A stretch of 64,000 nt of DNA, from the NCBI RefSeq assembly GCF_011058255.1, contig NZ_JAALFH010000067.1:307724-371723 (forward strand). The letters are read 5' to 3'. Below the pieces are notes generated by a model. It saw only the letters and a list, made by a program, of their open reading frames with translations. It did not search any database and was not told where the DNA came from. The stretch's first letter is position 1. Each line of letters begins with the position of its first letter. Source of the DNA: Thioalkalivibrio sp. XN8. Lineage in GTDB: Bacteria > Pseudomonadota > Gammaproteobacteria > Steroidobacterales > XN24. Shown here piece by piece: positions 1-64,000 of the stretch. The translations under genes and the position numbers were made by a program.

Positions 1-173
1 GCCCGGATTCAGCGCCGCGCCGGACCAGACCCCCCCGCAGGCAGCCGTGGCGGGCCCGGGCGACTTGATTTCTCGCGTCGCGGCCCAAGATTGGACTGGG
101 GAACAAGATATCGTTGCTGACGCCGGCCGCTCCAGGGGAGCGCTGCCGGGCGAGCGAGCATGGAGACCAGGCG
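1..173. other. Left-edge flank upstream of grpE
   Basis: I cannot assign a gene to this stretch. It could hold the last codons of an upstream gene in one frame (a stop occurs near 65-67), but nothing in those residues is recognisable. I looked for a CIRCE element (inverted GAGTGCTAA arms), the usual mark of HrcA control, and did not see one. A weak sigma-32-like pattern is listed separately. Confidence 0.4.
64..91 (+). promoter_or_regulatory. Possible weak sigma-32 promoter for grpE
   Basis: CTTGATT (64-70), a 13-nt spacer, then CCCAAGAT (84-91) partly resembles the heat-shock consensus CTTGAAA / CCCCATNT. The -35 half agrees at five of seven positions and the -10 half only partly. The position, about 80 bp before the grpE start, is plausible. 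The dnaK promoter downstream is a much better match, so this call rests partly on context. Confidence 0.35.
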
Positions 174-722
174 ATGAGCGACCACGACAAGGACCTGCAG
201 GCGGAAGAGATCACGGGCGGCGGCAGGGGCGCGGGCGAGAGCGCCGCCGCCGGCGATCACGCCGCGCGGGCGGACCAGGCGGAGCAGGCGGCAGTGGACC
301 TGCGCGAGCAGCTGCTGCGCGCTGCCGCGGAGCTGGAGAACGTCCGGCGCCGGGCCGCCAGGGACGTCGAGAGCGCCCACCGTTATGGCATCGAGCGCTT
401 CGCGCGCGAGCTGCTGGCGGTGGTCGACAGCCTCGAGATGGGGCGTGACGCGGCCCGTGCCGCCGGCGAGGGCGGGGCGGTCGCCGAAGGCATGGACGCG
501 ACGCTGCGGCTGCTGCTGCAGGTGCTCGAGAAGTTCGGCGTCACGGCCGTCGAGGCGGCCGGCCGGCCTTTCGATCCCGAGGTCCACGAGGCCATCATGA
601 CCCAGCCGAGCGCCGAGGCCGCGCCGGACACCGTGCTCGCCGTGGTCCAGTCCGGCTACCGCATCCACGACCGGCTGCTGCGGCCGGCCCGGGTGATCGT
701 GGCCCGGCCCCCGGAGGCCTGA
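174..722 (+). CDS. grpE: Nucleotide exchange factor GrpE
   Basis: GrpE, the cytosolic co-chaperone that releases ADP from DnaK, 182 residues. The N-terminal ~40 residues are acidic and probably disordered. A long helical, coiled-coil-forming stretch follows, and the C-terminal beta domain carries the family signature GRPFDPEVHEAIMTQPS around residues 137-153. An upstream in-frame ATG at 114 would add 20 residues unlike GrpE. The ATG at 174 has a GGAG at 162-165 and begins with the usual acidic tail, so I chose it. It lies just upstream of dnaK but with its own gap and heat-shock promoter between them. Confidence 0.95.
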   Translation: MSDHDKDLQAEEITGGGRGAGESAAAGDHAARADQAEQAAVDLREQLLRAAAELENVRRRAARDVESAHRYGIERFARELLAVVDSLEMGRDAARAAGEGGAVAEGMDATLRLLLQVLEKFGVTAVEAAGRPFDPEVHEAIMTQPSAEAAPDTVLAVVQSGYRIHDRLLRPARVIVARPPEA

Positions 723-727
723 ACATC

Positions 728-747
728 TCGAATAACCTCGAATAACC
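728..747 (+). repeat. Tandem TCGAATAACC repeat before the dnaK promoter
   Basis: Two perfect, directly adjacent copies of the 10-mer TCGAATAACC (728-737 and 738-747) end one base before the -35 element of the dnaK heat-shock promoter. The purpose is unknown; chance duplication by slippage is possible. Confidence 0.6.
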
Positions 748-748
748 C

Positions 749-776
749 CTTGAAAGTCGTGATCGGGCCCCCATTA
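749..776 (+). promoter_or_regulatory. Sigma-32 (RpoH) heat-shock promoter for dnaK
   Basis: A complete CTTGAAA (749-755) is followed after 13 nt by CCCCATTA (769-776). This is nearly the full sigma-32 consensus CTTGAAA-N13/14-CCCCATNT. It lies in the grpE-dnaK gap about 56 bp upstream of the dnaK ATG, so dnaK can be induced independently of grpE. Confidence 0.88.
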
Positions 777-831
777 CCTGAACAGGCGGGCCGCACGGCC
801 AGACGCAAGCATTGCAACCGGAGACTTTGAC

Positions 832-2766
<1,935 letters not shown>

Positions 2767-2780
2767 GATGCAATGATCAC

Positions 2781-2812
2781 CGGCACGCTCCCGGCCAGCC
2801 GGGGGCGTGCCG
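2781..2812 (+). promoter_or_regulatory. Intergenic hairpin between dnaK and dnaJ
   Basis: Arms CGGCACGCTCCCGG and CCGGGGGCGTGCCG form a 14-bp stem with one T-G wobble around a CCAG loop. No T-run follows, so it is not a simple intrinsic terminator. Its place between dnaK and dnaJ fits a processing or stability element that lowers dnaJ relative to dnaK. That role is inferred. Confidence 0.7.
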
Positions 2813-2839
2813 TTGCCTGGTTCAACCACGGAGCGCCGG

Positions 2840-3982
2840 ATGGCGAAGCGCGACTACTACGAGGCCCTGGGGCTGGCCCGGAACGCCACCGAGGCCGAGC
2901 TCAAGAAGGCCTACCGGCGCCTGGCGATGAAGTACCACCCGGACCGCAACCCGGACGACCCGGAGGCGGAAGCGGCCTTCAAGGAAGTGAAGGAGGCATG
3001 GGAGGTGCTCAAGGATCCGCGCAAGCGCGCGGCCTACGACCAGTTCGGGCATGCGGGCGTCAGCGGCGCGGGGGGCGGTCCCGGCGGCTTCGAGCCCGGT
3101 GATGCCTTCAGCGACATTTTCGGCGAAGTCTTCGGCGACATCTTCGGCGGGGGACGCCGCGGCGGCGGCCGGGCGCGCGTGTTCCGTGGCGCCGACCTGC
3201 GTTACGAGCTGGAACTCGAGCTCGAACAGGCCGTCTTCGGCGACACCGTGACCATCAGCCTGCCGCTGGCGGCCGAGTGCGGCACCTGCCACGGCACCGG
3301 CGCGCGGGCAGGTTCTTCGCCCGTCGGCTGCCGCACTTGTGGCGGACGCGGTTCCGTCCGGCTGCAGCAGGGCTTCTTCGCGGTCGAACAGACCTGCCCG
3401 GCCTGCCGGGGGCAGGGCACCGTCATCGAGGATCCCTGCCCGGACTGCCAGGGCGAGGGCCGGGTGCCGGAGACCAAGACGCTGTCGGTCAAGATTCCGC
3501 CCGGCGTGGACAGCGGTGACCGGATCCGGCTCGGCGGCGAAGGCGAGGCCGGCCGGAACGGCGGGCCGCCCGGTGACCTGTACGTGGAAGTGCTGGCCCG
3601 GCCGCATCCCATCTTCGAGCGCCGCGGCGCCGACCTGGCCTGCGAGGTGCCGATCGGCTACGCGGTCGCCGCGCTGGGCGGCGAGGTCGAGGTGCCGGCA
3701 CTGGGCGAGGAGTCGGCGGTGAAGGTCAAGATCCCCGAAGGGACGCAAAGCGGCCGGGTGCTGCGCCTGCGGGGCCGCGGCGTGCGGCCCGTGCGCGGCG
3801 GGCCCCAGGGCGACCTGATGGTGCACGTGGTGGTGGAGACGCCCGTGGGCCTGAACAAGCGCCAGAAAGAGCTGCTGCAGGCCTTCGAGGCGAGCCTGCG
3901 CGACAGCGGCCGCAGCCACAGCCCGCGGGAACAGGGCTGGATGGACAAGGTTCGCGGCTTCTTCGACCGGTTGAGCTCATGA
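2840..3982 (+). CDS. dnaJ: Co-chaperone DnaJ (Hsp40)
   Basis: Type I Hsp40, 380 residues, which delivers unfolded substrates to DnaK and stimulates its ATPase. The J domain occupies residues 1-70 with the HPD motif ([11 protein letters not shown]). A Gly/Phe-rich linker with repeated GDIFGE-like segments follows. The zinc region has all four CxxCxGxG motifs ([32 protein letters not shown]), then the C-terminal peptide-binding domains. The ATG at 2840 gives the canonical [11 protein letters not shown] start; the upstream in-frame ATG at 2807 would fall inside the preceding hairpin. The stop overlaps the dapB start by 4 bp. Confidence 0.98.
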
Positions 3983-4797
3983 GCAAGACGATCCCGATCG
4001 CGATCCTGGGGGCGAGCGGCCGCATGGGCGCCACGCTGCTCCGTTGCCTCGCCGACTACCCGCAGCTGGTCCTGGTCGGCGCCTCGACTGCGCCCGATTC
4101 CGGGCTGGCCGGGCGCGACGCAGGCGAAGCCGCCGGCCTGCCGGCCGCGGGGGTCCGGCTCGTAGACCAGGCCCGGGACGCGCTTCCCGGCGCTGCGGTG
4201 GCCATCGATTTCACGCTGGCTGCGGCCGTGGCCGGCAACGCCGCGGCCTGCAAGGCGGCTGGAACCGGGCTGGTTTGCGGCGTCACGGGGCTGGACGAGG
4301 CGGCGCGTGCCGCGCTGACGGACGCGGCCGGCGCCGTACCCGTCTTGTGGGCCCCGAACATGAGCGCCGGCGTGGCCGTCCTCGAGCGACTGGCCGCCCT
4401 GGCGGCCGCGGCCCTGGGCGATTTCGACGCCGGCGTGCACGAGGTGCACCACGCGGCGAAGCGCGACGCGCCCTCGGGGACCGCGTTGGCGCTCGGCCGT
4501 GCCGTGGTGGCCGGCCGGGGGCGGCCGGCGGCCGATGCGGAACCGGACGGGCAGCTCAGGGCGCCGGGGCTGGCCTATGCGGCCGAGCGGCTGGGCGACG
4601 TGGTCGGCGAGCATACCGTGACCCTGGCGGGGCCGGGCGAGCGGGTCGAACTGGTGCATCGCGCGACCGACCGGGCGATCTTCGCCCGGGGCGCCCTACG
4701 GGCCGCAGCGTGGCTGGCCGGCCGCCCCGCCGGCCGGTACGAGCTGGGCGAGGTCCTGGGGCTCGGACGCGTGGACACTCTGGCAAGCGGTCAGTAA
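3979..4797 (+). CDS. dapB: 4-hydroxy-tetrahydrodipicolinate reductase DapB
   Basis: NAD(P)H-dependent reductase of the lysine / diaminopimelate pathway, 272 residues, cytosolic. The N-terminus has the Rossmann motif GASGRMG. The catalytic signature reads [15 protein letters not shown] (residues about 154-168) and includes the general-acid His and substrate-binding Lys of the family. Its ATG overlaps the dnaJ stop (ATGA), so translation is probably coupled to the chaperone operon. That joins a cell-wall precursor and lysine gene to heat-shock transcription. The same dnaJ-dapB-carA order is common in gammaproteobacteria. Confidence 0.97.
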
Positions 4798-4882
4798 ACT
4801 ATCGTCTTCAGGCGTTGGCCTGATCTCACCCGAAGCGAACTTGGTCCCGCCGCCAGCAGGGCCGGGCCTCCTCCGGGTCAAG

Positions 4883-4919
4883 AGCGGGAAGGGACCAGCG
4901 CGGGCCCGACCCGCTTTTT
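4883..4919 (+). terminator. Terminator-like, possibly attenuating, structure before carA
   Basis: GCGGG (4900-4904), loop CCCGA and CCCGC (4910-4914) are followed directly by TTTTT, an intrinsic-terminator layout with a short stem. The 3' arm can instead pair with AGCGGG at 4883-4888, so two mutually exclusive hairpins are possible. It could simply end the dnaJ-dapB transcript, or act as an attenuator for carAB. The stem is only five pairs, so efficiency is uncertain. Confidence 0.5.
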
Positions 4920-4952
4920 AGCATGCGCGCGAGAAAAAAACCGGGAGATGAA

Positions 4953-6078
4953 GTGACGCAGCCGGCAGTCCTGGGACTAGAAGACGGCACGGTCTTTCGC
5001 GGCCGCTCGATCGGCGCGCCCGGCGAGACCGTCGGGGAGGTCGTGTTCAACACCGCCATGTCGGGGTACCAGGAGATCCTCACCGATCCCTCCTACGCCC
5101 GCCAGATCGTCACGCTCACGTACCCCCATATCGGCAACACCGGCACCAACCCCGAGGACTACGAGTCCGACCGGGTCTACGCCGCGGGCCTGATCATCCG
5201 CGACCTGCCCCCCCTGGCCAGCAGCTACCGGCGCAACGAGTCCCTGCCCGAGTTCCTGCAGCGCGAAGGCGTGGTGGCCATCTCCGATCTCGATACCCGC
5301 CGGCTGACGCGGCTGATCCGCGAACGGGGCGCGCAGGGCGGCTGCATCCTCGCCGGCAGCGACGATGCCGACCTGGCCGTGGCCCGGGCAAGGGAATTCC
5401 CGGGGTTGAAGGGCATGGACCTGGCCCGGGTGGTGACCACCGGCGAGCCCTACGAATGGACCGAGAGCGTCTGGCGCCATGCCCAGGACGAGATCGCGGC
5501 CGCACCGCAGGCGGTGCATCGCGTAGTGGCCTGGGACTTCGGCATCAAGCGCAACATCCTGCGGCTGCTGGTGGATGCCCGCTGCCGGGTAACGGTGGTG
5601 CCGGCCATGACCCCGGCGGCCGAGGTGCTGGCGATGAAGCCCGACGGCGTGTTCCTGTCCAACGGTCCGGGCGACCCGGAGCCCTGCGACTATGCGATCG
5701 CGGCCACCCGCGCCTGCATGGAGGCCGGCGTGCCGGTCTTCGGCATCTGCCTCGGCCACCAGATTCTCGGCCTCGCCGGCGGGGCGCGCACGCTGAAGAT
5801 GAAATTCGGCCATCACGGCGCCAACCACCCGGTGCAGGACCTCGACACCGGGCAGGTGCTGATCACCAGCCAGAACCACGGCTTCGCGGTGGACGAGGCG
5901 ACGCTGCCGCCGAACCTGCGCCCGACCCATCGCTCGCTGTTCGACGGCACCCTGCAGGGAATCGAGCGCACCGACTGCCCGGCGTTTTCCTTCCAGGGCC
6001 ACCCCGAGGCGAGCCCGGGTCCGCATGACCTGCGGCCGCTGTTCCGGAAATTCATCGCGATGATGGAGGGCGCGCGGC

Positions 6079-6086
<8 letters not shown>
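4953..6086 (+). CDS. carA: Carbamoyl-phosphate synthase small subunit CarA
   Basis: Glutaminase subunit of carbamoyl-phosphate synthetase, 377 residues. It hydrolyses glutamine and passes ammonia to CarB for arginine and pyrimidine synthesis. The N-terminal domain begins [16 protein letters not shown]. The class I amidotransferase domain has the nucleophile loop [15 protein letters not shown] and the His-Glu pair in [11 protein letters not shown] chose the GTG at 4953 because GGGAG lies 5 nt before it. The upstream in-frame ATG at 4923 directly follows the terminator-like T-run and would add a basic MRARKKPG tail. The carB start overlaps its end by 8 bp. Confidence 0.96.
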
Positions 6087-9299
<3,213 letters not shown>

Positions 9300-9303
<4 letters not shown>

Positions 9304-9776
9304 CGAAGGTGCCAATGACGGCGGGCGGCGCCGCGCGGCTCCGGGAAGAGCTGACCCGCCTGAAGAACGTCGAGCGCCCGCGCATCAGCGCGGCGATCGG
9401 CGAGGCCCGGGCCCATGGCGACCTGCGCGAGAATGCCGAGTACCACGCGGCGAAGGAGCAGCAGGGCATGGTCGAGGCGCGCATCCGGGACCTGGAGTAC
9501 AAGCTGTCCCATGCCGACATCATCGACCCGGCCGGCATCAACGCCGGCGGCCGGGTCGTGTTCGGCGCCACTGTGGAGCTGTTCTCGGAGGCCGAGGACG
9601 CGGAGCTGCGCTACCAGATCGTGGGCGAGGAGGAGGCCGATATCCGCGCGGGACGGATTTCCATCGCCTCGCCGATCGCGCGGGCCCTGATCGGCAAGAG
9701 CGAGGGCGACGAGGTGCAGGTCCAGGCGCCTGGCGGCGACCGGGTTTACGCCATCCTGAAGGTTGAATATATCTGA
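9300..9776 (+). CDS. greA: Transcription elongation factor GreA
   Basis: GreA, 158 residues, binds the RNA polymerase secondary channel and stimulates cleavage of backtracked transcripts. The N-terminal coiled coil carries the hallmark [16 protein letters not shown] (residues about 40-55) with the acidic tip residues. The C-terminal FKBP-like domain includes [16 protein letters not shown]. The ATG overlaps the carB stop (ATGA), which fixes the start. A longer open frame reads through from carB in this frame but is only a high-GC artefact. Transcription meets the opposing yhbY at a palindrome 4 bp downstream. Confidence 0.97.
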
Positions 9777-9780
9777 TGGT

Positions 9781-9805
9781 GGGGACAGTCCCCGGGACTG
9801 TCCCC
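9781..9805. repeat. REP-like palindrome between greA and yhbY
   Basis: A 25-base, nearly perfect palindrome: GGGGACAGTCCC, one central base, GGGACTGTCCCC. It fills the 31-bp gap between convergent greA and yhbY. GGGGACAGTCCCC-type palindromes resemble the dispersed REP elements mobilised by REP-associated tyrosine transposases (recalled, not searched). It has no T-run but could block convergent transcription or protect both 3' ends. Confidence 0.7.
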
Positions 9806-9807
9806 AG

Positions 9808-10101
9808 TCAGGCGAGCGGAATGCGCCGCTGTTCCGGGTTCGGCCGCCACAGCAGCGCCACGTGGCCGATGCGCTGGACCAGCTCGGCGCCGGATGCCTC
9901 GCACAGGGCCTCGATCATCGCGTCGCGATCCGCCCGCGCCGCGGCGCGCACCCGGACCTTCACCAGCTCATGGTGGGCGAGCGTAGTGTCGAGCTCGGCG
10001 AGCAAGCCGGGGGTGATCCCGGCGGCGCCGGTCAGGAGCACCGGCTCGAGCGCGTGCCCGAGACGTCGCAGGTGTTTTTTCTGTTTTTCAGTCAGCGACA
10101 T
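9808..10101 (-). CDS. yhbY: Ribosome assembly RNA-binding protein YhbY (CRM domain)
   Basis: A 97-residue single-domain CRM protein that binds pre-50S particles in relatives. The sequence starts MSLTEKQKKHLRRLGHALEP, then has a Gly-rich loop (LTGAAGITPGL) and the basic-acidic pattern ELVKVRVRAAARADRD of the family. It is encoded opposite greA and diverges from rlmE, another 50S-assembly factor, across a 112-bp gap that must hold both promoters. The same greA | yhbY | rlmE arrangement is seen in other gammaproteobacteria. Confidence 0.93.
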   Translation of the reverse strand: MSLTEKQKKHLRRLGHALEPVLLTGAAGITPGLLAELDTTLAHHELVKVRVRAAARADRDAMIEALCEASGAELVQRIGHVALLWRPNPEQRRIPLA

Positions 10102-10213
10102 ATGTTGATTACTTCATGTGATCTATCAATGGGCGACCCGGGGCTGCCGGACGCTGCAGGCCGCGAACGGCTAGTCTAGCAGGCGGCGCCCGGCGGGAAG
10201 AGGTGAACCAGGC

Positions 10214-10840
10214 ATGAGCGGACGGACCCGTCGGGGGCGGCGCTGGATGGATGAACACGTCGCCGACCCTTATGTGCAAAAGGCACAGCAGGAAGGGTGG
10301 CGCTCGCGGGCCGTGTACAAGCTGCAGGAGATCCAGGAGAAGGATCGCGTGCTGCGCCCGGGCCTCGCGGTCGTGGACCTGGGGGCGGCGCCAGGCGCCT
10401 GGAGCCAGTACGCCGCGCGCGAGGTGGGCCGACGGGGGCGAGTCATCGCGGTGGACCTCCTGCCGATGGATCCGGTGGCCGGCGTGGAGTTCATCCAGGG
10501 CGATTTCCGGGACCAGGCGACCCTCGACGCCCTGCAGACGGCGCTTGGGGCCGGCAAGGCCGACCTTGTATTGAGCGACATGGCCCCCAATATCAGTGGC
10601 ATGGCCAGCGTCGACCAGCCGCGGGCCATGTATCTCGCGGAACTGGCGCTGGATTTCGCCCGCCAGCACCTCGCCCCGGGCGGCGGCGCGGTGATCAAGG
10701 TGTTCCAGGGCGAGGGCAGCGACGCGCTGGTGGCCGCAGCCAGGCGGATGTTCGAAACCGTCCGCCAGCGCAAGCCGAAAGCATCGAGGGACAGGAGCCG
10801 GGAATTCTACCTGGTGGCAGGAAACTACCGGGTCATGTAG
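10214..10840 (+). CDS. rlmE: 23S rRNA (uridine-2'-O-)-methyltransferase RlmE (FtsJ/RrmJ)
   Basis: SAM-dependent 2'-O-methyltransferase that modifies U2552 in the 50S A-loop in relatives, 208 residues. The SAM-binding motif I is VVDLGAAPGAWSQYA. The catalytic tetrad K-D-K-E is present: Lys in RAVYKLQEI (about residue 36), Asp in LVLSDMAPN, Lys in AVIKVFQG and Glu in SREFYLV. It sits immediately upstream of ftsH with a 53-bp gap, the classical heat-shock-linked rlmE-ftsH pair. Confidence 0.97.
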   Translation: MSGRTRRGRRWMDEHVADPYVQKAQQEGWRSRAVYKLQEIQEKDRVLRPGLAVVDLGAAPGAWSQYAAREVGRRGRVIAVDLLPMDPVAGVEFIQGDFRDQATLDALQTALGAGKADLVLSDMAPNISGMASVDQPRAMYLAELALDFARQHLAPGGGAVIKVFQGEGSDALVAAARRMFETVRQRKPKASRDRSREFYLVAGNYRVM

Positions 10841-10893
10841 TGTCTAACCGAAACGGGCCATGACCCCGTGCCGGGACTTGAGGAGCAGTTTCG

Positions 10894-12819
<1,926 letters not shown>

Positions 12820-12835
12820 GCCGGACGACCAGCCA

Positions 12836-12874
12836 GGGCCGGGAGGGCTTGATGCCTTCCCGGCCCTTCTTTTT
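12836..12874 (+). terminator. Intrinsic terminator after ftsH
   Basis: A 13-bp stem (12836-12848 with 12854-12866; one G-T wobble), loop TTGAT, then TTCTTTTT. This is a textbook Rho-independent terminator 17 bp after the ftsH stop. It implies that folP has its own promoter in the next ~50 bp. Confidence 0.92.
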
Positions 12875-12910
12875 GCGACGTCCTATGCAGCTCGCCGGCG
12901 CTGCCGGGGC

Positions 12911-12916
12911 TATCAT
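12911..12916 (+). promoter_or_regulatory. Candidate -10 element for a leaderless folP transcript
   Basis: TATCAT (five of six to TATAAT) ends 7 nt before the folP ATG at 12924, so transcription would begin about at the start codon. The preceding terminator makes a promoter here necessary. I see no good -35. Confidence 0.45.
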
Positions 12917-12923
12917 GCATCTC

Positions 12924-13781
12924 ATGTCTTCCCGCACGCTGCAGCTCCGGACCCGGACCCTGGACCTTGCCAGCCCGGTCGTGATGGGGGTTCTCAACGT
13001 GACCCCGGACTCCTTCTCCGACGGCGGCCGTTTCAGCATGCCGGGGGCGGCCCGGGCGCACGCGCTGGCAATGGCCGCCGACGGGGCGGCGATCATCGAT
13101 ATTGGCGGCGAGTCCACGCGCCCCGGCGCCCGGCCGGTGTCGGCTGAAGACGAACTGGCCCGGGTGCTGCCGGTGCTGGAGGCGCTGGTCGCGGCCGCCG
13201 CGCCGCCGGTATCGGTCGATACCACCAAGCCCGGGGTGATGCGTGCTGCCGCTGCAGCCGGCGCCGAGCTCATCAACGACGTGAACGCGCTGCGAGCCCC
13301 CGGGGCGCTCGCGGCCGCAGCGGACAGCGGCTGCGCCATCTGCCTCATGCACATGCAGGGCAAGCCGCGCACCATGCAGGCAGCACCGCACTACGACGAC
13401 GTGGTCGGCGAGGTCTACGATTTTCTTGCGCGGCGCGTCGAGGCGTGCATCGCGGCCGGCATCGAGAGCTCGCGGCTGGCGCTCGACCCCGGCTTCGGCT
13501 TCGGCAAGACGCTGGACCACAACCTGGCGCTGATGCGGCACCTGGGGCGCTTCACCGGCCTCGGCCTGCCGGTGCTGGTCGGCGTCTCGCGCAAGTCCAT
13601 GATCGGCGCGGTCACGGGCCGGCCGGTCGACCAGCGCCTGGCCGGGGGGCTGGCGCTCGCCGCGCTCGCAGTCAGCGCCGGAGCCGCTATCATTCGCAGC
13701 CACGACGTGGCCGCGACGCGCGACGCGCTCGCCATGACGGCAGCCGTGCTGGCCGCCGATGACCAGGGAGAACAGGGATGA
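12924..13781 (+). CDS. folP: Dihydropteroate synthase FolP
   Basis: Condenses hydroxymethyl-dihydropterin diphosphate with p-aminobenzoate in folate synthesis; the sulfonamide target. 285 residues, a TIM-barrel. Conserved signatures are GVLNVTPDSFSDGG, DIGGESTRPGA, VSVDTTKPGV, LDPGFGFGKTLDHN and GVSRKSMIG. In-frame ATGs at 12915 and 12924 are both possible and neither has a clear ribosome site. I prefer 12924 because a -10-like TATCAT lies 7 nt before it, which suggests a leaderless message. It overlaps glmM by 4 bp (ATGA). Confidence 0.95.
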   Translation: MSSRTLQLRTRTLDLASPVVMGVLNVTPDSFSDGGRFSMPGAARAHALAMAADGAAIIDIGGESTRPGARPVSAEDELARVLPVLEALVAAAAPPVSVDTTKPGVMRAAAAAGAELINDVNALRAPGALAAAADSGCAICLMHMQGKPRTMQAAPHYDDVVGEVYDFLARRVEACIAAGIESSRLALDPGFGFGKTLDHNLALMRHLGRFTGLGLPVLVGVSRKSMIGAVTGRPVDQRLAGGLALAALAVSAGAAIIRSHDVAATRDALAMTAAVLAADDQGEQG

Positions 13782-15115
13782 GCAGGAAATATTTCGGGAC
13801 CGACGGCGTGCGCGGCACGGTCGGCGCGCCGCCCATGACGGTGGATTTCGCCCTGCGGCTGGCCAGCGCGGCCGCCCGGGTGCTGGCGCCGGAAGGCGGC
13901 ACCGTCCTGATCGGCAAGGACACCCGCCTGTCGGGCTACATGTTCGAAGCGGCACTGGAAGCCGGCTTCACCGCAGCCGGGGTCAACGTGCTGCTGGCGG
14001 GACCGCTGCCGACCCCGGGCGTGGCGTACCTGTGCCGCGAGCTGGGCGCCGAGTTCGGGCTGGTGATCAGCGCCTCGCACAACCTCTACGACGACAACGG
14101 CATCAAGATTTTCGCAGCCGGCGGCGAGAAGCTGACGGACGAGCAGGAGCGCGCGATCGAGGCGCTGCTCGACGAGCCGCCGTTGACGCGGGAGTCGGCC
14201 GCGCTGGGCCGGGCCCGGCGGGTCGACCAGGCCCGCGTGGACTACCAGGAGTTCTGCAAGACCATGCTGCCGGCGGGCGCCGACCTGGCCGGCATCAAGC
14301 TGGTGGTCGACTGTGCTCATGGCGCGGCCTACAAGGTGGCGCCGCGGGTGCTCGCGGAGCTCGGCGCCGAGATCATCCCCATCGGCTGTTCGCCGAACGG
14401 GCGCAACATCAACCAGGGCTGCGGCTCGACCCAGCCGGAACTGCTGGCGACCACCGTCAAGGGCGTCGGGGCGCGGCTGGGCATCGCGCTCGACGGCGAC
14501 GGCGACCGCTGCGTGCTGGTGGACGAGCGCGGCGAACTGGTGGACGGCGACCAGCTGCTCTACCTGCTGGCGCGCGATGCGGGCGCCCGGGGCGAGCTGC
14601 GCGGCCCGGTCGTAGGCACGGTGATGAGCAACCTCGGCCTGGAGCAGTCGCTCGGGCGGCTGGGCATTCCCTTCCGCCGCGCCGCGGTCGGCGACCGCTA
14701 CGTGATGGCGCTGCTCAAGGAGGAGGGCGGCCAGCTCGGCGGGGAAACCTCGGGCCATATCATCAACCTGGCGCGGACCTCTACGGGCGACGGCCTGGCC
14801 ACGGCCCTCCAGGTGCTCGAGGTGATGCGCCATACCGGCAGCCCGCTGTCCGAGCTGGTGGCCGGCATGCCGCGGCTGCCGCAGGTCATGATCAACGTGC
14901 GGGTGTCCCGCCGGATCGACCCGCGGGCGGCGTCCGGGGTGCCCGAGGCGCTGGCGGCCGCTGAGTCCGAGCTGGGCACCGACGGCCGCATCGTGCTGCG
15001 GGCTTCCGGCACCGAGCCGGTCATCCGCGTAATGATCGAGGCGGTGGACGCCATGCAGGCCCGCGGCCTTGCGGAACGTCTTGCCGAGGTCGTGCGGATC
15101 GCGGCCGAACATTGA
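13778..15115 (+). CDS. glmM: Phosphoglucosamine mutase GlmM
   Basis: Interconverts glucosamine-6-P and glucosamine-1-P on the route to UDP-GlcNAc for peptidoglycan and LPS. 445 residues, the typical length. The phosphoserine loop is VISASHNLYDDNGIKIF (active Ser about residue 102). The magnesium loop is LDGDGDRCVLVD, the sugar-specificity loop GGETSGHI, and the phosphate-binding loop RASGTEPVIRVM near the C-terminus. Translationally coupled to folP, as in many proteobacteria. Confidence 0.98.
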   Translation: MSRKYFGTDGVRGTVGAPPMTVDFALRLASAAARVLAPEGGTVLIGKDTRLSGYMFEAALEAGFTAAGVNVLLAGPLPTPGVAYLCRELGAEFGLVISASHNLYDDNGIKIFAAGGEKLTDEQERAIEALLDEPPLTRESAALGRARRVDQARVDYQEFCKTMLPAGADLAGIKLVVDCAHGAAYKVAPRVLAELGAEIIPIGCSPNGRNINQGCGSTQPELLATTVKGVGARLGIALDGDGDRCVLVDERGELVDGDQLLYLLARDAGARGELRGPVVGTVMSNLGLEQSLGRLGIPFRRAAVGDRYVMALLKEEGGQLGGETSGHIINLARTSTGDGLATALQVLEVMRHTGSPLSELVAGMPRLPQVMINVRVSRRIDPRAASGVPEALAAAESELGTDGRIVLRASGTEPVIRVMIEAVDAMQARGLAERLAEVVRIAAEH

Positions 15116-15140
15116 TTTCCCCGGGGGCTGCGGCTAAAGT
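15112..15140 (+). promoter_or_regulatory. Candidate sigma-70 promoter for tpiA
   Basis: TTGATT (15112-15117, overlapping the glmM stop), a 17-nt spacer, then TAAAGT (15135-15140). Each hexamer matches four of six consensus bases. It lies 29 bp upstream of the tpiA ATG. Confidence 0.5.
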
Positions 15141-15169
15141 GCCGCGCCTCCACGGCCCGGGAGTGACTG

Positions 15170-15922
15170 ATGAGAAGGAAACTGGTCGCAGGTAACTGGA
15201 AGATGCACGGCTCGCGTGAGCTGACGCGGACGCTCGTGTCCGGCCTGGCCGCCGAGTTCGGCGCCGCGGCGCCCTGCGACATGGCCGTGTGCCCGCCTTA
15301 CCCGTACCTCGAGGAAGCCGCCCGGGCCGCGGCCGGCAGCCCGGTGGCGGTCGGCGCCCAGGATGTTTCCGACCAGGACCAGGGGGCCTACACGGGCCAG
15401 GTGTCGGCCGCGATGCTGGCCGAGCTCGGCTGCCGCTACGCCATTGTCGGCCACTCCGAGCGCCGCACGCTGAATGGCGAGAGCGACGAACTGGTGGCCG
15501 CGAAGTTCAGGGCCGCCCAGGGACAGGGCCTGGTGCCCATCCTCTGCGTCGGCGAGAGCCTCGAAGAACGGGAGGCCGACGAGACTGAGGCGGTGGTCGG
15601 GCGGCAGCTGCGGGCCGTGCTTGCGGCGGCCGGGATCGGGGCCTTCGAGCAGGCGGTGATCGCGTATGAGCCCATCTGGGCCATCGGCACCGGGCGCACG
15701 GCTTCGCCGGAACAGGCGCAGGCGGTGCACGCATATATCCGTGGCTTACTCGCGGCGGAAAATGCTAAGATTGCGGACTTCGTGAAGGTGCTGTACGGCG
15801 GTAGCGTCAAGGCCGCCAATGCAGCCGATATTTTTGCCATGCCGGATGTCGACGGTGGGCTCGTGGGCGGCGCCTCGCTCGAGGTCGAGGGCTTCGCGGG
15901 CATCTGTCGCGCCGCCGGCTGA
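15170..15922 (+). CDS. tpiA: Triose-phosphate isomerase TpiA
   Basis: Glycolytic and gluconeogenic isomerase of dihydroxyacetone phosphate and glyceraldehyde-3-phosphate, 250 residues. Active-site residues are visible: Lys in VAGNWKMHGS (about 11), the electrophilic His in IVGHSERR, and the catalytic Glu in VIAYEPIWAIGTG. The phosphate loop YGGSVKAANA is also present. GGGAG precedes the ATG at a good distance. It is followed by secG after 20 bp, the usual gammaproteobacterial pairing. Confidence 0.98.
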   Translation: MRRKLVAGNWKMHGSRELTRTLVSGLAAEFGAAAPCDMAVCPPYPYLEEAARAAAGSPVAVGAQDVSDQDQGAYTGQVSAAMLAELGCRYAIVGHSERRTLNGESDELVAAKFRAAQGQGLVPILCVGESLEEREADETEAVVGRQLRAVLAAAGIGAFEQAVIAYEPIWAIGTGRTASPEQAQAVHAYIRGLLAAENAKIADFVKVLYGGSVKAANAADIFAMPDVDGGLVGGASLEVEGFAGICRAAG

Positions 15923-15942
15923 GTTACGGATACCAGGACCAG

Positions 15943-16332
15943 ATGCTGCAGACCTTAGCTACCGTGAGCCATGTCTTCCTGGCCGTGGCCATTATCGTCC
16001 TCGTGCTGCTCCAGCGCGGCAAGGGCGCCGATGCCGGCGCGGCCTTCGGAGCGGGCGCGTCCGGGACCGTGTTCGGTTCCCGGGGCACGACGTCCTTCCT
16101 CAGCCGGACGACAGCCGTGCTTGCGACCCTGTTTTTCATTACGAGCCTCGGGCTCGCATACCTCGCCGGTCAGCGGACGGAGCCGGACAGCATTCTCGAG
16201 CGCGCGCCGGTGACGGCGCCGGCCTCGACTGAGATGCCCAGCGCCATCCCGACGCCGGCCCAGGACGGCGACTTGCCTGCCTTGCCGGCAGACGAGCCGC
16301 CGGCCAACGAGCAGGCGCCGCCGCCACAGTAA
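15943..16332 (+). CDS. secG: Preprotein translocase subunit SecG
   Basis: Small membrane subunit of the SecYEG channel, 129 residues. Two hydrophobic helices (about residues 5-20 and 51-70) flank the conserved cytoplasmic loop VLLQRGKGADAGAAFGAG. The C-terminal tail (about 80-129) is Pro/Ala/Glu-rich and low in complexity, longer than in E. coli SecG, a common variation. It lies directly upstream of tRNA-Leu(GAG), the conserved secG-leuU linkage. Confidence 0.95.
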   Translation: MLQTLATVSHVFLAVAIIVLVLLQRGKGADAGAAFGAGASGTVFGSRGTTSFLSRTTAVLATLFFITSLGLAYLAGQRTEPDSILERAPVTAPASTEMPSAIPTPAQDGDLPALPADEPPANEQAPPPQ

Positions 16333-16365
16333 GCGGCGACGCCAGCGGGATCCTCGGTTTTTCGT

Positions 16366-16450
16366 GCGGATGTGGTGGAACTGGTAGACACGCTGTCTTG
16401 AGGGGGCAGTGGCGCAAGCCGTGTCGGTTCGAGTCCGACCATCCGCACCA
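16366..16450 (+). tRNA. tRNA-Leu, anticodon GAG
   Basis: 85 nt including the encoded CCA. Acceptor GCGGATG (16366-16372) pairs with CATCCGC (16440-16446), followed by ACCA. The anticodon stem CTGTC/GGCAG encloses loop TTGAGGG, giving anticodon GAG (reads CUC/CUU). The long variable arm GTGGCGCAAGCCGTG marks it as class II leucine. The T-loop is TTCGAGT. It starts 33 bp after secG with no clear promoter, so it is probably processed from the secG transcript. Confidence 0.97.
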
Positions 16451-16588
16451 CCTACCAGGAACTTTCTCGAATTGAGGGGCTTATGAGCCTCTCGAGCCGA
16501 TCCAGCGGCACCTTGCGGTGAGACCCAGGGGCGACAGGGCGCGCCCTGCAATAAAAGGTTCACCTTCTACCGGGACAATCCGGGTCCG

Positions 16589-17776
16589 ATGAACGCTCTG
16601 CCCGGCGCCACCGACCTGATGCGCCTGTTTGCGTCCTCGGCGCTGACGTTCGGCTGGCTGAGCCTGTCGCTCCTGGCCCGCCAACTGGCCCATCTCAAGC
16701 TCGCCGCCTTCGCGCTCTCCATCCTGCTCTTGCCCCTTCTCGCCGGCCTGCAGCTGGTCCACTGGCTGTGTCTTCTGCTCGACGAGGTGTTCTGCCGGGG
16801 CTACCGCGAGGCGCGGGTGGAAAGCCCGGTGTTCGTGCTGGGCATTCCGCGCAGCGGCACGACCCTGGCGCACCGGGTGCTGGCCGAGGATCCGCAGTTC
16901 ACCACCTTCACCACCTGGGAATGCGTGCTGGCGCCGGCGGTGATCCAGCGGCGGCTCCTGCGCTGGGCCGGGCGCGTGGACCGGCGGCTGGGAGGTCATG
17001 CCCGGCGGCTGCTCGACGGCATCATCGGCCGCATCGCCACCGGCCTGGACGGCATCCACCCGGTTGCGCTGGACGCGCCGGAAGAGGACTACCTGGCGCT
17101 GCTGCCGGCGCTGGGCTGTTTCCTGCAGGTCGTGCCGTTCCCGTTCTCGCGCCGGGGCTGGCGCCTGGGCCGCCTGGACCGGGACATGCCGTCCGCGGAA
17201 CGCCAGCGCCTGCTGCGGTTCTACCGCGCCCTGGTCCAGCGCCACCTGTACGCGGCCCCGCCGGGCAAGCGTTTCCTGTCCAAGAACGCGGCGTTCGCCT
17301 CCTGGGCCGGGAGCCTGGCGGAAACCTTCCCGGATGCGCGCTTCATCGCCTGCCTGCGCGAGCCGCTGCAGGTCGTACCCTCCCAGCTGTCGGCCCTGGC
17401 CGGCGGCTGCAGACTGTTCGGACACCGCGCGGACGACCCGGTCTTTGTCGAGCGCCTGATGTCCACCCTGGAGCACGGCTATCACCATCTCATGGACTTC
17501 GCCGCGGACCGGCCGGGGCGGGCAGTCGTGGTGACGGAACCGGAGTTGCGTGAGCGCCTGGCGGCGACCTTCGAGGAGGCCTATCGGCAGCTGGGACTGG
17601 CGTGCTCGCCGGGATGGCAGGCTCGCCTGAGGCAGCGCGGCGGTGCGGCGCGTCGTTTTCGCTCGACCCACCGGCCGACACCCGCCTGCTTCGGGCTCTC
17701 CGCGGAGGGCATTTTGCGCCGGTTCCGCAGTGTCTACGGGCGGTCGGACACACCTTTCGGCCGGGAGGCAGCATGA
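16589..17776 (+). CDS. Sulfotransferase family protein
   Basis: Probable PAPS-dependent sulfotransferase, 395 residues. Hydrophobic segments near residues 15-60 suggest membrane anchoring. The 5'-phosphosulfate loop is FVLGIPRSGTTLAHRVL (about 82-98). A second conserved block, FIACLREPLQVVPSQ, corresponds to the 3'-phosphate-binding RxP region. This arrangement fits the Sulfotransfer_3 group, whose acceptors are often lipids or glycans; the acceptor here is unknown. The stop overlaps the next gene, a glycosyltransferase, by 4 bp, so the products probably act on the same molecule. The ATG at 16589 has no strong ribosome site, so a slightly different start is possible. Confidence 0.8.
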   Translation: MNALPGATDLMRLFASSALTFGWLSLSLLARQLAHLKLAAFALSILLLPLLAGLQLVHWLCLLLDEVFCRGYREARVESPVFVLGIPRSGTTLAHRVLAEDPQFTTFTTWECVLAPAVIQRRLLRWAGRVDRRLGGHARRLLDGIIGRIATGLDGIHPVALDAPEEDYLALLPALGCFLQVVPFPFSRRGWRLGRLDRDMPSAERQRLLRFYRALVQRHLYAAPPGKRFLSKNAAFASWAGSLAETFPDARFIACLREPLQVVPSQLSALAGGCRLFGHRADDPVFVERLMSTLEHGYHHLMDFAADRPGRAVVVTEPELRERLAATFEEAYRQLGLACSPGWQARLRQRGGAARRFRSTHRPTPACFGLSAEGILRRFRSVYGRSDTPFGREAA

Positions 17777-18915
17777 TGAGCGCACACGCCGACTACATCC
17801 GTCCCGTCCCTACGCCGCGCCTGCCGCTGAAGCTGGTGGTGGTCTCGGATGCCCTGCCCGAGCGCAACGGGGTTGGGACCTACTATCACGACCTCGTCGC
17901 AGCGCTCGCGGGGCGCATTGAGCATGCCGAGCTCATCTGTCCCGACCCCACGCGGGGCTGGCGGGGCAGATTCAGCCTTCCCCTCCCCGGGGACGCGACC
18001 CAGAGCGTCTGCCTGCCGCCGCGCCGCCGGCTGCTGGGCTATCTTGAATCGCTGCGTCCGGACGTCATCGTCGTGGCCACGCCGGGACCCTTCGGCACGA
18101 CGGCGATCACTGCCGCCCGGCGACTCGGGGTGCCTGTCATCGGCGGCTACCACACGGACCTGGACCAGCTGGCCAACCTCTACTGGACCCGGCCCTGGAG
18201 CCGTTTGTTCGGCCGGGCCAGCCAGAGGGTGCTGGAGCGACGCAGCCGTTCGGTCTTCGCGGCCAGCCGCGTCGTGGTGGCCAACAGCGAGCCCATGGCC
18301 GCAGGGGCGCGACGCTTCGGTGCGGGCCGGGTTGCGGTCATGGGCACGCCGCTGGGCGGGCGGTTCCTGGCTGATCCGCCAGCGGCCGCCGGACACCGCC
18401 TCGACGAGGTGCTTTTCGCCGGCCGCCTGGCGCCGGAGAAGAACGTCGAGGCGGTCGTCGCCGCGGCGCGCCGGCATCCGCACATCCGGTTCCGGCTGGC
18501 CGGCGACGGCCCCCTGGCGGGCACGGCCCGCGCGGCCTGCGCAGAACTGCCCAACCTCCAGTGGCTTGGCTGGCAACCACGTTCCGCCCTCCCGCAGCTG
18601 ATGGACGAGGCGGACGCCGTGGTGCTGCCTTCCCGGGTCGAAGGTTTTGGCACGGTGGCGCTGGAGGCCATGGTCCGGGGCCGGCTCGCGGTGGTCTCGT
18701 CGCGCTGCGGGATCCTCGACTGGGACGACCTCTCCCACGGTCTTTTCGCCATGGGCGCCGCGGAGTCTCTCGAGCACGCCCTAGGACGCCTGGAACGGAT
18801 GCCGCCAGAGCTCCGGCTGGCCCTCGCCCGGCGTGGGCGAAAGGCCGCCGGCGCATTTTGCGATGCCATCATCCGGGACTGGGTGGCGCTGGTGGACGAG
18901 ACCGTCCGTGGCTGA
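17773..18915 (+). CDS. Glycosyltransferase, GT4-like (GT-B fold)
   Basis: Retaining glycosyltransferase, 380 residues. The N-terminal half has the acceptor-side Gly motif PERNGVGTYYHDLV and GGYHTDLDQLANLYW. The C-terminal donor domain shows LFAGRLAPEKNVEAVVAAAR and the Ex7E-type VLPSRVEGFGTVALEAMVRG. These features resemble GT4 enzymes that make phosphatidyl- or diacylglycerol-linked sugars, but the sugar cannot be read from sequence. GGGAGG at 17763-17768 supports the ATG at 17773, which overlaps the sulfotransferase stop. The next gene overlaps its end by 8 bp. Confidence 0.85.
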   Translation: MMSAHADYIRPVPTPRLPLKLVVVSDALPERNGVGTYYHDLVAALAGRIEHAELICPDPTRGWRGRFSLPLPGDATQSVCLPPRRRLLGYLESLRPDVIVVATPGPFGTTAITAARRLGVPVIGGYHTDLDQLANLYWTRPWSRLFGRASQRVLERRSRSVFAASRVVVANSEPMAAGARRFGAGRVAVMGTPLGGRFLADPPAAAGHRLDEVLFAGRLAPEKNVEAVVAAARRHPHIRFRLAGDGPLAGTARAACAELPNLQWLGWQPRSALPQLMDEADAVVLPSRVEGFGTVALEAMVRGRLAVVSSRCGILDWDDLSHGLFAMGAAESLEHALGRLERMPPELRLALARRGRKAAGAFCDAIIRDWVALVDETVRG

Positions 18916-19660
18916 GTCGGCGCCGGCGCTGTTGTCCGTCCACGACGTGATGCCGGCGACGCTGGGGCAGGTCGAGGACCTGGTCGGGCTGGTACGGCGA
19001 CGCCATGCGGGCCCGGTGACGCTGCTGGTGGTGCCTGGCGCCGGCTGGAGCGAAGGCAGCCTGTACCGCCTCAGGAGACTGACTGACGCCGGCTGCGAAG
19101 TGGCCGGGCACGGCTGGAGCCACCGGGCGGCCCGGGTTCGCGGCCTGCACCATCGGTTGCATGCGGCGCTGATCTCGCGGGGGGTGGCCGAACACCTGGC
19201 GCTGGACCGGGACGGCGCCCGCACCCTGGTCCAACGCTGTTACGACTGGTTCGCCGAGCAAGGCCTGCCGTCGCCGACGCTCTATGTGCCGCCGGCCTGG
19301 GCTCTCGGCCCCCTGGATCCGGCCCGGGACCGAGACCTGCCGTTCCAGCTATGGGAGGACCTCGGCGGGATCAGGTATGCCGGCCGCACTGGCCGGCGGT
19401 GGCTGCCCCTGGCGGGGTTCGAGGCGGACACCCGGCTGCGGGCAACGGTGGTACGGATGGTGAATCGACTCGGCTTCCAACTCGCCAAGGGGTCCAGGCC
19501 GCTGCGCTTCGCCATTCACCCCGGCGATCTCGACCTCATGCTGGCCGCCGAGCTCCGGGCGGGCCTCGACCGCATCGACGGCCTGCTTTCCTATCGCGAC
19601 CTTCTGCCAGGCGGGGCCACAGCGCGCGCAGTTTACTGTACGCCGCCGACGCCTTCCTGA
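18908..19660 (+). CDS. DUF2334-like polysaccharide deacetylase family protein
   Basis: About 250 residues with a NodB-like layout. LLSVHDVMPATL near the N-terminus supplies the metal His-Asp, EVAGHGWSHR is the second metal motif, and FAIHPGDLD lies near the C-terminus. This resembles DUF2334 proteins, a divergent branch of polysaccharide deacetylases. The catalytic activity is inferred. I chose the GTG at 18908, which overlaps the glycosyltransferase stop by 8 bp; upstream in-frame starts add residues without similarity. Third member of the sulfotransferase-glycosyltransferase operon, so it probably trims or edits the same glycan or glycolipid. Confidence 0.75.
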   Translation: MAESAPALLSVHDVMPATLGQVEDLVGLVRRRHAGPVTLLVVPGAGWSEGSLYRLRRLTDAGCEVAGHGWSHRAARVRGLHHRLHAALISRGVAEHLALDRDGARTLVQRCYDWFAEQGLPSPTLYVPPAWALGPLDPARDRDLPFQLWEDLGGIRYAGRTGRRWLPLAGFEADTRLRATVVRMVNRLGFQLAKGSRPLRFAIHPGDLDLMLAAELRAGLDRIDGLLSYRDLLPGGATARAVYCTPPTPS

Positions 19661-19755
19661 CCTCCCTCGCGGGGAAACCGGCGCCGCCGGGACCGCGAAC
19701 TTCATCTCCGAGGGGAATCATCCCGGCGCCGCTGCTGCGTCGCGGCGCAGGCTGG

Positions 19756-19761
19756 TAGAAT
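19756..19761 (+). promoter_or_regulatory. Possible -10 element for the nuo operon
   Basis: TAGAAT, five of six to consensus, 54 bp upstream of the nuoA ATG in the 155-bp gap. No convincing -35 lies 17 nt upstream. The same TAGAAT hexamer is found before tRNA-fMet, rpsO and the yciO-like gene in this window. Confidence 0.4.
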
Positions 19762-19815
19762 AGTCCGCTCCCAGTGGCCGCGAGCCCGGCGGCGCGGCGT
19801 CGAACAGGAACCGGA

Positions 19816-20172
19816 ATGCTCGAGAACTACCTCCCCATCCTTGTTTTCCTGGTCATCGCTTCGGTCCTCGGCGCGACTTTGCTCGCGGCCGGGTTCGTCC
19901 TTGGTCCGCGGCGGCCGGACGAGGCCAAGAACTCGCCCTACGAGTGCGGTTTCGAAGCCTTCGAGGACTCGCGCATGAAGTTCGACGTCCGCTATTACCT
20001 CGTCGCCATCCTGTTCATCATCTTCGACCTCGAAATCGCCTTTCTCTTCCCGTGGGCGGTCTCGCTCGACCAGGTCGGGGGCTTCGGCCTCCTGGCCATG
20101 GCGGTATTCCTGCTGATCCTCGTCGTCGGCTTCATCTACGAGTGGAAACGGGGGGCGCTGGAATGGGATTGA
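19816..20172 (+). CDS. nuoA: NADH-quinone oxidoreductase subunit A
   Basis: Membrane subunit of complex I, 118 residues, with three transmembrane helices (about 8-30, 62-82, 90-110). The conserved loop [24 protein letters not shown] between helices 1 and 2 is the hallmark; its Cys region lies near the quinone site. The ATG at 19816 has AGGAACC upstream and gives the canonical [11 protein letters not shown] start; an earlier in-frame start at 19774 adds an Arg-rich tail. First gene of a 14-gene nuo operon; overlaps nuoB by 10 bp. Confidence 0.97.
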
Positions 20173-20663
20173 ACGACCCCGTGCCCGCCGCCCTGGGCAA
20201 GAGCCAGAAGCCCGGCATCGTCACGACCACGGTCGATGCGGTGGTGAACTGGGCCCGCACCGGCTCCATGTGGCCGATGACCTTCGGGCTGGCCTGCTGT
20301 GCCGTGGAGATGATGCACGCCGGCGCAGCGCGCTATGACCTGGACCGTTTCGGCATCATCTTCCGGCCCAGCCCGCGCCAGTCCGACGTGATGATCGTGG
20401 CCGGCACGCTGGTCAACAAGATGGCGCCCGCGCTGCGCAAGGTCTACGACCAGATGTCGGAGCCGCGCTGGGTGATTTCGATGGGCAGTTGCGCCAACGG
20501 CGGCGGCTACTACCACTATTCCTATGCGGTGGTGCGCGGCTGCGACCGCATCGTGCCGGTGGACGTTTACGTGCCGGGCTGCCCGCCGACGGCCGAGGCG
20601 TTGCTGTACGGCATCCTGCAGCTGCAAAAGAAGATCAGGCGGACCAACACCATCGCGCGATGA
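20163..20663 (+). CDS. nuoB: NADH-quinone oxidoreductase subunit B
   Basis: Peripheral-arm subunit holding the terminal [4Fe-4S] cluster N2, which passes electrons to quinone; 166 residues. The ligands are the adjacent cysteines in LACCAVEMM, the Cys in [10 protein letters not shown] and the Cys in VPGCPPTAE. The start is inside the end of nuoA, which forces the ATG at 20163, and the stop overlaps the nuoC start (ATGA). Confidence 0.98.
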
Positions 20664-21340
20664 GCAGGAAGACCGAGACACTGGCGGCGCGGCTGCGGGA
20701 GCAGCTCGGTGAGGAGTTCGAGCTCGAGCTCGGGCCCGGCATCGAGCTCGGCATCACCGTGCCGGCCGGGCGCCTGGTGGAAATCGCCACCATGCTGCGC
20801 GACGCGCCGGGGCTCGAGTTCGGCATGCTGGTGGACCTGGCGGGCGTCGATTACCTGACCTACGGCATGGAGGAGTGGAAGACGCTCCAGGCGACGGCCT
20901 CCGGCTTCAGCCGCGGTGTCCGGCGCGGGTCGCCGCCGGTCTCCCCGGATACGCCCCGGCGCTTTGCCGCCGTCTGCCAGCTGCTGTCGCTAACCCGCAA
21001 CCACCGGCTGCGGCTGCGCTGCTACGCGCCGCCGGGCGACCCGCCGCGCCTGCCGACGCTCACCGAGGTCTGGCCCGCGGCGGACTGGTTCGAGCGCGAG
21101 GCCTTCGACCTGTTCGGCATCCTGTTCGACGGCCATCCGGACCTGCGCCGGATCCTGACCGACTACGGCTTCATCGGCCATCCCTTCCGCAAGGACTTCC
21201 CGCTCACCGGCCAGGTAGAGGTGCGGTACGACGCCGAGCAGCAGCGGGTGGTGTACGAGCCGGTGCAGATCGAGCCCCGTACCCTGGTGCCGCGCGTGAT
21301 CCGGGACGATCATCGCTATGACCCGGCCATGAAGGACTGA
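20660..21340 (+). CDS. nuoC: NADH-quinone oxidoreductase subunit C
   Basis: Connecting-arm subunit, 226 residues, bound to NuoD. Conserved features are DLAGVDYL and the signature [20 protein letters not shown], with [12 protein letters not shown] near the end. It is a free-standing protein here, unlike the NuoCD fusion of E. coli and Pseudomonas, and so resembles Xanthomonas and betaproteobacteria. Its ATG overlaps the nuoB stop; nuoD starts 4 bp later. Confidence 0.97.
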
Positions 21341-21344
21341 GGTC

Positions 21345-22598
21345 ATGGCCGAGATTCGCAACTTCACCCTGAACTTCGGCCCCCAGCACCCGGCCGCGCA
21401 CGGGGTCCTGCGGCTGGTGCTGGAGATGGACGGGGAGGTCATCCAGAAAGCCGACCCGCATATCGGCCTGCTGCACCGGGCCACCGAGAAGCTGGCCGAG
21501 AGCAAGCCCTACAACCAGTCCATCGGCTACATGGACCGACTGGACTACGTCTCGATGATGTGCAACGAGCATGCCTACGTGCTGGCCATCGAGCGCCTGC
21601 TCGGGATTACGCCGCCGCCGCGCGCCCAGTACATCCGCGTCATGTTCGACGAGATCACCCGGATCCTGAACCACCTGATGTGGCTCGGGGCGCACGGGCT
21701 CGACATCGGCGCGATGACCATGTTCCTGTACTGCTTCCGGGAACGGGAAGACCTGATGGACTGCTACGAGGCCGTCTCGGGCACCCGCATGCACGCGACC
21801 TACTACCGGCCCGGCGGGGTCCATCGCGACCTGCCGCTGGAAATGCCGCGCTACCAGGAATCGAAGTTCCGGAGCAAGAAGGAAGTCGCGCGCCTGAACG
21901 AGGCGCGCTCGGGCTCGCTGCTGGATTTCATCGAGGACTTCACGGCGCGCTTCCCGGCCTGCGTGGACGAGTACGAGACCCTGCTGACCGACAACCGCAT
22001 CTGGAAGCAGCGCACTGTCAACATCGGCGTGGTAGCGCCCGAGCGGGCGGTCGCCCTCGGCTTCACCGGGCCGATGCTGCGCGGTTCCGGCGTCGAATGG
22101 GACCTGCGCAAGAAGCAGCCCTACGAGGTCTACGACCAGCTCGATTTCGACATCCCGGTGGGCGTGAACGGGGACTGCTACGACCGTTACCTGGTCCGCA
22201 TCGAGGAGCTCCGCCAGTCCAATCGCATCGTGCGCCAGTGCGTGCAGTGGCTGCGCGAGAACCCCGGCCCGATCTCGGTCGACAACCACAAGGTCGTGCC
22301 GCCAAGGCGGGTGGAGATGAAGGGCGACATGGAATCGCTGATCCACCATTTCAAGCTCTATACCGAGGGCTATTGCGTGCCCGCGGGCGAGGTCTACGCG
22401 GCCGTCGAGGCGCCGAAGGGCGAGTTCGGCTGCTATCTCGTGTCGGACGGCGCCAACAAGCCCTACCGGGTGAAGCTGCGCGCGCCGGGCTTCGTGCACA
22501 TGGCGGCGCTGGACGAGATGGTGCGCGGCCACATGCTGGCCGACGTAGTGGCGATGATCGGCACGATCGACGTGGTATTCGGGGAGGTGGACCGGTGA
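21345..22598 (+). CDS. nuoD: NADH-quinone oxidoreductase subunit D
   Basis: 49-kDa-type subunit, 417 residues, related to the NiFe-hydrogenase large subunit but without the metal cysteines. With NuoB it forms the quinone pocket. Diagnostic segments are [18 protein letters not shown] (quinone-pocket His and loop), LLHRATEKL and the C-terminal [12 protein letters not shown] and [13 protein letters not shown]. The stop overlaps the nuoE GTG start. Confidence 0.98.
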
Positions 22599-23086
22599 GC
22601 GAGGCCGGCGTGCTGTCCGCGCACGTGCGCGAGGAGATCGATCGCTGGGTGGCGCGCTTCCCGGAGGGGCGGCAGCGTTCCGCGGTGCTGGCCGCGTTGC
22701 GGGCGGCCCAGCATGAGAACGACGGCTACCTGACACCGGAGCTGATGGACGGGATCGCCGCCTATCTCGAGCTGCCCCCGGTGCAGGTCTACGAGGTGGC
22801 AACTTTCTACTCGATGTTCGAGACCGAGCCCTGCGGGCGGCACCACGTGTCCGTCTGCACCAATGTCTCCTGCATGCTGCGCGGCGCCGACGAGCTGCTG
22901 CGCCATGTGGAGAGCCGGCTGGGCATCAAGGTGGGCGAGAGCACGCCGGACGGGCGGGTTTTCCTGAAGCGGGAAGAAGAGTGCCTGGCGGCCTGCTGCG
23001 GAGCGCCCATGATGATGGTGGACCATGTCTACCACGAGAACCTGACGCCCCGGAAGATCGACGAAATCCTGGAGGGACTCGACTGA
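22595..23086 (+). CDS. nuoE: NADH-quinone oxidoreductase subunit E
   Basis: 24-kDa-type subunit with the [2Fe-2S] cluster N1a, 163 residues. The four ligands are the cysteines in SVCTNVSC and in CLAACCGAP. The N-terminal helical part contains [10 protein letters not shown], a family hallmark. GTG start at 22595 overlaps the nuoD stop; GGGGAGG at 22581-22587 supports it. Part of the NADH-oxidising module with NuoF and NuoG. Confidence 0.97.
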
Positions 23087-24393
23087 TGGAGCGGCCGCTC
23101 AACCAGGTCTGTTTTGCGCCGCTGGCCCGGGAGGGCTCGTGGACGCTGCCGGTCTATGAGGCGCTCGGCGGCTACCAGGCATGGCGCCAGATTCTCGCCG
23201 AGCGTCCGGCGCCGGCGATGATCATCGAGGAGATCAAGGCTTCCGGCCTGCGCGGCCGCGGCGGCGCAGGGTTCCCGACCGGGTTGAAGTGGAGTTTCAT
23301 GCCCAAGGACCCGGACCTGCAGAAATACGTGGTCTGCAACTCGGACGAGAGCGAGCCCGGCACCTGCAGCGACCGCGACATCCTGCGCTACAACCCGCAC
23401 GCGGTGGTGGAGGGCATGGCCATCGCCGGCTACGCCATGGGCGCGACCGTCGGCTACAACTACATCCGGGGCGAGTTCCTCGCCGAGCCGGTGCCGCGTT
23501 TCGAGGCGGCCGTACGGGAGGCGTACGAGGCGGGGCTGCTCGGCAAGGACATCCTCGGCTCGGGCGTGGACTTCGACCTGTATGCCTTCGTCGGCGCGGG
23601 CGCCTACATCTGCGGCGAGGAAACTGCGCTGCTGGAGTCGCTGGAGGGCAAGCAGGGCAAGCCGCGCTTCAAGCCGCCGTTCCCGGCCAACAAGGGCCTG
23701 TACGGCAAGCCCACGACCATCAACAACACCCAGACCTTCGCCTCGGTGCCGGCCATCATGCGCCAGGGGGCCGCCTGGTTCTCGGAGCTGGGCGTGGAAG
23801 GGTCGGGCGGCACGGCGATCTTCTCCGTTTCCGGCCACGTCGAGCGGCCGGGGAATTTCGAGGTGGGGCTGGGGATTCCCTTCGCCGAGCTGCTCGAACT
23901 GGCCGGCGGCGTCTGGCGCGGCCGCAAGCTCAAGGCGGTGATCCCGGGCGGGTCTTCTGCGCCGGTGCTGCCGGCCGAGCTGATCATGGGCGCCAGCATG
24001 GACTTCGATTCCATCAAGAAGGCCGGCTCCATGCTGGGCTCGGGCGCCGTCATGGTGATGGACGAGACCACCTGCATGGTGCGGACGCTCGAGCGCATCT
24101 GCCGCTTCTACCACATGGAATCCTGTGGCCAGTGCACGCCCTGCCGCGAGGGCACCGGCTGGATGCACCGGGTGGTGCAGCGCATCCTGGCCGGCCAGGG
24201 GCGCAGCGAGGACCTCGACCTGCTCGACGGCGTCTCGCGCCGCATCGAGGGTCACACCATCTGCGCCTTCGGCGACGCCGCGGCGTGGCCGGTGCAGAGC
24301 TTCATCCGGCATTTCCGGCCGGAGTTCGAGTACATGATCCAGCACCGGGGCCGCAGCATCCTCGAGGGCGCCGCCGGGACGCAGGCCGCCTGA
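23086..24393 (+). CDS. nuoF: NADH-quinone oxidoreductase subunit F
   Basis: 51-kDa-type subunit, 435 residues, binding NADH, FMN and cluster N3. The NADH/FMN glycine loop is [13 protein letters not shown], with [16 protein letters not shown] for FMN. N3 ligands are [15 protein letters not shown] plus the Cys in [13 protein letters not shown]. The ATG shares one base with the nuoE stop (TGATG), as does the nuoG start at the other end. Confidence 0.98.
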
Positions 24394-26564
24394 TGAGCGA
24401 CGACATCATCAATATCGAGGTCGACGGCGTGCCGGTGCAGGCACGGCGCGGCCAGATGATCATCGAAGTGACGGACGCCCGGTCGGTCTACGTGCCGCGT
24501 TTCTGCTACCACCCGAAGCTGAGCATCGCCGCCAACTGCCGGATGTGCCTGGTCGAGGTGGAGAAGGCGCCCAAGCCGCTGCCGGCCTGCGCCACGCCGG
24601 TGATGGAGGGCATGAAGGTCTTCACCCGTTCCCCGCGCGCCATCGCGGCCCAGAAGGCCACCATGGAGTTCCTGCTGATCAACCACCCGCTGGACTGCCC
24701 GATCTGCGACCAGGGCGGGGAGTGCGAGCTGCAGGACCTGGCGATGGGCTTCGGCTCGGACGTGTCGCGCTTCACCGAGCGTAAGCGGATCGTCAAGGAC
24801 AAGAACCTGGGCCCGCTGGTCTCCACCGACATGACGCGCTGCATCCACTGCACTCGCTGCGTCCGCTTCGGCCAGGAAATCGCCGGCATCCAGGAGCTCG
24901 GCACCATGGGCCGGGGCGAGGATACGGTCATCGGCACCTACATCGAGCACAGCGTCGATCACGAGCTGTCCGGCAACATCATCGACGTCTGTCCCGTCGG
25001 CGCGCTGAACAACAAGCCCTATCGCTATCGTGCGCGGGCCTGGGAAATGACCCAGCACGAGACAGTGTCGCCGCACGATTGCGTCGGCGCGCAGCTGTTC
25101 ACCCACACCCTGCGCGGCAAGGTGATGCGCAACGTGCCGCGCGAGTGCGAGGACATCAACGAGACCTGGGCCGCCGACCGGGATCGCTTCGGCTGCCACG
25201 GCCTGTATGCCGAGGATCGCCTGGAGCGCCCCCAGTTGCGGAACGCGGCCGGGGAATGGGAGGAGGCCAGCTGGGAGGACGCCCTGCTGCGCGTCACCGA
25301 AAGCTTCAAGGGTCGCCGGCCGGAGCAGCTGGGCTTCCTGGCGGCGCCCGGCAGCACGCTCGAGGAGCACTTCCTGCTCGCGCGCCTGGCGCGCGGCCTG
25401 GGCAGCTCGAATGTCGACCACCGGCTGCAGCGCCGTGATTTCTCCGGCCAGGCGCACGACCCGGTCGTCCCGGGTCTAGGGCTGCCGCTGGCCGAGGTCG
25501 ATGCGCTCGCCGCCGTCCTGGTCATCGGCTCGGCCCTGCGGCAGGAGGCGCCGATCCTGGCGCACCGGCTGCGCAAGGCCGCGCTCGCCGGGGCGCAGGT
25601 AGGCTTTCTCAACGCCGAGGCGCTGGAATGGCGCTTCCCGGTCAGCGCCGAGATCGTCGCCCCCGCGGGGTCCCAGGCGCGGGCGCTGGCGGAAGTGCTT
25701 GCCGCGGCCTGCGGCGACGACTTCAGCGCCTTGCCGGCGGACCTGGCCGGGCAGCTGCGCGGGCTCGAGCCCGGCGAGGGGGCGCAACGGCTGGCCGCGG
25801 CGCTGCACGGCGAAGGGCGCCGGACGGTCTGGCTCGGCCTGCAGGCCCAGCGGCATCCTGCTTACGCTGAGCTGCAGGTACTGGCGGCCGCGCTCTGCGG
25901 CGTCACCGGCGCGACCCTGGGCTATCTCTCGGAGGGCGCCAACAGCGCCGGCGCCTGCCTGGCAGGAGCGCTGCCGCACCGGGACGTGGGCGGCGTGCCG
26001 GCGGCACAGCCCGGCCGGGATGCGGGCGCGCTGCTGGGCGGCGGCCTGGAAGCCGTCCTGCTCCTGGGCTGCGAACCGGAGCTCGACGCGGCCGCCGGCG
26101 AGGACGCACTGCCGGCGCTGGCGGAGACCGAGTTCGTCGCCTGCCTGACGCCGTTTGCGACTCCGGCCATGCGCCGTTATGCCGACGCGCTGCTGCCGGT
26201 CGGGACCGCCTACGAGACCTCGGGCACTTTCGTCAATTGCGAGGGCCGCTGGCAGAGCTTCACCGGCGCCGCGCGGCCGGTGGGCGAGGCCCGGCCCGCG
26301 TGGAAGGTGTTGCGGGTGCTTGGCACCCAGCTCGGGGTCGAAGGTTTCGACTACATGTCGTCCGAGGACGCGCGTGACGACCTGCGCGCGCGTCTCGAGG
26401 CCGCCACCGCGGGCACGCCCGAGCTGGGGCTGCGCGCGGTGCGACTGGAGCAGGCGGGCGCCTGGCGGGAGCCGAATCCCTACGCCACCGACCCGCTGCT
26501 GCGGCGCTCGCGCCCGTTGCAGGAGACCAGGATCGGCGCTGCCGGGGGGAGACGCTGGCCATGA
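24393..26564 (+). CDS. nuoG: NADH-quinone oxidoreductase subunit G
   Basis: 75-kDa-type subunit, 723 residues. The N-terminal ferredoxin-like region has a [2Fe-2S] site ([15 protein letters not shown], then PAC), the Cys/His N5-type set in [18 protein letters not shown], and a [4Fe-4S] set [11 protein letters not shown] with a later Cys in DVCPVGAL. The remaining ~480 residues form a molybdopterin-oxidoreductase-like domain that is structural in complex I. That part is Ala/Leu-rich and poorly conserved, as usual. Confidence 0.97.
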
Positions 26565-27607
26565 CGGACCTCTGGTACGGCCTGCCGGCGGAACTGCAGC
26601 GGACGCTGGTCGTCACGTCGCAGGTGCTGTTGCTCGTGGTGCCGCTGATCCTGAGCGTGGCCTATCTCACCCTGGCGGAGCGCAAGGTCATCGGCTGGAT
26701 CCAGAACCGGATCGGCCCGAACCGCGTCGGGCCGAAGGGCCTGCTGCAGCCTTTTGCCGACGTGCTCAAGCTGCTGTTGAAAGAGATCGTGATCCCGGCG
26801 AAATCGAGCCGGTTCCTGTTCGTCATCGCGCCGCTCCTGGCGATCGTGCCGGCGTTCGCGACCTGGGCGGTGATCCCCGTGAGCCCGGAGTTCGTGCTGG
26901 CGGACATCAACGCCGGCGTGCTCTACGTGCTCGCGCTGACCTCGATGGGGGTCTACGGCATCATCCTCGCCGGCTGGGCCTCCAACTCCAAGTACGCCCT
27001 GCTCGGCGCGATGCGCTCCGCTGCCCAGATCGTCGCCTACGAGATCGCGATGGGCTTTGCGCTGGTCGGCGTCCTGATGGCCGGCGGCAGCCTCAACCTC
27101 GGGGAGATCGTGCGGGCCCAGGAAGGCAGTATCCTGCACTGGTTCTGGCTGCCGCTGCTGCCGCTGTTCGTGATTTATTTCATCTCGGGCGTCGCGGAGA
27201 CCAATCGCGCGCCCTTCGACGTGGCCGAGGGCGAGTCCGAGATCGTCGCGGGCTTCCACGTCGAGTATTCCGGCATGGCCTTCGCGGTGTTCTTCCTGGC
27301 GGAGTACGCCAACATGATCCTGATCGCGGCGCTGTCCGCGACCTTCTTCCTCGGCGGCTGGCTGTCCCCGCTGCAGGGCATCCCGGGGCTCGACGGCACG
27401 TTCCTGGCGGCGCCGGGCTTCTTCTGGTTCGCCCTCAAGACGGCCCTGTTCCTGTTCCTTTTCCTCTGGTTCCGCGCCACCTTCCCGCGCTACCGCTACG
27501 ACCAGATCATGCGGCTGGGCTGGAAGGTGTTCATACCCCTGACGATCGTCTGGCTGTTCGTCCTTGGTGCGCTGGTGTGGTTCCAGGTCGGCCCGTGGTT
27601 TGACTGA
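26561..27607 (+). CDS. nuoH: NADH-quinone oxidoreductase subunit H
   Basis: Membrane subunit, 348 residues, about eight transmembrane helices, connecting the quinone pocket to the proton-pumping arm. Signature loops are [20 protein letters not shown] near residue 45, [20 protein letters not shown], and [19 protein letters not shown]. Overlaps nuoG by 4 bp and nuoI by 1 bp. Confidence 0.98.
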
Positions 27608-28095
27608 TGAAGACTTTTCGCACCCTTGCCAAGACGCTGTTTTTGACCGAGCTCCTCGCCGGGCTCCGGGTCACGCTCCGGAACCTGTTCCGGCGCAAGG
27701 TCACCGTCCATTACCCCGAAGAGAAGGCGCCGCAGTCGCCGCGCTTTCGCGGGCTGCACGCGCTGCGCCGTTATTCGAACGGCGAGGAGCGCTGCATCGC
27801 CTGCAAGCTGTGCGAGGCGGTGTGCCCCGCGCTGGCCATCACCATCGAGAGCGATGTCGGCGAGAACGGGCTCAGGCGCACCACGCGCTATGACATCGAT
27901 TTGTTCAAGTGCATCTATTGCGGCTTCTGCGAGGAGGCCTGCCCGGTGGACTCGATCGTCGAGACCCGGATCCACGAGTACCACATGGAGAAGCCGGGCG
28001 AGAACATCATGACCAAGGAAAAACTGCTGGCGATCGGCGACAAGTACGAGGCGATGATCGCCGCGGACAAGGCTGCCGACGCGGGCTATCGCTAG
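27607..28095 (+). CDS. nuoI: NADH-quinone oxidoreductase subunit I
   Basis: TYKY-type ferredoxin subunit, 162 residues, carrying clusters N6a and N6b between NuoG and NuoB. Two classical 8-iron motifs are present: [12 protein letters not shown] and [12 protein letters not shown]. The N-terminal amphipathic helix docks on the membrane arm in known structures. The start overlaps the last base of the nuoH stop. Confidence 0.98.
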
Positions 28096-28105
28096 GACGC
28101 CACCG

Positions 28106-28708
28106 GTGATCGAAGCCGTCATCTTCTACTTCTTCGGCGCGGTGCTGCTGGGCGCCGCCATCGGGGTCATCGCCTCCCGCAATCCGGTGCATTCGGCGAT
28201 GTTCCTGGTCCTGTCGTTCTTCACCAGCGCGTTCATCTGGCTGCTGCTGGAGGCCGAGTTCCTGGCGATCGTGCTGGTGCTGGTGTACGTCGGCGCGGTG
28301 ATGGTGCTGTTCCTGTTCGTGGTGATGATGCTCGACGTCGCGCCGGATCGCCTGCAGGGCGGCTTCACCGCGTACGCGCCCCAGGCGCTGGTGATCGTGG
28401 CCCTGGTCGTGGCGATGCTCGGCGTCGTGCTCTGGGCCCAGCCCGGGCAGCTCAGCATGCTCGAGGCGCCGCCGCGGGCGCCGCCCGACGCGAGCAATAC
28501 CGAGGCCCTGGGCGCCGTGCTCTACACCGAGTACGTCTACGCCTTCGAGCTGGCCGCCGTGCTGCTGCTGGTGGCGATCGTGGCGGCGATCGTGCTGACC
28601 ATGCGCAAGCGTCCCGGCCTCAAGGCCCAGGACGTGCCGGCCCAGCTGGCGGTGCGGCGGGAGGAGCGGGTCCGCCTGGTGCGGATGAAGCCGGAGCGCG
28701 ACGAATGA
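28106..28708 (+). CDS. nuoJ: NADH-quinone oxidoreductase subunit J
   Basis: Membrane subunit, 200 residues with five predicted helices. Conserved features are [14 protein letters not shown] and [17 protein letters not shown], the pi-bulge helix region linked to proton coupling. It uses a GTG start at 28106, 10 bp after nuoI. The C-terminal tail is basic. The stop overlaps nuoK (ATGA). Confidence 0.95.
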
Positions 28709-29010
28709 TCGGCCTGTCGCACTACCTGACGCTCTCCGGGATCCTGTTCACCCTCGGTATCGCCGGGATCTTCATCAATCGCCGCAACCTGATCCTGCTC
28801 CTGATGTGCGTGGAACTGATGCTGCTGGCGGTGAATTTCAATTTCATCATCCTGTCGCGGTTTCTCGACGACATCGCGGGGCAGGTCTTCGTGTTCTTCA
28901 TCCTCACCGTGGCGGCCGCGGAGGCCGCTATCGGGCTCGCCATCCTGGTGGTGCTGTTCCGCAGCAGGCCCAGTGTCCAGGTGGACGAGCTGGACTCGAT
29001 GAAGGGCTGA
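28705..29010 (+). CDS. nuoK: NADH-quinone oxidoreductase subunit K
   Basis: MrpC-like membrane subunit, 101 residues, three helices. The intramembrane glutamates required for pumping in relatives are visible in [13 protein letters not shown] and [13 protein letters not shown]. Length matches the family almost exactly. Confidence 0.97.
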
Positions 29011-29013
29011 GGC

Positions 29014-30978
29014 ATGCAGAACGTCTATCTCGCCATCGTCCTCGCCCCCCTGCTCGCCGCCATCGTCGCCGGGCTGTTCGGCCGCCAGGTCGGGCGGGCC
29101 GGCGCGCACACGGTGACCATCCTCGGTGTCGCGATCTCCTTCGTCCTGTCGGCCTGGGTGCTGTGGGGGCTGCTGGCCGGCAGCATCCAGCCCTACAACG
29201 GCACAGTCTACGAGTGGGCGGTGGTGGACGGCGTGCGGCTCGAGGTCGGCTTCCTGGTCGACCGGCTGTCCGCCCTGATGATGACGGTGGTGACCTTCGT
29301 CTCGCTGTGCGTGCACGTCTACACCATCGGTTACATGCACGACGACCCCGGCTACCAGCGGTTCTTCAGCTATATCTCGCTGTTCACTTTCGCCATGCTG
29401 ATGCTGGTCATGGCCAACAATTTCCTCCAGCTGTTTTTCGGCTGGGAGGCGGTCGGCCTGGTCAGCTACCTGCTGATCGGCTTCTGGTACAAGAAGCCCA
29501 GCGCGGTCCACGCCAACATGAAGGCCTTCCTGGTCAACCGCGTGGGGGATTTCGGCTTCCTGCTGGGCATTGCCGGCGTGCTGTTCTGGTTCGGCAGCCT
29601 GGATTACGCCACCGTGTTCGAGCGCGCGCCGGCAGTGGCCGGGACCCAGGTCTCGATCTTCGCCGGGTCCAGCTGGTCGGTGCTGACGCTGGTCTGCATC
29701 CTGTTGTTCATAGGCGCCATGGGCAAGTCGGCCCAGGTGCCGCTGCACGTCTGGTTGCCGGACTCGATGGAAGGCCCGACCCCGATTTCGGCCCTGATCC
29801 ATGCCGCCACCATGGTCACCGCCGGCATCTTCATGGTGGCGCGCATGTCGCCGCTGTTCGAGCTCTCCACCACGGCCCTGTCCGTGGTGCTGGTGATCGG
29901 GGCGACCACGGCGTTCTTCATGGGCCTGCTCGGGCTGGTGCAGAACGACATCAAGCGCGTGGTGGCCTATTCGACCCTCTCCCAGCTCGGCTACATGACG
30001 GTGGCGCTGGGCGCCTCGGCCTACGCCGCCGGCATCTTCCACCTGGCGACGCATGCCTTCTTCAAGGCGCTGCTGTTCCTCGCCGCCGGCAGCGTGATCA
30101 TCGCCATGCACCACGAGCAGGACATCCGCAAGATGGGCGGGCTCCGGCGCTACCTGCCGGTTACCTACTGGACCGCGCTTCTGGGGTCGCTCGCCCTGAT
30201 CGGCTTTCCCGGCTTCTCCGGCTTCTTCTCCAAGGACGCCATCATCGAGGCCGTCCATCATGCCGAGCTTCCCGGCGCCGGGTACGCCTACGCCTGTGTG
30301 CTGGCCGGCGTGTTCGTCACCGCGCTGTACAGCTTCCGCATGTTCTTCCTGGTCTTCCACGGCGAGGAACGATTCGACGCGCCCACCCGCAGCCACCTGC
30401 ATGAGCCCCCGCTGGTGGTCACCGGCCCGCTGGTGGCCCTGGCAGTGCCCTCTGTCGTGCTGGGCTGGCTGGCCATGGAGGCGGTGCTGTTCGGGGGGTT
30501 CTTCGGCGACGCCATCTTCGTGCTGCCGGAGAACGACACGCTCGCTGCGCTGGCCGGGACCGCGGGGACCGCGACGGCGATGCTGGCCCACAGCGTCGTG
30601 ACGCCGACCCTGTGGCTGGCGCTGGCGGGCCTGGCGACGGCCTGGTTCCTGTACCTGAAGCGCCCGGACCTCCCGGGCCGGATCGCCGCGCGCCTGGCGA
30701 CACCGCGGCAGGTGCTGGAGCAGAAGTACTATTTCGATGCCGTGAACGAGCACCTGCTGGCCCCGCTGGCCCGCGGCCTCGGCGGGCTCCTCTGGCGCAC
30801 GGGCGACGGCGCCATCATCGACGGCGCGCTGGTCAATGGTTCCGCTCGCCTGGTGGGCTGGTTGTCGGGCGTGGTGCGGCGCCTGCAGAGCGGCTACCTC
30901 TACCACTATGCCTTCGGCATGTTCATCGGCCTCGGCCTGATCCTGGCCTGGCTCGTGCTCGGCATCGGGCGGGGGTAG
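29014..30978 (+). CDS. nuoL: NADH-quinone oxidoreductase subunit L
   Basis: Distal antiporter-like proton pump, 654 residues, ~16 helices including the C-terminal lateral helix that spans the arm. Diagnostic segments include FFGWEAVGLVSYLLIGFWY (channel Glu), MGKSAQVPLHVWLPDSMEGP (Lys) and ATHAFFKALLFLAAGSVI (broken-helix Lys). Starts 3 bp after nuoK. Confidence 0.98.
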   Translation: MQNVYLAIVLAPLLAAIVAGLFGRQVGRAGAHTVTILGVAISFVLSAWVLWGLLAGSIQPYNGTVYEWAVVDGVRLEVGFLVDRLSALMMTVVTFVSLCVHVYTIGYMHDDPGYQRFFSYISLFTFAMLMLVMANNFLQLFFGWEAVGLVSYLLIGFWYKKPSAVHANMKAFLVNRVGDFGFLLGIAGVLFWFGSLDYATVFERAPAVAGTQVSIFAGSSWSVLTLVCILLFIGAMGKSAQVPLHVWLPDSMEGPTPISALIHAATMVTAGIFMVARMSPLFELSTTALSVVLVIGATTAFFMGLLGLVQNDIKRVVAYSTLSQLGYMTVALGASAYAAGIFHLATHAFFKALLFLAAGSVIIAMHHEQDIRKMGGLRRYLPVTYWTALLGSLALIGFPGFSGFFSKDAIIEAVHHAELPGAGYAYACVLAGVFVTALYSFRMFFLVFHGEERFDAPTRSHLHEPPLVVTGPLVALAVPSVVLGWLAMEAVLFGGFFGDAIFVLPENDTLAALAGTAGTATAMLAHSVVTPTLWLALAGLATAWFLYLKRPDLPGRIAARLATPRQVLEQKYYFDAVNEHLLAPLARGLGGLLWRTGDGAIIDGALVNGSARLVGWLSGVVRRLQSGYLYHYAFGMFIGLGLILAWLVLGIGRG

Positions 30979-30982
30979 GGCG

Positions 30983-32497
30983 ATGTCCTCCAGCTTCCCC
31001 ATCCTCAGCGTGCTGGTCTGGCTGCCGATCCTCGGCGGCCTCGCCGTGCTGGCCATCGGCGACCAGCGGGCAGCGCTGGCCCGGCCGGTGGCGCTGGCGA
31101 TTGCGGTGCTCACCTTCCTGGCCAGCCTGCCGCTCTGGACCGGCTTCGACCGCGACACCGCGGCCATGCAGTTCACCGAGCGCGCGCCCTGGATCGCGGC
31201 CTTCGATGCCTGGTATCACCTCGGCGTGGACGGCATCTCCATGCCGCTGATCCTCCTGACCACTTTCATCACCGTGCTGGTGGTGATCGCGGGCTGGGAA
31301 GTGATCCGCACCCGGCCGGCCCAGTACCTGGCCTCCTTCCTGGTGCTCGAGGGCGTGATGATCGGCGTCTTCGCCGCGGTGGACGCGCTGCTGTTCTACG
31401 TCTTCTGGGAAGCCATGCTGATCCCGATGTTCATCATCATCGGCATCTGGGGCGGCGCGCGGCGCGTCTACGCGACCCTGAAGTTTTTCCTCTACACCTT
31501 CCTCGGCTCGGTCTTCATGCTGGTCGCCCTGATCTACCTGCGGATCGAGAGCGGCAGCTACGACATCCTGGCCATGCACCAGCAGCCGCTGGGCATGAAC
31601 GCGCAGGTCCTGATCTTCCTGGCTTTCCTCGCCGCCTTTGCCGTGAAAGTGCCGATGTGGCCGGTGCACACCTGGCTGCCGGATGCGCACGTCGAGGCGC
31701 CGACCGGGGGCTCCGTGATCCTGGCCGCGATCATGCTGAAGATGGGCGGCTACGGCTTCCTGCGCTTCAGCCTGCCGATCACGCCGGATGCGTCCCAGTC
31801 GCTCGACTGGCTGCTGATCGGCCTGTCCCTGGTGGCGATCGTCTATATCGGCTTCGTGGCGCTGGTGCAGCAGGACATGAAGAAGCTCATCGCCTATTCG
31901 TCGATCGCGCACATGGGCTTCGTCACGCTCGGGTTCTTCCTCGCCTGGCGGATCATCGCCAACACCGGCGGAATGGACGGCATCGTGATGGGCCTGCAGG
32001 GCGGCATGGTGCAGATGATCTCCCACGGCCTGATTTCAGGGGCGCTGTTCCTGTGCGTGGGCGTGCTCTATGACCGCATGCACAGCCGCGACATCGCGGC
32101 CTACGGCGGCGTCGCCAATACCATGCCGGTGTTCGCCGCCTTCATGGTGCTGTTCGCCATGGCCAACGCCGGCCTGCCGGGGACTTCGGGCTTCGTCGGT
32201 GAGTTCCTCGTGATCCTCGCCAGCTTCAAGGCGAGTTTCTGGTACGCGCTGCTGGCCGGCACCACCCTCGTGCTCGGCGCGGCCTACACGCTGTGGATGG
32301 TCAAGCGCGTGCTGTACGGGGAAGTGGCCAACGAGCGGGTGGCGGCCCTGGCCGACGTCAACCGGCGCGAATTCCTGGTGCTGGCGGTGCTGGCGGTGGC
32401 GGTCCTGCTGCTCGGCGTGTGGCCCGCGCCGCTGATCGACGTCATGGCGACGACCCTCGAGGCCCTCGCCGACCACGTGGTGCAGTCGAAGCTATGA
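30983..32497 (+). CDS. nuoM: NADH-quinone oxidoreductase subunit M
   Basis: Antiporter-like proton pump, 504 residues, ~14 helices. The channel Glu lies in YVFWEAMLIPMFIIIGIWGG, and the Lys region in AFAVKVPMWPVHTWLPDAH. QQDMKKLIAYSSIAHMG is the conserved loop shared with NuoL and NuoN. Starts 4 bp after nuoL; its stop overlaps nuoN. Confidence 0.98.
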   Translation: MSSSFPILSVLVWLPILGGLAVLAIGDQRAALARPVALAIAVLTFLASLPLWTGFDRDTAAMQFTERAPWIAAFDAWYHLGVDGISMPLILLTTFITVLVVIAGWEVIRTRPAQYLASFLVLEGVMIGVFAAVDALLFYVFWEAMLIPMFIIIGIWGGARRVYATLKFFLYTFLGSVFMLVALIYLRIESGSYDILAMHQQPLGMNAQVLIFLAFLAAFAVKVPMWPVHTWLPDAHVEAPTGGSVILAAIMLKMGGYGFLRFSLPITPDASQSLDWLLIGLSLVAIVYIGFVALVQQDMKKLIAYSSIAHMGFVTLGFFLAWRIIANTGGMDGIVMGLQGGMVQMISHGLISGALFLCVGVLYDRMHSRDIAAYGGVANTMPVFAAFMVLFAMANAGLPGTSGFVGEFLVILASFKASFWYALLAGTTLVLGAAYTLWMVKRVLYGEVANERVAALADVNRREFLVLAVLAVAVLLLGVWPAPLIDVMATTLEALADHVVQSKL

Positions 32498-33924
32498 ATG
32501 CCCTGAGCCAGTTTGCGCCCGCGAGCGCAGAGATCTTCCTGACCTTCGCCGCCTGCACGGTGCTGCTGGTGGACGTGTTCCTGCCGGACCGGTACCGCGT
32601 CTGGAGCTATTTCCTGGCGCTTGCGGCGGTGGCCGGCACCGCCCTGGTCCTCGTCGCCACCGCCCCGGCCGAGCCGGTCGTGACCCTCAGCGGCGCGTTC
32701 GTGGCCGATTCGCTGTCGCAATTGCTCAAGCTCTTCACCTGCGCCGTGGTGGCCGTGACCTTCCTCTACGCCAAGGACTACCTGCGGGCACGATCGCTGT
32801 TCCAGGGGGAGTACTACGTGCTCGGGCTGCTGGCCATGCTCGGCATTTTCGTGATGATCTCGGCCCACAGCATGCTCAGCCTGTATCTCGGCCTGGAGAT
32901 CATGTCACTGTCGCTGTACGCGATGGTGGCCTTCAACCGGGAGAGCCCGCTGGCGGCCGAAGCGGCGATGAAGTATTTCATCCTCGGCGCCATCGCCACG
33001 GGCTGCTTCCTCTACGGCACCTCCATCCTCTACGGGGTCACCGGCTCGCTGGACCTGGGCGAGATCTCCCGCCGCGCGACGGCGCTGGACGGGCTCGACG
33101 TCCACCTGCTGGTGGCGCTGTCCTTCATCCTGGTCGGGGTGGCCTTCAAGTTCGGCGCGGTGCCGTTCCACATGTGGCTGCCCGATGTCTACCAGGGCGC
33201 GATCACGCCGGTGACGCTGTTCATCGGCACCGCGGCCAAGATCGCCTCGCTGGCAATGATTTTCCGGGTGCTGGTGGACGGCCTTGGGCCGATGCATGCC
33301 AGCTGGGCCGACATGCTGGCGGTACTGGCCGTGCTGTCGATGGCCGTGGGCAACGTGGTCGCCATTGCCCAGACCAACATCAAGCGCATGCTGGCTTACT
33401 CGACGATCTCCCATGTCGGCTTCATCCTGCTCGGCGTGCTCGCGGGCACGACGTCCGGTTACCAGGCCGCTGTGTACTACACGCTCGCCTACGTCATCAT
33501 GGCGGCGGCAGCTTTCGGCATGATCATCCTGCTCAGCCGGGCCGGCTTCGAGGCGGAGGCGCTGGAAGACTTCCGGGGCCTCAATGCGCGCAGTCCCTGG
33601 TTCGCCGCCATCATGTTGATCGTCATGTTCAGCATGGCGGGGGTCCCGCCGCTGCTCGGCTTCTACGCGAAGTTCTCGGTGCTGGCGGCGGTGATCGAGG
33701 TCGGCCGGACCTGGCTGGCGATCGCCGGCGTGGTGTTCTCGGTGATCGGGGCTTTCTATTACCTGCGCGTCGTCAAGCTGATGTATTTCGACGAGCCGGT
33801 GGAGCACGCGCCGCTGGTCGCGGGCAGCGACCTGCGCCTGGTGCTGAGCGTGAATGGGCTGCTGGTGCTCGCGCTCGGCATCTTCCCGCAGGCGCTGCTC
33901 GCGATCACCGCGGTGGTGCGCTAG
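32494..33924 (+). CDS. nuoN: NADH-quinone oxidoreductase subunit N
   Basis: Third antiporter-like pump, 476 residues. Conserved blocks are LGLEIMSLSLYAMVAFNR (Glu), FKFGAVPFHMWLPDVYQGA and NIKRMLAYSTISHVGFI. The ATG at 32494 overlaps the nuoM stop; an earlier open frame in the same phase overlaps nuoM and is spurious. Last gene of the nuo operon; the next transcript starts at the initiator tRNA promoter 20 bp later. Confidence 0.98.
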   Translation: MNALSQFAPASAEIFLTFAACTVLLVDVFLPDRYRVWSYFLALAAVAGTALVLVATAPAEPVVTLSGAFVADSLSQLLKLFTCAVVAVTFLYAKDYLRARSLFQGEYYVLGLLAMLGIFVMISAHSMLSLYLGLEIMSLSLYAMVAFNRESPLAAEAAMKYFILGAIATGCFLYGTSILYGVTGSLDLGEISRRATALDGLDVHLLVALSFILVGVAFKFGAVPFHMWLPDVYQGAITPVTLFIGTAAKIASLAMIFRVLVDGLGPMHASWADMLAVLAVLSMAVGNVVAIAQTNIKRMLAYSTISHVGFILLGVLAGTTSGYQAAVYYTLAYVIMAAAAFGMIILLSRAGFEAEALEDFRGLNARSPWFAAIMLIVMFSMAGVPPLLGFYAKFSVLAAVIEVGRTWLAIAGVVFSVIGAFYYLRVVKLMYFDEPVEHAPLVAGSDLRLVLSVNGLLVLALGIFPQALLAITAVVR

Positions 33925-33944
33925 GCCGGCTTCACCCGGTCCCC

Positions 33945-33973
33945 TTGCACTGCCGCAAAGCCTTCCCTAGAAT
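33945..33973 (+). promoter_or_regulatory. Sigma-70 promoter for tRNA-fMet
   Basis: TTGCAC (33945-33950), exactly 17 nt, then TAGAAT (33968-33973). Predicted initiation would be about 7-8 nt before the mature tRNA 5' end at 33988, a typical tRNA-gene arrangement. Confidence 0.75.
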
Positions 33974-33987
33974 ACCGGGTCTGCGGA

Positions 33988-34064
33988 TGCGGGGTGGAGC
34001 AGTCTGGCAGCTCGTCGGGCTCATAACCCGAAGGTCGCAGGTTCGAATCCTGCCCCCGCTACCA
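33988..34064 (+). tRNA. Initiator tRNA-fMet, anticodon CAT
   Basis: 77 nt with encoded CCA. Three initiator marks are visible. The first acceptor position is mismatched (U1-U72, then G2-C71). The anticodon stem ends in three G-C pairs (TCGGG/CCCGA around CTCATAA). The D stem has A11-U24. Enteric initiators have C1-A72, so the U-U mismatch is a variant keeping the unpaired end needed for formylation. The metY-like position before rimP-nusA is conserved. Confidence 0.97.
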
Positions 34065-34077
34065 AGCTTTTCGGCGG

Positions 34078-34100
34078 AAAAGGCCCCCTTGGGGCTTTTT
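34078..34100 (+). terminator. Intrinsic terminator after tRNA-fMet
   Basis: Stem GCCCC/GGGGC with a CTT loop, extended by one G-T pair and four A-T pairs, so the descending arm is a T-run (34096-34100), followed by CTTT. It starts 14 bp after the tRNA and should end most tRNA transcripts. Confidence 0.88.
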
Positions 34101-34155
34101 CTTTATCCGGGCCCCGGTAAAGGGCCCGGAACCGGCCCCGAAGGCGGGGCGTACA

Positions 34156-34179
34156 GGTGGGCCGCAGGGCCCATTTTTT
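34156..34179 (+). terminator. Second terminator, directly upstream of rimP
   Basis: TGGGCC (34158-34163), loop GCAG, GGCCCA (34168-34173), then six T residues (34174-34179). It ends only 15 nt before the rimP ATG. Unless a promoter lies in those few bases, transcripts reaching the nusA operon must read through it. That suggests attenuation or anti-termination control of rimP-nusA-infB. Confidence 0.75.
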
Positions 34180-34194
34180 GTTTGTAAGACATTG

Positions 34195-34644
34195 ATGCTG
34201 AAAGATAAGTTGCTTGAGTTGCTGGCGCCCGAGGTGGCGGCGCTGGGCTACGAGCTGGTGGAGCTGGACGCTCCGGGGACCGGCGGCTCGGGCACGCTGA
34301 GAATTTATATCGACCGTGAGGGCGGCATCACCGTCGACGACTGCGAGCGAGTCAGCCATCGGATCAGCGGCGTGCTGGACGTGGAGGACCCGATCCCCGG
34401 GCATTACGTGCTCGAGGTGTCGTCGCCGGGGCTGGACCGCCCGCTGCGGACCGAGACGCATTTCCGGCGGCAGCTGGGCCACGTGGCAAAAGTGGTGCTG
34501 GCGCCGGGGCGACCGGGGCGGCGGCGCTACAAGGGCCGGATCGCCGGGATCGAGGATGGTGTGCTGGCATTAGAGGTGGATGGCGAGCGGGTCGACCTGG
34601 CGCTGTCCGATATTGAATCCGCCCGGCTGGTGCCGGAGTTCTGA
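34195..34644 (+). CDS. rimP: Ribosome maturation factor RimP
   Basis: 30S-assembly factor, 149 residues, cytosolic. The N-terminal domain contains ALGYELVELD and LRIYIDREGGITVDDCERVS, the middle VSSPGLDRPLRTETHF (the family signature), and the C-terminal Sm-like beta barrel KGRIAGIEDGVLALEV. I use the ATG at 34195; a TTG immediately before it is also possible. No strong ribosome site is seen. The upstream terminator ends 15 nt before the start. First gene of the rimP-nusA-infB-rbfA-truB operon. Confidence 0.95.
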   Translation: MLKDKLLELLAPEVAALGYELVELDAPGTGGSGTLRIYIDREGGITVDDCERVSHRISGVLDVEDPIPGHYVLEVSSPGLDRPLRTETHFRRQLGHVAKVVLAPGRPGRRRYKGRIAGIEDGVLALEVDGERVDLALSDIESARLVPEF

Positions 34645-34666
34645 CGCGGGAATCGGGTCAACAGAA

Positions 34667-36175
34667 ATGAACAAGGAAATCCTGCAGGTTATCGAACAGG
34701 TGTCGGCCGAAAAGGAACTCGACAAAGAGATCATTTTCGAGGCCCTGGAGATGGCATTGGCGACGGCGGCGCGCAAGCAAGTCGGCGGCGAGGACATCGA
34801 CACACGGGTGTCGATGGACCGAAAGTCGGGCGCGGTGCAGACCTTCCGGCGCTGGAAGGTCTTCGCCGACGATTCCACCGAGCTGGAGACTCCGAGCAAG
34901 GAGCTTCGCCTGGAAGACGCGCTCGAGATGGATCAGGCAGCCGAAATCGGCGGCTACGTGGAAGAGCCGCTCGACGTGACGCCCTCGGGCCGTATCCTCG
35001 CCCAGACGGCGAAGCAGGTCGTGGTGCAGAAGGTGCGCGAGGCCGAGCGGGCCCAGGTGGTGGAGGAGTTCCGGGAGCGCGTCGGCACGCTGATCGGCGG
35101 CATCGTCAAGCGCGTGGACCGCAACGGCGTGTTCGTGGACCTGGGCGGCAATGCCGAGGGCTTCATCGCGCGGGAGGAAATGATCCCGCGCGAAGCCGTG
35201 CGGACCCAGGACCGGATCAAGGGTTACCTGCGCGACGTTCGCTCCGAACCGCGCGGTCCACAGATCTTCCTGTCCCGGACCGCGCCGCAGTTCATCGTCG
35301 AGCTGTTCAAGCTCGAAGTGCCGGAAGTGGGCCAGGGCCTGATCAAGATCCTGGGCGCGGCCCGCGACCCCGGCCATCGCGCCAAGATCGCGGTGAAGAG
35401 CCTCGACCAGCGGATCGACCCGATCGGCGCCTGCGTCGGCATGCGGGGCTCCCGGGTGCAGGCGGTATCCAACGAGCTGGCCGGCGAGCGAGTGGACATC
35501 ATCCCCTGGGACGACAACCCGGCCCAGTTCGTGATCAACGCCATGTCGCCGGCCGAGGTGGTCTCCATCGTCGTGGACGAGGAGGCGCACAGCATGGACG
35601 TAGCCGTCGAGGAGGAGAAGCTCTCCCAGGCCATCGGGCGCGGCGGGCAAAACGTGCGGCTCGCCAGCGAGCTCAGTGGCTGGGAGCTGAACGTGATGAC
35701 CGCGGCCGAGGCCGAGGAAAAGAGCGAATCGGAGTCCCGCAGCCTGATCGACAATTTCAAGACCCAGCTGGACGTGGACGAGGAAGTCGCGGTGATCCTG
35801 GTGCAGGAGGGTTTCTCCAGCATCGAGGAGGTCGCCTATGTGCCGGCCGCGGAGCTCGTTGCCATCGAGGAGTTCGACGAGGACATCGTCGAAGAGCTGC
35901 GCAACCGGGCGCGCGACGTGCTGATCACCCAGGCGATCGTCAAGGAAGAGAAGCTCGACCAGTCCGAGCCGGCCGACGACCTGCTGGAGCTCGAGGGCAT
36001 GGAAAAGGGCATCGCCTACGCCCTGGCCGCCCGCGGCATCCGCACCCGTGAGGAGCTGGCGGAGCAGGCGACGGACGACCTCGAGGAAATCGAGGGGCTG
36101 GACCCGGAACGCGCCGGCAAGCTGATCATGGCCGCCCGCGCGCATTGGTTCGAGAGCGCCGAAGAGAACGGTTGA
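34667..36175 (+). CDS. nusA: Transcription termination/antitermination factor NusA
   Basis: RNA polymerase-binding factor, 502 residues, controlling pausing, termination and rRNA antitermination. Order of domains: N-terminal polymerase-binding domain (1-~130), S1 ([23 protein letters not shown], about 137-160), KH1 and KH2 (including [14 protein letters not shown] and [13 protein letters not shown]), and two C-terminal acidic helix-hairpin repeats (about 370-425 and 445-495) as in E. coli. Starts 22 bp after rimP. In E. coli NusA autoregulates this operon, which fits the terminators found in the leader. Confidence 0.98.
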
Positions 36176-36194
36176 ACACGAGGTTCGAAAATAT

Positions 36195-38729
36195 ATGGCC
36201 GACGTCACTGTTGCCCAATTCGCTGAAGTCCTGAAAGTGCCCGTCGACCGGCTGCTCACGCAGCTGGAGGAAGCCGGCATTCCGGTGGAGGGCGCAGAGG
36301 ACAAGATCAGCGACGAGGCCAAGCTCGAGCTGCTGACTTACCTGCGGGAAAGCCATGGCCGCGAGGCGCCGGCAGCCACGCCGCGGAAGATCACTCTCAA
36401 GCGCAAGACCCAGAGCGAGCTTCGCCAGCCGGTGGGCCAGGGTCGCGCCCGCACGGTGAACGTCGAGGTGCGGAAGAAGCGCACTTACATCAAGCGCGAC
36501 GTGCTCGAGGAGCAGGCGCGCCAGCAGCAGGAAGAGCTCGATCGCCAGCGCCAGGCAGAGGAAGAGGCCAAGCGCAAGGCCGAGGAAGAGGCCCTGCGTT
36601 CCTCGGAGGAGGAGCGGCGCCAGCGCGAAGAAGAGCAGCAGCGCCTCGTGGCCGAGGAACAGGCCAAGCGCGAGGCCGAGGAAGAGGCGCGGCGGACCGC
36701 CGAGGCCGAGGCCCGGGCAGCCGCCGAGGCGGAGGCCCAGGCTGCCGCCGAGGCGCGCAAGCGCAGCGCCGAAGAGGACCGCAAGCGGCGCGAAGCCGAG
36801 CGCGCCGGCCCGCGGCGGGGCACCCAGGCCGACGAAAGCGCCACCCGTTATGGCCGCAAGGAACTGCATGTCGCGGGCGACAAGTCCGGGCGCCGCCGCA
36901 AGCGCGCCACCACCGGCCGTCGCGCCGGCGCCACGCAGATCGAGCGCCAGGGCTTCGAGCGCCCGACCGCGCCGGTCAAGCGCGAGGTCGCGATCCCCGA
37001 AACCATTACCGTCTCGGAGCTGGCGCAGAAAATGGCCGTCAAGGCGACCGAGGTGATCAAGACCATGATGGGCATGGGCGCCATGGTCACGATCAACCAG
37101 GTCATCGACCAGGACACGGCGTTGATCGTGGTCGAGGAAATGGGGCACACGCCGAAAGTCCTGAAAGAGAACCAGATCGAGGAAGTGGTTGAAGCGGCCT
37201 CCAGGAGCGCCGGCGACGTCGAGCCCCGCTGGCCCGTGGTCACCATCATGGGCCACGTCGATCACGGCAAGACGTCCCTGCTCGATTACATCCGCCGCAG
37301 CCGCGTGGCCGCCGGCGAGGCGGGCGGCATCACGCAGCACATCGGCGCCTACGTGGTCGAGTCCGCCAAGGGCCGCATCACCTTCCTCGACACTCCGGGC
37401 CACGCAGCCTTCACCGCCATGCGGGCGCGCGGCGCCCAGGCCACGGACGTGGTCATCCTGGTCGTGGCCGCGGACGACGGCGTGATGCCGCAGACCGTAG
37501 AAGCCATCCAGCATGCGCGCGCGGCTGGCGTGCCGATCGTGGTCGCGGTCAACAAGATCGACAAGCACGGCGCGGATCCCGAGCGCGTCAAGAGCGAACT
37601 GGCGCAGCAGGACGTCATCCCCGAGGACTGGGGCGGTGACACCCAGTTCGTCAACGTTTCCGCCCATACCGGCGAGGGCGTCGAGGCCCTGCTCGAGTCG
37701 GTCGCCCTGCAGGCCGAAGTGCTGGAGCTCAAGGCAGTCCCCACCGGCCCGGCCAAGGGCGTGGTGATCGAGTCGAGCCTCGAGAAAGGCCGTGGCGCCG
37801 TGGCCACGGTGCTGGTCCAGCAGGGCACCCTCAATCCGGGCGACGCAGTGCTCGCGGGCCGCGAATACGGCCGCGTGCGTGCGATGTTCAACGAGCTCGG
37901 CAAGCCGCTGAAGGAGGCCGGGCCTTCCACCCCGGTGCAGGTCCTGGGCCTGTCGGGCACTCCGATGGCCGGCGACGACGTCGTCGTCCTGCCGGACGAG
38001 CGCAAGGCGCGCGAGGTCGCGCTGCATCGCCAGGGCAAGTTCCGCGACGTCAAGCTGGCGAAGCAGCAGGCGGCGAAGCTCGAAGACGTGTTCACCCAGA
38101 TGGAAGAGGGCGAGACCAACAGCGTCCAGCTGCTGATCAAGGCCGACGTCCAGGGCAGCGCCGAGGCGCTCCGCGACGCCATGACCCGTCTTTCCAGCGA
38201 CGAGGTGAAGGTCAACGTCATCGGCAGCAACGTCGGTGGCATCACCGAGTCCGACGTCAACCTGGCAGCGGCCTCGAACGCCATCATCATCGGCTTCAAT
38301 ACGCGGGCCGATGGCGCGGCGCGAAACGCCATCAAGGAGACCGGCGTCGACGTCCGCTACTACAGCATCATTTACGAGGCCATCGACGACGTGAAACAGG
38401 CGATCACGGGCCTGCTGTCGCCGGAGATTCGCGAGCAGATCGTCGGCGTGGCCGAGGTGCGCGAGGTGTTCAGCTCGCCGAAGTTCGGCCAGGTGGCCGG
38501 TTGCCTGGTGACAGAGGGCGCCGTGCGGCGGAACAACCCGATCCGCGTCCTGCGCGACAACGTCGTGATTTTCGAAGGCCAGCTCGAATCGCTGCGCCGC
38601 TTCAAGGACGACGTCAACGAGGTCAAGTCCGGCACCGAATGCGGTATCGGCGTGAAAAACTACAACGACGTCCGCGTCGGCGACCAGATCGAGTGCTTCG
38701 AGCGGGTCGAGATCGCCCGGAGCATCTGA
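36195..38729 (+). CDS. infB: Translation initiation factor IF-2
   Basis: GTPase that places initiator tRNA on the 30S subunit, 844 residues. An IF2-N module (1-~50) is followed by a highly charged Glu/Arg/Ala coiled coil (about 90-215), then a second IF2-N module. The G domain starts near residue 350: G1 [13 protein letters not shown]3 DTPGHAAF, G4 NKID. Domains II-IV follow, ending [12 protein letters not shown]. The initiator tRNA it recognises is encoded just upstream. Gap to nusA is 19 bp. Confidence 0.99.
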
Positions 38730-38735
38730 GGTCCA

Positions 38736-39113
38736 ATGCCCAAGGAGTTCTCGCGCAGTCGCCGGGTCGGCGAGCAGATGCAGCGCCTGCTGGGCGAGGT
38801 GCTGCTGCGCGACGTCAAGGATCCGCGCGTGCAGGGCGTGAGCATCACTGCGGTCGACGTGTCGCGTGACCTCTCGCACGCCACGGTATGGTTCAGCCTG
38901 CTCGACCCGGAGGCGGATCCGGCGCCGGCTGGCGAGGCCCTGGCCCGGGCCGCGGGACTGATCCGCGGCAAGCTCGGGCGCGCCATGTACATTCGCCAGG
39001 TCCCGGCGCTGCATTTCCGCCATGACGAGAGTCTCGAGCGGGGCGCACGCTTGTCCCAGCTCATCGACCAGGCCGTGGCGACCGACAAGGACAGGCACGG
39101 CGACGATGAATGA
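38736..39113 (+). CDS. rbfA: 30S ribosome-binding factor RbfA
   Basis: Cold-shock and 30S maturation factor, 125 residues, single KH-like domain. Conserved N-terminus SRSRRVGEQMQRLLGEVL and LRDVKDPRVQGVSITAVDVSRDL, with PALHFRHDESLERGARLSQLI near the end. Starts 6 bp after infB; the truB start overlaps its end by 8 bp. Confidence 0.97.
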   Translation: MPKEFSRSRRVGEQMQRLLGEVLLRDVKDPRVQGVSITAVDVSRDLSHATVWFSLLDPEADPAPAGEALARAAGLIRGKLGRAMYIRQVPALHFRHDESLERGARLSQLIDQAVATDKDRHGDDE

Positions 39114-40050
39114 GACCTGCGCGCCAGGACACGCGCGGCCGGTGGCTGCGCCGGACGGCGTGGTCCTGCTCGACAAGCCGGTCGGCTTGTCCTCGAATAC
39201 CGCCTTGCAAAGAGTCAAGCGCCTGTTCGGCGCGCGCAAGGCAGGCCACACCGGCAGCCTCGACCCGCTGGCCAGCGGCCTGCTGCCGATCTGCCTGGGC
39301 CAGGCTACGCGTTTCTCGGGCTACCTGCTCGAGGCCGCAAAAGGCTACGAAGTGCGCGGCCAGCTGGGCGCGCGCACGGCCACCGGCGACGCCGAAGGCG
39401 AGGCCGTGGAATCGTGCGCCTGGGAGCACGTGGGCCAGGATGCCTTCGAGCGGGCCTTGGCCGCTTTTCGCGGCCCGATCCACCAGGTGCCGCCAATGTA
39501 TTCCGCCCTCAAGCAGGGCGGCGAGCGGCTCTATCGCAAGGCCCGGCGCGGGGAAGAGGTCGAGCGCCCCGCGCGCCAGGTCGAAATCTACCGGCTGGAG
39601 CTGCATGACTGGCAGCCGCCCGGGTTCTCGTTCCGGGTGGACTGCTCGAAAGGCACCTACGTGCGGACGCTGGTGGAGGATATCGCCGCGGCAGCCGGCA
39701 GCTGCGGGCACGTCACGGCCTTGCGTCGCGTACGCGCAGGCCCGTTCGACGCCGCCGGGATGCGGACCTTCGAGGAACTGGATGAACTCGCCGCACGCGG
39801 CCCCGCGGCGCTGGCGGCCGTCGTGCTCGCCCCGGACGCGGCCTTGCCCGACCTCCCCGCGCTGGCGCTGCCCGCCGGTGACGTGCACCGGCTGCGGTGC
39901 GGCCAGGAGCTCGAAGGCGTTGCCGGTGAGCGGCCCGGGCCGGTGCGGGCATACGGCCCGGAGGGCTTCATCGGCGTGGCGGAGCGCGATGCCGCCGGCA
40001 AGGTCCGGGCGCGACGGCTGCTGAGCACGGCGGACGAGCAGCTAAGGTGA
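39106..40050 (+). CDS. truB: tRNA pseudouridine(55) synthase TruB
   Basis: Makes pseudouridine 55 in the tRNA T-loop, 314 residues. The catalytic Asp is in KAGHTGSLDPLASGLLP; VDCSKGTYVRTLVEDIA and HVTALRRVRAGPF are further hallmarks. A short PUA-like C-terminal domain follows. The ATG at 39106 (MNETCAPG) is chosen over an earlier in-frame ATG deep inside rbfA; the overlap with rbfA is then 8 bp. Confidence 0.96.
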   Translation: MNETCAPGHARPVAAPDGVVLLDKPVGLSSNTALQRVKRLFGARKAGHTGSLDPLASGLLPICLGQATRFSGYLLEAAKGYEVRGQLGARTATGDAEGEAVESCAWEHVGQDAFERALAAFRGPIHQVPPMYSALKQGGERLYRKARRGEEVERPARQVEIYRLELHDWQPPGFSFRVDCSKGTYVRTLVEDIAAAAGSCGHVTALRRVRAGPFDAAGMRTFEELDELAARGPAALAAVVLAPDAALPDLPALALPAGDVHRLRCGQELEGVAGERPGPVRAYGPEGFIGVAERDAAGKVRARRLLSTADEQLR

Positions 40051-40081
40051 CGAAGATAAAGGGTTTTTACATCTCGCAGGC

Positions 40082-40111
40082 TTGTTCCATACCGTGCTGA
40101 CGGGATAGAAT
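40082..40111 (+). promoter_or_regulatory. Possible promoter for rpsO
   Basis: TAGAAT (40106-40111) with TTGTTC (40082-40087) 18 nt upstream, 51 bp before the rpsO ATG. The -10 is good, the -35 weak (TTG only). A separate rpsO promoter is expected because rpsO-pnp is needed more than truB. Confidence 0.5.
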
Positions 40112-40162
40112 GGCCTGCTTTTCATACGGTCAATAGCAGAGAAGGTTTTCAGGAGATAGCAG

Positions 40163-40432
40163 ATGCCTCTGTCGGTCGAGCAGAAGAAGGAAATCATCAA
40201 GGAGTACGGTCGCGGCAACGCCGACACTGGCTCTCCGGAAGTGCAGGTCGCCCTGCTGTCCGCGCGGATCAGCGAGCTCACTGAGCATTTCAGCACTCAC
40301 AAGAAGGACCACCATTCGCGGCGTGGTCTGCTCAAGCTGGTCAACCAGCGGCGCCAGCTGCTGGACTACCTGAAGCGGAAGGACATCGGCCGCTACCAGG
40401 ACCTTATTTCCCGTCTCGGCCTGCGTCGCTGA
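40163..40432 (+). CDS. rpsO: 30S ribosomal protein S15
   Basis: S15, 89 residues, exactly the usual size; primary 16S rRNA binder. Hallmarks are [20 protein letters not shown], the [19 protein letters not shown] loop and YLKRKD. AGGAG at 40151-40155 precedes the ATG at good distance. In E. coli S15 represses its own mRNA through a leader structure; the 60-nt leader here is long enough but I cannot show such a fold. Confidence 0.99.
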
Positions 40433-40445
40433 GTATCTTCCAAGC

Positions 40446-40462
40446 CCGGTCGTGGGGACCGG
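40446..40462 (+). promoter_or_regulatory. rpsO-pnp intergenic hairpin
   Basis: CCGGTC (40446-40451), loop GTGGG, GACCGG (40457-40462), lying 19 bp before the chosen pnp GTG. No T-run follows. In E. coli the pnp leader folds into a stem cut by RNase III, which lets PNPase autoregulate; this could be the counterpart, though shorter. Confidence 0.5.
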
Positions 40463-40481
40463 CAGAAAACAGGCGAAGAAA

Positions 40482-42569
40482 GTGAATCTGACTCCTATCA
40501 AGAAAACCTTCCAGTACGGTGCCCATACGGTCACTATCGAAACCGGAGAAATCGCGCGCCAGGCCGATGCTGCGGTCATGGTCAACATGGGCGACACCGT
40601 GGTGCTCGTCACGGCGGTGGGCCGCAAGCAGGCGGCGGAGAACCAGAAGTTCTTCCCCCTGACCTGCAACTACCAGGAAAAGACCTATGCCGCGGGGCGT
40701 ATCCCCGGCGGGTTCTTCAAGCGCGAAGGGCGGCCGACGGAAAAAGAGACGTTGACTTCCCGCCTGATGGATCGGCCGGTCCGTCCTCTGTTCCCGAAGG
40801 GCTTTCTGAACGAAGTCCAGGTGATCTCGACCGTGATGTCGGCCAATCCCGACATCGATCCGGACATCCCGTCCTTGATCGGCGCCTCCGCGGCCCTCTC
40901 GCTGTCCGGCCTGCCGTTCGGCGGCCCGATCGGGGCGGCCCGGGTGGGGTATATCGATGGCGAGTACGTGCTCAATCCGACCAACACCCAGCTGGCCGAG
41001 TCGAAGCTCGATCTCGTGGTCGCGGGTACCGCCCATGCGGTGCTGATGGTCGAGTCCGAAGCCAAGGTGCTGCCCGAGGACGTGATGCTCGGGTCCGTGG
41101 TGTTCGGGCACGAGCAGATGCAGGTGGTGATCAATGCCATTAACGAGCTGAAGGCCGAGGCAGGCAAGCCGGCCTGGGACTGGACGCCGCCGGCCAGCAA
41201 CGATGACCTTGCCGCGGCCGTGGCCGCCGAGGCCGAGGCGGCGCTGAACGACGCCTACCTGATCACCGTCAAGCAGGACCGCTACGCCAGGGTCGACGAG
41301 ATCAAGACCGCGGTGAAGGAAAAGCTCTGCGGCGGCGACGAGCCGGCCTGGACCCCCGAGGAGGTCAAGGACGCGCTCAACAGCCTCGAAAGCCGCATCG
41401 TGCGCGGCCGCGTCATCCGCGGTGAGCCGCGCATCGACGGGCGCGACACGCGCACCGTGCGCCCGATCCAGGTCCGCACCGGCGTGCTGCCGCGTACCCA
41501 CGGTTCCGCGCTGTTCACGCGCGGCGAGACCCAGGCGCTGGTGGTCACCACGCTCGGCACCGGCCGGGATGCCCAGATCATCGACGCCTTGTCGGGCGAG
41601 TTCCGCGAGCCGTTCATGCTGCATTACAACTTCCCGCCGTTCTGTGTCGGCGAGACCAGCTTCATGCTGGGGCCGAAGCGCCGCGAGATCGGCCACGGCA
41701 AGCTGGCCCGCCGTGCGGTGCAGGCCGTTTTGCCCGACATGGAGGACTTCCCCTACGTGCTCCGCGTCGTATCCGAGGTGACCGAGTCCAACGGCTCCAG
41801 CTCCATGGCCAGCGTCTGCGGCGCCAGCCTGGCGCTGATGGACGCCGGCGTCCCCGTCGCGGCCCCGGTGGCCGGCGTGGCCATGGGCCTGGTCAAGGAG
41901 GGCGACAGCTACGCCGTGCTGACCGATATCCTGGGCGACGAGGACCATCTCGGCGACATGGACTTCAAGGTGGCGGGCACCTCGGACGGTGTTACCGCCC
42001 TGCAGATGGATATCAAGATCGACGGCATCACCAGCGAGATCATGTCCAACGCGCTGGCCCAGGCCCGCGACGCGCGCCTGCACATCCTCGGTGAAATGAA
42101 CAAGGTCATCGACAAGCCGCGCGAGAAGATGTCCGACTGGGCGCCCACCATCATCGCCTTCAAGATCGACCCCGAGAAGATTCGCGAGGTCATCGGCAAG
42201 GGCGGCTCGGTCATCCGCCAGATCACCGAGGAGACCGGCGCCACGATCGATATCGACAACGACGGCACCGTCCGAATCGCGTCGGTGGACGGCGAGTCGG
42301 GCCGCGAGGCACGCCGCCGCATCGACCTGATTACCGCCGACGTCGAGGTCGGCCAGGTGTACGAGGGCAAGGTCGCCCGCCTGATGGATTTCGGCGCTTT
42401 CGTCACCATCCTGCCCGGCAAGGACGGGCTGGTGCACATCTCCCAGATCTCCGACGAGCGGGTCGAGCGCGTCAGCGACAAGCTGAAGGAAGGCGACGCC
42501 GTGCGCGTGAAGGTGCTCGAGGTGGATCGGCAGGGCCGCATCCGCCTGAGCATGCGCAACGTCGACTGA
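40482..42569 (+). CDS. pnp: Polyribonucleotide nucleotidyltransferase (PNPase)
   Basis: 3'-to-5' phosphorolytic exoribonuclease of the degradosome, 695 residues. Two RNase PH domains flank a helical domain; the first begins with [20 protein letters not shown] and the second holds the active site around [21 protein letters not shown] ([19 protein letters not shown]) and S1 ([20 protein letters not shown]) domains follow. I chose the GTG at 40482 ([10 protein letters not shown]) because family proteins start there; the GTG at 40452 lies in a hairpin loop. A bidirectional terminator follows. Confidence 0.97.
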
Positions 42570-42573
42570 GTCT

Positions 42574-42607
42574 AAAAAAAGCCCCCGTCGTTGCCGGCGG
42601 GGGCTTT
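42574..42607. terminator. Bidirectional terminator between pnp and phaR
   Basis: Stem AAAGCCCCCG.../...CGGGGGCTTT with a TTGC loop. Seven A residues precede and three T residues close it on the + strand. Read on the - strand it ends in TTTTTTT, so it is the stronger terminator for phaR, while still serving pnp. Confidence 0.88.
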
Positions 42608-42654
42608 AAAACGGACGCTTGGAAGCGACCAAATGGAGGAGTCGTCAGAGATGA

Positions 42655-42680
42655 TGCGTCGCATCAATTGACGCGATGCA
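42655..42680. repeat. Imperfect 26-bp palindrome downstream of phaR and pnp
   Basis: TGCGTCGCATCAA and TTGACGCGATGCA are inverted around the centre with 22 of 26 positions symmetric. It lies between the shared terminator and the phaR stop. It could be a protein-binding site or a second mRNA-end structure; the role is unknown. Confidence 0.5.
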
Positions 42681-42727
42681 CAATATCAACCCCTCCAGGC
42701 GCTGTCAACACTCCCCGCGACGCGGAT

Positions 42728-43228
42728 TCAGCGCTTCCCGCCCCGACCCGATGAGCCCGGGCGGTCGTCGTCGTCGTCCCGCGACGAGGCGAAGTTGCGG
42801 AAGATCTCCTCCTGGAGGGCCTTCCAGCGCTGGAAGTTCTTCTGGGCGATACCCGCGACCATCCCCACCGGATCCAGTCCGACCACTTCCTTGACCCGGT
42901 CGCGCAACTGCTGCTGCTGGCTCATGAAGAGCCGCAGGCTCTGGTCCAGGTAGCCGCCGACCATGCCCTGCATGGCGCTGCCGTAGGAGCGGATGATCTG
43001 GGAGAGAAAGTCCCGGCTCATGATCGGTTCGCCGCTCTGCTCCTGCTCGCTGATGACCTGGAGCATGATGCTGCGGGTGATGTCCTTGCCGGTCTTTTTC
43101 TCCACCACCACGAAGTCGACCTTCTCGACGACCAGCCGCTTGATGTCGGACAGGGTGATGTACCTGCTTTCTTCCGTGTCGTAGAGACGGCGGTTGGGAT
43201 ACTTCTTGATGATCCTGGGCTCGCTCAT
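42728..43228 (-). CDS. phaR: Polyhydroxyalkanoate synthesis regulator PhaR
   Basis: DNA-binding repressor of PHA-granule genes, 166 residues. The N-terminal domain is diagnostic: IIKKYPNRRLYDTEESRYIT, then LSDIKRLVVEKVDFVVVEKKTGKDITR. The C-terminal half has a helical granule-binding type segment (MVGGYLDQSLRLFMSQQQQL) and a charged tail. The start MSEPRII at 43228 has GGAG 5 nt upstream; an upstream in-frame extension is rejected. No PHA synthase gene lies in this window, so its targets are elsewhere. Last gene of the dksA-gluQ-phaR direction. Confidence 0.93.
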   Translation of the reverse strand: MSEPRIIKKYPNRRLYDTEESRYITLSDIKRLVVEKVDFVVVEKKTGKDITRSIMLQVISEQEQSGEPIMSRDFLSQIIRSYGSAMQGMVGGYLDQSLRLFMSQQQQLRDRVKEVVGLDPVGMVAGIAQKNFQRWKALQEEIFRNFASSRDDDDDRPGSSGRGGKR

Positions 43229-43297
43229 GAGGGCTCCGTAATATGCGGCCGTAGGCTGGCCGGTGGCGGGCTGCTGACTCCTAAAGATAATCCATTT

Positions 43298-43309
43298 TGC
43301 AGTGCAGCT
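43298..43309. promoter_or_regulatory. Possible PhaR operator upstream of phaR
   Basis: TTGCAGTGCAGC, with a further TTTGCAG at 43315-43321, lies 70-93 bp before the phaR start and overlaps the gluQ stop. PhaR autoregulates in Paracoccus and Cupriavidus and prefers TGCA-rich repeats (recalled). The match is suggestive only. Confidence 0.35.
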
Positions 43310-44297
43310 AAAGCTTTGCAGGCGCCGGTATGCTGCGGCGCCCGGCCAGATGCTGCGGGTCCCAGCGGCCCACGGCCCAGGACCACTGCTCCGCCGGGGG
43401 CGCGCCGCGCAGCGCGTCGGGCGGCGCGAGCCCGAGACTGTCGAGCGCCAGCCACGCCAGTTCACCGGCGCGGCGCAGGTCCAGGGCCGCGGCGCCTGTC
43501 TGCTTGCTGAGCTTTTCGCCCGTCGGCGTGACGATCACCGGCAGGTGCATGTAGCGTGGCCTGGGCAAGCCCAGCAGCTGCTGCAGCCACAGCTGGCGGG
43601 GCGTGGAGTCGAGCAGGTCGATGCCCCGCACGATGTCGGTGATGCCGGCGTCTGCATCGTCCACCACCACCGCGAGCTGGTAGGCGATCAGGCCGTCCCG
43701 GCGGCGCACCACGAAGTCCCCGGTTTCGGTTTCGAGCTGCTGGCTGAACCAGCCCTGCAGGCGGTCGTCGATCCCGAGCTCGTCAGCCGCGGTCCGGACC
43801 CGCAGCACCGGGGCGCGATCGGTCCCGAGGCCGAGTTCCCGGCAGGTGCCCGGATACCGCCGGTCTTCCGGGCGCCCACGGCCTGCGTTGGCCGCGGCGA
43901 TGTCGGCCCGGCTGCACTCGCAGGCATAGGCCCAGCCGCTCTCGTGCAGACGCGTGAGGGCGGCGTTGAAGGCCTCCTGCCGGCAGCCCTGGAAGGCCAC
44001 GGGGCCGTCCCAGTGCAGCCCGAGAATATCCAGGGCGCGCAGGATGGCCTCGGTGGCGCCGGGCTGTTCACGCGGCGGATCGATGTCCTCGATGCGCAGC
44101 AGCCATTCCCCGCCGGCCGCGCGGGCGTCCAGCCAGCTGGCGGCGGCCGCCAGCAGGGAACCGAAATGCAGGGGGCCGGTCGGGGAGGGGGCGAAACGCC
44201 CGCGGTAGGCGCCGACAGGCGGCTCCGCGGGGCTTGGCTGGCCGGTGGGAAGCTCAGCGCTCGTCGCGGTCGCGATACTGCTTTTCGGCGAGCTCAC
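43308..44297 (-). CDS. gluQ: Glutamyl-Q tRNA(Asp) synthetase
   Basis: Truncated GluRS paralogue that attaches glutamate to queuosine at position 34 of tRNA-Asp, 329 residues. The HIGH-type motif is APSPTGPLHFGSL and the KMSKS equivalent GEKLSKQ. A CxC...YxxxC zinc set (CECS...RYPGTC) is present, and the anticodon-binding domain of GluRS is absent, as expected. The only good start is the GTG at 44297, inside the end of dksA (44-bp overlap). The queuosine gene queF lies two genes upstream, so the neighbourhood links Q synthesis and Q glutamylation. Confidence 0.93.
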   Translation of the reverse strand: MSSPKSSIATATSAELPTGQPSPAEPPVGAYRGRFAPSPTGPLHFGSLLAAAASWLDARAAGGEWLLRIEDIDPPREQPGATEAILRALDILGLHWDGPVAFQGCRQEAFNAALTRLHESGWAYACECSRADIAAANAGRGRPEDRRYPGTCRELGLGTDRAPVLRVRTAADELGIDDRLQGWFSQQLETETGDFVVRRRDGLIAYQLAVVVDDADAGITDIVRGIDLLDSTPRQLWLQQLLGLPRPRYMHLPVIVTPTGEKLSKQTGAAALDLRRAGELAWLALDSLGLAPPDALRGAPPAEQWSWAVGRWDPQHLAGRRSIPAPAKL

Positions 44298-45210
44298 GGC
44301 GCTCCTGGGCTTCGACCGTGAGCGTCGCCACGGGACGGGCTTCCAGGCGGCGCAGGCCGATCTCTTCGCCGGTCTCCGAGCAGAAACCGTACGTGCCGTC
44401 CTCGATGCGCTGCAGGGCCTGCTCGATCTTCTTCAGCAGCTTGCGTTCCCGGTCGCGGGTGCGGAGTTCGAGGCCGAATTCGGATTCCTGGGTCGCGCGA
44501 TCATTCGGATCGGGGAAATTAGCCGCCTCATCCTTCATGTGATGGACCGTGCGGTCGACTTCCTCCATCAGTTCCTGCTTCCAGGCGTCCAGGATCTGGC
44601 GGAAGTGCTCCAGCATCCGGTCGCTCATGTAGTCCTCGCCCGGGGCGGGCTGGTAGGGCTTGAACGACTTCAGCGGACCGGAGAATGCAAAGCTCGGTTC
44701 CGGGCGCTCGGGGTTGATGGCCAGCGGCTTCTTGGCGCGACTGCGGCCGGGGGCTCTCTTCTGTGCCGGCGCCTTCTTGGCGGCAGGCTTTCTCCTGCTC
44801 ACCGGCTTCTTGGCCGCAACCTTCTTCGCCACCACCTTCTTGGTCGCCGGCTTCTTGGCTGCGGCTTTCTTCGCCACCACCTTCTTGGTCGCGGACTTCT
44901 TCTTGCTCACCGGCTTCTTGGCTGCAGGCTTCTTGGCTGCAGGCTTCTTGGCCGCGGCCTTCTTTGCCGCAGGTTTCTTGGCAGCAGGCTTCTTCGCCGC
45001 CGGCTTGCTGGCCGCGGTTTTCTTCTTGCTGGGAGCCTTTTTGGCCGCGGTCTTCTTCTTGCTCGCGGCCTTCCTGGCGGGGGCCTTGCTGGCGGCAGCC
45101 TTGCGGGCGGCGGGCTTCCTGGCAGAGGTCTTCTTCACTGAAGTTGTCTTCTTCGCAGCAGGCGCCTTCTTGGTCGCCGTCTTCTTCTTGCTGCTCTTTC
45201 TCGCGGGCAT
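44254..45210 (-). CDS. dksA: RNA polymerase-binding DksA with histone-H1-like Lys/Ala tail
   Basis: 318 residues, about twice the length of E. coli DksA. The first ~165 residues are Lys/Ala/Pro repeats (AAKKPAAKK, KKVVAKKAAAKK), like bacterial histone-H1-type proteins and probably DNA- or RNA-binding. The C-terminal ~150 residues are DksA: YMSDRMLEHFRQILDAWKQEL, the coiled-coil tip with DPNDRATQESEFGLELRTRD, and the globular end GTYGFCSETGEEIGLRRLEARP. Only one of the four zinc cysteines remains, a low-cysteine DksA type known from other proteobacteria. GGGAGG 5 nt before the second ATG favours 45210 over 45213. Confidence 0.92.
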   Translation of the reverse strand: MPARKSSKKKTATKKAPAAKKTTSVKKTSARKPAARKAAASKAPARKAASKKKTAAKKAPSKKKTAASKPAAKKPAAKKPAAKKAAAKKPAAKKPAAKKPVSKKKSATKKVVAKKAAAKKPATKKVVAKKVAAKKPVSRRKPAAKKAPAQKRAPGRSRAKKPLAINPERPEPSFAFSGPLKSFKPYQPAPGEDYMSDRMLEHFRQILDAWKQELMEEVDRTVHHMKDEAANFPDPNDRATQESEFGLELRTRDRERKLLKKIEQALQRIEDGTYGFCSETGEEIGLRRLEARPVATLTVEAQERRELAEKQYRDRDER

Positions 45211-45344
45211 CATGGCCTCCCGGCGGATGGCGAAATCTGGTGCTGTGGGTTGGACCCGACGCGCGGTATCTGGCGCGCCCGGGTCAGCGATACAAACTGC
45301 GCTTTTTAGCCCGTTTCGCGTCCGGAGTCCAGCCCCGGGGGGGA

Positions 45345-45758
45345 TCAGGGCAGCTCCACCCGGACAGGCGGGGCCCAGCCGTCCTGGCGGTGCTCGGCGA
45401 CCACGGTGGTGTAAAGTCCACCGCGCACGTTGAAGATCGCCGTGACCCGCATGAAGCGCGGCGCCAGCCGGTCGCAGAAGTCCTGGAGCATCCGGTTAGT
45501 GACGGCTTCGTGGAACGCGCCTTCATCGCGGAAGCTCCACATGTAGAGCTTCAGTGACTTGAGCTCGACACAGCGCTCGTCCGGGACGTATTCGACGAGA
45601 ATCTCGGCGAAGTCGGGCTGGCCCGTCTTGGGACAGAGACAGGTGAATTCCGGGATCCGGATCCGGATGGTGTAGTCCCGTTCCGGGGAAGGGTTGGGGA
45701 AGGTCTCGAGGTCCCGGTTGGGCATGGCGTCAGCGCCCAGGGCGCGCAATTCAGACAC
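45345..45758 (-). CDS. queF: NADPH-dependent 7-cyano-7-deazaguanine reductase QueF
   Basis: Reduces preQ0 to preQ1 in queuosine synthesis, 137 residues, the short unimodular type. The active site is in [17 protein letters not shown] (nucleophile Cys about 42, Asp 49), followed by VELKSLKLY with the substrate-binding Glu. GTG start at 45758 with AGGAG 7 nt upstream. Transcribed divergently from smc across 133 bp. I looked for a preQ1 riboswitch upstream and saw none. Confidence 0.95.
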
Positions 45759-45891
45759 GATGGAACTCCTTTTGCGGGGGCCGCCCGGAGGCCGGCGCCA
45801 GGCCCGCAGCGACTGGAATTGAATGCGAATTACTTTACACTAGCCCGGTTGTGTCAATCACGCGGCGCGAACCGCCTGGAATCTCCCCTGC

Positions 45892-48800
45892 ATGCGTCTC
45901 AGCAAGATCAAGCTGGCTGGCTTCAAGTCTTTCGTCGACCCCACCACGATCCATTTCCCGAGTAACCTCGTGGGGGTCGTCGGGCCCAATGGCTGCGGCA
46001 AGTCCAACGTGATCGACGCCGTGCGCTGGGTGATGGGCGAGAGCTCGGCGAAGCACCTGCGCGGCGACGCGATGACCGACGTGATCTTCAATGGCTCGAC
46101 CGGGCGCAAGCCGGTCGGCACGGCATCCATCGAGCTCCTCTTCGACAACTCCGACGGCGCGGCGGGCGGCCAGTACGCCGGTTTCGGCGAGATCTCGGCC
46201 CGGCGCGTGCTGTCGCGCGACGGCACCTCGACCTATTTTCTCAACGGCGCCCGCTGCCGCCGCAAGGACATCACCAACCTGTTTCTCGGCACCGGTCTCG
46301 GCCCGCGCAGTTACGCCATCATCGAACAGGGCATGATCTCGCGGCTGATCGAGGCGAAGCCCGAGGAGTTGCGGACCTACCTCGAGGAAGCGGCGGGGAT
46401 TTCCAAGTACAAGGAGCGGCGGCGCGAGACGGAGACGCGGATCCGCCACACCCGGGAGAACCTGGAGCGGCTGAACGACCTGCGCGAGGAGGTCGAGAAA
46501 CAGATCCGCCACCTCCAGCGCCAGGCGCGGACCGCCGAGCGCTACCGCGAGATGAAGGCGGGTGAGCGGCGCCTGGAAGCCGAGCTGCTGGCGCTGCGGC
46601 TGGGTGGGCTGGAGGCGGAAGCGTCCCGGCACCGGGCGCTGCTGGCAGAGGGCGAGAACCGGCTGCAGGAAGCGGTAGCGGCGTTGCGCCGGGTGGAAGC
46701 CGAGCTCGAGGCGGCGCGGGAACGCCATCGCGAGGACAGCGAGGCGCTCAACGTGGTCCAGGGCGACTACTACCGCGTCGGCGCCGAGATCGCGCGGGCC
46801 GAGCAGTCCATCCAGCATGCCCGGGACTTGCGCCACCGGCAGGGGCAGGAACTGGAGCAGGCCGAGCAGGGGTTGCTCGAGATTCACCAGCACATCAACC
46901 GGGACCAGGACACGCTCGCAGAGCTGAACCGTGTCCTGGGAGAGCTCGGCCCGGAACTGGAGTCTGCGCGGAGCAGGGAAGCTGCCTCCGCCGAGGCGTT
47001 GCGCAGTGCCGAGCAGGCCATGCAGGACTGGCAGGCCGGCTGGGACGAGTTCAATCGCGAGGCGGCCAACGCCCGCGAGGTCGTGGAGGTGGAACGGGCT
47101 CGAATCGAGCAGCTCGACGGCCAGCTCGCACGGTTCGCGGATCGCCGGCGCCGCTTGCAGGAAGAGCACGGGCGGCTGCAGGGGGAGACCGGCGAGGTCG
47201 ATCTCGAGGCCATGGACCGGGAGCTCCAGCAGGCGCGGGAGCGCGAACAGGCGGCCCAGCAGCAGGACGAGGCCGTCCGGGACGAAATCCTCGCGCTGCG
47301 CGAGGAGGACGCCACCCTGGTCACGCAGCTCGACGAGGGGCGCAATGCGCTGCAGACGCTGCGCGGCACACTGGCTTCCCTGGAAGCGCTGCAACAGGCG
47401 GCCCTGGGGCGCGACGGCGGCAAGCTGATCGAGTGGCTGGACGGACAGGGCCTGGCCGGGCGCCCGCGCCTGGCCGAGAAGCTGGCGGTCGAGCCGGGCT
47501 GGGAGCGTGCCGTCGAGACCGTGCTGGGCGATTACCTCGAAGCGGTATGCGTGGAAGGCCTGGACGAGATCACCGGGGCACTGGACCAGCTGACCCAGGG
47601 CGCGGCGAGCTTCGTGGAGTTCAATGCGGGCGCCGGCGAGGCGGTCGGCGAGGACCTGCTCGCCCACAAGGTCCAGGGCGGCGCCGGCGCCCGGAGCCTG
47701 TTACGGGGCGTGCGGGCCGTCGAGGACCTTGGCGCCGCGCTCGCCCTGCGCAGCGACCTGCGGCCCGGTGAGTCCGTGATCACCCGGGACGGGATCTGGC
47801 TCGGGGCGAACTGGCTCCGGGTCAACCGGGCCGAGGATCCGCATGCAGGCGTGCTGGCGCGGGAGCAGGAGATTCGCGAGTTGCGCGCCTCGCTCGGCGG
47901 CACGGCCTACGAAGTCGAAGAACTTGTGGCCCGGCATGAGGAAGTCCAGGCCCGCCTGGCCATGCTCGAGTCCTCCCGCGAAGAAGTCCGCCAGCGGGCG
48001 GCGGAGGCCCACCGCAGCGCCGCCGGCCTGCAGGCGGGGCTCGACACGGCCCGGTCGCGCATGGAGCAGGCCGGCAACCGTCTCCAGGCGCTGGCCCAGG
48101 AGCTGGGGGAGATCGAAACCCAGCAGGCGGAAATGGAGGAGAGTGTCCGCCAGAGCCGGGCGCGGCTGCAGCAGGGTATCGACTCCATGAGCGATTTCGA
48201 GGCCCGCCGGCTCGCGCTGGAGGAGGAACGCGCCCAGCTCAGGGCGACCCTGGAGTCGGCACGCGACCAGTCCCGCGCGGACCGGGCTGCGGCACAGGAG
48301 ATCGCCATCCGGGTCGAGTCACGGCGCTCCAGCCTCGATTCGGCCAGCGTCAGCATGCAGCGCTTCCAGGAGCAGGTGGCACGCTTCAGCGCCCGCAAGC
48401 AGGAGCTCGAGCGGCAGCTCGACGCTGGGGTCGAGCCGCTCGCCGAGCAGGAGGCCAGGCTAGCGAGCATGCTGGCGGACCGGGTCCAGAGCGAAGAGCG
48501 ACTCGCCGCGGCCCGTCGCAAGGTCCAGGAGGTGGAGGCGACGCTACGCGAGCAGCAGGACAACCGCAGCGTGCGGGATACGACCGTGGCCGAGGCGCGG
48601 GAAAGCGTCGAGGCCGCACGACTGGCGGCGAACGAGAACCGCGTGCGGCTGCAGACCGCCGTCGAGCAGTTCACGGCCACCGGCTTCGAGCTCGAGACGC
48701 TGCGGGCCGAACTGCCCGAGGATGCAGCCATCCCGGACTGGGAAGAGCGCCTGGCGCAGCTGGCGACAAAAATCGAACGGCTCGGCCCGATCAACCTGGC

Positions 48801-49395
48801 ATCGATCGACGAGCTCCAGGAGCAGACCGAGCGCAAGAGTTACCTGGACGCCCAGCTGGCGGACCTGAACGACGCCCTCACCACGCTGGAGAACGCGATC
48901 CGCAGGATCGACCGGGAGACCCGGGCCCGTTTCAAGGACACCTTCGACGAGGTCAATGCCGGAATCCAGGAGATTTTCCCGCGCCTGTTCGGCGGCGGGC
49001 ATGCCTACCTGCAACTCGAGTCGGACGACCTGCTGGAAGCGGGGGTCACCGTGATGGCGCGGCCGCCTGGGAAGCGGATCAGCACGATTCACCTGATGTC
49101 GGGCGGGGAGAAGGCGCTCACCGCTGTCGCGCTGGTGTTCGCGATCTTCCAGCTCAATCCTGCGCCCTTCTGCATGCTGGACGAGGTGGACGCGCCGCTC
49201 GATGACGCGAACGTGGGCCGCTTCTGCGATATAGTCCGATCGATGTCCGAAAAGGTGCAGTTCATTATCATCACGCACAACAAGACCACCATGGAGATGG
49301 TGAGCCAGTTGACGGGCGTGACCATGCACGAGCCGGGCGTGTCGCGCCTGGTGGCCGTCGATATCGAGGAAGCCGTGCGGATGGCGACCGCCTGA
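45892..49395 (+). CDS. smc: Chromosome segregation protein SMC
   Basis: Condensin ATPase, 1167 residues. The N-terminal head starts LSKIKLAGFKSFVDPTTIHF with Walker A GPNGCGKSN (about 32-40). Long coiled coils flank the hinge (about 510-660). The C-terminal head holds the signature LMSGGEKALTAVALVFA and Walker B FCMLDEVDAPLDDANV. Its kleisin partners scpA and scpB are at 58.8-60.3 kb, so the organism uses Smc-ScpAB rather than MukBEF. A TACACT -10-like hexamer lies at 45836-45841. zipA follows after 19 bp. Confidence 0.98.
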   Translation: MRLSKIKLAGFKSFVDPTTIHFPSNLVGVVGPNGCGKSNVIDAVRWVMGESSAKHLRGDAMTDVIFNGSTGRKPVGTASIELLFDNSDGAAGGQYAGFGEISARRVLSRDGTSTYFLNGARCRRKDITNLFLGTGLGPRSYAIIEQGMISRLIEAKPEELRTYLEEAAGISKYKERRRETETRIRHTRENLERLNDLREEVEKQIRHLQRQARTAERYREMKAGERRLEAELLALRLGGLEAEASRHRALLAEGENRLQEAVAALRRVEAELEAARERHREDSEALNVVQGDYYRVGAEIARAEQSIQHARDLRHRQGQELEQAEQGLLEIHQHINRDQDTLAELNRVLGELGPELESARSREAASAEALRSAEQAMQDWQAGWDEFNREAANAREVVEVERARIEQLDGQLARFADRRRRLQEEHGRLQGETGEVDLEAMDRELQQAREREQAAQQQDEAVRDEILALREEDATLVTQLDEGRNALQTLRGTLASLEALQQAALGRDGGKLIEWLDGQGLAGRPRLAEKLAVEPGWERAVETVLGDYLEAVCVEGLDEITGALDQLTQGAASFVEFNAGAGEAVGEDLLAHKVQGGAGARSLLRGVRAVEDLGAALALRSDLRPGESVITRDGIWLGANWLRVNRAEDPHAGVLAREQEIRELRASLGGTAYEVEELVARHEEVQARLAMLESSREEVRQRAAEAHRSAAGLQAGLDTARSRMEQAGNRLQALAQELGEIETQQAEMEESVRQSRARLQQGIDSMSDFEARRLALEEERAQLRATLESARDQSRADRAAAQEIAIRVESRRSSLDSASVSMQRFQEQVARFSARKQELERQLDAGVEPLAEQEARLASMLADRVQSEERLAAARRKVQEVEATLREQQDNRSVRDTTVAEARESVEAARLAANENRVRLQTAVEQFTATGFELETLRAELPEDAAIPDWEERLAQLATKIERLGPINLASIDELQEQTERKSYLDAQLADLNDALTTLENAIRRIDRETRARFKDTFDEVNAGIQEIFPRLFGGGHAYLQLESDDLLEAGVTVMARPPGKRISTIHLMSGGEKALTAVALVFAIFQLNPAPFCMLDEVDAPLDDANVGRFCDIVRSMSEKVQFIIITHNKTTMEMVSQLTGVTMHEPGVSRLVAVDIEEAVRMATA

Positions 49396-49414
49396 GGCGG
49401 GATGGAGGAGGCAG

Positions 49415-52149
<2,735 letters not shown>

Positions 52150-52194
52150 TGCGGCTTGCGTCGGGCTCATCGACCTTACCGGACACTCGCAAGA

Positions 52195-53043
52195 ATGCCA
52201 TACGCCATAAAACAGGCAGTTTTGACTGCGTGCCACCAGTTGCTAAAGCCGGTAGCGCGCATGCTGATTAGGCACGGGGTCGGATATCGGGAATTTTCTG
52301 AGGTCGCGAAAGCCACATTCGTCGAGGTGGCGAGTGATGATTATGGTATTCGGGGTAGAAAGACGAACATGTCGAGAGTCGCCGTTATGACGGGGCTCTC
52401 GCGAAAAGAGATCAAGCGTATCCGGGATGCCCGTTCCTCTGGCGAGTTGACGTCAATAACGAATGCAATGCGCGCCCGTAGACCAGAGCAGATCTTAACT
52501 ATCTGGCATACCGATCCTGATTTTCAGGACCGCGATGGGCGACCGAAACCCATACCTCTCGATGGCGCCAATGCTTCGTTCATGGCTCTTGTAAGTCGCG
52601 TTGGCGGAGACATACCCCCGAAAGCGATGCTAAACGAGCTATTGCGCGCCGGTTCAATCGCACAGGAAGGCGAACGCTTTCGGGTACTTTCAGAGTCATA
52701 CGTCCCGGAACCTCATGATCCAGAAGCGATCCTCTTAGGAGGAGGGGCTCTCCGCCACTTGGCAACAACTATTAACTACAACCTTGGAAGCGAAGATCCA
52801 GAGAGGCGTTTCTTTGAGCGCCGAGTCTATTCCGACCGGTTAGCGGATGGGCAAAGAGCAAAGTTCAAGAAACTTGCTCGAGAGAAGTCTGATCTACTCC
52901 TACGAGATTTCCATGCATGGCTTACCGAGCGCGAGAGCGCGCCCGAAGATCTTGAAATTGGGGACTCGAATTCAGTGATTGGTGTTGGCGTATACTTCTT
53001 CGACGACGCGGTTGAGCCTGATGATTCAAGCGAGTTGAGATAA
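52195..53043 (+). CDS. DUF6502-like protein A, possible DNA-binding regulator
   Basis: 282 residues, no characterised function. From memory it resembles the family called DUF6502: LLKPVARMLIRHGVGYREFSEVAKATFVEVA near the N-terminus, then an HTH-like stretch NMSRVAVMTGLSRKEIKRIR (about 58-77), a middle domain, and the C-terminal ERRVYSDRL ... VIGVGVYFFDD. A homologue (protein B) lies 1.3 kb downstream on the other strand with the same features. Codon use and GC are clearly lower than in ligA. The ATG at 52195 is preferred; an upstream ATG at 52156 adds 13 unrelated residues. A bidirectional terminator follows. Regulatory function is inferred. Confidence 0.75.
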   Translation: MPYAIKQAVLTACHQLLKPVARMLIRHGVGYREFSEVAKATFVEVASDDYGIRGRKTNMSRVAVMTGLSRKEIKRIRDARSSGELTSITNAMRARRPEQILTIWHTDPDFQDRDGRPKPIPLDGANASFMALVSRVGGDIPPKAMLNELLRAGSIAQEGERFRVLSESYVPEPHDPEAILLGGGALRHLATTINYNLGSEDPERRFFERRVYSDRLADGQRAKFKKLAREKSDLLLRDFHAWLTERESAPEDLEIGDSNSVIGVGVYFFDDAVEPDDSSELR

Positions 53044-53055
53044 TTTGCGTAGAAA

Positions 53056-53090
53056 GAAAAAAACGGGGCGCCGAAGCGCCCCGTTTTATT
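53056..53090. terminator. Bidirectional terminator between DUF6502-like A and the repeat-protein gene
   Basis: CGGGGCGC (53064-53071), loop CGAA, GCGCCCCG (53076-53083), flanked by a run of seven A on the left and TTTTATT on the right. It works in both directions, closing the two convergent transcription units. A second small hairpin, GAGGTT/AACCTC (53095-53111), lies on its right. Confidence 0.92.
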
Positions 53091-53145
53091 GCCTGAGGTT
53101 TCTTTAACCTCGATTTCTATCGTGGATGTACCAAAGACGCTTTAT

Positions 53146-54324
53146 CTAGCGTTGTCCAGATCCGTCAATCCCAAAAATGGCAACGCCTGAACCATCAATA
53201 CCCCTGATGGTGACCCAGGCACCTGAGCCATCGATCCCGCGCTGACCGGAGCCATCGATGCCGCGCTGGCCCGAACCGTCGATGCCAAAGGTCGCGACGC
53301 CGGAACCATCGATGCCGCGCTGGCCCGAACCGTCGATGCCAAAGGTCGCGACGCCGGAACCATCGATGCCGCGCTGGCCCGAACCGTCGATGCCAAAGGT
53401 GGCGACGCCGGAACCATCGATGCCGCGCTGACCGGAGCCATCGATGCCAAAGGTCGCGACGCCGGAACCATCGATGCCGCGCTGACCGGAGCCATCGATG
53501 CCAAAGGTCGCGACGCCGGAGCCATCGATGCCGCGCTGGCCCGAACCGTCGATGCCAAAGGTGGCGACGCCGGAACCATCGATGCCGCGCTGGCCCGAAC
53601 CGTCGATGCCAAAGGTGGCGACGCCGGAACCATCGATGCCGCGCTGGCCCGAACCGTCGATGCCAAAGGTGGCGACGCCCGAACCATCGATGCCGCGCTG
53701 ACCGGAGCCATCAATCCCTCTTACCAGGAAGGTCATGTCGCCCGAGAAAGTCGCAACCCCATCGATAACCAGCGCGGATCCCGACGTGGGCTGGGTACCG
53801 ACAACGACGGCGAGTTTGCCTCGGCTAAGTCGGGACCAATCTGCAAATCGGTGGTGATGACCTGCGTCCAGCTTCAGTTTGCCAAGTTTGGTGCCGGACT
53901 TTGCTGCCCCACTAGAATTCAGAATACCGCTAGCGATCACGATCGAACTGCCCGGAGCGTAGACGCGGGCAAGCTTGGCGACGCGTGATACGCGTAGTCC
54001 TCCATCGCTGGACAGAGAGCCAAAGACCGCGACGTAATCAGATGGAAGCAAACCTACTTGCCGAGACGAGATCTCAATCCACGTGCCGAGGATGCTGATT
54101 CGGCGGCCGTTCGCGCTTATCCGCTCGACGGGCCCAGCGAACAGGAGGCCACGGAGTGTAGTGCCCTGAGTGACTTTCGAGGAAACCTGCGGCTTGCCGC
54201 CGTGGCTCGAGTTTGACGCTTGGGCGTGGTGTGGCATTGCAAAACCGATAGCGCCAACCGCAAAGACCGCTGCGGCAAGACTAACTGCCTTGCCCAGCCA
54301 GATTCGTTTCGATATCTCAATCAT
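53146..54324 (-). CDS. Exported GIDGSG-repeat protein with DUF5666-like domain
   Basis: 392 residues, not characterised. A Sec signal peptide (basic ISKRIWLGK, hydrophobic 13-29, likely cleavage after HAQA at 36) has no lipobox. Residues ~48-195 are beta-rich and resemble DUF5666-type OB-like domains (PVERISANGRRISILG, YVAVFGSLSSDGGLRVSRV). From 203 to the very C-terminus are 21 GIDGSG hexapeptides, 16 of them in eight identical 18-residue units (GIDGSGQR + GIDGSGVATF). The ATG at 54324 follows the DUF6502-like B stop by 2 bp with GAGGA upstream, so translation is coupled. Extracellular or periplasmic; metal binding or beta-solenoid folding are guesses. Confidence 0.8.
   Translation of the reverse strand: MIEISKRIWLGKAVSLAAAVFAVGAIGFAMPHHAQASNSSHGGKPQVSSKVTQGTTLRGLLFAGPVERISANGRRISILGTWIEISSRQVGLLPSDYVAVFGSLSSDGGLRVSRVAKLARVYAPGSSIVIASGILNSSGAAKSGTKLGKLKLDAGHHHRFADWSRLSRGKLAVVVGTQPTSGSALVIDGVATFSGDMTFLVRGIDGSGQRGIDGSGVATFGIDGSGQRGIDGSGVATFGIDGSGQRGIDGSGVATFGIDGSGQRGIDGSGVATFGIDGSGQRGIDGSGVATFGIDGSGQRGIDGSGVATFGIDGSGQRGIDGSGVATFGIDGSGQRGIDGSGVATFGIDGSGQRGIDGSGQRGIDGSGAWVTIRGIDGSGVAIFGIDGSGQR
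53149..53718 (-). repeat. In-frame GIDGSG coding minisatellite (eight 54-bp units plus variants)
   Basis: The landmark AAAGGTSGCGACGCC on the + strand recurs at 53287, 53341, 53395, 53449, 53503, 53557, 53611 and 53665, always 54 bp apart. Units differ at only a few bases (for example GGCCCGAACC versus GACCGGAGCC). Five further, less regular GIDGSG segments complete the array towards the C-terminus (53149-53286). High nucleotide identity implies recent expansion or gene conversion, and copy number may vary between strains. Confidence 0.97.
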
Positions 54325-54326
54325 TG

Positions 54327-55319
54327 CTAATTTTCCTCGGGATAGTTGGTGTCTTTTTCGAACCAATACACGCCAATGCCAACGTGCTTGGCATCTGGAG
54401 ATTCATTGAAAGGCTTATAGGTCTCGCCTGATTGACGTCGTCGTTTGCGGATCTCTTTGAGCTGTTCATTGAGCCAGCTATCAAGACGGGCAAGGAACGA
54501 CTGTCCTTCCTCCTTGGCTAGTTCCCTAAAACCGTCAAGGAGAGGCCCCGATAGGGGCTCATGGGTATACATTCGGCGTTCGAAATGGGGCGGTCCGATT
54601 CGATTCGGATTCAGGTTGAAATCCAACGTTTCAGCTAGGTCATGAAGCACCCAACTCATACGTTCGATGCTCTCAGGCCTGAGGCGCCCCGTGATGTAGG
54701 GTCGATTAGTAAGCTTGGCGCGCCCAGAGGAAGTGATGTCTACGACGCCGACTCGCTTTAATTCCTCCAGCGCTTCGTCGGGAGGCGTCTTTACTGCAAA
54801 TCTTCGTACGAGGTCGGGGAAGGTCTGCTCACCCGGCGTCAGCGGCAATTCCTTGGGGACACCATAGGGACCGGCAAAGTCTCGTTGCCAGCCAGCGATC
54901 AGGCGGCCAATTAACGTCAGTTTGCTCAGCTCTTCCGCGGCTCCGACGGCCAGAGTCGCCTTGATCCGTTCGGCCTGATCTCTGGGAAGTCCGCTAAGAA
55001 TGGCCAATTGCGAGGCGGAATTCGTCGCAGCGGGGTGCAGATCCTTGGCGCATTCGGCGATGGCGCGCCGGAGTGCATCATGAAGGTCTTCATATGCCAG
55101 CCCATGTCGCAGCGCCATTCGCACGATGGGGAGCATCAGGTTCCGGAAGCCAGCGAGGTAGACCGCACGAAAGTTATTGCTCGCGGAAGCGGCGAAGCGA
55201 TCGAACCTCGATTGGGCGTTAGGGCTCTGCATACGAATGACGAACGTCCTGAGCGCTTGCGGGGAACGGCAAGAAAACCGGGGCGCCTTTGGCAGCCGGA
55301 TTTGACTATAACCAGCCAT
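54327..55319 (-). CDS. DUF6502-like protein B
   Basis: 330 residues, function unknown. It is a divergent homologue of protein A: NLMLPIVRMALRHGLAYEDLHDAL matches KPVARMLIRHGVGYREFSEV. An HTH-like stretch ASQLAILSGLPRDQAERIK lies at about 102-120, and the end has ERRMYTHEPLSG and HVGIGVYWFEKD. The N-terminal ~50 residues are extra; an internal ATG at 55232 is a possible shorter start. Its stop lies 2 bp before the exported repeat protein, so the two are one operon. A regulator or cytoplasmic partner of that protein is the simplest guess. Confidence 0.75.
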   Translation of the reverse strand: MAGYSQIRLPKAPRFSCRSPQALRTFVIRMQSPNAQSRFDRFAASASNNFRAVYLAGFRNLMLPIVRMALRHGLAYEDLHDALRRAIAECAKDLHPAATNSASQLAILSGLPRDQAERIKATLAVGAAEELSKLTLIGRLIAGWQRDFAGPYGVPKELPLTPGEQTFPDLVRRFAVKTPPDEALEELKRVGVVDITSSGRAKLTNRPYITGRLRPESIERMSWVLHDLAETLDFNLNPNRIGPPHFERRMYTHEPLSGPLLDGFRELAKEEGQSFLARLDSWLNEQLKEIRKRRRQSGETYKPFNESPDAKHVGIGVYWFEKDTNYPEEN

Positions 55320-55914
55320 CTTTTCTGGTCAAATATTCAACATATTGCAGCTGTGATCCCGGCTGGATTACTGGCAGGGCGGTTTCGATAAAGCGGACTT
55401 GTCAAGAGAAAAAACGCGAGTATTCAGGAGATAAGAGTAAGTACTTGCGAAGGTGGTGAAGTACGCTCAGGGCGTGATTGGAACGCGATTATGTCAAATA
55501 CCGGCTCAGAGGGCCTTGAAGGGTGAGGAACGGGGTTAAGCTCGAAATCGAGGCTCACCCGGCAGCACCTGCTCGCGATGCCGGAATCTGCGCCGAATCC
55601 CAAGGATTTCCGTAAGCGGCGACGACCAGACCCAAGATCGAGGGATCAGGGCATCGGATCTTCGAGCCTTGGAACCCGGGCACCCAGGGCGCCCATAGGT
55701 GGCTCACGCGCTTGGCGTGGTACACGTCGCTCCGGGCAGGGCGTTGCGCTATACCCGCAGCAGGTTATGTAAAACTGTGAACGAGCTCACGGTTTCGAGT
55801 GCAAGAGTTTGGATTTAGTCACACTTTTGGCACGCACTCTCGTCTTGGCGCCGACCAGCCCGGCGGGTTCATGACGAGATGGTGCGCTGCAGCACAGGAA
55901 ATTGCGCGGAGGAC
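55320..55914. other. 595-bp intergenic stretch with no recognisable gene
   Basis: Lies between the DUF6502-like B start and bolA. Small open frames (for example 55578-55772 and 55879-56100) have no family resemblance and no good ribosome site. It holds the imperfect palindrome at 55328-55341, a TTGACA on the reverse strand (55405-55400) without a matching -10, and a hairpin-forming pair AAACTGTGA/TCACGGTTT (55772-55780, 55787-55795). It may contain the promoter of the reverse operon, or a decayed gene. Confidence 0.5.
55328..55341. promoter_or_regulatory. Candidate operator upstream of the DUF6502-like B operon
   Basis: GTCAAATATTCAAC is a 14-bp imperfect palindrome (10 of 14 positions symmetric) centred on AATATT, 9 bp before the gene start. 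Its position fits a binding site for an autoregulator, possibly one of the DUF6502-like proteins. Evidence is positional only. Confidence 0.25.
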
Positions 55915-56187
55915 TCAGAGCTCGTCCGGGCTGAACGCCTGGACCGCGAGGGCATGGATGTCGGTTTCCATCAGTTCCCCCATGGCGTCGAACACGAGGC
56001 GGTGCCGGGCGATCCGGGAAAGGCCCTGGAACGCGGGCGAAACGATCATCACGCGGAAATGGCCCCGACCGTCGCGGGCGCCCGCATGACCAGCGTGTAG
56101 CCGACTTTCATCCTCGATCTCCAGGAGCTCCGGCTGCAGCTGTGTTTCGAGGCGTTGGCGAATCTTCTCCACGCGGTCCTGAGTCAT
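55915..56187 (-). CDS. BolA family protein
   Basis: 90 residues with the BolA fold signature: IRQRLETQLQPELLEIEDES, HAGHAGARDGRGHFRVMIVS, then FQGLSRIARHRLVFDAMGEL and IHALAVQAFSP. BolA proteins bind monothiol glutaredoxins and [2Fe-2S] clusters and affect envelope and morphology genes. It contains the His of the HFxV block used as a cluster ligand. ATG at 56187 has GAGG 9 nt upstream and is preferred to 56202. Divergent from the yciO-like gene with a 47-bp shared control region. Confidence 0.92.
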   Translation of the reverse strand: MTQDRVEKIRQRLETQLQPELLEIEDESRLHAGHAGARDGRGHFRVMIVSPAFQGLSRIARHRLVFDAMGELMETDIHALAVQAFSPDEL

Positions 56188-56221
56188 CGAGAAATACCTC
56201 ATTGGCGGCGGCCTTCCCGGC

Positions 56222-56227
56222 TAGAAT
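56222..56227 (+). promoter_or_regulatory. Candidate -10 for a leaderless yciO-like transcript
   Basis: TAGAAT ends 7 nt before the ATG at 56235, so transcription would begin at or next to the start codon. No ribosome-binding site lies between. The -35 is poor (TTGGCG at 14 nt). Confidence 0.45.
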
Positions 56228-56234
56228 GTGCGCC

Positions 56235-56861
56235 ATGGCCGATTTGATAGAGATCCACCCGCAAAACCCCCAGGCGCGTCTCGTTCGCGAGGTCGCGGAC
56301 ATGATCGAGTCCGGGGGTATTGTGGCGTACCCGACGGACTCTTCCTACGCCTTCGGCTGGGCCATGGGCAACAAGAGTGCACAGGAGCGCATTCGGCGCC
56401 TGAAGCACCTGGACAAGCACCACCATTTCACCCTCGTATGCGAGGGCCTGTCGGAGCTGGCCAGTTACGCCCGGGTGGATAACCAGGCCTATCGCCTGTT
56501 GCGCGCGCTGACGCCGGGGCCGTACACCTTCATCCTGCCGGCGACCCGCCAGGTGCCCAACCGGCTCCAGCACCCGAAGCGCAAGACCATCGGGATCCGC
56601 GTGCCGGCCAACCCCATTGCGCTGGCCCTGCTGCGCGAGCTGCCCGAGCCTTTGCTCAGCACGACCCTGCAGCTGCCCGAGCAGGACGAGCCGATGAACG
56701 AGCCGTGGGAAATCCGGGAACTGCTCGACCACGAGCTCGCCGCGGTCGTCGACGGCGGGCCCTGCGCCCTGGACTCGACTTCGGTGGTCGACCTCACCGG
56801 GCCGGTCCCGGTCGTCGCCCGGGTTGGCCTCGGCGATGTGAGCCACCTGGAAACGGCCTGA
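56235..56861 (+). CDS. YciO-like protein of the Sua5/YrdC/TsaC family
   Basis: 208 residues, close to E. coli YciO: IHPQNPQARLVREVADMIESGGIVAYPTDSSYAFG at the start, then HHHFTLVCEGLSELASYA, PGPYTFILPATRQVP and KRKTIGIRVPANPIA. The family makes or binds threonylcarbamoyl-AMP for tRNA t6A. YciO itself is less efficient or has another role, so I do not call it TsaC. Upstream starts at 56142 lie in bolA territory and are rejected. The gene seems to have its own promoter with almost no leader. Confidence 0.88.
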   Translation: MADLIEIHPQNPQARLVREVADMIESGGIVAYPTDSSYAFGWAMGNKSAQERIRRLKHLDKHHHFTLVCEGLSELASYARVDNQAYRLLRALTPGPYTFILPATRQVPNRLQHPKRKTIGIRVPANPIALALLRELPEPLLSTTLQLPEQDEPMNEPWEIRELLDHELAAVVDGGPCALDSTSVVDLTGPVPVVARVGLGDVSHLETA

Positions 56862-56882
56862 CTCAGGGCGTGATCGCTTCTC

Positions 56883-56888
56883 TATAAT
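56883..56888 (+). promoter_or_regulatory. Candidate -10 for a leaderless protease transcript
   Basis: A perfect TATAAT ends 6 nt before the ATG at 56895. No clear -35. As with the yciO-like gene, the message would have no leader. Confidence 0.5.
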
Positions 56889-56894
56889 AGGCCG

Positions 56895-57542
56895 ATGCAA
56901 CAGCTTTCCCTGCTCCAGATCCTCGCGGTCGCGGCCATCCCGGTGCTCTTCGCCATCACCCTGCACGAGGTGGCGCACGGGTGGGTGGCGCGGCGCTTCG
57001 GCGACCGTACTGCGGAGATGCTCGGCCGCCTGACGATCAATCCTCTCAAGCACATCGACCCGATCGGCACGGTCGTCGTCCCGGCGCTGGCGCTGGCGAC
57101 GACCGGGTTCCTGTTCGGCTGGGCCAAGCCGGTGCCGGTGGCCATGCGCAACCTGCGCAATCCGCGGCGCGACATGATGTTCGTTGCCGCCGCGGGGCCC
57201 GGCGCCAACCTGGTGATGGCGCTGTTCTGGGCCTTCTTCACCAAGCTGGTCGCGATCAGCGGGCTCGAAGGGATGAGCGCGCAGTTCTTCCTCACCATGG
57301 GCCAGATCGGCGTGTTCATCAACGTGATCCTGGCGGTGTTCAACATGCTGCCGATCCCGCCGCTCGACGGCGGGCGGGTGCTGAGCGGACTGCTGCCGCC
57401 GCGCGCCTCGAGCCGGCTCGATGCGATCGAGCCTTACGGGCTGATCATCGTGCTCGCCTTCATCTTCTTCGCCTGGGGCTACTTGCGTCCCGTGATTGCA
57501 TCGGTTACCAACTTTTTCATGTCTATCGCAGGCTTGGGCTGA
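56895..57542 (+). CDS. Site-2 protease family (M50) membrane metalloprotease
   Basis: 215 residues, about five or six transmembrane helices. The zinc site HEVAH is at 24-28 inside the first helix, and the third ligand is in NMLPIPPLDGGRVLSG (about 149-164). It lacks a PDZ domain, so it belongs to the short S2P group rather than RseP. The substrate is unknown. Followed after 21 bp by trpS, a neighbourhood (yciO-M50-trpS-scpAB-rluB) that I know from many gammaproteobacteria. Confidence 0.92.
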   Translation: MQQLSLLQILAVAAIPVLFAITLHEVAHGWVARRFGDRTAEMLGRLTINPLKHIDPIGTVVVPALALATTGFLFGWAKPVPVAMRNLRNPRRDMMFVAAAGPGANLVMALFWAFFTKLVAISGLEGMSAQFFLTMGQIGVFINVILAVFNMLPIPPLDGGRVLSGLLPPRASSRLDAIEPYGLIIVLAFIFFAWGYLRPVIASVTNFFMSIAGLG

Positions 57543-57563
57543 CAGGCCGGCACGGAGCACACA

Positions 57564-58781
57564 GTGAGCAATATTACCGGGCCGAACCGGCGCGTCTTGT
57601 CTGGCATGAGGCCTACCGGCCCGCTGCACCTGGGGCACCTGCATGGCGCGCTCAAGAACTGGTTGCGCCTGCAGTACGAGTACGAGTGCTTCTTTTTCGT
57701 GGCCGACTGGCATGCCCTGACGACGCATTACGAAGACCCGTCCGGCATCGGCCCCAGCGTGCGCCAGATGCTGGTCGAGTGGCTCGCCGTCGGCATCAAC
57801 CCGGCAGCGGCCACCGTGTTCGTCCAGTCCGATGTGCCGGAACACGCCGAGCTGCACCTGCTGCTGTCGATGATTACGCCGCTGGGCTGGCTGGAGCGGG
57901 TGCCGACCTACAAGGACCAGCAGGAGAAGCTCAAGGAGCGCGACCTCGGCACTTACGGCTTCCTGGGCTATCCCTTGCTCCAGAGCGCCGACATCCTGAT
58001 CTACGGCGCCGGGCACGTGCCGGTGGGCGAGGACCAGGTGGCCCACGTGGAGATCACGCGGGAGATCGCCCGCCGCTTTAACCACCTCTATGGCCGGGAA
58101 GCCGATTTCGAGCAGCGGGCCGAGCGTGCCGTCCGGCACCTCGGCGGCAAGCAGGGGAAGCTCTACCTCGAGTTCCGCAAGAGCTACCAGGAACGCGGCG
58201 ACGAAGCGGCGCTCGAGTCCGGCCGTGGCCTGGTCGAGAACCATCCGCGCCTGACCCTGGCTGACCGTGAGCGGCTGCTGGGCTACCTGGAGGGGGTGGG
58301 GCGGACCATCCTGGTGGAGCCGGAGGCCTTGCTGACACCGACGCCGCGGGTGCCCGGGCTCGATGGCCAGAAGATGTCGAAGTCCTACGGCAACACCATT
58401 GGCCTGGCCGAGGATCCGGACGCCGTCGAGAAAAAGCTGCGGACCATGCAGACGGATCCGGCGCGGGTCCGCCGCACCGATCCCGGGGATCCCGACAAAT
58501 GCCCCGTGTGGCAGTTTCATCGCATGTATTCGGACGAGTCGACGCAGGCCTGGGTCCAGCAGGGCTGCCGCAGCGCCGGGATCGGCTGTGTCGAGTGCAA
58601 GCAGCCGGTCATCGACGCCGTGCAGGCCGAGCTCAGTCCCATCCGTGAGAAAATCGGCGAGTACAACGCAAACCCCGATACCGTGGACATCATCCTCGCG
58701 GAAGGCCGCGAACGGGCCCGGGACGCGGCCCGGGAGACCATGGAAGAGGTCCGCGAAGCGATGGGTCTGGAGTACCGATGA
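57564..58781 (+). CDS. trpS: Tryptophanyl-tRNA synthetase
   Basis: Class Ic synthetase, 405 residues. HIGH-type motif PTGPLHLGHLHGAL, the ATP/Trp site VGEDQVAHVEITREIARRFN, and KMSKS in DGQKMSKSYGNTIG. It is ~70 residues longer than E. coli TrpS because of a charged insertion (about 178-265) between the Rossmann fold and KMSKS, containing KQGKLYLEFRKSYQERGDEA. That long form occurs in several beta- and gammaproteobacteria. GTG start with GGAG upstream; the stop overlaps scpA (ATGA). Confidence 0.97.
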   Translation: MSNITGPNRRVLSGMRPTGPLHLGHLHGALKNWLRLQYEYECFFFVADWHALTTHYEDPSGIGPSVRQMLVEWLAVGINPAAATVFVQSDVPEHAELHLLLSMITPLGWLERVPTYKDQQEKLKERDLGTYGFLGYPLLQSADILIYGAGHVPVGEDQVAHVEITREIARRFNHLYGREADFEQRAERAVRHLGGKQGKLYLEFRKSYQERGDEAALESGRGLVENHPRLTLADRERLLGYLEGVGRTILVEPEALLTPTPRVPGLDGQKMSKSYGNTIGLAEDPDAVEKKLRTMQTDPARVRRTDPGDPDKCPVWQFHRMYSDESTQAWVQQGCRSAGIGCVECKQPVIDAVQAELSPIREKIGEYNANPDTVDIILAEGRERARDAARETMEEVREAMGLEYR

Positions 58782-59644
58782 ACGAAGATCCAATCGAGCC
58801 CGAGGCCATGGGCGCCGGCCAGGCGGAAATGCCGTTTGCTATCGTCGAGGGCGAGCCGCTGACGCAGCTGCCGATGGATCTCTACATCCCTCCGCATGCG
58901 CTGGAGGTGATCCTCGACGCCTTCGAGGGCCCGCTGGATCTCCTGCTCTACCTGATCAAGCGCCAGAACATCGACATCCTCAATATCCCGATCGCCAGGA
59001 TCACGCACCAGTACATGCAGTACATCGAGCTGATGCAGGATCTGCAGCTGGAGCTGGCCGCCGAGTATCTCGTCATGGCGGCGATGCTGGCCGAGATCAA
59101 GTCGCGCATGCTGCTGCCGCGACCGGCGGCGCAGGAAGAAGAGGGCGAAGACCCGCGGGCTGAGCTGGTGCGCCGGCTGCAGGAGTACGAGCGTTACCGG
59201 CAGGCGGCCCAGGACGTCGACGCCCTGCCACGGCTCGAGCGGGACGTGTTTCAGGCCGGCGCCGAGATGTGCGAGCGCAAGGTGGTCGAGATCCAGCCGG
59301 ACGTCAGCCTGCGTGAGCTGCTGTTGAGTTTCCAGGAAGTGCTCGTCCGGGCGGACATGTTTGCGCACCACCAGGTGCAGCGGGAGCCGCTCTCGGTCCG
59401 CCAGCGCATGTCCGACGTGCTGTCGCGCGTACAGGGCGGGCAGTTCGTGGCGTTCACCAGCCTGTTCACGCCCGAGGAGGGGCGCATGGGCGTGGTGGTC
59501 ACCTTCCTGTCGATCCTGGAGCTGATGCGCGAGAGCCTGCTGGACCTCGTCCAGGCCGAGCCCTTCGCGCCCATCCACATCAAGGCCCGCGGCACGGCTG
59601 AGCCGGCCGCGGGCGCGGCCCGGCAGCCAGCGACCGGCGCCTGA
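58778..59644 (+). CDS. scpA: Segregation and condensation protein A (kleisin)
   Basis: Kleisin that bridges the Smc heads, 288 residues. The N-terminal Smc-neck-binding part includes FEGPLDLLLYLIKRQNIDIL, and AAEYLVMAAMLAEIKSRMLLP precedes the acidic linker. The C-terminal winged helix (about 210-265) contacts the Smc cap. Partner genes are smc (45.9 kb) and scpB (next). Confidence 0.97.
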   Translation: MNEDPIEPEAMGAGQAEMPFAIVEGEPLTQLPMDLYIPPHALEVILDAFEGPLDLLLYLIKRQNIDILNIPIARITHQYMQYIELMQDLQLELAAEYLVMAAMLAEIKSRMLLPRPAAQEEEGEDPRAELVRRLQEYERYRQAAQDVDALPRLERDVFQAGAEMCERKVVEIQPDVSLRELLLSFQEVLVRADMFAHHQVQREPLSVRQRMSDVLSRVQGGQFVAFTSLFTPEEGRMGVVVTFLSILELMRESLLDLVQAEPFAPIHIKARGTAEPAAGAARQPATGA

Positions 59645-59653
59645 GGAACCAGC

Positions 59654-60304
59654 ATGGAGCAACAGCAGCTGAAGAATATCGTCGAGGCCGCCCTGCTGGC
59701 CGCCGGCCGTCCCATGAGCATCGAACAGCTCCTGGGCCTGTTCGGCGACAGTGAGCGTCCCGAGCGCGCCGACCTGCGCGCGGCCCTGGACGCCCTGCAG
59801 GAGGATTACGCGGAGCGCGGCATCCAGCTCAAGGAGGTCGCCAGCGGCTGGCGGATCCAGGTGCGCGAGGAGCTGTCGAACTGGCTTTCGCGCCTGTGGC
59901 AGGACCGCCCGGCGCGCTATTCTCGCGCCCTGCTCGAGACGCTGGCCCTGATCGCCTACCGCCAGCCGATCACGCGCGGCGAGATCGAGGACATCCGCGG
60001 CGTCTCGGTCAGCTCGAACATCATGCGCACCCTGATGGAACGCGGCTGGGTCCGGATCGTGGGACATCGCGACGTGCCCGGCCGGCCGGGCATGTACGCC
60101 ACCACCCGCGAATTCCTGGACTATTTCGGGCTCAAGCGACTCGAGGACCTGCCGCCGCTGGCGGAAATCCGCGATCTCGACAGCATCAACGTGGAGCTCG
60201 ACCTCGGTCTCGCGGAACCGGCGTCCGAGCTCCCGCAGGAGGAGGTCGCCGAGGATGAAGAAGAGGCCCACGCTGAGCCGGCGGAAGACGCCGACCGCGC
60301 CTGA
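59654..60304 (+). CDS. scpB: Segregation and condensation protein B
   Basis: Dimeric winged-helix partner of ScpA, 216 residues. [21 protein letters not shown] begins the first winged helix; [22 protein letters not shown] and [20 protein letters not shown] begin the second. The tail is acidic. Starts 9 bp after scpA, and its end overlaps rluB by 50 bp. Confidence 0.96.
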
Positions 60305-61115
60305 GCCGGAACCGGTCCGGATCCACAAGCTGCTCGCCGACGCGGGCCTCGGTTCACGGCGCGAGATCGAGCGCTGGATCGCCGAAGGCCGGGTGATGGT
60401 GGAGGGGCGCCCAGCGGAAGTCGGGGAGCGCCTGACCGGCCGCGAGCGGATCGCCATCGACGGCCGGCCGTTAAGGCTCACGGAACCGTCGCGGCATCGC
60501 TATCTCGCTTATCACAAGCCGGCCGACGAGGTCTGTACCCGGCGCGACCCGGACGGCCGGCGGACGGTCTTCGATGCGCTGCCGCGGCTGCGGGGCCAGC
60601 GCTGGATCGCGGTCGGCCGGCTCGACGTGAGCACGACCGGCCTGCTGCTGTTCACCACGGACGGCGCCCTCGCCAATGCGCTCATGCACCCCTCCAGCGA
60701 GGTGCTGCGCGAGTACGCGGTCCGCGTGCTGGGCGAGCCGGACGAAGAAATCCTGGCGCGCTTGCGCGACGGGATCGAGCTGGAGGACGGACGGGCCGCC
60801 TTTGAGTCCGTCGCCGCCGCCGGTGGCGAGGGCCGCAACCGCTGGTACCGGGTCACGCTGCGCGAGGGGCGCAACCGCGAGGTGCGGCGGCTGTGGGAGG
60901 CCGTGGGCCTGACCGTGAGCCGGCTGACCCGGGTGGCCTACGGCCCCGTCGCGCTCGACCGCCAGCTGCGGCGCGGGCGATTTCGCGACCTCGAGCCGGC
61001 GGAAGTGCGCGCGCTGTATGCCTGCGTGGGGCTGGAGGCACCGGCCCTGCCGGTGCCCGAAAAACGCGCCATGAAGCCGCGGCGCAAGCGCTACACCTCG
61101 GCCCCCAAGCAATAG
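60255..61115 (+). CDS. rluB: 23S rRNA pseudouridine synthase RluB
   Basis: Modifies U2605 of 23S rRNA in relatives, 286 residues. S4 RNA-binding domain ([22 protein letters not shown]), then the RsuA/RluB catalytic core with the nucleophile Asp in [15 protein letters not shown] and [14 protein letters not shown]. The C-terminus is basic (KPRRKRYTS). The ATG at 60255 overlaps scpB by 50 bp; the upstream AGGAGG at 60237-60242 may serve it. Convergent with yciK after 8 bp. Confidence 0.95.
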
Positions 61116-61123
61116 GGCGAGGC

Positions 61124-61864
61124 TTACTGGGCGTCGAAGCTGCGCCCGGTGACGCCGTGGCTGTCGGCGCCCAGGAGGTAGAGATAGACCCCGATGATCT
61201 CTTCCGGGGTCTTCAGCCGCGCCGGGTCCTCGGCAGGATAGGCCGCGGCGCGCATGGCGGTGCGCGTCGGTCCCGGGTTGACGGCGTTGACCCGAATCGC
61301 CGGCTTGCTGGCCATTTCCTCGGCCAGCACCTGGTTCAGGCCCTCGACCCCGAACTTGGAGACGGCATAGGCGCCCCAGAACGCCTTGCCAGTACGGCCC
61401 ACGCCGCTGGAAGTGAAAATCACCGAGGCGTCATCGGACGCGAGCAGCAGCGGCAGCAGGCAGCGGCACAGGATGAACGGCGCAGTCAGGTTGACGTGGA
61501 GCACGCGCTGCCATTCGGCCACGTCGTGATGCTGGATGGGAGTTCTTGAGCCGAGGATGCCGGCGTTGTTGACCAGTCCGTCGAGGCGTCCCCATTGCTC
61601 CTCGATGGCGCCGCTGAGACGGTCGTAGTCCTCCCCCGTGGCGCGGACGAGATCGAGCGGAAAGATCGCGGGCTCCGGATCGCCGGCGGCGCAGATCTCG
61701 TCGTACAGCGCCTCGAGCCGCGGCACCGCCCGGCCGTGCAGGATCACGGTGGCGCCGAGCGACGCCGCCCGGCGGGCCAGCGCGCGGCCGATGCCCGTGC
61801 CGGCGCCGGTGACGAGAATGACACGATCCCGGAGCAGGTCCGCGGGGGGGTCGTAGTGCTTCAT
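61124..61864 (-). CDS. yciK: YciK-like short-chain dehydrogenase/reductase
   Basis: 246-residue SDR. NAD(P)-binding motif VTGAGTGIGRALARRAA, NNAG at LVNNAGILGSRTP, and catalytic Ser-Tyr-Lys in IFTSSGVGRTGKAFWGAYAVSKFG. MKHYDPPADLLRDRVILVTG matches the E. coli YciK start, so I prefer 61864 over the ATG at 61879. Substrate unknown. Last gene of a reverse-strand operon after rmuC and the SQS/PSY-like gene. Confidence 0.9.
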   Translation of the reverse strand: MKHYDPPADLLRDRVILVTGAGTGIGRALARRAASLGATVILHGRAVPRLEALYDEICAAGDPEPAIFPLDLVRATGEDYDRLSGAIEEQWGRLDGLVNNAGILGSRTPIQHHDVAEWQRVLHVNLTAPFILCRCLLPLLLASDDASVIFTSSGVGRTGKAFWGAYAVSKFGVEGLNQVLAEEMASKPAIRVNAVNPGPTRTAMRAAAYPAEDPARLKTPEEIIGVYLYLLGADSHGVTGRSFDAQ

Positions 61865-61894
61865 GGTGTCCACATGCATCAGCGAATCCGTGTT

Positions 61895-62743
61895 TCAGGG
61901 GCCAGTGCGGCGGGACCGGCGTGCCGCGCGCCAGCAGGTCCAGAGGTTATCGAGATTGCCCGGCGCGGCCTCCGGATCGAAGCCGGCGCGATGCAAGCGG
62001 TCGAGATGGCGACGATAGAGCGCCGCCAGCACCAGGCCGGTGCGCTGCCGGGGTCGTTCGATGCCCGGCAACAAGCCCTCGGCCTCGTCGAGCGCCACGC
62101 GGGCTTCGCCGGCCAGCCGGTCGACGCAGGCCGCCAGGGCCGGGTTCATGGGCGTGGCGACGAACTCCTCCCGGGCGCCGGTTTCCTCGATCCAGTCCCG
62201 CGGCAGCAGGCGGCGCCCTGCGGCCAGGTCGGCACGGAGGTTGGCGATCAGCTCTACCAGTCGTGCCCCGGTGCCGAGGCGCTGCGCGTAGCGCCGCACG
62301 GCGCGCTCGTTGGCGGTGTCAGCCAGCCCCAGGACGCCCGCGATCATCTCCTGCAGCACGCCGCCGCTGCGATAGCAGTACAGGGACAGCTCGGCATAGT
62401 TGCGGCACGGCCCGGGGCCCAGTTCGCTGTCGAAGGCGTCGACCAGCTCGAGCAGGTATTCCGGCTGCACCGCCCCCCCCGGGCTGGTGTCGCGCAGCCG
62501 GCGCAGGACGGGGTGCTGCGCCCGTCCCTGGCCGAAAGCCGCCAGCTCGGCCCGCCACCAGTCGAGCCGGGCACGGGCCACGGCCGGCTCGCTGGGTCCG
62601 CGGGCGGAACCCATGATCTCGGCGCGGAGTTCCACCAGCGCCGCCACCGCGGGCCGGCGTTCCTCCGGCGTGAACAGCAGGGCGTACCAGTCGGGCGAGC
62701 CCGGCGGCGCGCCCTTGCCGCCGGCGGGATCCACCGGCGTCAC
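61895..62743 (-). CDS. Squalene/phytoene synthase-like protein (probable pseudoenzyme)
   Basis: 282 residues, helical SQS/PSY fold: ALLFTPEERRPAVAALVELRAEI, LVDAFDSELG, CYRSGGVLQEMIAGVLG and ELIANLRADLAAGRRLLPRDW. In active enzymes the first motif is DDIAD and the second RDxxED; here they read AEIMGSA and RADLAA, so the metal aspartates are largely lost. It resembles NDUFAF6-type proteins, which in mitochondria assist complex I assembly, a possible link to the nuo operon. The GTG at 62743 overlaps the rmuC stop (GTGA); a longer frame upstream is an artefact inside rmuC. Confidence 0.8.
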   Translation of the reverse strand: MTPVDPAGGKGAPPGSPDWYALLFTPEERRPAVAALVELRAEIMGSARGPSEPAVARARLDWWRAELAAFGQGRAQHPVLRRLRDTSPGGAVQPEYLLELVDAFDSELGPGPCRNYAELSLYCYRSGGVLQEMIAGVLGLADTANERAVRRYAQRLGTGARLVELIANLRADLAAGRRLLPRDWIEETGAREEFVATPMNPALAACVDRLAGEARVALDEAEGLLPGIERPRQRTGLVLAALYRRHLDRLHRAGFDPEAAPGNLDNLWTCWRAARRSRRTGP

Positions 62744-63999
62744 GCGTCCGGCCCCCGGGGCGGATCGTCGCCGCCATCGGCTGCGGCCGGCGGGGTGTTC
62801 GAGTCCTCGGCGGCTTCGCCCCGCGGCGTACGGGCGATGAGATCGATCTCGGGCACGGATTCGAGCGGCTTCTGGGCCTGCACCCCGAGCTCGGTGAACT
62901 TGCGCGCCCCCGGCAGCACCTGGCGCTCCAGCGATCCGACCGCGCTGTTGTAGGCGTCGACGCTGCTGGAGAGGGTCCGGCCGACGCGGGCCAGGTGACT
63001 GGTGAAAGTCGCGAGGCGGCGATGCAGTTCCGCCGCGAGGTCGCGGATCTGCCGGGCGTTCTCGGCCAGGGCGACCTGGCGCCAGCCGTAGGCCACGGCC
63101 TTGAGCAGCGCCACCAGGCTGGTCGGCGTGGCCAGGATGACATGCTGGTTGAGGGCCTCGTCCAGCAGTCCGGGGTCGCGCGCCAGCGCGGCACTGAGGA
63201 ACTGGTCGCCGGGAATGAACAGGATGACGAACTCCGGGCTGCGCTCGAATTGCGCCCAGTAGCGCTTGGCCGCCAGCTCGCGGACCCGCTCGCGCACCTT
63301 GCGCGTGTGGCGCTCGAGTGCCGCCTCGCGCGTCACGTCGTCGGTGGCTTCGACCGCCGCCAGGTAGGCGTCCAGCGGGGTCTTCACATCGACCACGAGC
63401 TGCCGGCCTTCGGCCAGGTGCACGATCATGTCCGGCCGCAGCACGCCGTCGGCGGAGACGGTGTGCTCCTGCTCGGTGAAATCGCAGTGCTCCACCATGC
63501 CCGCGAGCTCGACCAGCCGCCGCAGCGTCATCTCGCCCCACTGGCCGCGCACCTCGGGTCGGCGCAGGGCGGTGACCAGGTTGCGCGTCTCGGCGCTCAG
63601 CGCCTGCTGGCTGGCGTTGACCGATTCGAGCAGGCCCCGGATGCTGCCGAAGGCCTGGTTGCGCTCACGCTCGATCTCGGCGATCTGCTTCTCGGTTTTC
63701 TCCAGCGCCTGGCGGATCGGCGCGACCAGCTGCTCGACCGCCTGCTCGCGGGCCTGCAGGTCGCCCTGGGCCCGCGTGCGGTGCACCTCGAGGTTCTGCT
63801 GCGCCAGCTCGAGGAACTGGCGGCTGGTGTCCTGCAGCGAGCGCCGTGACAGGTCGTCGAAGATTCGCGCCAGGCGCTGCTCCAGCACGTTGATGGACGC
63901 ATTGAGCTCGTCCTCGGTGCGCACCTGCGCCGCGAGGCGGCTCTCGGCCACCGCCAGCTGCGCCCGCAGCCGGGTGGTTCGCGGTTGCAGCGCGAGCAA
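62740..63999 (-). CDS. rmuC: DNA recombination protein RmuC (5' part cut by window end)
   Basis: 419 residues seen; the true start lies beyond the right edge. The N-terminal part is a coiled coil (about 1-130). The nuclease-like core has RGQWGEMTLRRLVELAGM, RPDMIVHLAEGRQLVVDVKTPLDAYL (PD-(D/E)xK-type Asp and Lys) and FVILFIPGDQFLSAAL. A membrane anchor is expected in the missing part. RmuC limits rearrangements between short inverted repeats in E. coli. First of three reverse-strand genes. Confidence 0.93.
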   Translation of the reverse strand: MLALQPRTTRLRAQLAVAESRLAAQVRTEDELNASINVLEQRLARIFDDLSRRSLQDTSRQFLELAQQNLEVHRTRAQGDLQAREQAVEQLVAPIRQALEKTEKQIAEIERERNQAFGSIRGLLESVNASQQALSAETRNLVTALRRPEVRGQWGEMTLRRLVELAGMVEHCDFTEQEHTVSADGVLRPDMIVHLAEGRQLVVDVKTPLDAYLAAVEATDDVTREAALERHTRKVRERVRELAAKRYWAQFERSPEFVILFIPGDQFLSAALARDPGLLDEALNQHVILATPTSLVALLKAVAYGWRQVALAENARQIRDLAAELHRRLATFTSHLARVGRTLSSSVDAYNSAVGSLERQVLPGARKFTELGVQAQKPLESVPEIDLIARTPRGEAAEDSNTPPAAADGGDDPPRGPDA

Positions 64000-64000
64000 G

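Follow-up and report, generated by a model that had tools for sequence, protein, structure and literature searches.

A lysine-rich N-terminal tail on the only DksA found in Thioalkalivibrio sp. XN8, and its recurrence across Gammaproteobacteria

DksA is a textbook global regulator, and its best studied forms, those of Escherichia coli and Pseudomonas aeruginosa, carry no tail. E. coli DksA (structures 1tjl, 5vsw and 7khi) has a zinc site of four cysteines (C4), and its K139 touches the phosphates of ppGpp (PMC7676912, which also gives the ppGpp contact residues). The C4 site is not invariably needed for function: zinc-free DksA is already known, with functional examples in P. aeruginosa DksA2, R. 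sphaeroides RSP2654 and S. meliloti SMc00469 (PMC9239242), and the two-cysteine DksA2 coordinates no zinc and can substitute for DksA1 (PMC9213440). Long Lys/Ala/Pro repeats are in turn described in the Pseudomonas proteins AlgP and PhaF, where they are disordered, bind DNA and lie at the C-terminus of other N-terminal domains rather than on an RNA polymerase factor; the PhaF tail has been modelled around DNA (PMC3574117), and a fragment of the AlgP tail, built on a four-residue KPAA unit, binds DNA, as do KPAA peptides (PMC9239181). A similar composition with lysine-rich pentamers is found in Hc2 of Chlamydia and in the Burkholderia-type H1-like protein, which are separate DNA-binding proteins (PMC2848022). 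We describe here a DksA that joins a tail of this kind to a reduced zinc site.

The window, that is the whole stretch of 64,000 nucleotides analysed, contains on its minus strand an ORF of 319 codons (44254..45213) that opens with two ATGs side by side. Of the pair, the downstream ATG (45210) is the more probable start because a Shine-Dalgarno-like GGGAGG lies upstream of it at 45216..45221 (minus strand) and because the DksA of two relatives (L004 and L007) begins at the corresponding MPA; the GGGAGG and these MPA starts back the position that a previous reading, made from the sequence only, had given. The dksA coding sequence (44254..45210, minus strand) thus encodes 318 amino acids, while residues are numbered below from the longest ORF, starting at 45213. 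Its product scored above the Pfam cut-offs for DksA_N (120 bits), zf-dskA_traR (40 bits) and HC2 (62 bits) and reached 164.5 bits with TIGR02420 (dksA; cut-off 115.5), while with NF008045 (PRK10778, DksA) it scored 181.4 bits against a cut-off of 289. Pfam, TIGR02420, the alignment with E. coli DksA and the fold match all agree on the identity first proposed. The gene gives the sole PF01258 match and the sole DksA core match of its genome, in which two RelA/SpoT matches were found, and it shows the dksA-gluQ gene order used to recognise DksA. We take it to be this organism's housekeeping DksA, and no other DksA was found in the genome.

The core (44254..44664, minus strand; residues 184-319 and the stop codon) matches known DksA structures in its modelled fold. 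Residues 182-313 align with E. coli DksA without gaps and with 78 of 132 positions identical, and Foldseek searches with the modelled fold placed 1tjl, 5vsw, 7khi and 4ijj at the top. The DxxDxA motif of the coiled-coil tip is present at 44494..44511 (minus strand), where D235, D238 and A240 correspond to D71, D74 and A76 of E. coli. In the zinc-site region (44308..44382, minus strand), C278, T281, T299 and A302 replace the four cysteines; the positions read C-T-T-A, so that one zinc cysteine is left, as had been noticed from the sequence, and C278 is the sole cysteine of the whole protein. The protein thus falls outside the classical C4 subtype, and its DksA fold with fewer than four zinc cysteines places it among the zinc-independent forms, whose operation without zinc had been mentioned in the same reading and is documented for example by P. 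aeruginosa DksA2 (PMC9239242, PMC9213440). The model superposes on DksA2 (4ijj) with a TM-score of 0.82, normalised by the target. The two proteins share the fold, the C-x-x-T of the first pair and probably zinc independence, but DksA2 has two cysteines, Lys at 139 and no such tail on its chain of 136 residues, whereas the window DksA has one cysteine and Gln; moreover, DksA2 is a paralogue that is produced when zinc is scarce, while the window protein is the sole DksA.

Four of the five compared ppGpp contacts of E. coli DksA (R91, L95, K98 and R129) are retained; the fifth, K139, is replaced by Gln (Q303, 44305..44307, minus strand). This position was compared in 277 DksA sequences, some genes being included twice (192 of a class sample described below, 5 relatives and 80 named loci). 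Lys139 was found in 191 of the 193 C4 forms, and the two others (L246 and L248) represent a one-residue alignment slip, both reading CIDCK. The non-C4 forms carried Gln139 in 71 of 84 cases and Lys139 in 13; restricted to the class sample, the figures are 21 and 13 of 34. Gln139 is therefore confined to zinc-free forms, although many of those retain Lys. With just four to six switches of the zinc state on the tree described below, there are few independent events behind the link with zinc loss. This change at a ppGpp contact, seen in zinc-free forms only, offers a second testable point beside the tail.

The tail precedes this core (44719..45210, minus strand; residues 2-165) and is separated from it by a linker without repeats (44665..44718, minus strand; residues 166-183). 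Residues 1-165 contain 56 Lys, 49 Ala, 17 Pro and 9 Arg without a single Asp or Glu, for a net charge of about +65. The first 170 residues include eleven AAKK and seven AAKKP motifs, and the spacing of Lys and Arg is periodic at five residues (z = 8.9 against shuffled sequences). The sequence-only reading had described some 165 residues of AAKKP repeats of histone-H1-like character: the length and the Lys/Ala character hold, but the repeat is not pure, SKKK, ARK and VAKK units being mixed in. At the DNA level, repeats with periods of 8 to 45 bases are present, and their units have diverged to 65-80% matches. AlphaFold2, run on an alignment (A1) of 40 rows in which the tail was present in the first row alone, predicted a coil for the tail (pLDDT about 50) and a largely helical core (about 65-90); values below 50 were obtained for residues 162-180. 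The tail is probably intrinsically disordered, judging from this model. Its Pfam HC2 match (cut-off 40 bits) reflects similarity of composition, and the scores with the NCBIfam models for Hc2 (43.3 against 135 bits) and for the Burkholderia H1-like protein (50.5 against 80 bits) are both below cut-off.

A start downstream of the tail is unlikely, as no ATG occurs between Met2 and Met195, which is already inside the core, and the in-frame GTGs lack a good Shine-Dalgarno sequence. The family draw comprised seven genomes including that of the window; G002, which is 80% complete, gave weak paralogue matches only, and the tail was kept in the window genome and in all five relatives with a true DksA. 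Among these six genomes, identity was 47-69% in the tail and 79-96% in the core, while synonymous differences at identical residues were as frequent in the tail (37-59%) as in the core (34-51%). The pattern seems to be one of preserved composition with the sequence free to change. Long plus-strand ORFs, such as 44245-45141, run over the tail as mirror frames of its repeat, and a repeat artefact or shadow ORF is ruled out by the relatives and by codon use. The tail is real coding sequence, conserved at the protein level.

We then measured how widespread such tails are, a survey across Gammaproteobacteria having been proposed with the initial observation. Taking the class as Gammaproteobacteria, judging from the named relatives, 204 genomes were drawn; 193 of them had a DksA-like match at 1e-20 and 11 had none, and with the match of G059 left out 192 were fetched. 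Two second copies (L268 and L274) do not enter the counts. A tail was called when 50 consecutive residues ahead of the core contained 24% Lys or more, and shorter extensions are not countable. With the reading frame taken from the first start codon, the loosest count, 71 of the 192 genomes had a Lys-rich DksA tail, the status of three loci (L111, L262 and L264) that run off the stretch or contig being possibly misjudged. At least one member was tailed in 57 of 145 families, and five families were mixed. Raising the threshold to 30, 36 and 40% Lys left 56, 43 and 32 tailed genomes, respectively. An ATG preceded by a Shine-Dalgarno sequence was present before the tail in 53 of the 71 and absent in 18. 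With the strictest start, the Shine-Dalgarno-preceded ATG nearest the core, which could be assigned in 143 of the 192 genomes, an extension of at least 50 residues remained in 50; 47 of these were Lys-rich and 49 net positive. As a control, the Lys density of the tail call was reached by only 6 of 1690 other ORFs of the fetched loci (at least 150 amino acids, in any frame). Among the matches listed from the open-licence PubMed Central literature, none dealt with Lys-rich tails of DksA, and a widespread polycationic DksA tail, kept at the protein level, appears to be undescribed within those matches. In some loci of Steroidobacteraceae and similar bacteria, for instance Steroidobacter (L024), Povalibacter (L050) and three others (L032, L033 and L040), the extension has two parts, a Lys/Ala/Pro stretch followed by a short acidic one adjoining the core.

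The coexistence of the tail with a reduced zinc site had been put forward as a possibly meaningful combination. Among 80 named loci nearest to the window core, a set biased to the lineage of the window, 39 were tailed (34 of 45 non-C4 and 5 of 35 C4 forms). Woeseiaceae MAGs combine long Lys tails with a reduced zinc site, Methylohalomonas lacus (L093) and a Candidatus Tenderia MAG (L083) have a C4 site with a long Lys tail, and the listed Pseudomonas, Halopseudomonas and Halomonas loci have no tail. In the even class sample the tail was equally common with the C4 site (61 of 158) and without it (10 of 34; p = 0.34). We therefore reject a link between the tail and zinc loss in this sample, and this part of the earlier proposal is not supported. 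The two characters were also traced on quick FastTree trees of 197 short cores, from which the zinc columns and column 139 had been removed. The tail state requires at least 42 changes (38 with the first 92 columns), where shuffled labels require about 60; the zinc state requires 4 (6 with the first 92 columns), where shuffled labels require about 38. Gains and losses are indistinguishable in these counts. The 38 to 42 or more changes of the tail could also mean that selection on it is weak.

One alternative is that the tail has grown almost neutrally: repeat slippage would extend an N-terminus that tolerates it, and selection would purge just the very deleterious forms, acidic or hydrophobic. 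The repeats at the DNA level, the fast change of length and sequence among relatives, the many changes on the tree and the fact that E. coli DksA (151 residues) manages without a tail are all in line with this explanation. Several observations speak against it. The tail is not the product of fresh slippage, because its repeat units have diverged, and it was kept in the window genome and in all five relatives with a true DksA. Extensions of at least 50 residues were polycationic in 49 of 50 cases under the strict start. All 71 tails, from cores with a GC3 of 0.19 to 0.98, had more Lys than Arg, a count from which L111 and L151 drop out if the open frame is read from its first possible start. 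Over 76 tails (the 71 of the class sample and those of the 5 relatives), the share of AAG among Lys codons tracked core GC3 (rho 0.83), and the Lys fraction did not (rho -0.19, p 0.10). The codon shift carries more weight than this flat Lys fraction, because the tails were selected by high Lys, which narrows the range of the fraction. Base composition does have some effect on the tails, since the Arg fraction climbs with GC3 over the 76 tails (rho 0.37) and Lys/(Lys+Arg) drops as GC3 rises over the 71 (rho -0.32, p 0.006). Near-neutral growth is disfavoured by the charge and codon data, and we consider it unlikely.

We favour instead a nucleic-acid tether, because AlgP, PhaF and Hc2 share the make-up of the tail and because the AlgP fragment and the KPAA peptides bind DNA. 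By this analogy, nucleic-acid binding and tethering are most likely the role of the tail. The window DksA would fold without zinc, like DksA2; its N-terminal 165 residues would form a disordered polycation binding nucleic acid without sequence specificity, that is nucleoid DNA and perhaps nascent RNA; and the tail would raise the local concentration or the residence time of DksA by the transcribing polymerase. As a whole, the picture of a housekeeping DksA with a zinc-free fold, tethered near transcribing polymerase by a disordered polycation tail that binds nucleic acid, has in our view an even chance of being correct. It counts against this picture that 121 of the 192 genomes have a DksA without a Lys-rich tail, so that the tail is dispensable for basic DksA function. 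The spacing of Lys and Arg over the 76 tails peaked at five residues, as in the window, in 40 cases and at six in 12.

A Lys-rich tail can bind any polyanion, and rRNA promoters are the best known targets of DksA. The tail might mainly bind RNA or ribosomes and so link DksA with translation or with rRNA synthesis, not with the nucleoid; the sequence offers nothing that separates RNA from DNA binding, and we regard this variant as quite improbable. Other polyanions, such as polyphosphate or rRNA, would bind by the same chemistry as nucleic acid. Tails complementing one another between DksA and another H1-like protein were also considered and rejected: by hand count, a further HC2-like match was found in 17 of 71 genomes with a tail and in 18 of 121 without one (p = 0.13).

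Polyphosphate itself provides the main alternative, in which the tail is a sensor: polyphosphate accumulated in starvation would bind the lysines and sequester or retune DksA. Polyphosphate bound non-covalently to two proteins that have 9 Lys in 20 residues, but not to two that have 5 and 7 (PMC12077175); 9 Lys in 20 residues are reached by the window tail and by 43 of the 71 tails, and by none of the 121 cores of tail-less DksA. The similarly tailed AlgP associates with polyphosphate granules (PMC9239181), and E. coli polyphosphate accumulation is DksA-regulated according to a title cited in PMC12077175 and PMC9239181. The window genome has two matches to PPK1-type polyphosphate kinase (G000 C35:74657 and C33:554339). 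However, in a search for PPK1 alone, tailed genomes showed no excess of matches over tail-less ones (41 of 71 against 79 of 121, p = 0.35), and 30 tailed genomes therefore had no PPK1 match. Polyphosphate is thus rejected as the whole explanation, and as the main role of the tail we give it a low probability.

Extended from the window to the class, the tether reading would make DksA, in roughly 40% of the families sampled, a nucleoid-tethered stringent-response factor held on or near the chromosome, or in a polyanion condensate, by its H1-like tail; we advance this generalisation tentatively and with more doubt than the reading of the window protein itself. If it is true, the tail-less DksA of E. 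coli is only one of two common designs. With a polycationic tail that recurs in 57 of 145 sampled families over a wide range of base composition, the localisation, residence time and polyanion response of DksA may be a layer missing from the current model.

The surroundings of the gene are conserved. A queF-like gene (45345..45758, minus strand; PF14489, 110 bits) precedes dksA and a gluQ-like tRNA synthetase ORF (GluQ-RS; 43308..44297, minus strand; PF00749, 156 bits) follows it, and the order queF-dksA-gluQ was found in the window genome and in all five relatives having a true DksA. The longest gluQ ORF overlaps the 3' end of dksA by 44 bases (44254-44297), which suggests either translational coupling or a true gluQ start further downstream. 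A scan of 43100-45900 gave no promoter-like site and five terminator-like sites against 3.2 expected, all inside dksA on the opposite strand; the Rfam scan of the window gave one tRNA, away from dksA.

Other proteins with stretches of this composition were encountered. In the HC2 search of the 204 genomes, 49 had a match, and the DksA tail was among the matches in 19 (hand count from coordinates). The window genome also encodes (L144:1177-1647, G000 C27) a protein of 156 residues with a weak Phasin_2 match just below cut-off and an AlgP- or PhaF-like C-terminal tail of Lys, Arg and Ala. In six genomes (G153, G102, G016, G134, G178 and G179), HC2-like stretches lie in frames of about 830-890 residues and are perhaps tails on another conserved protein.
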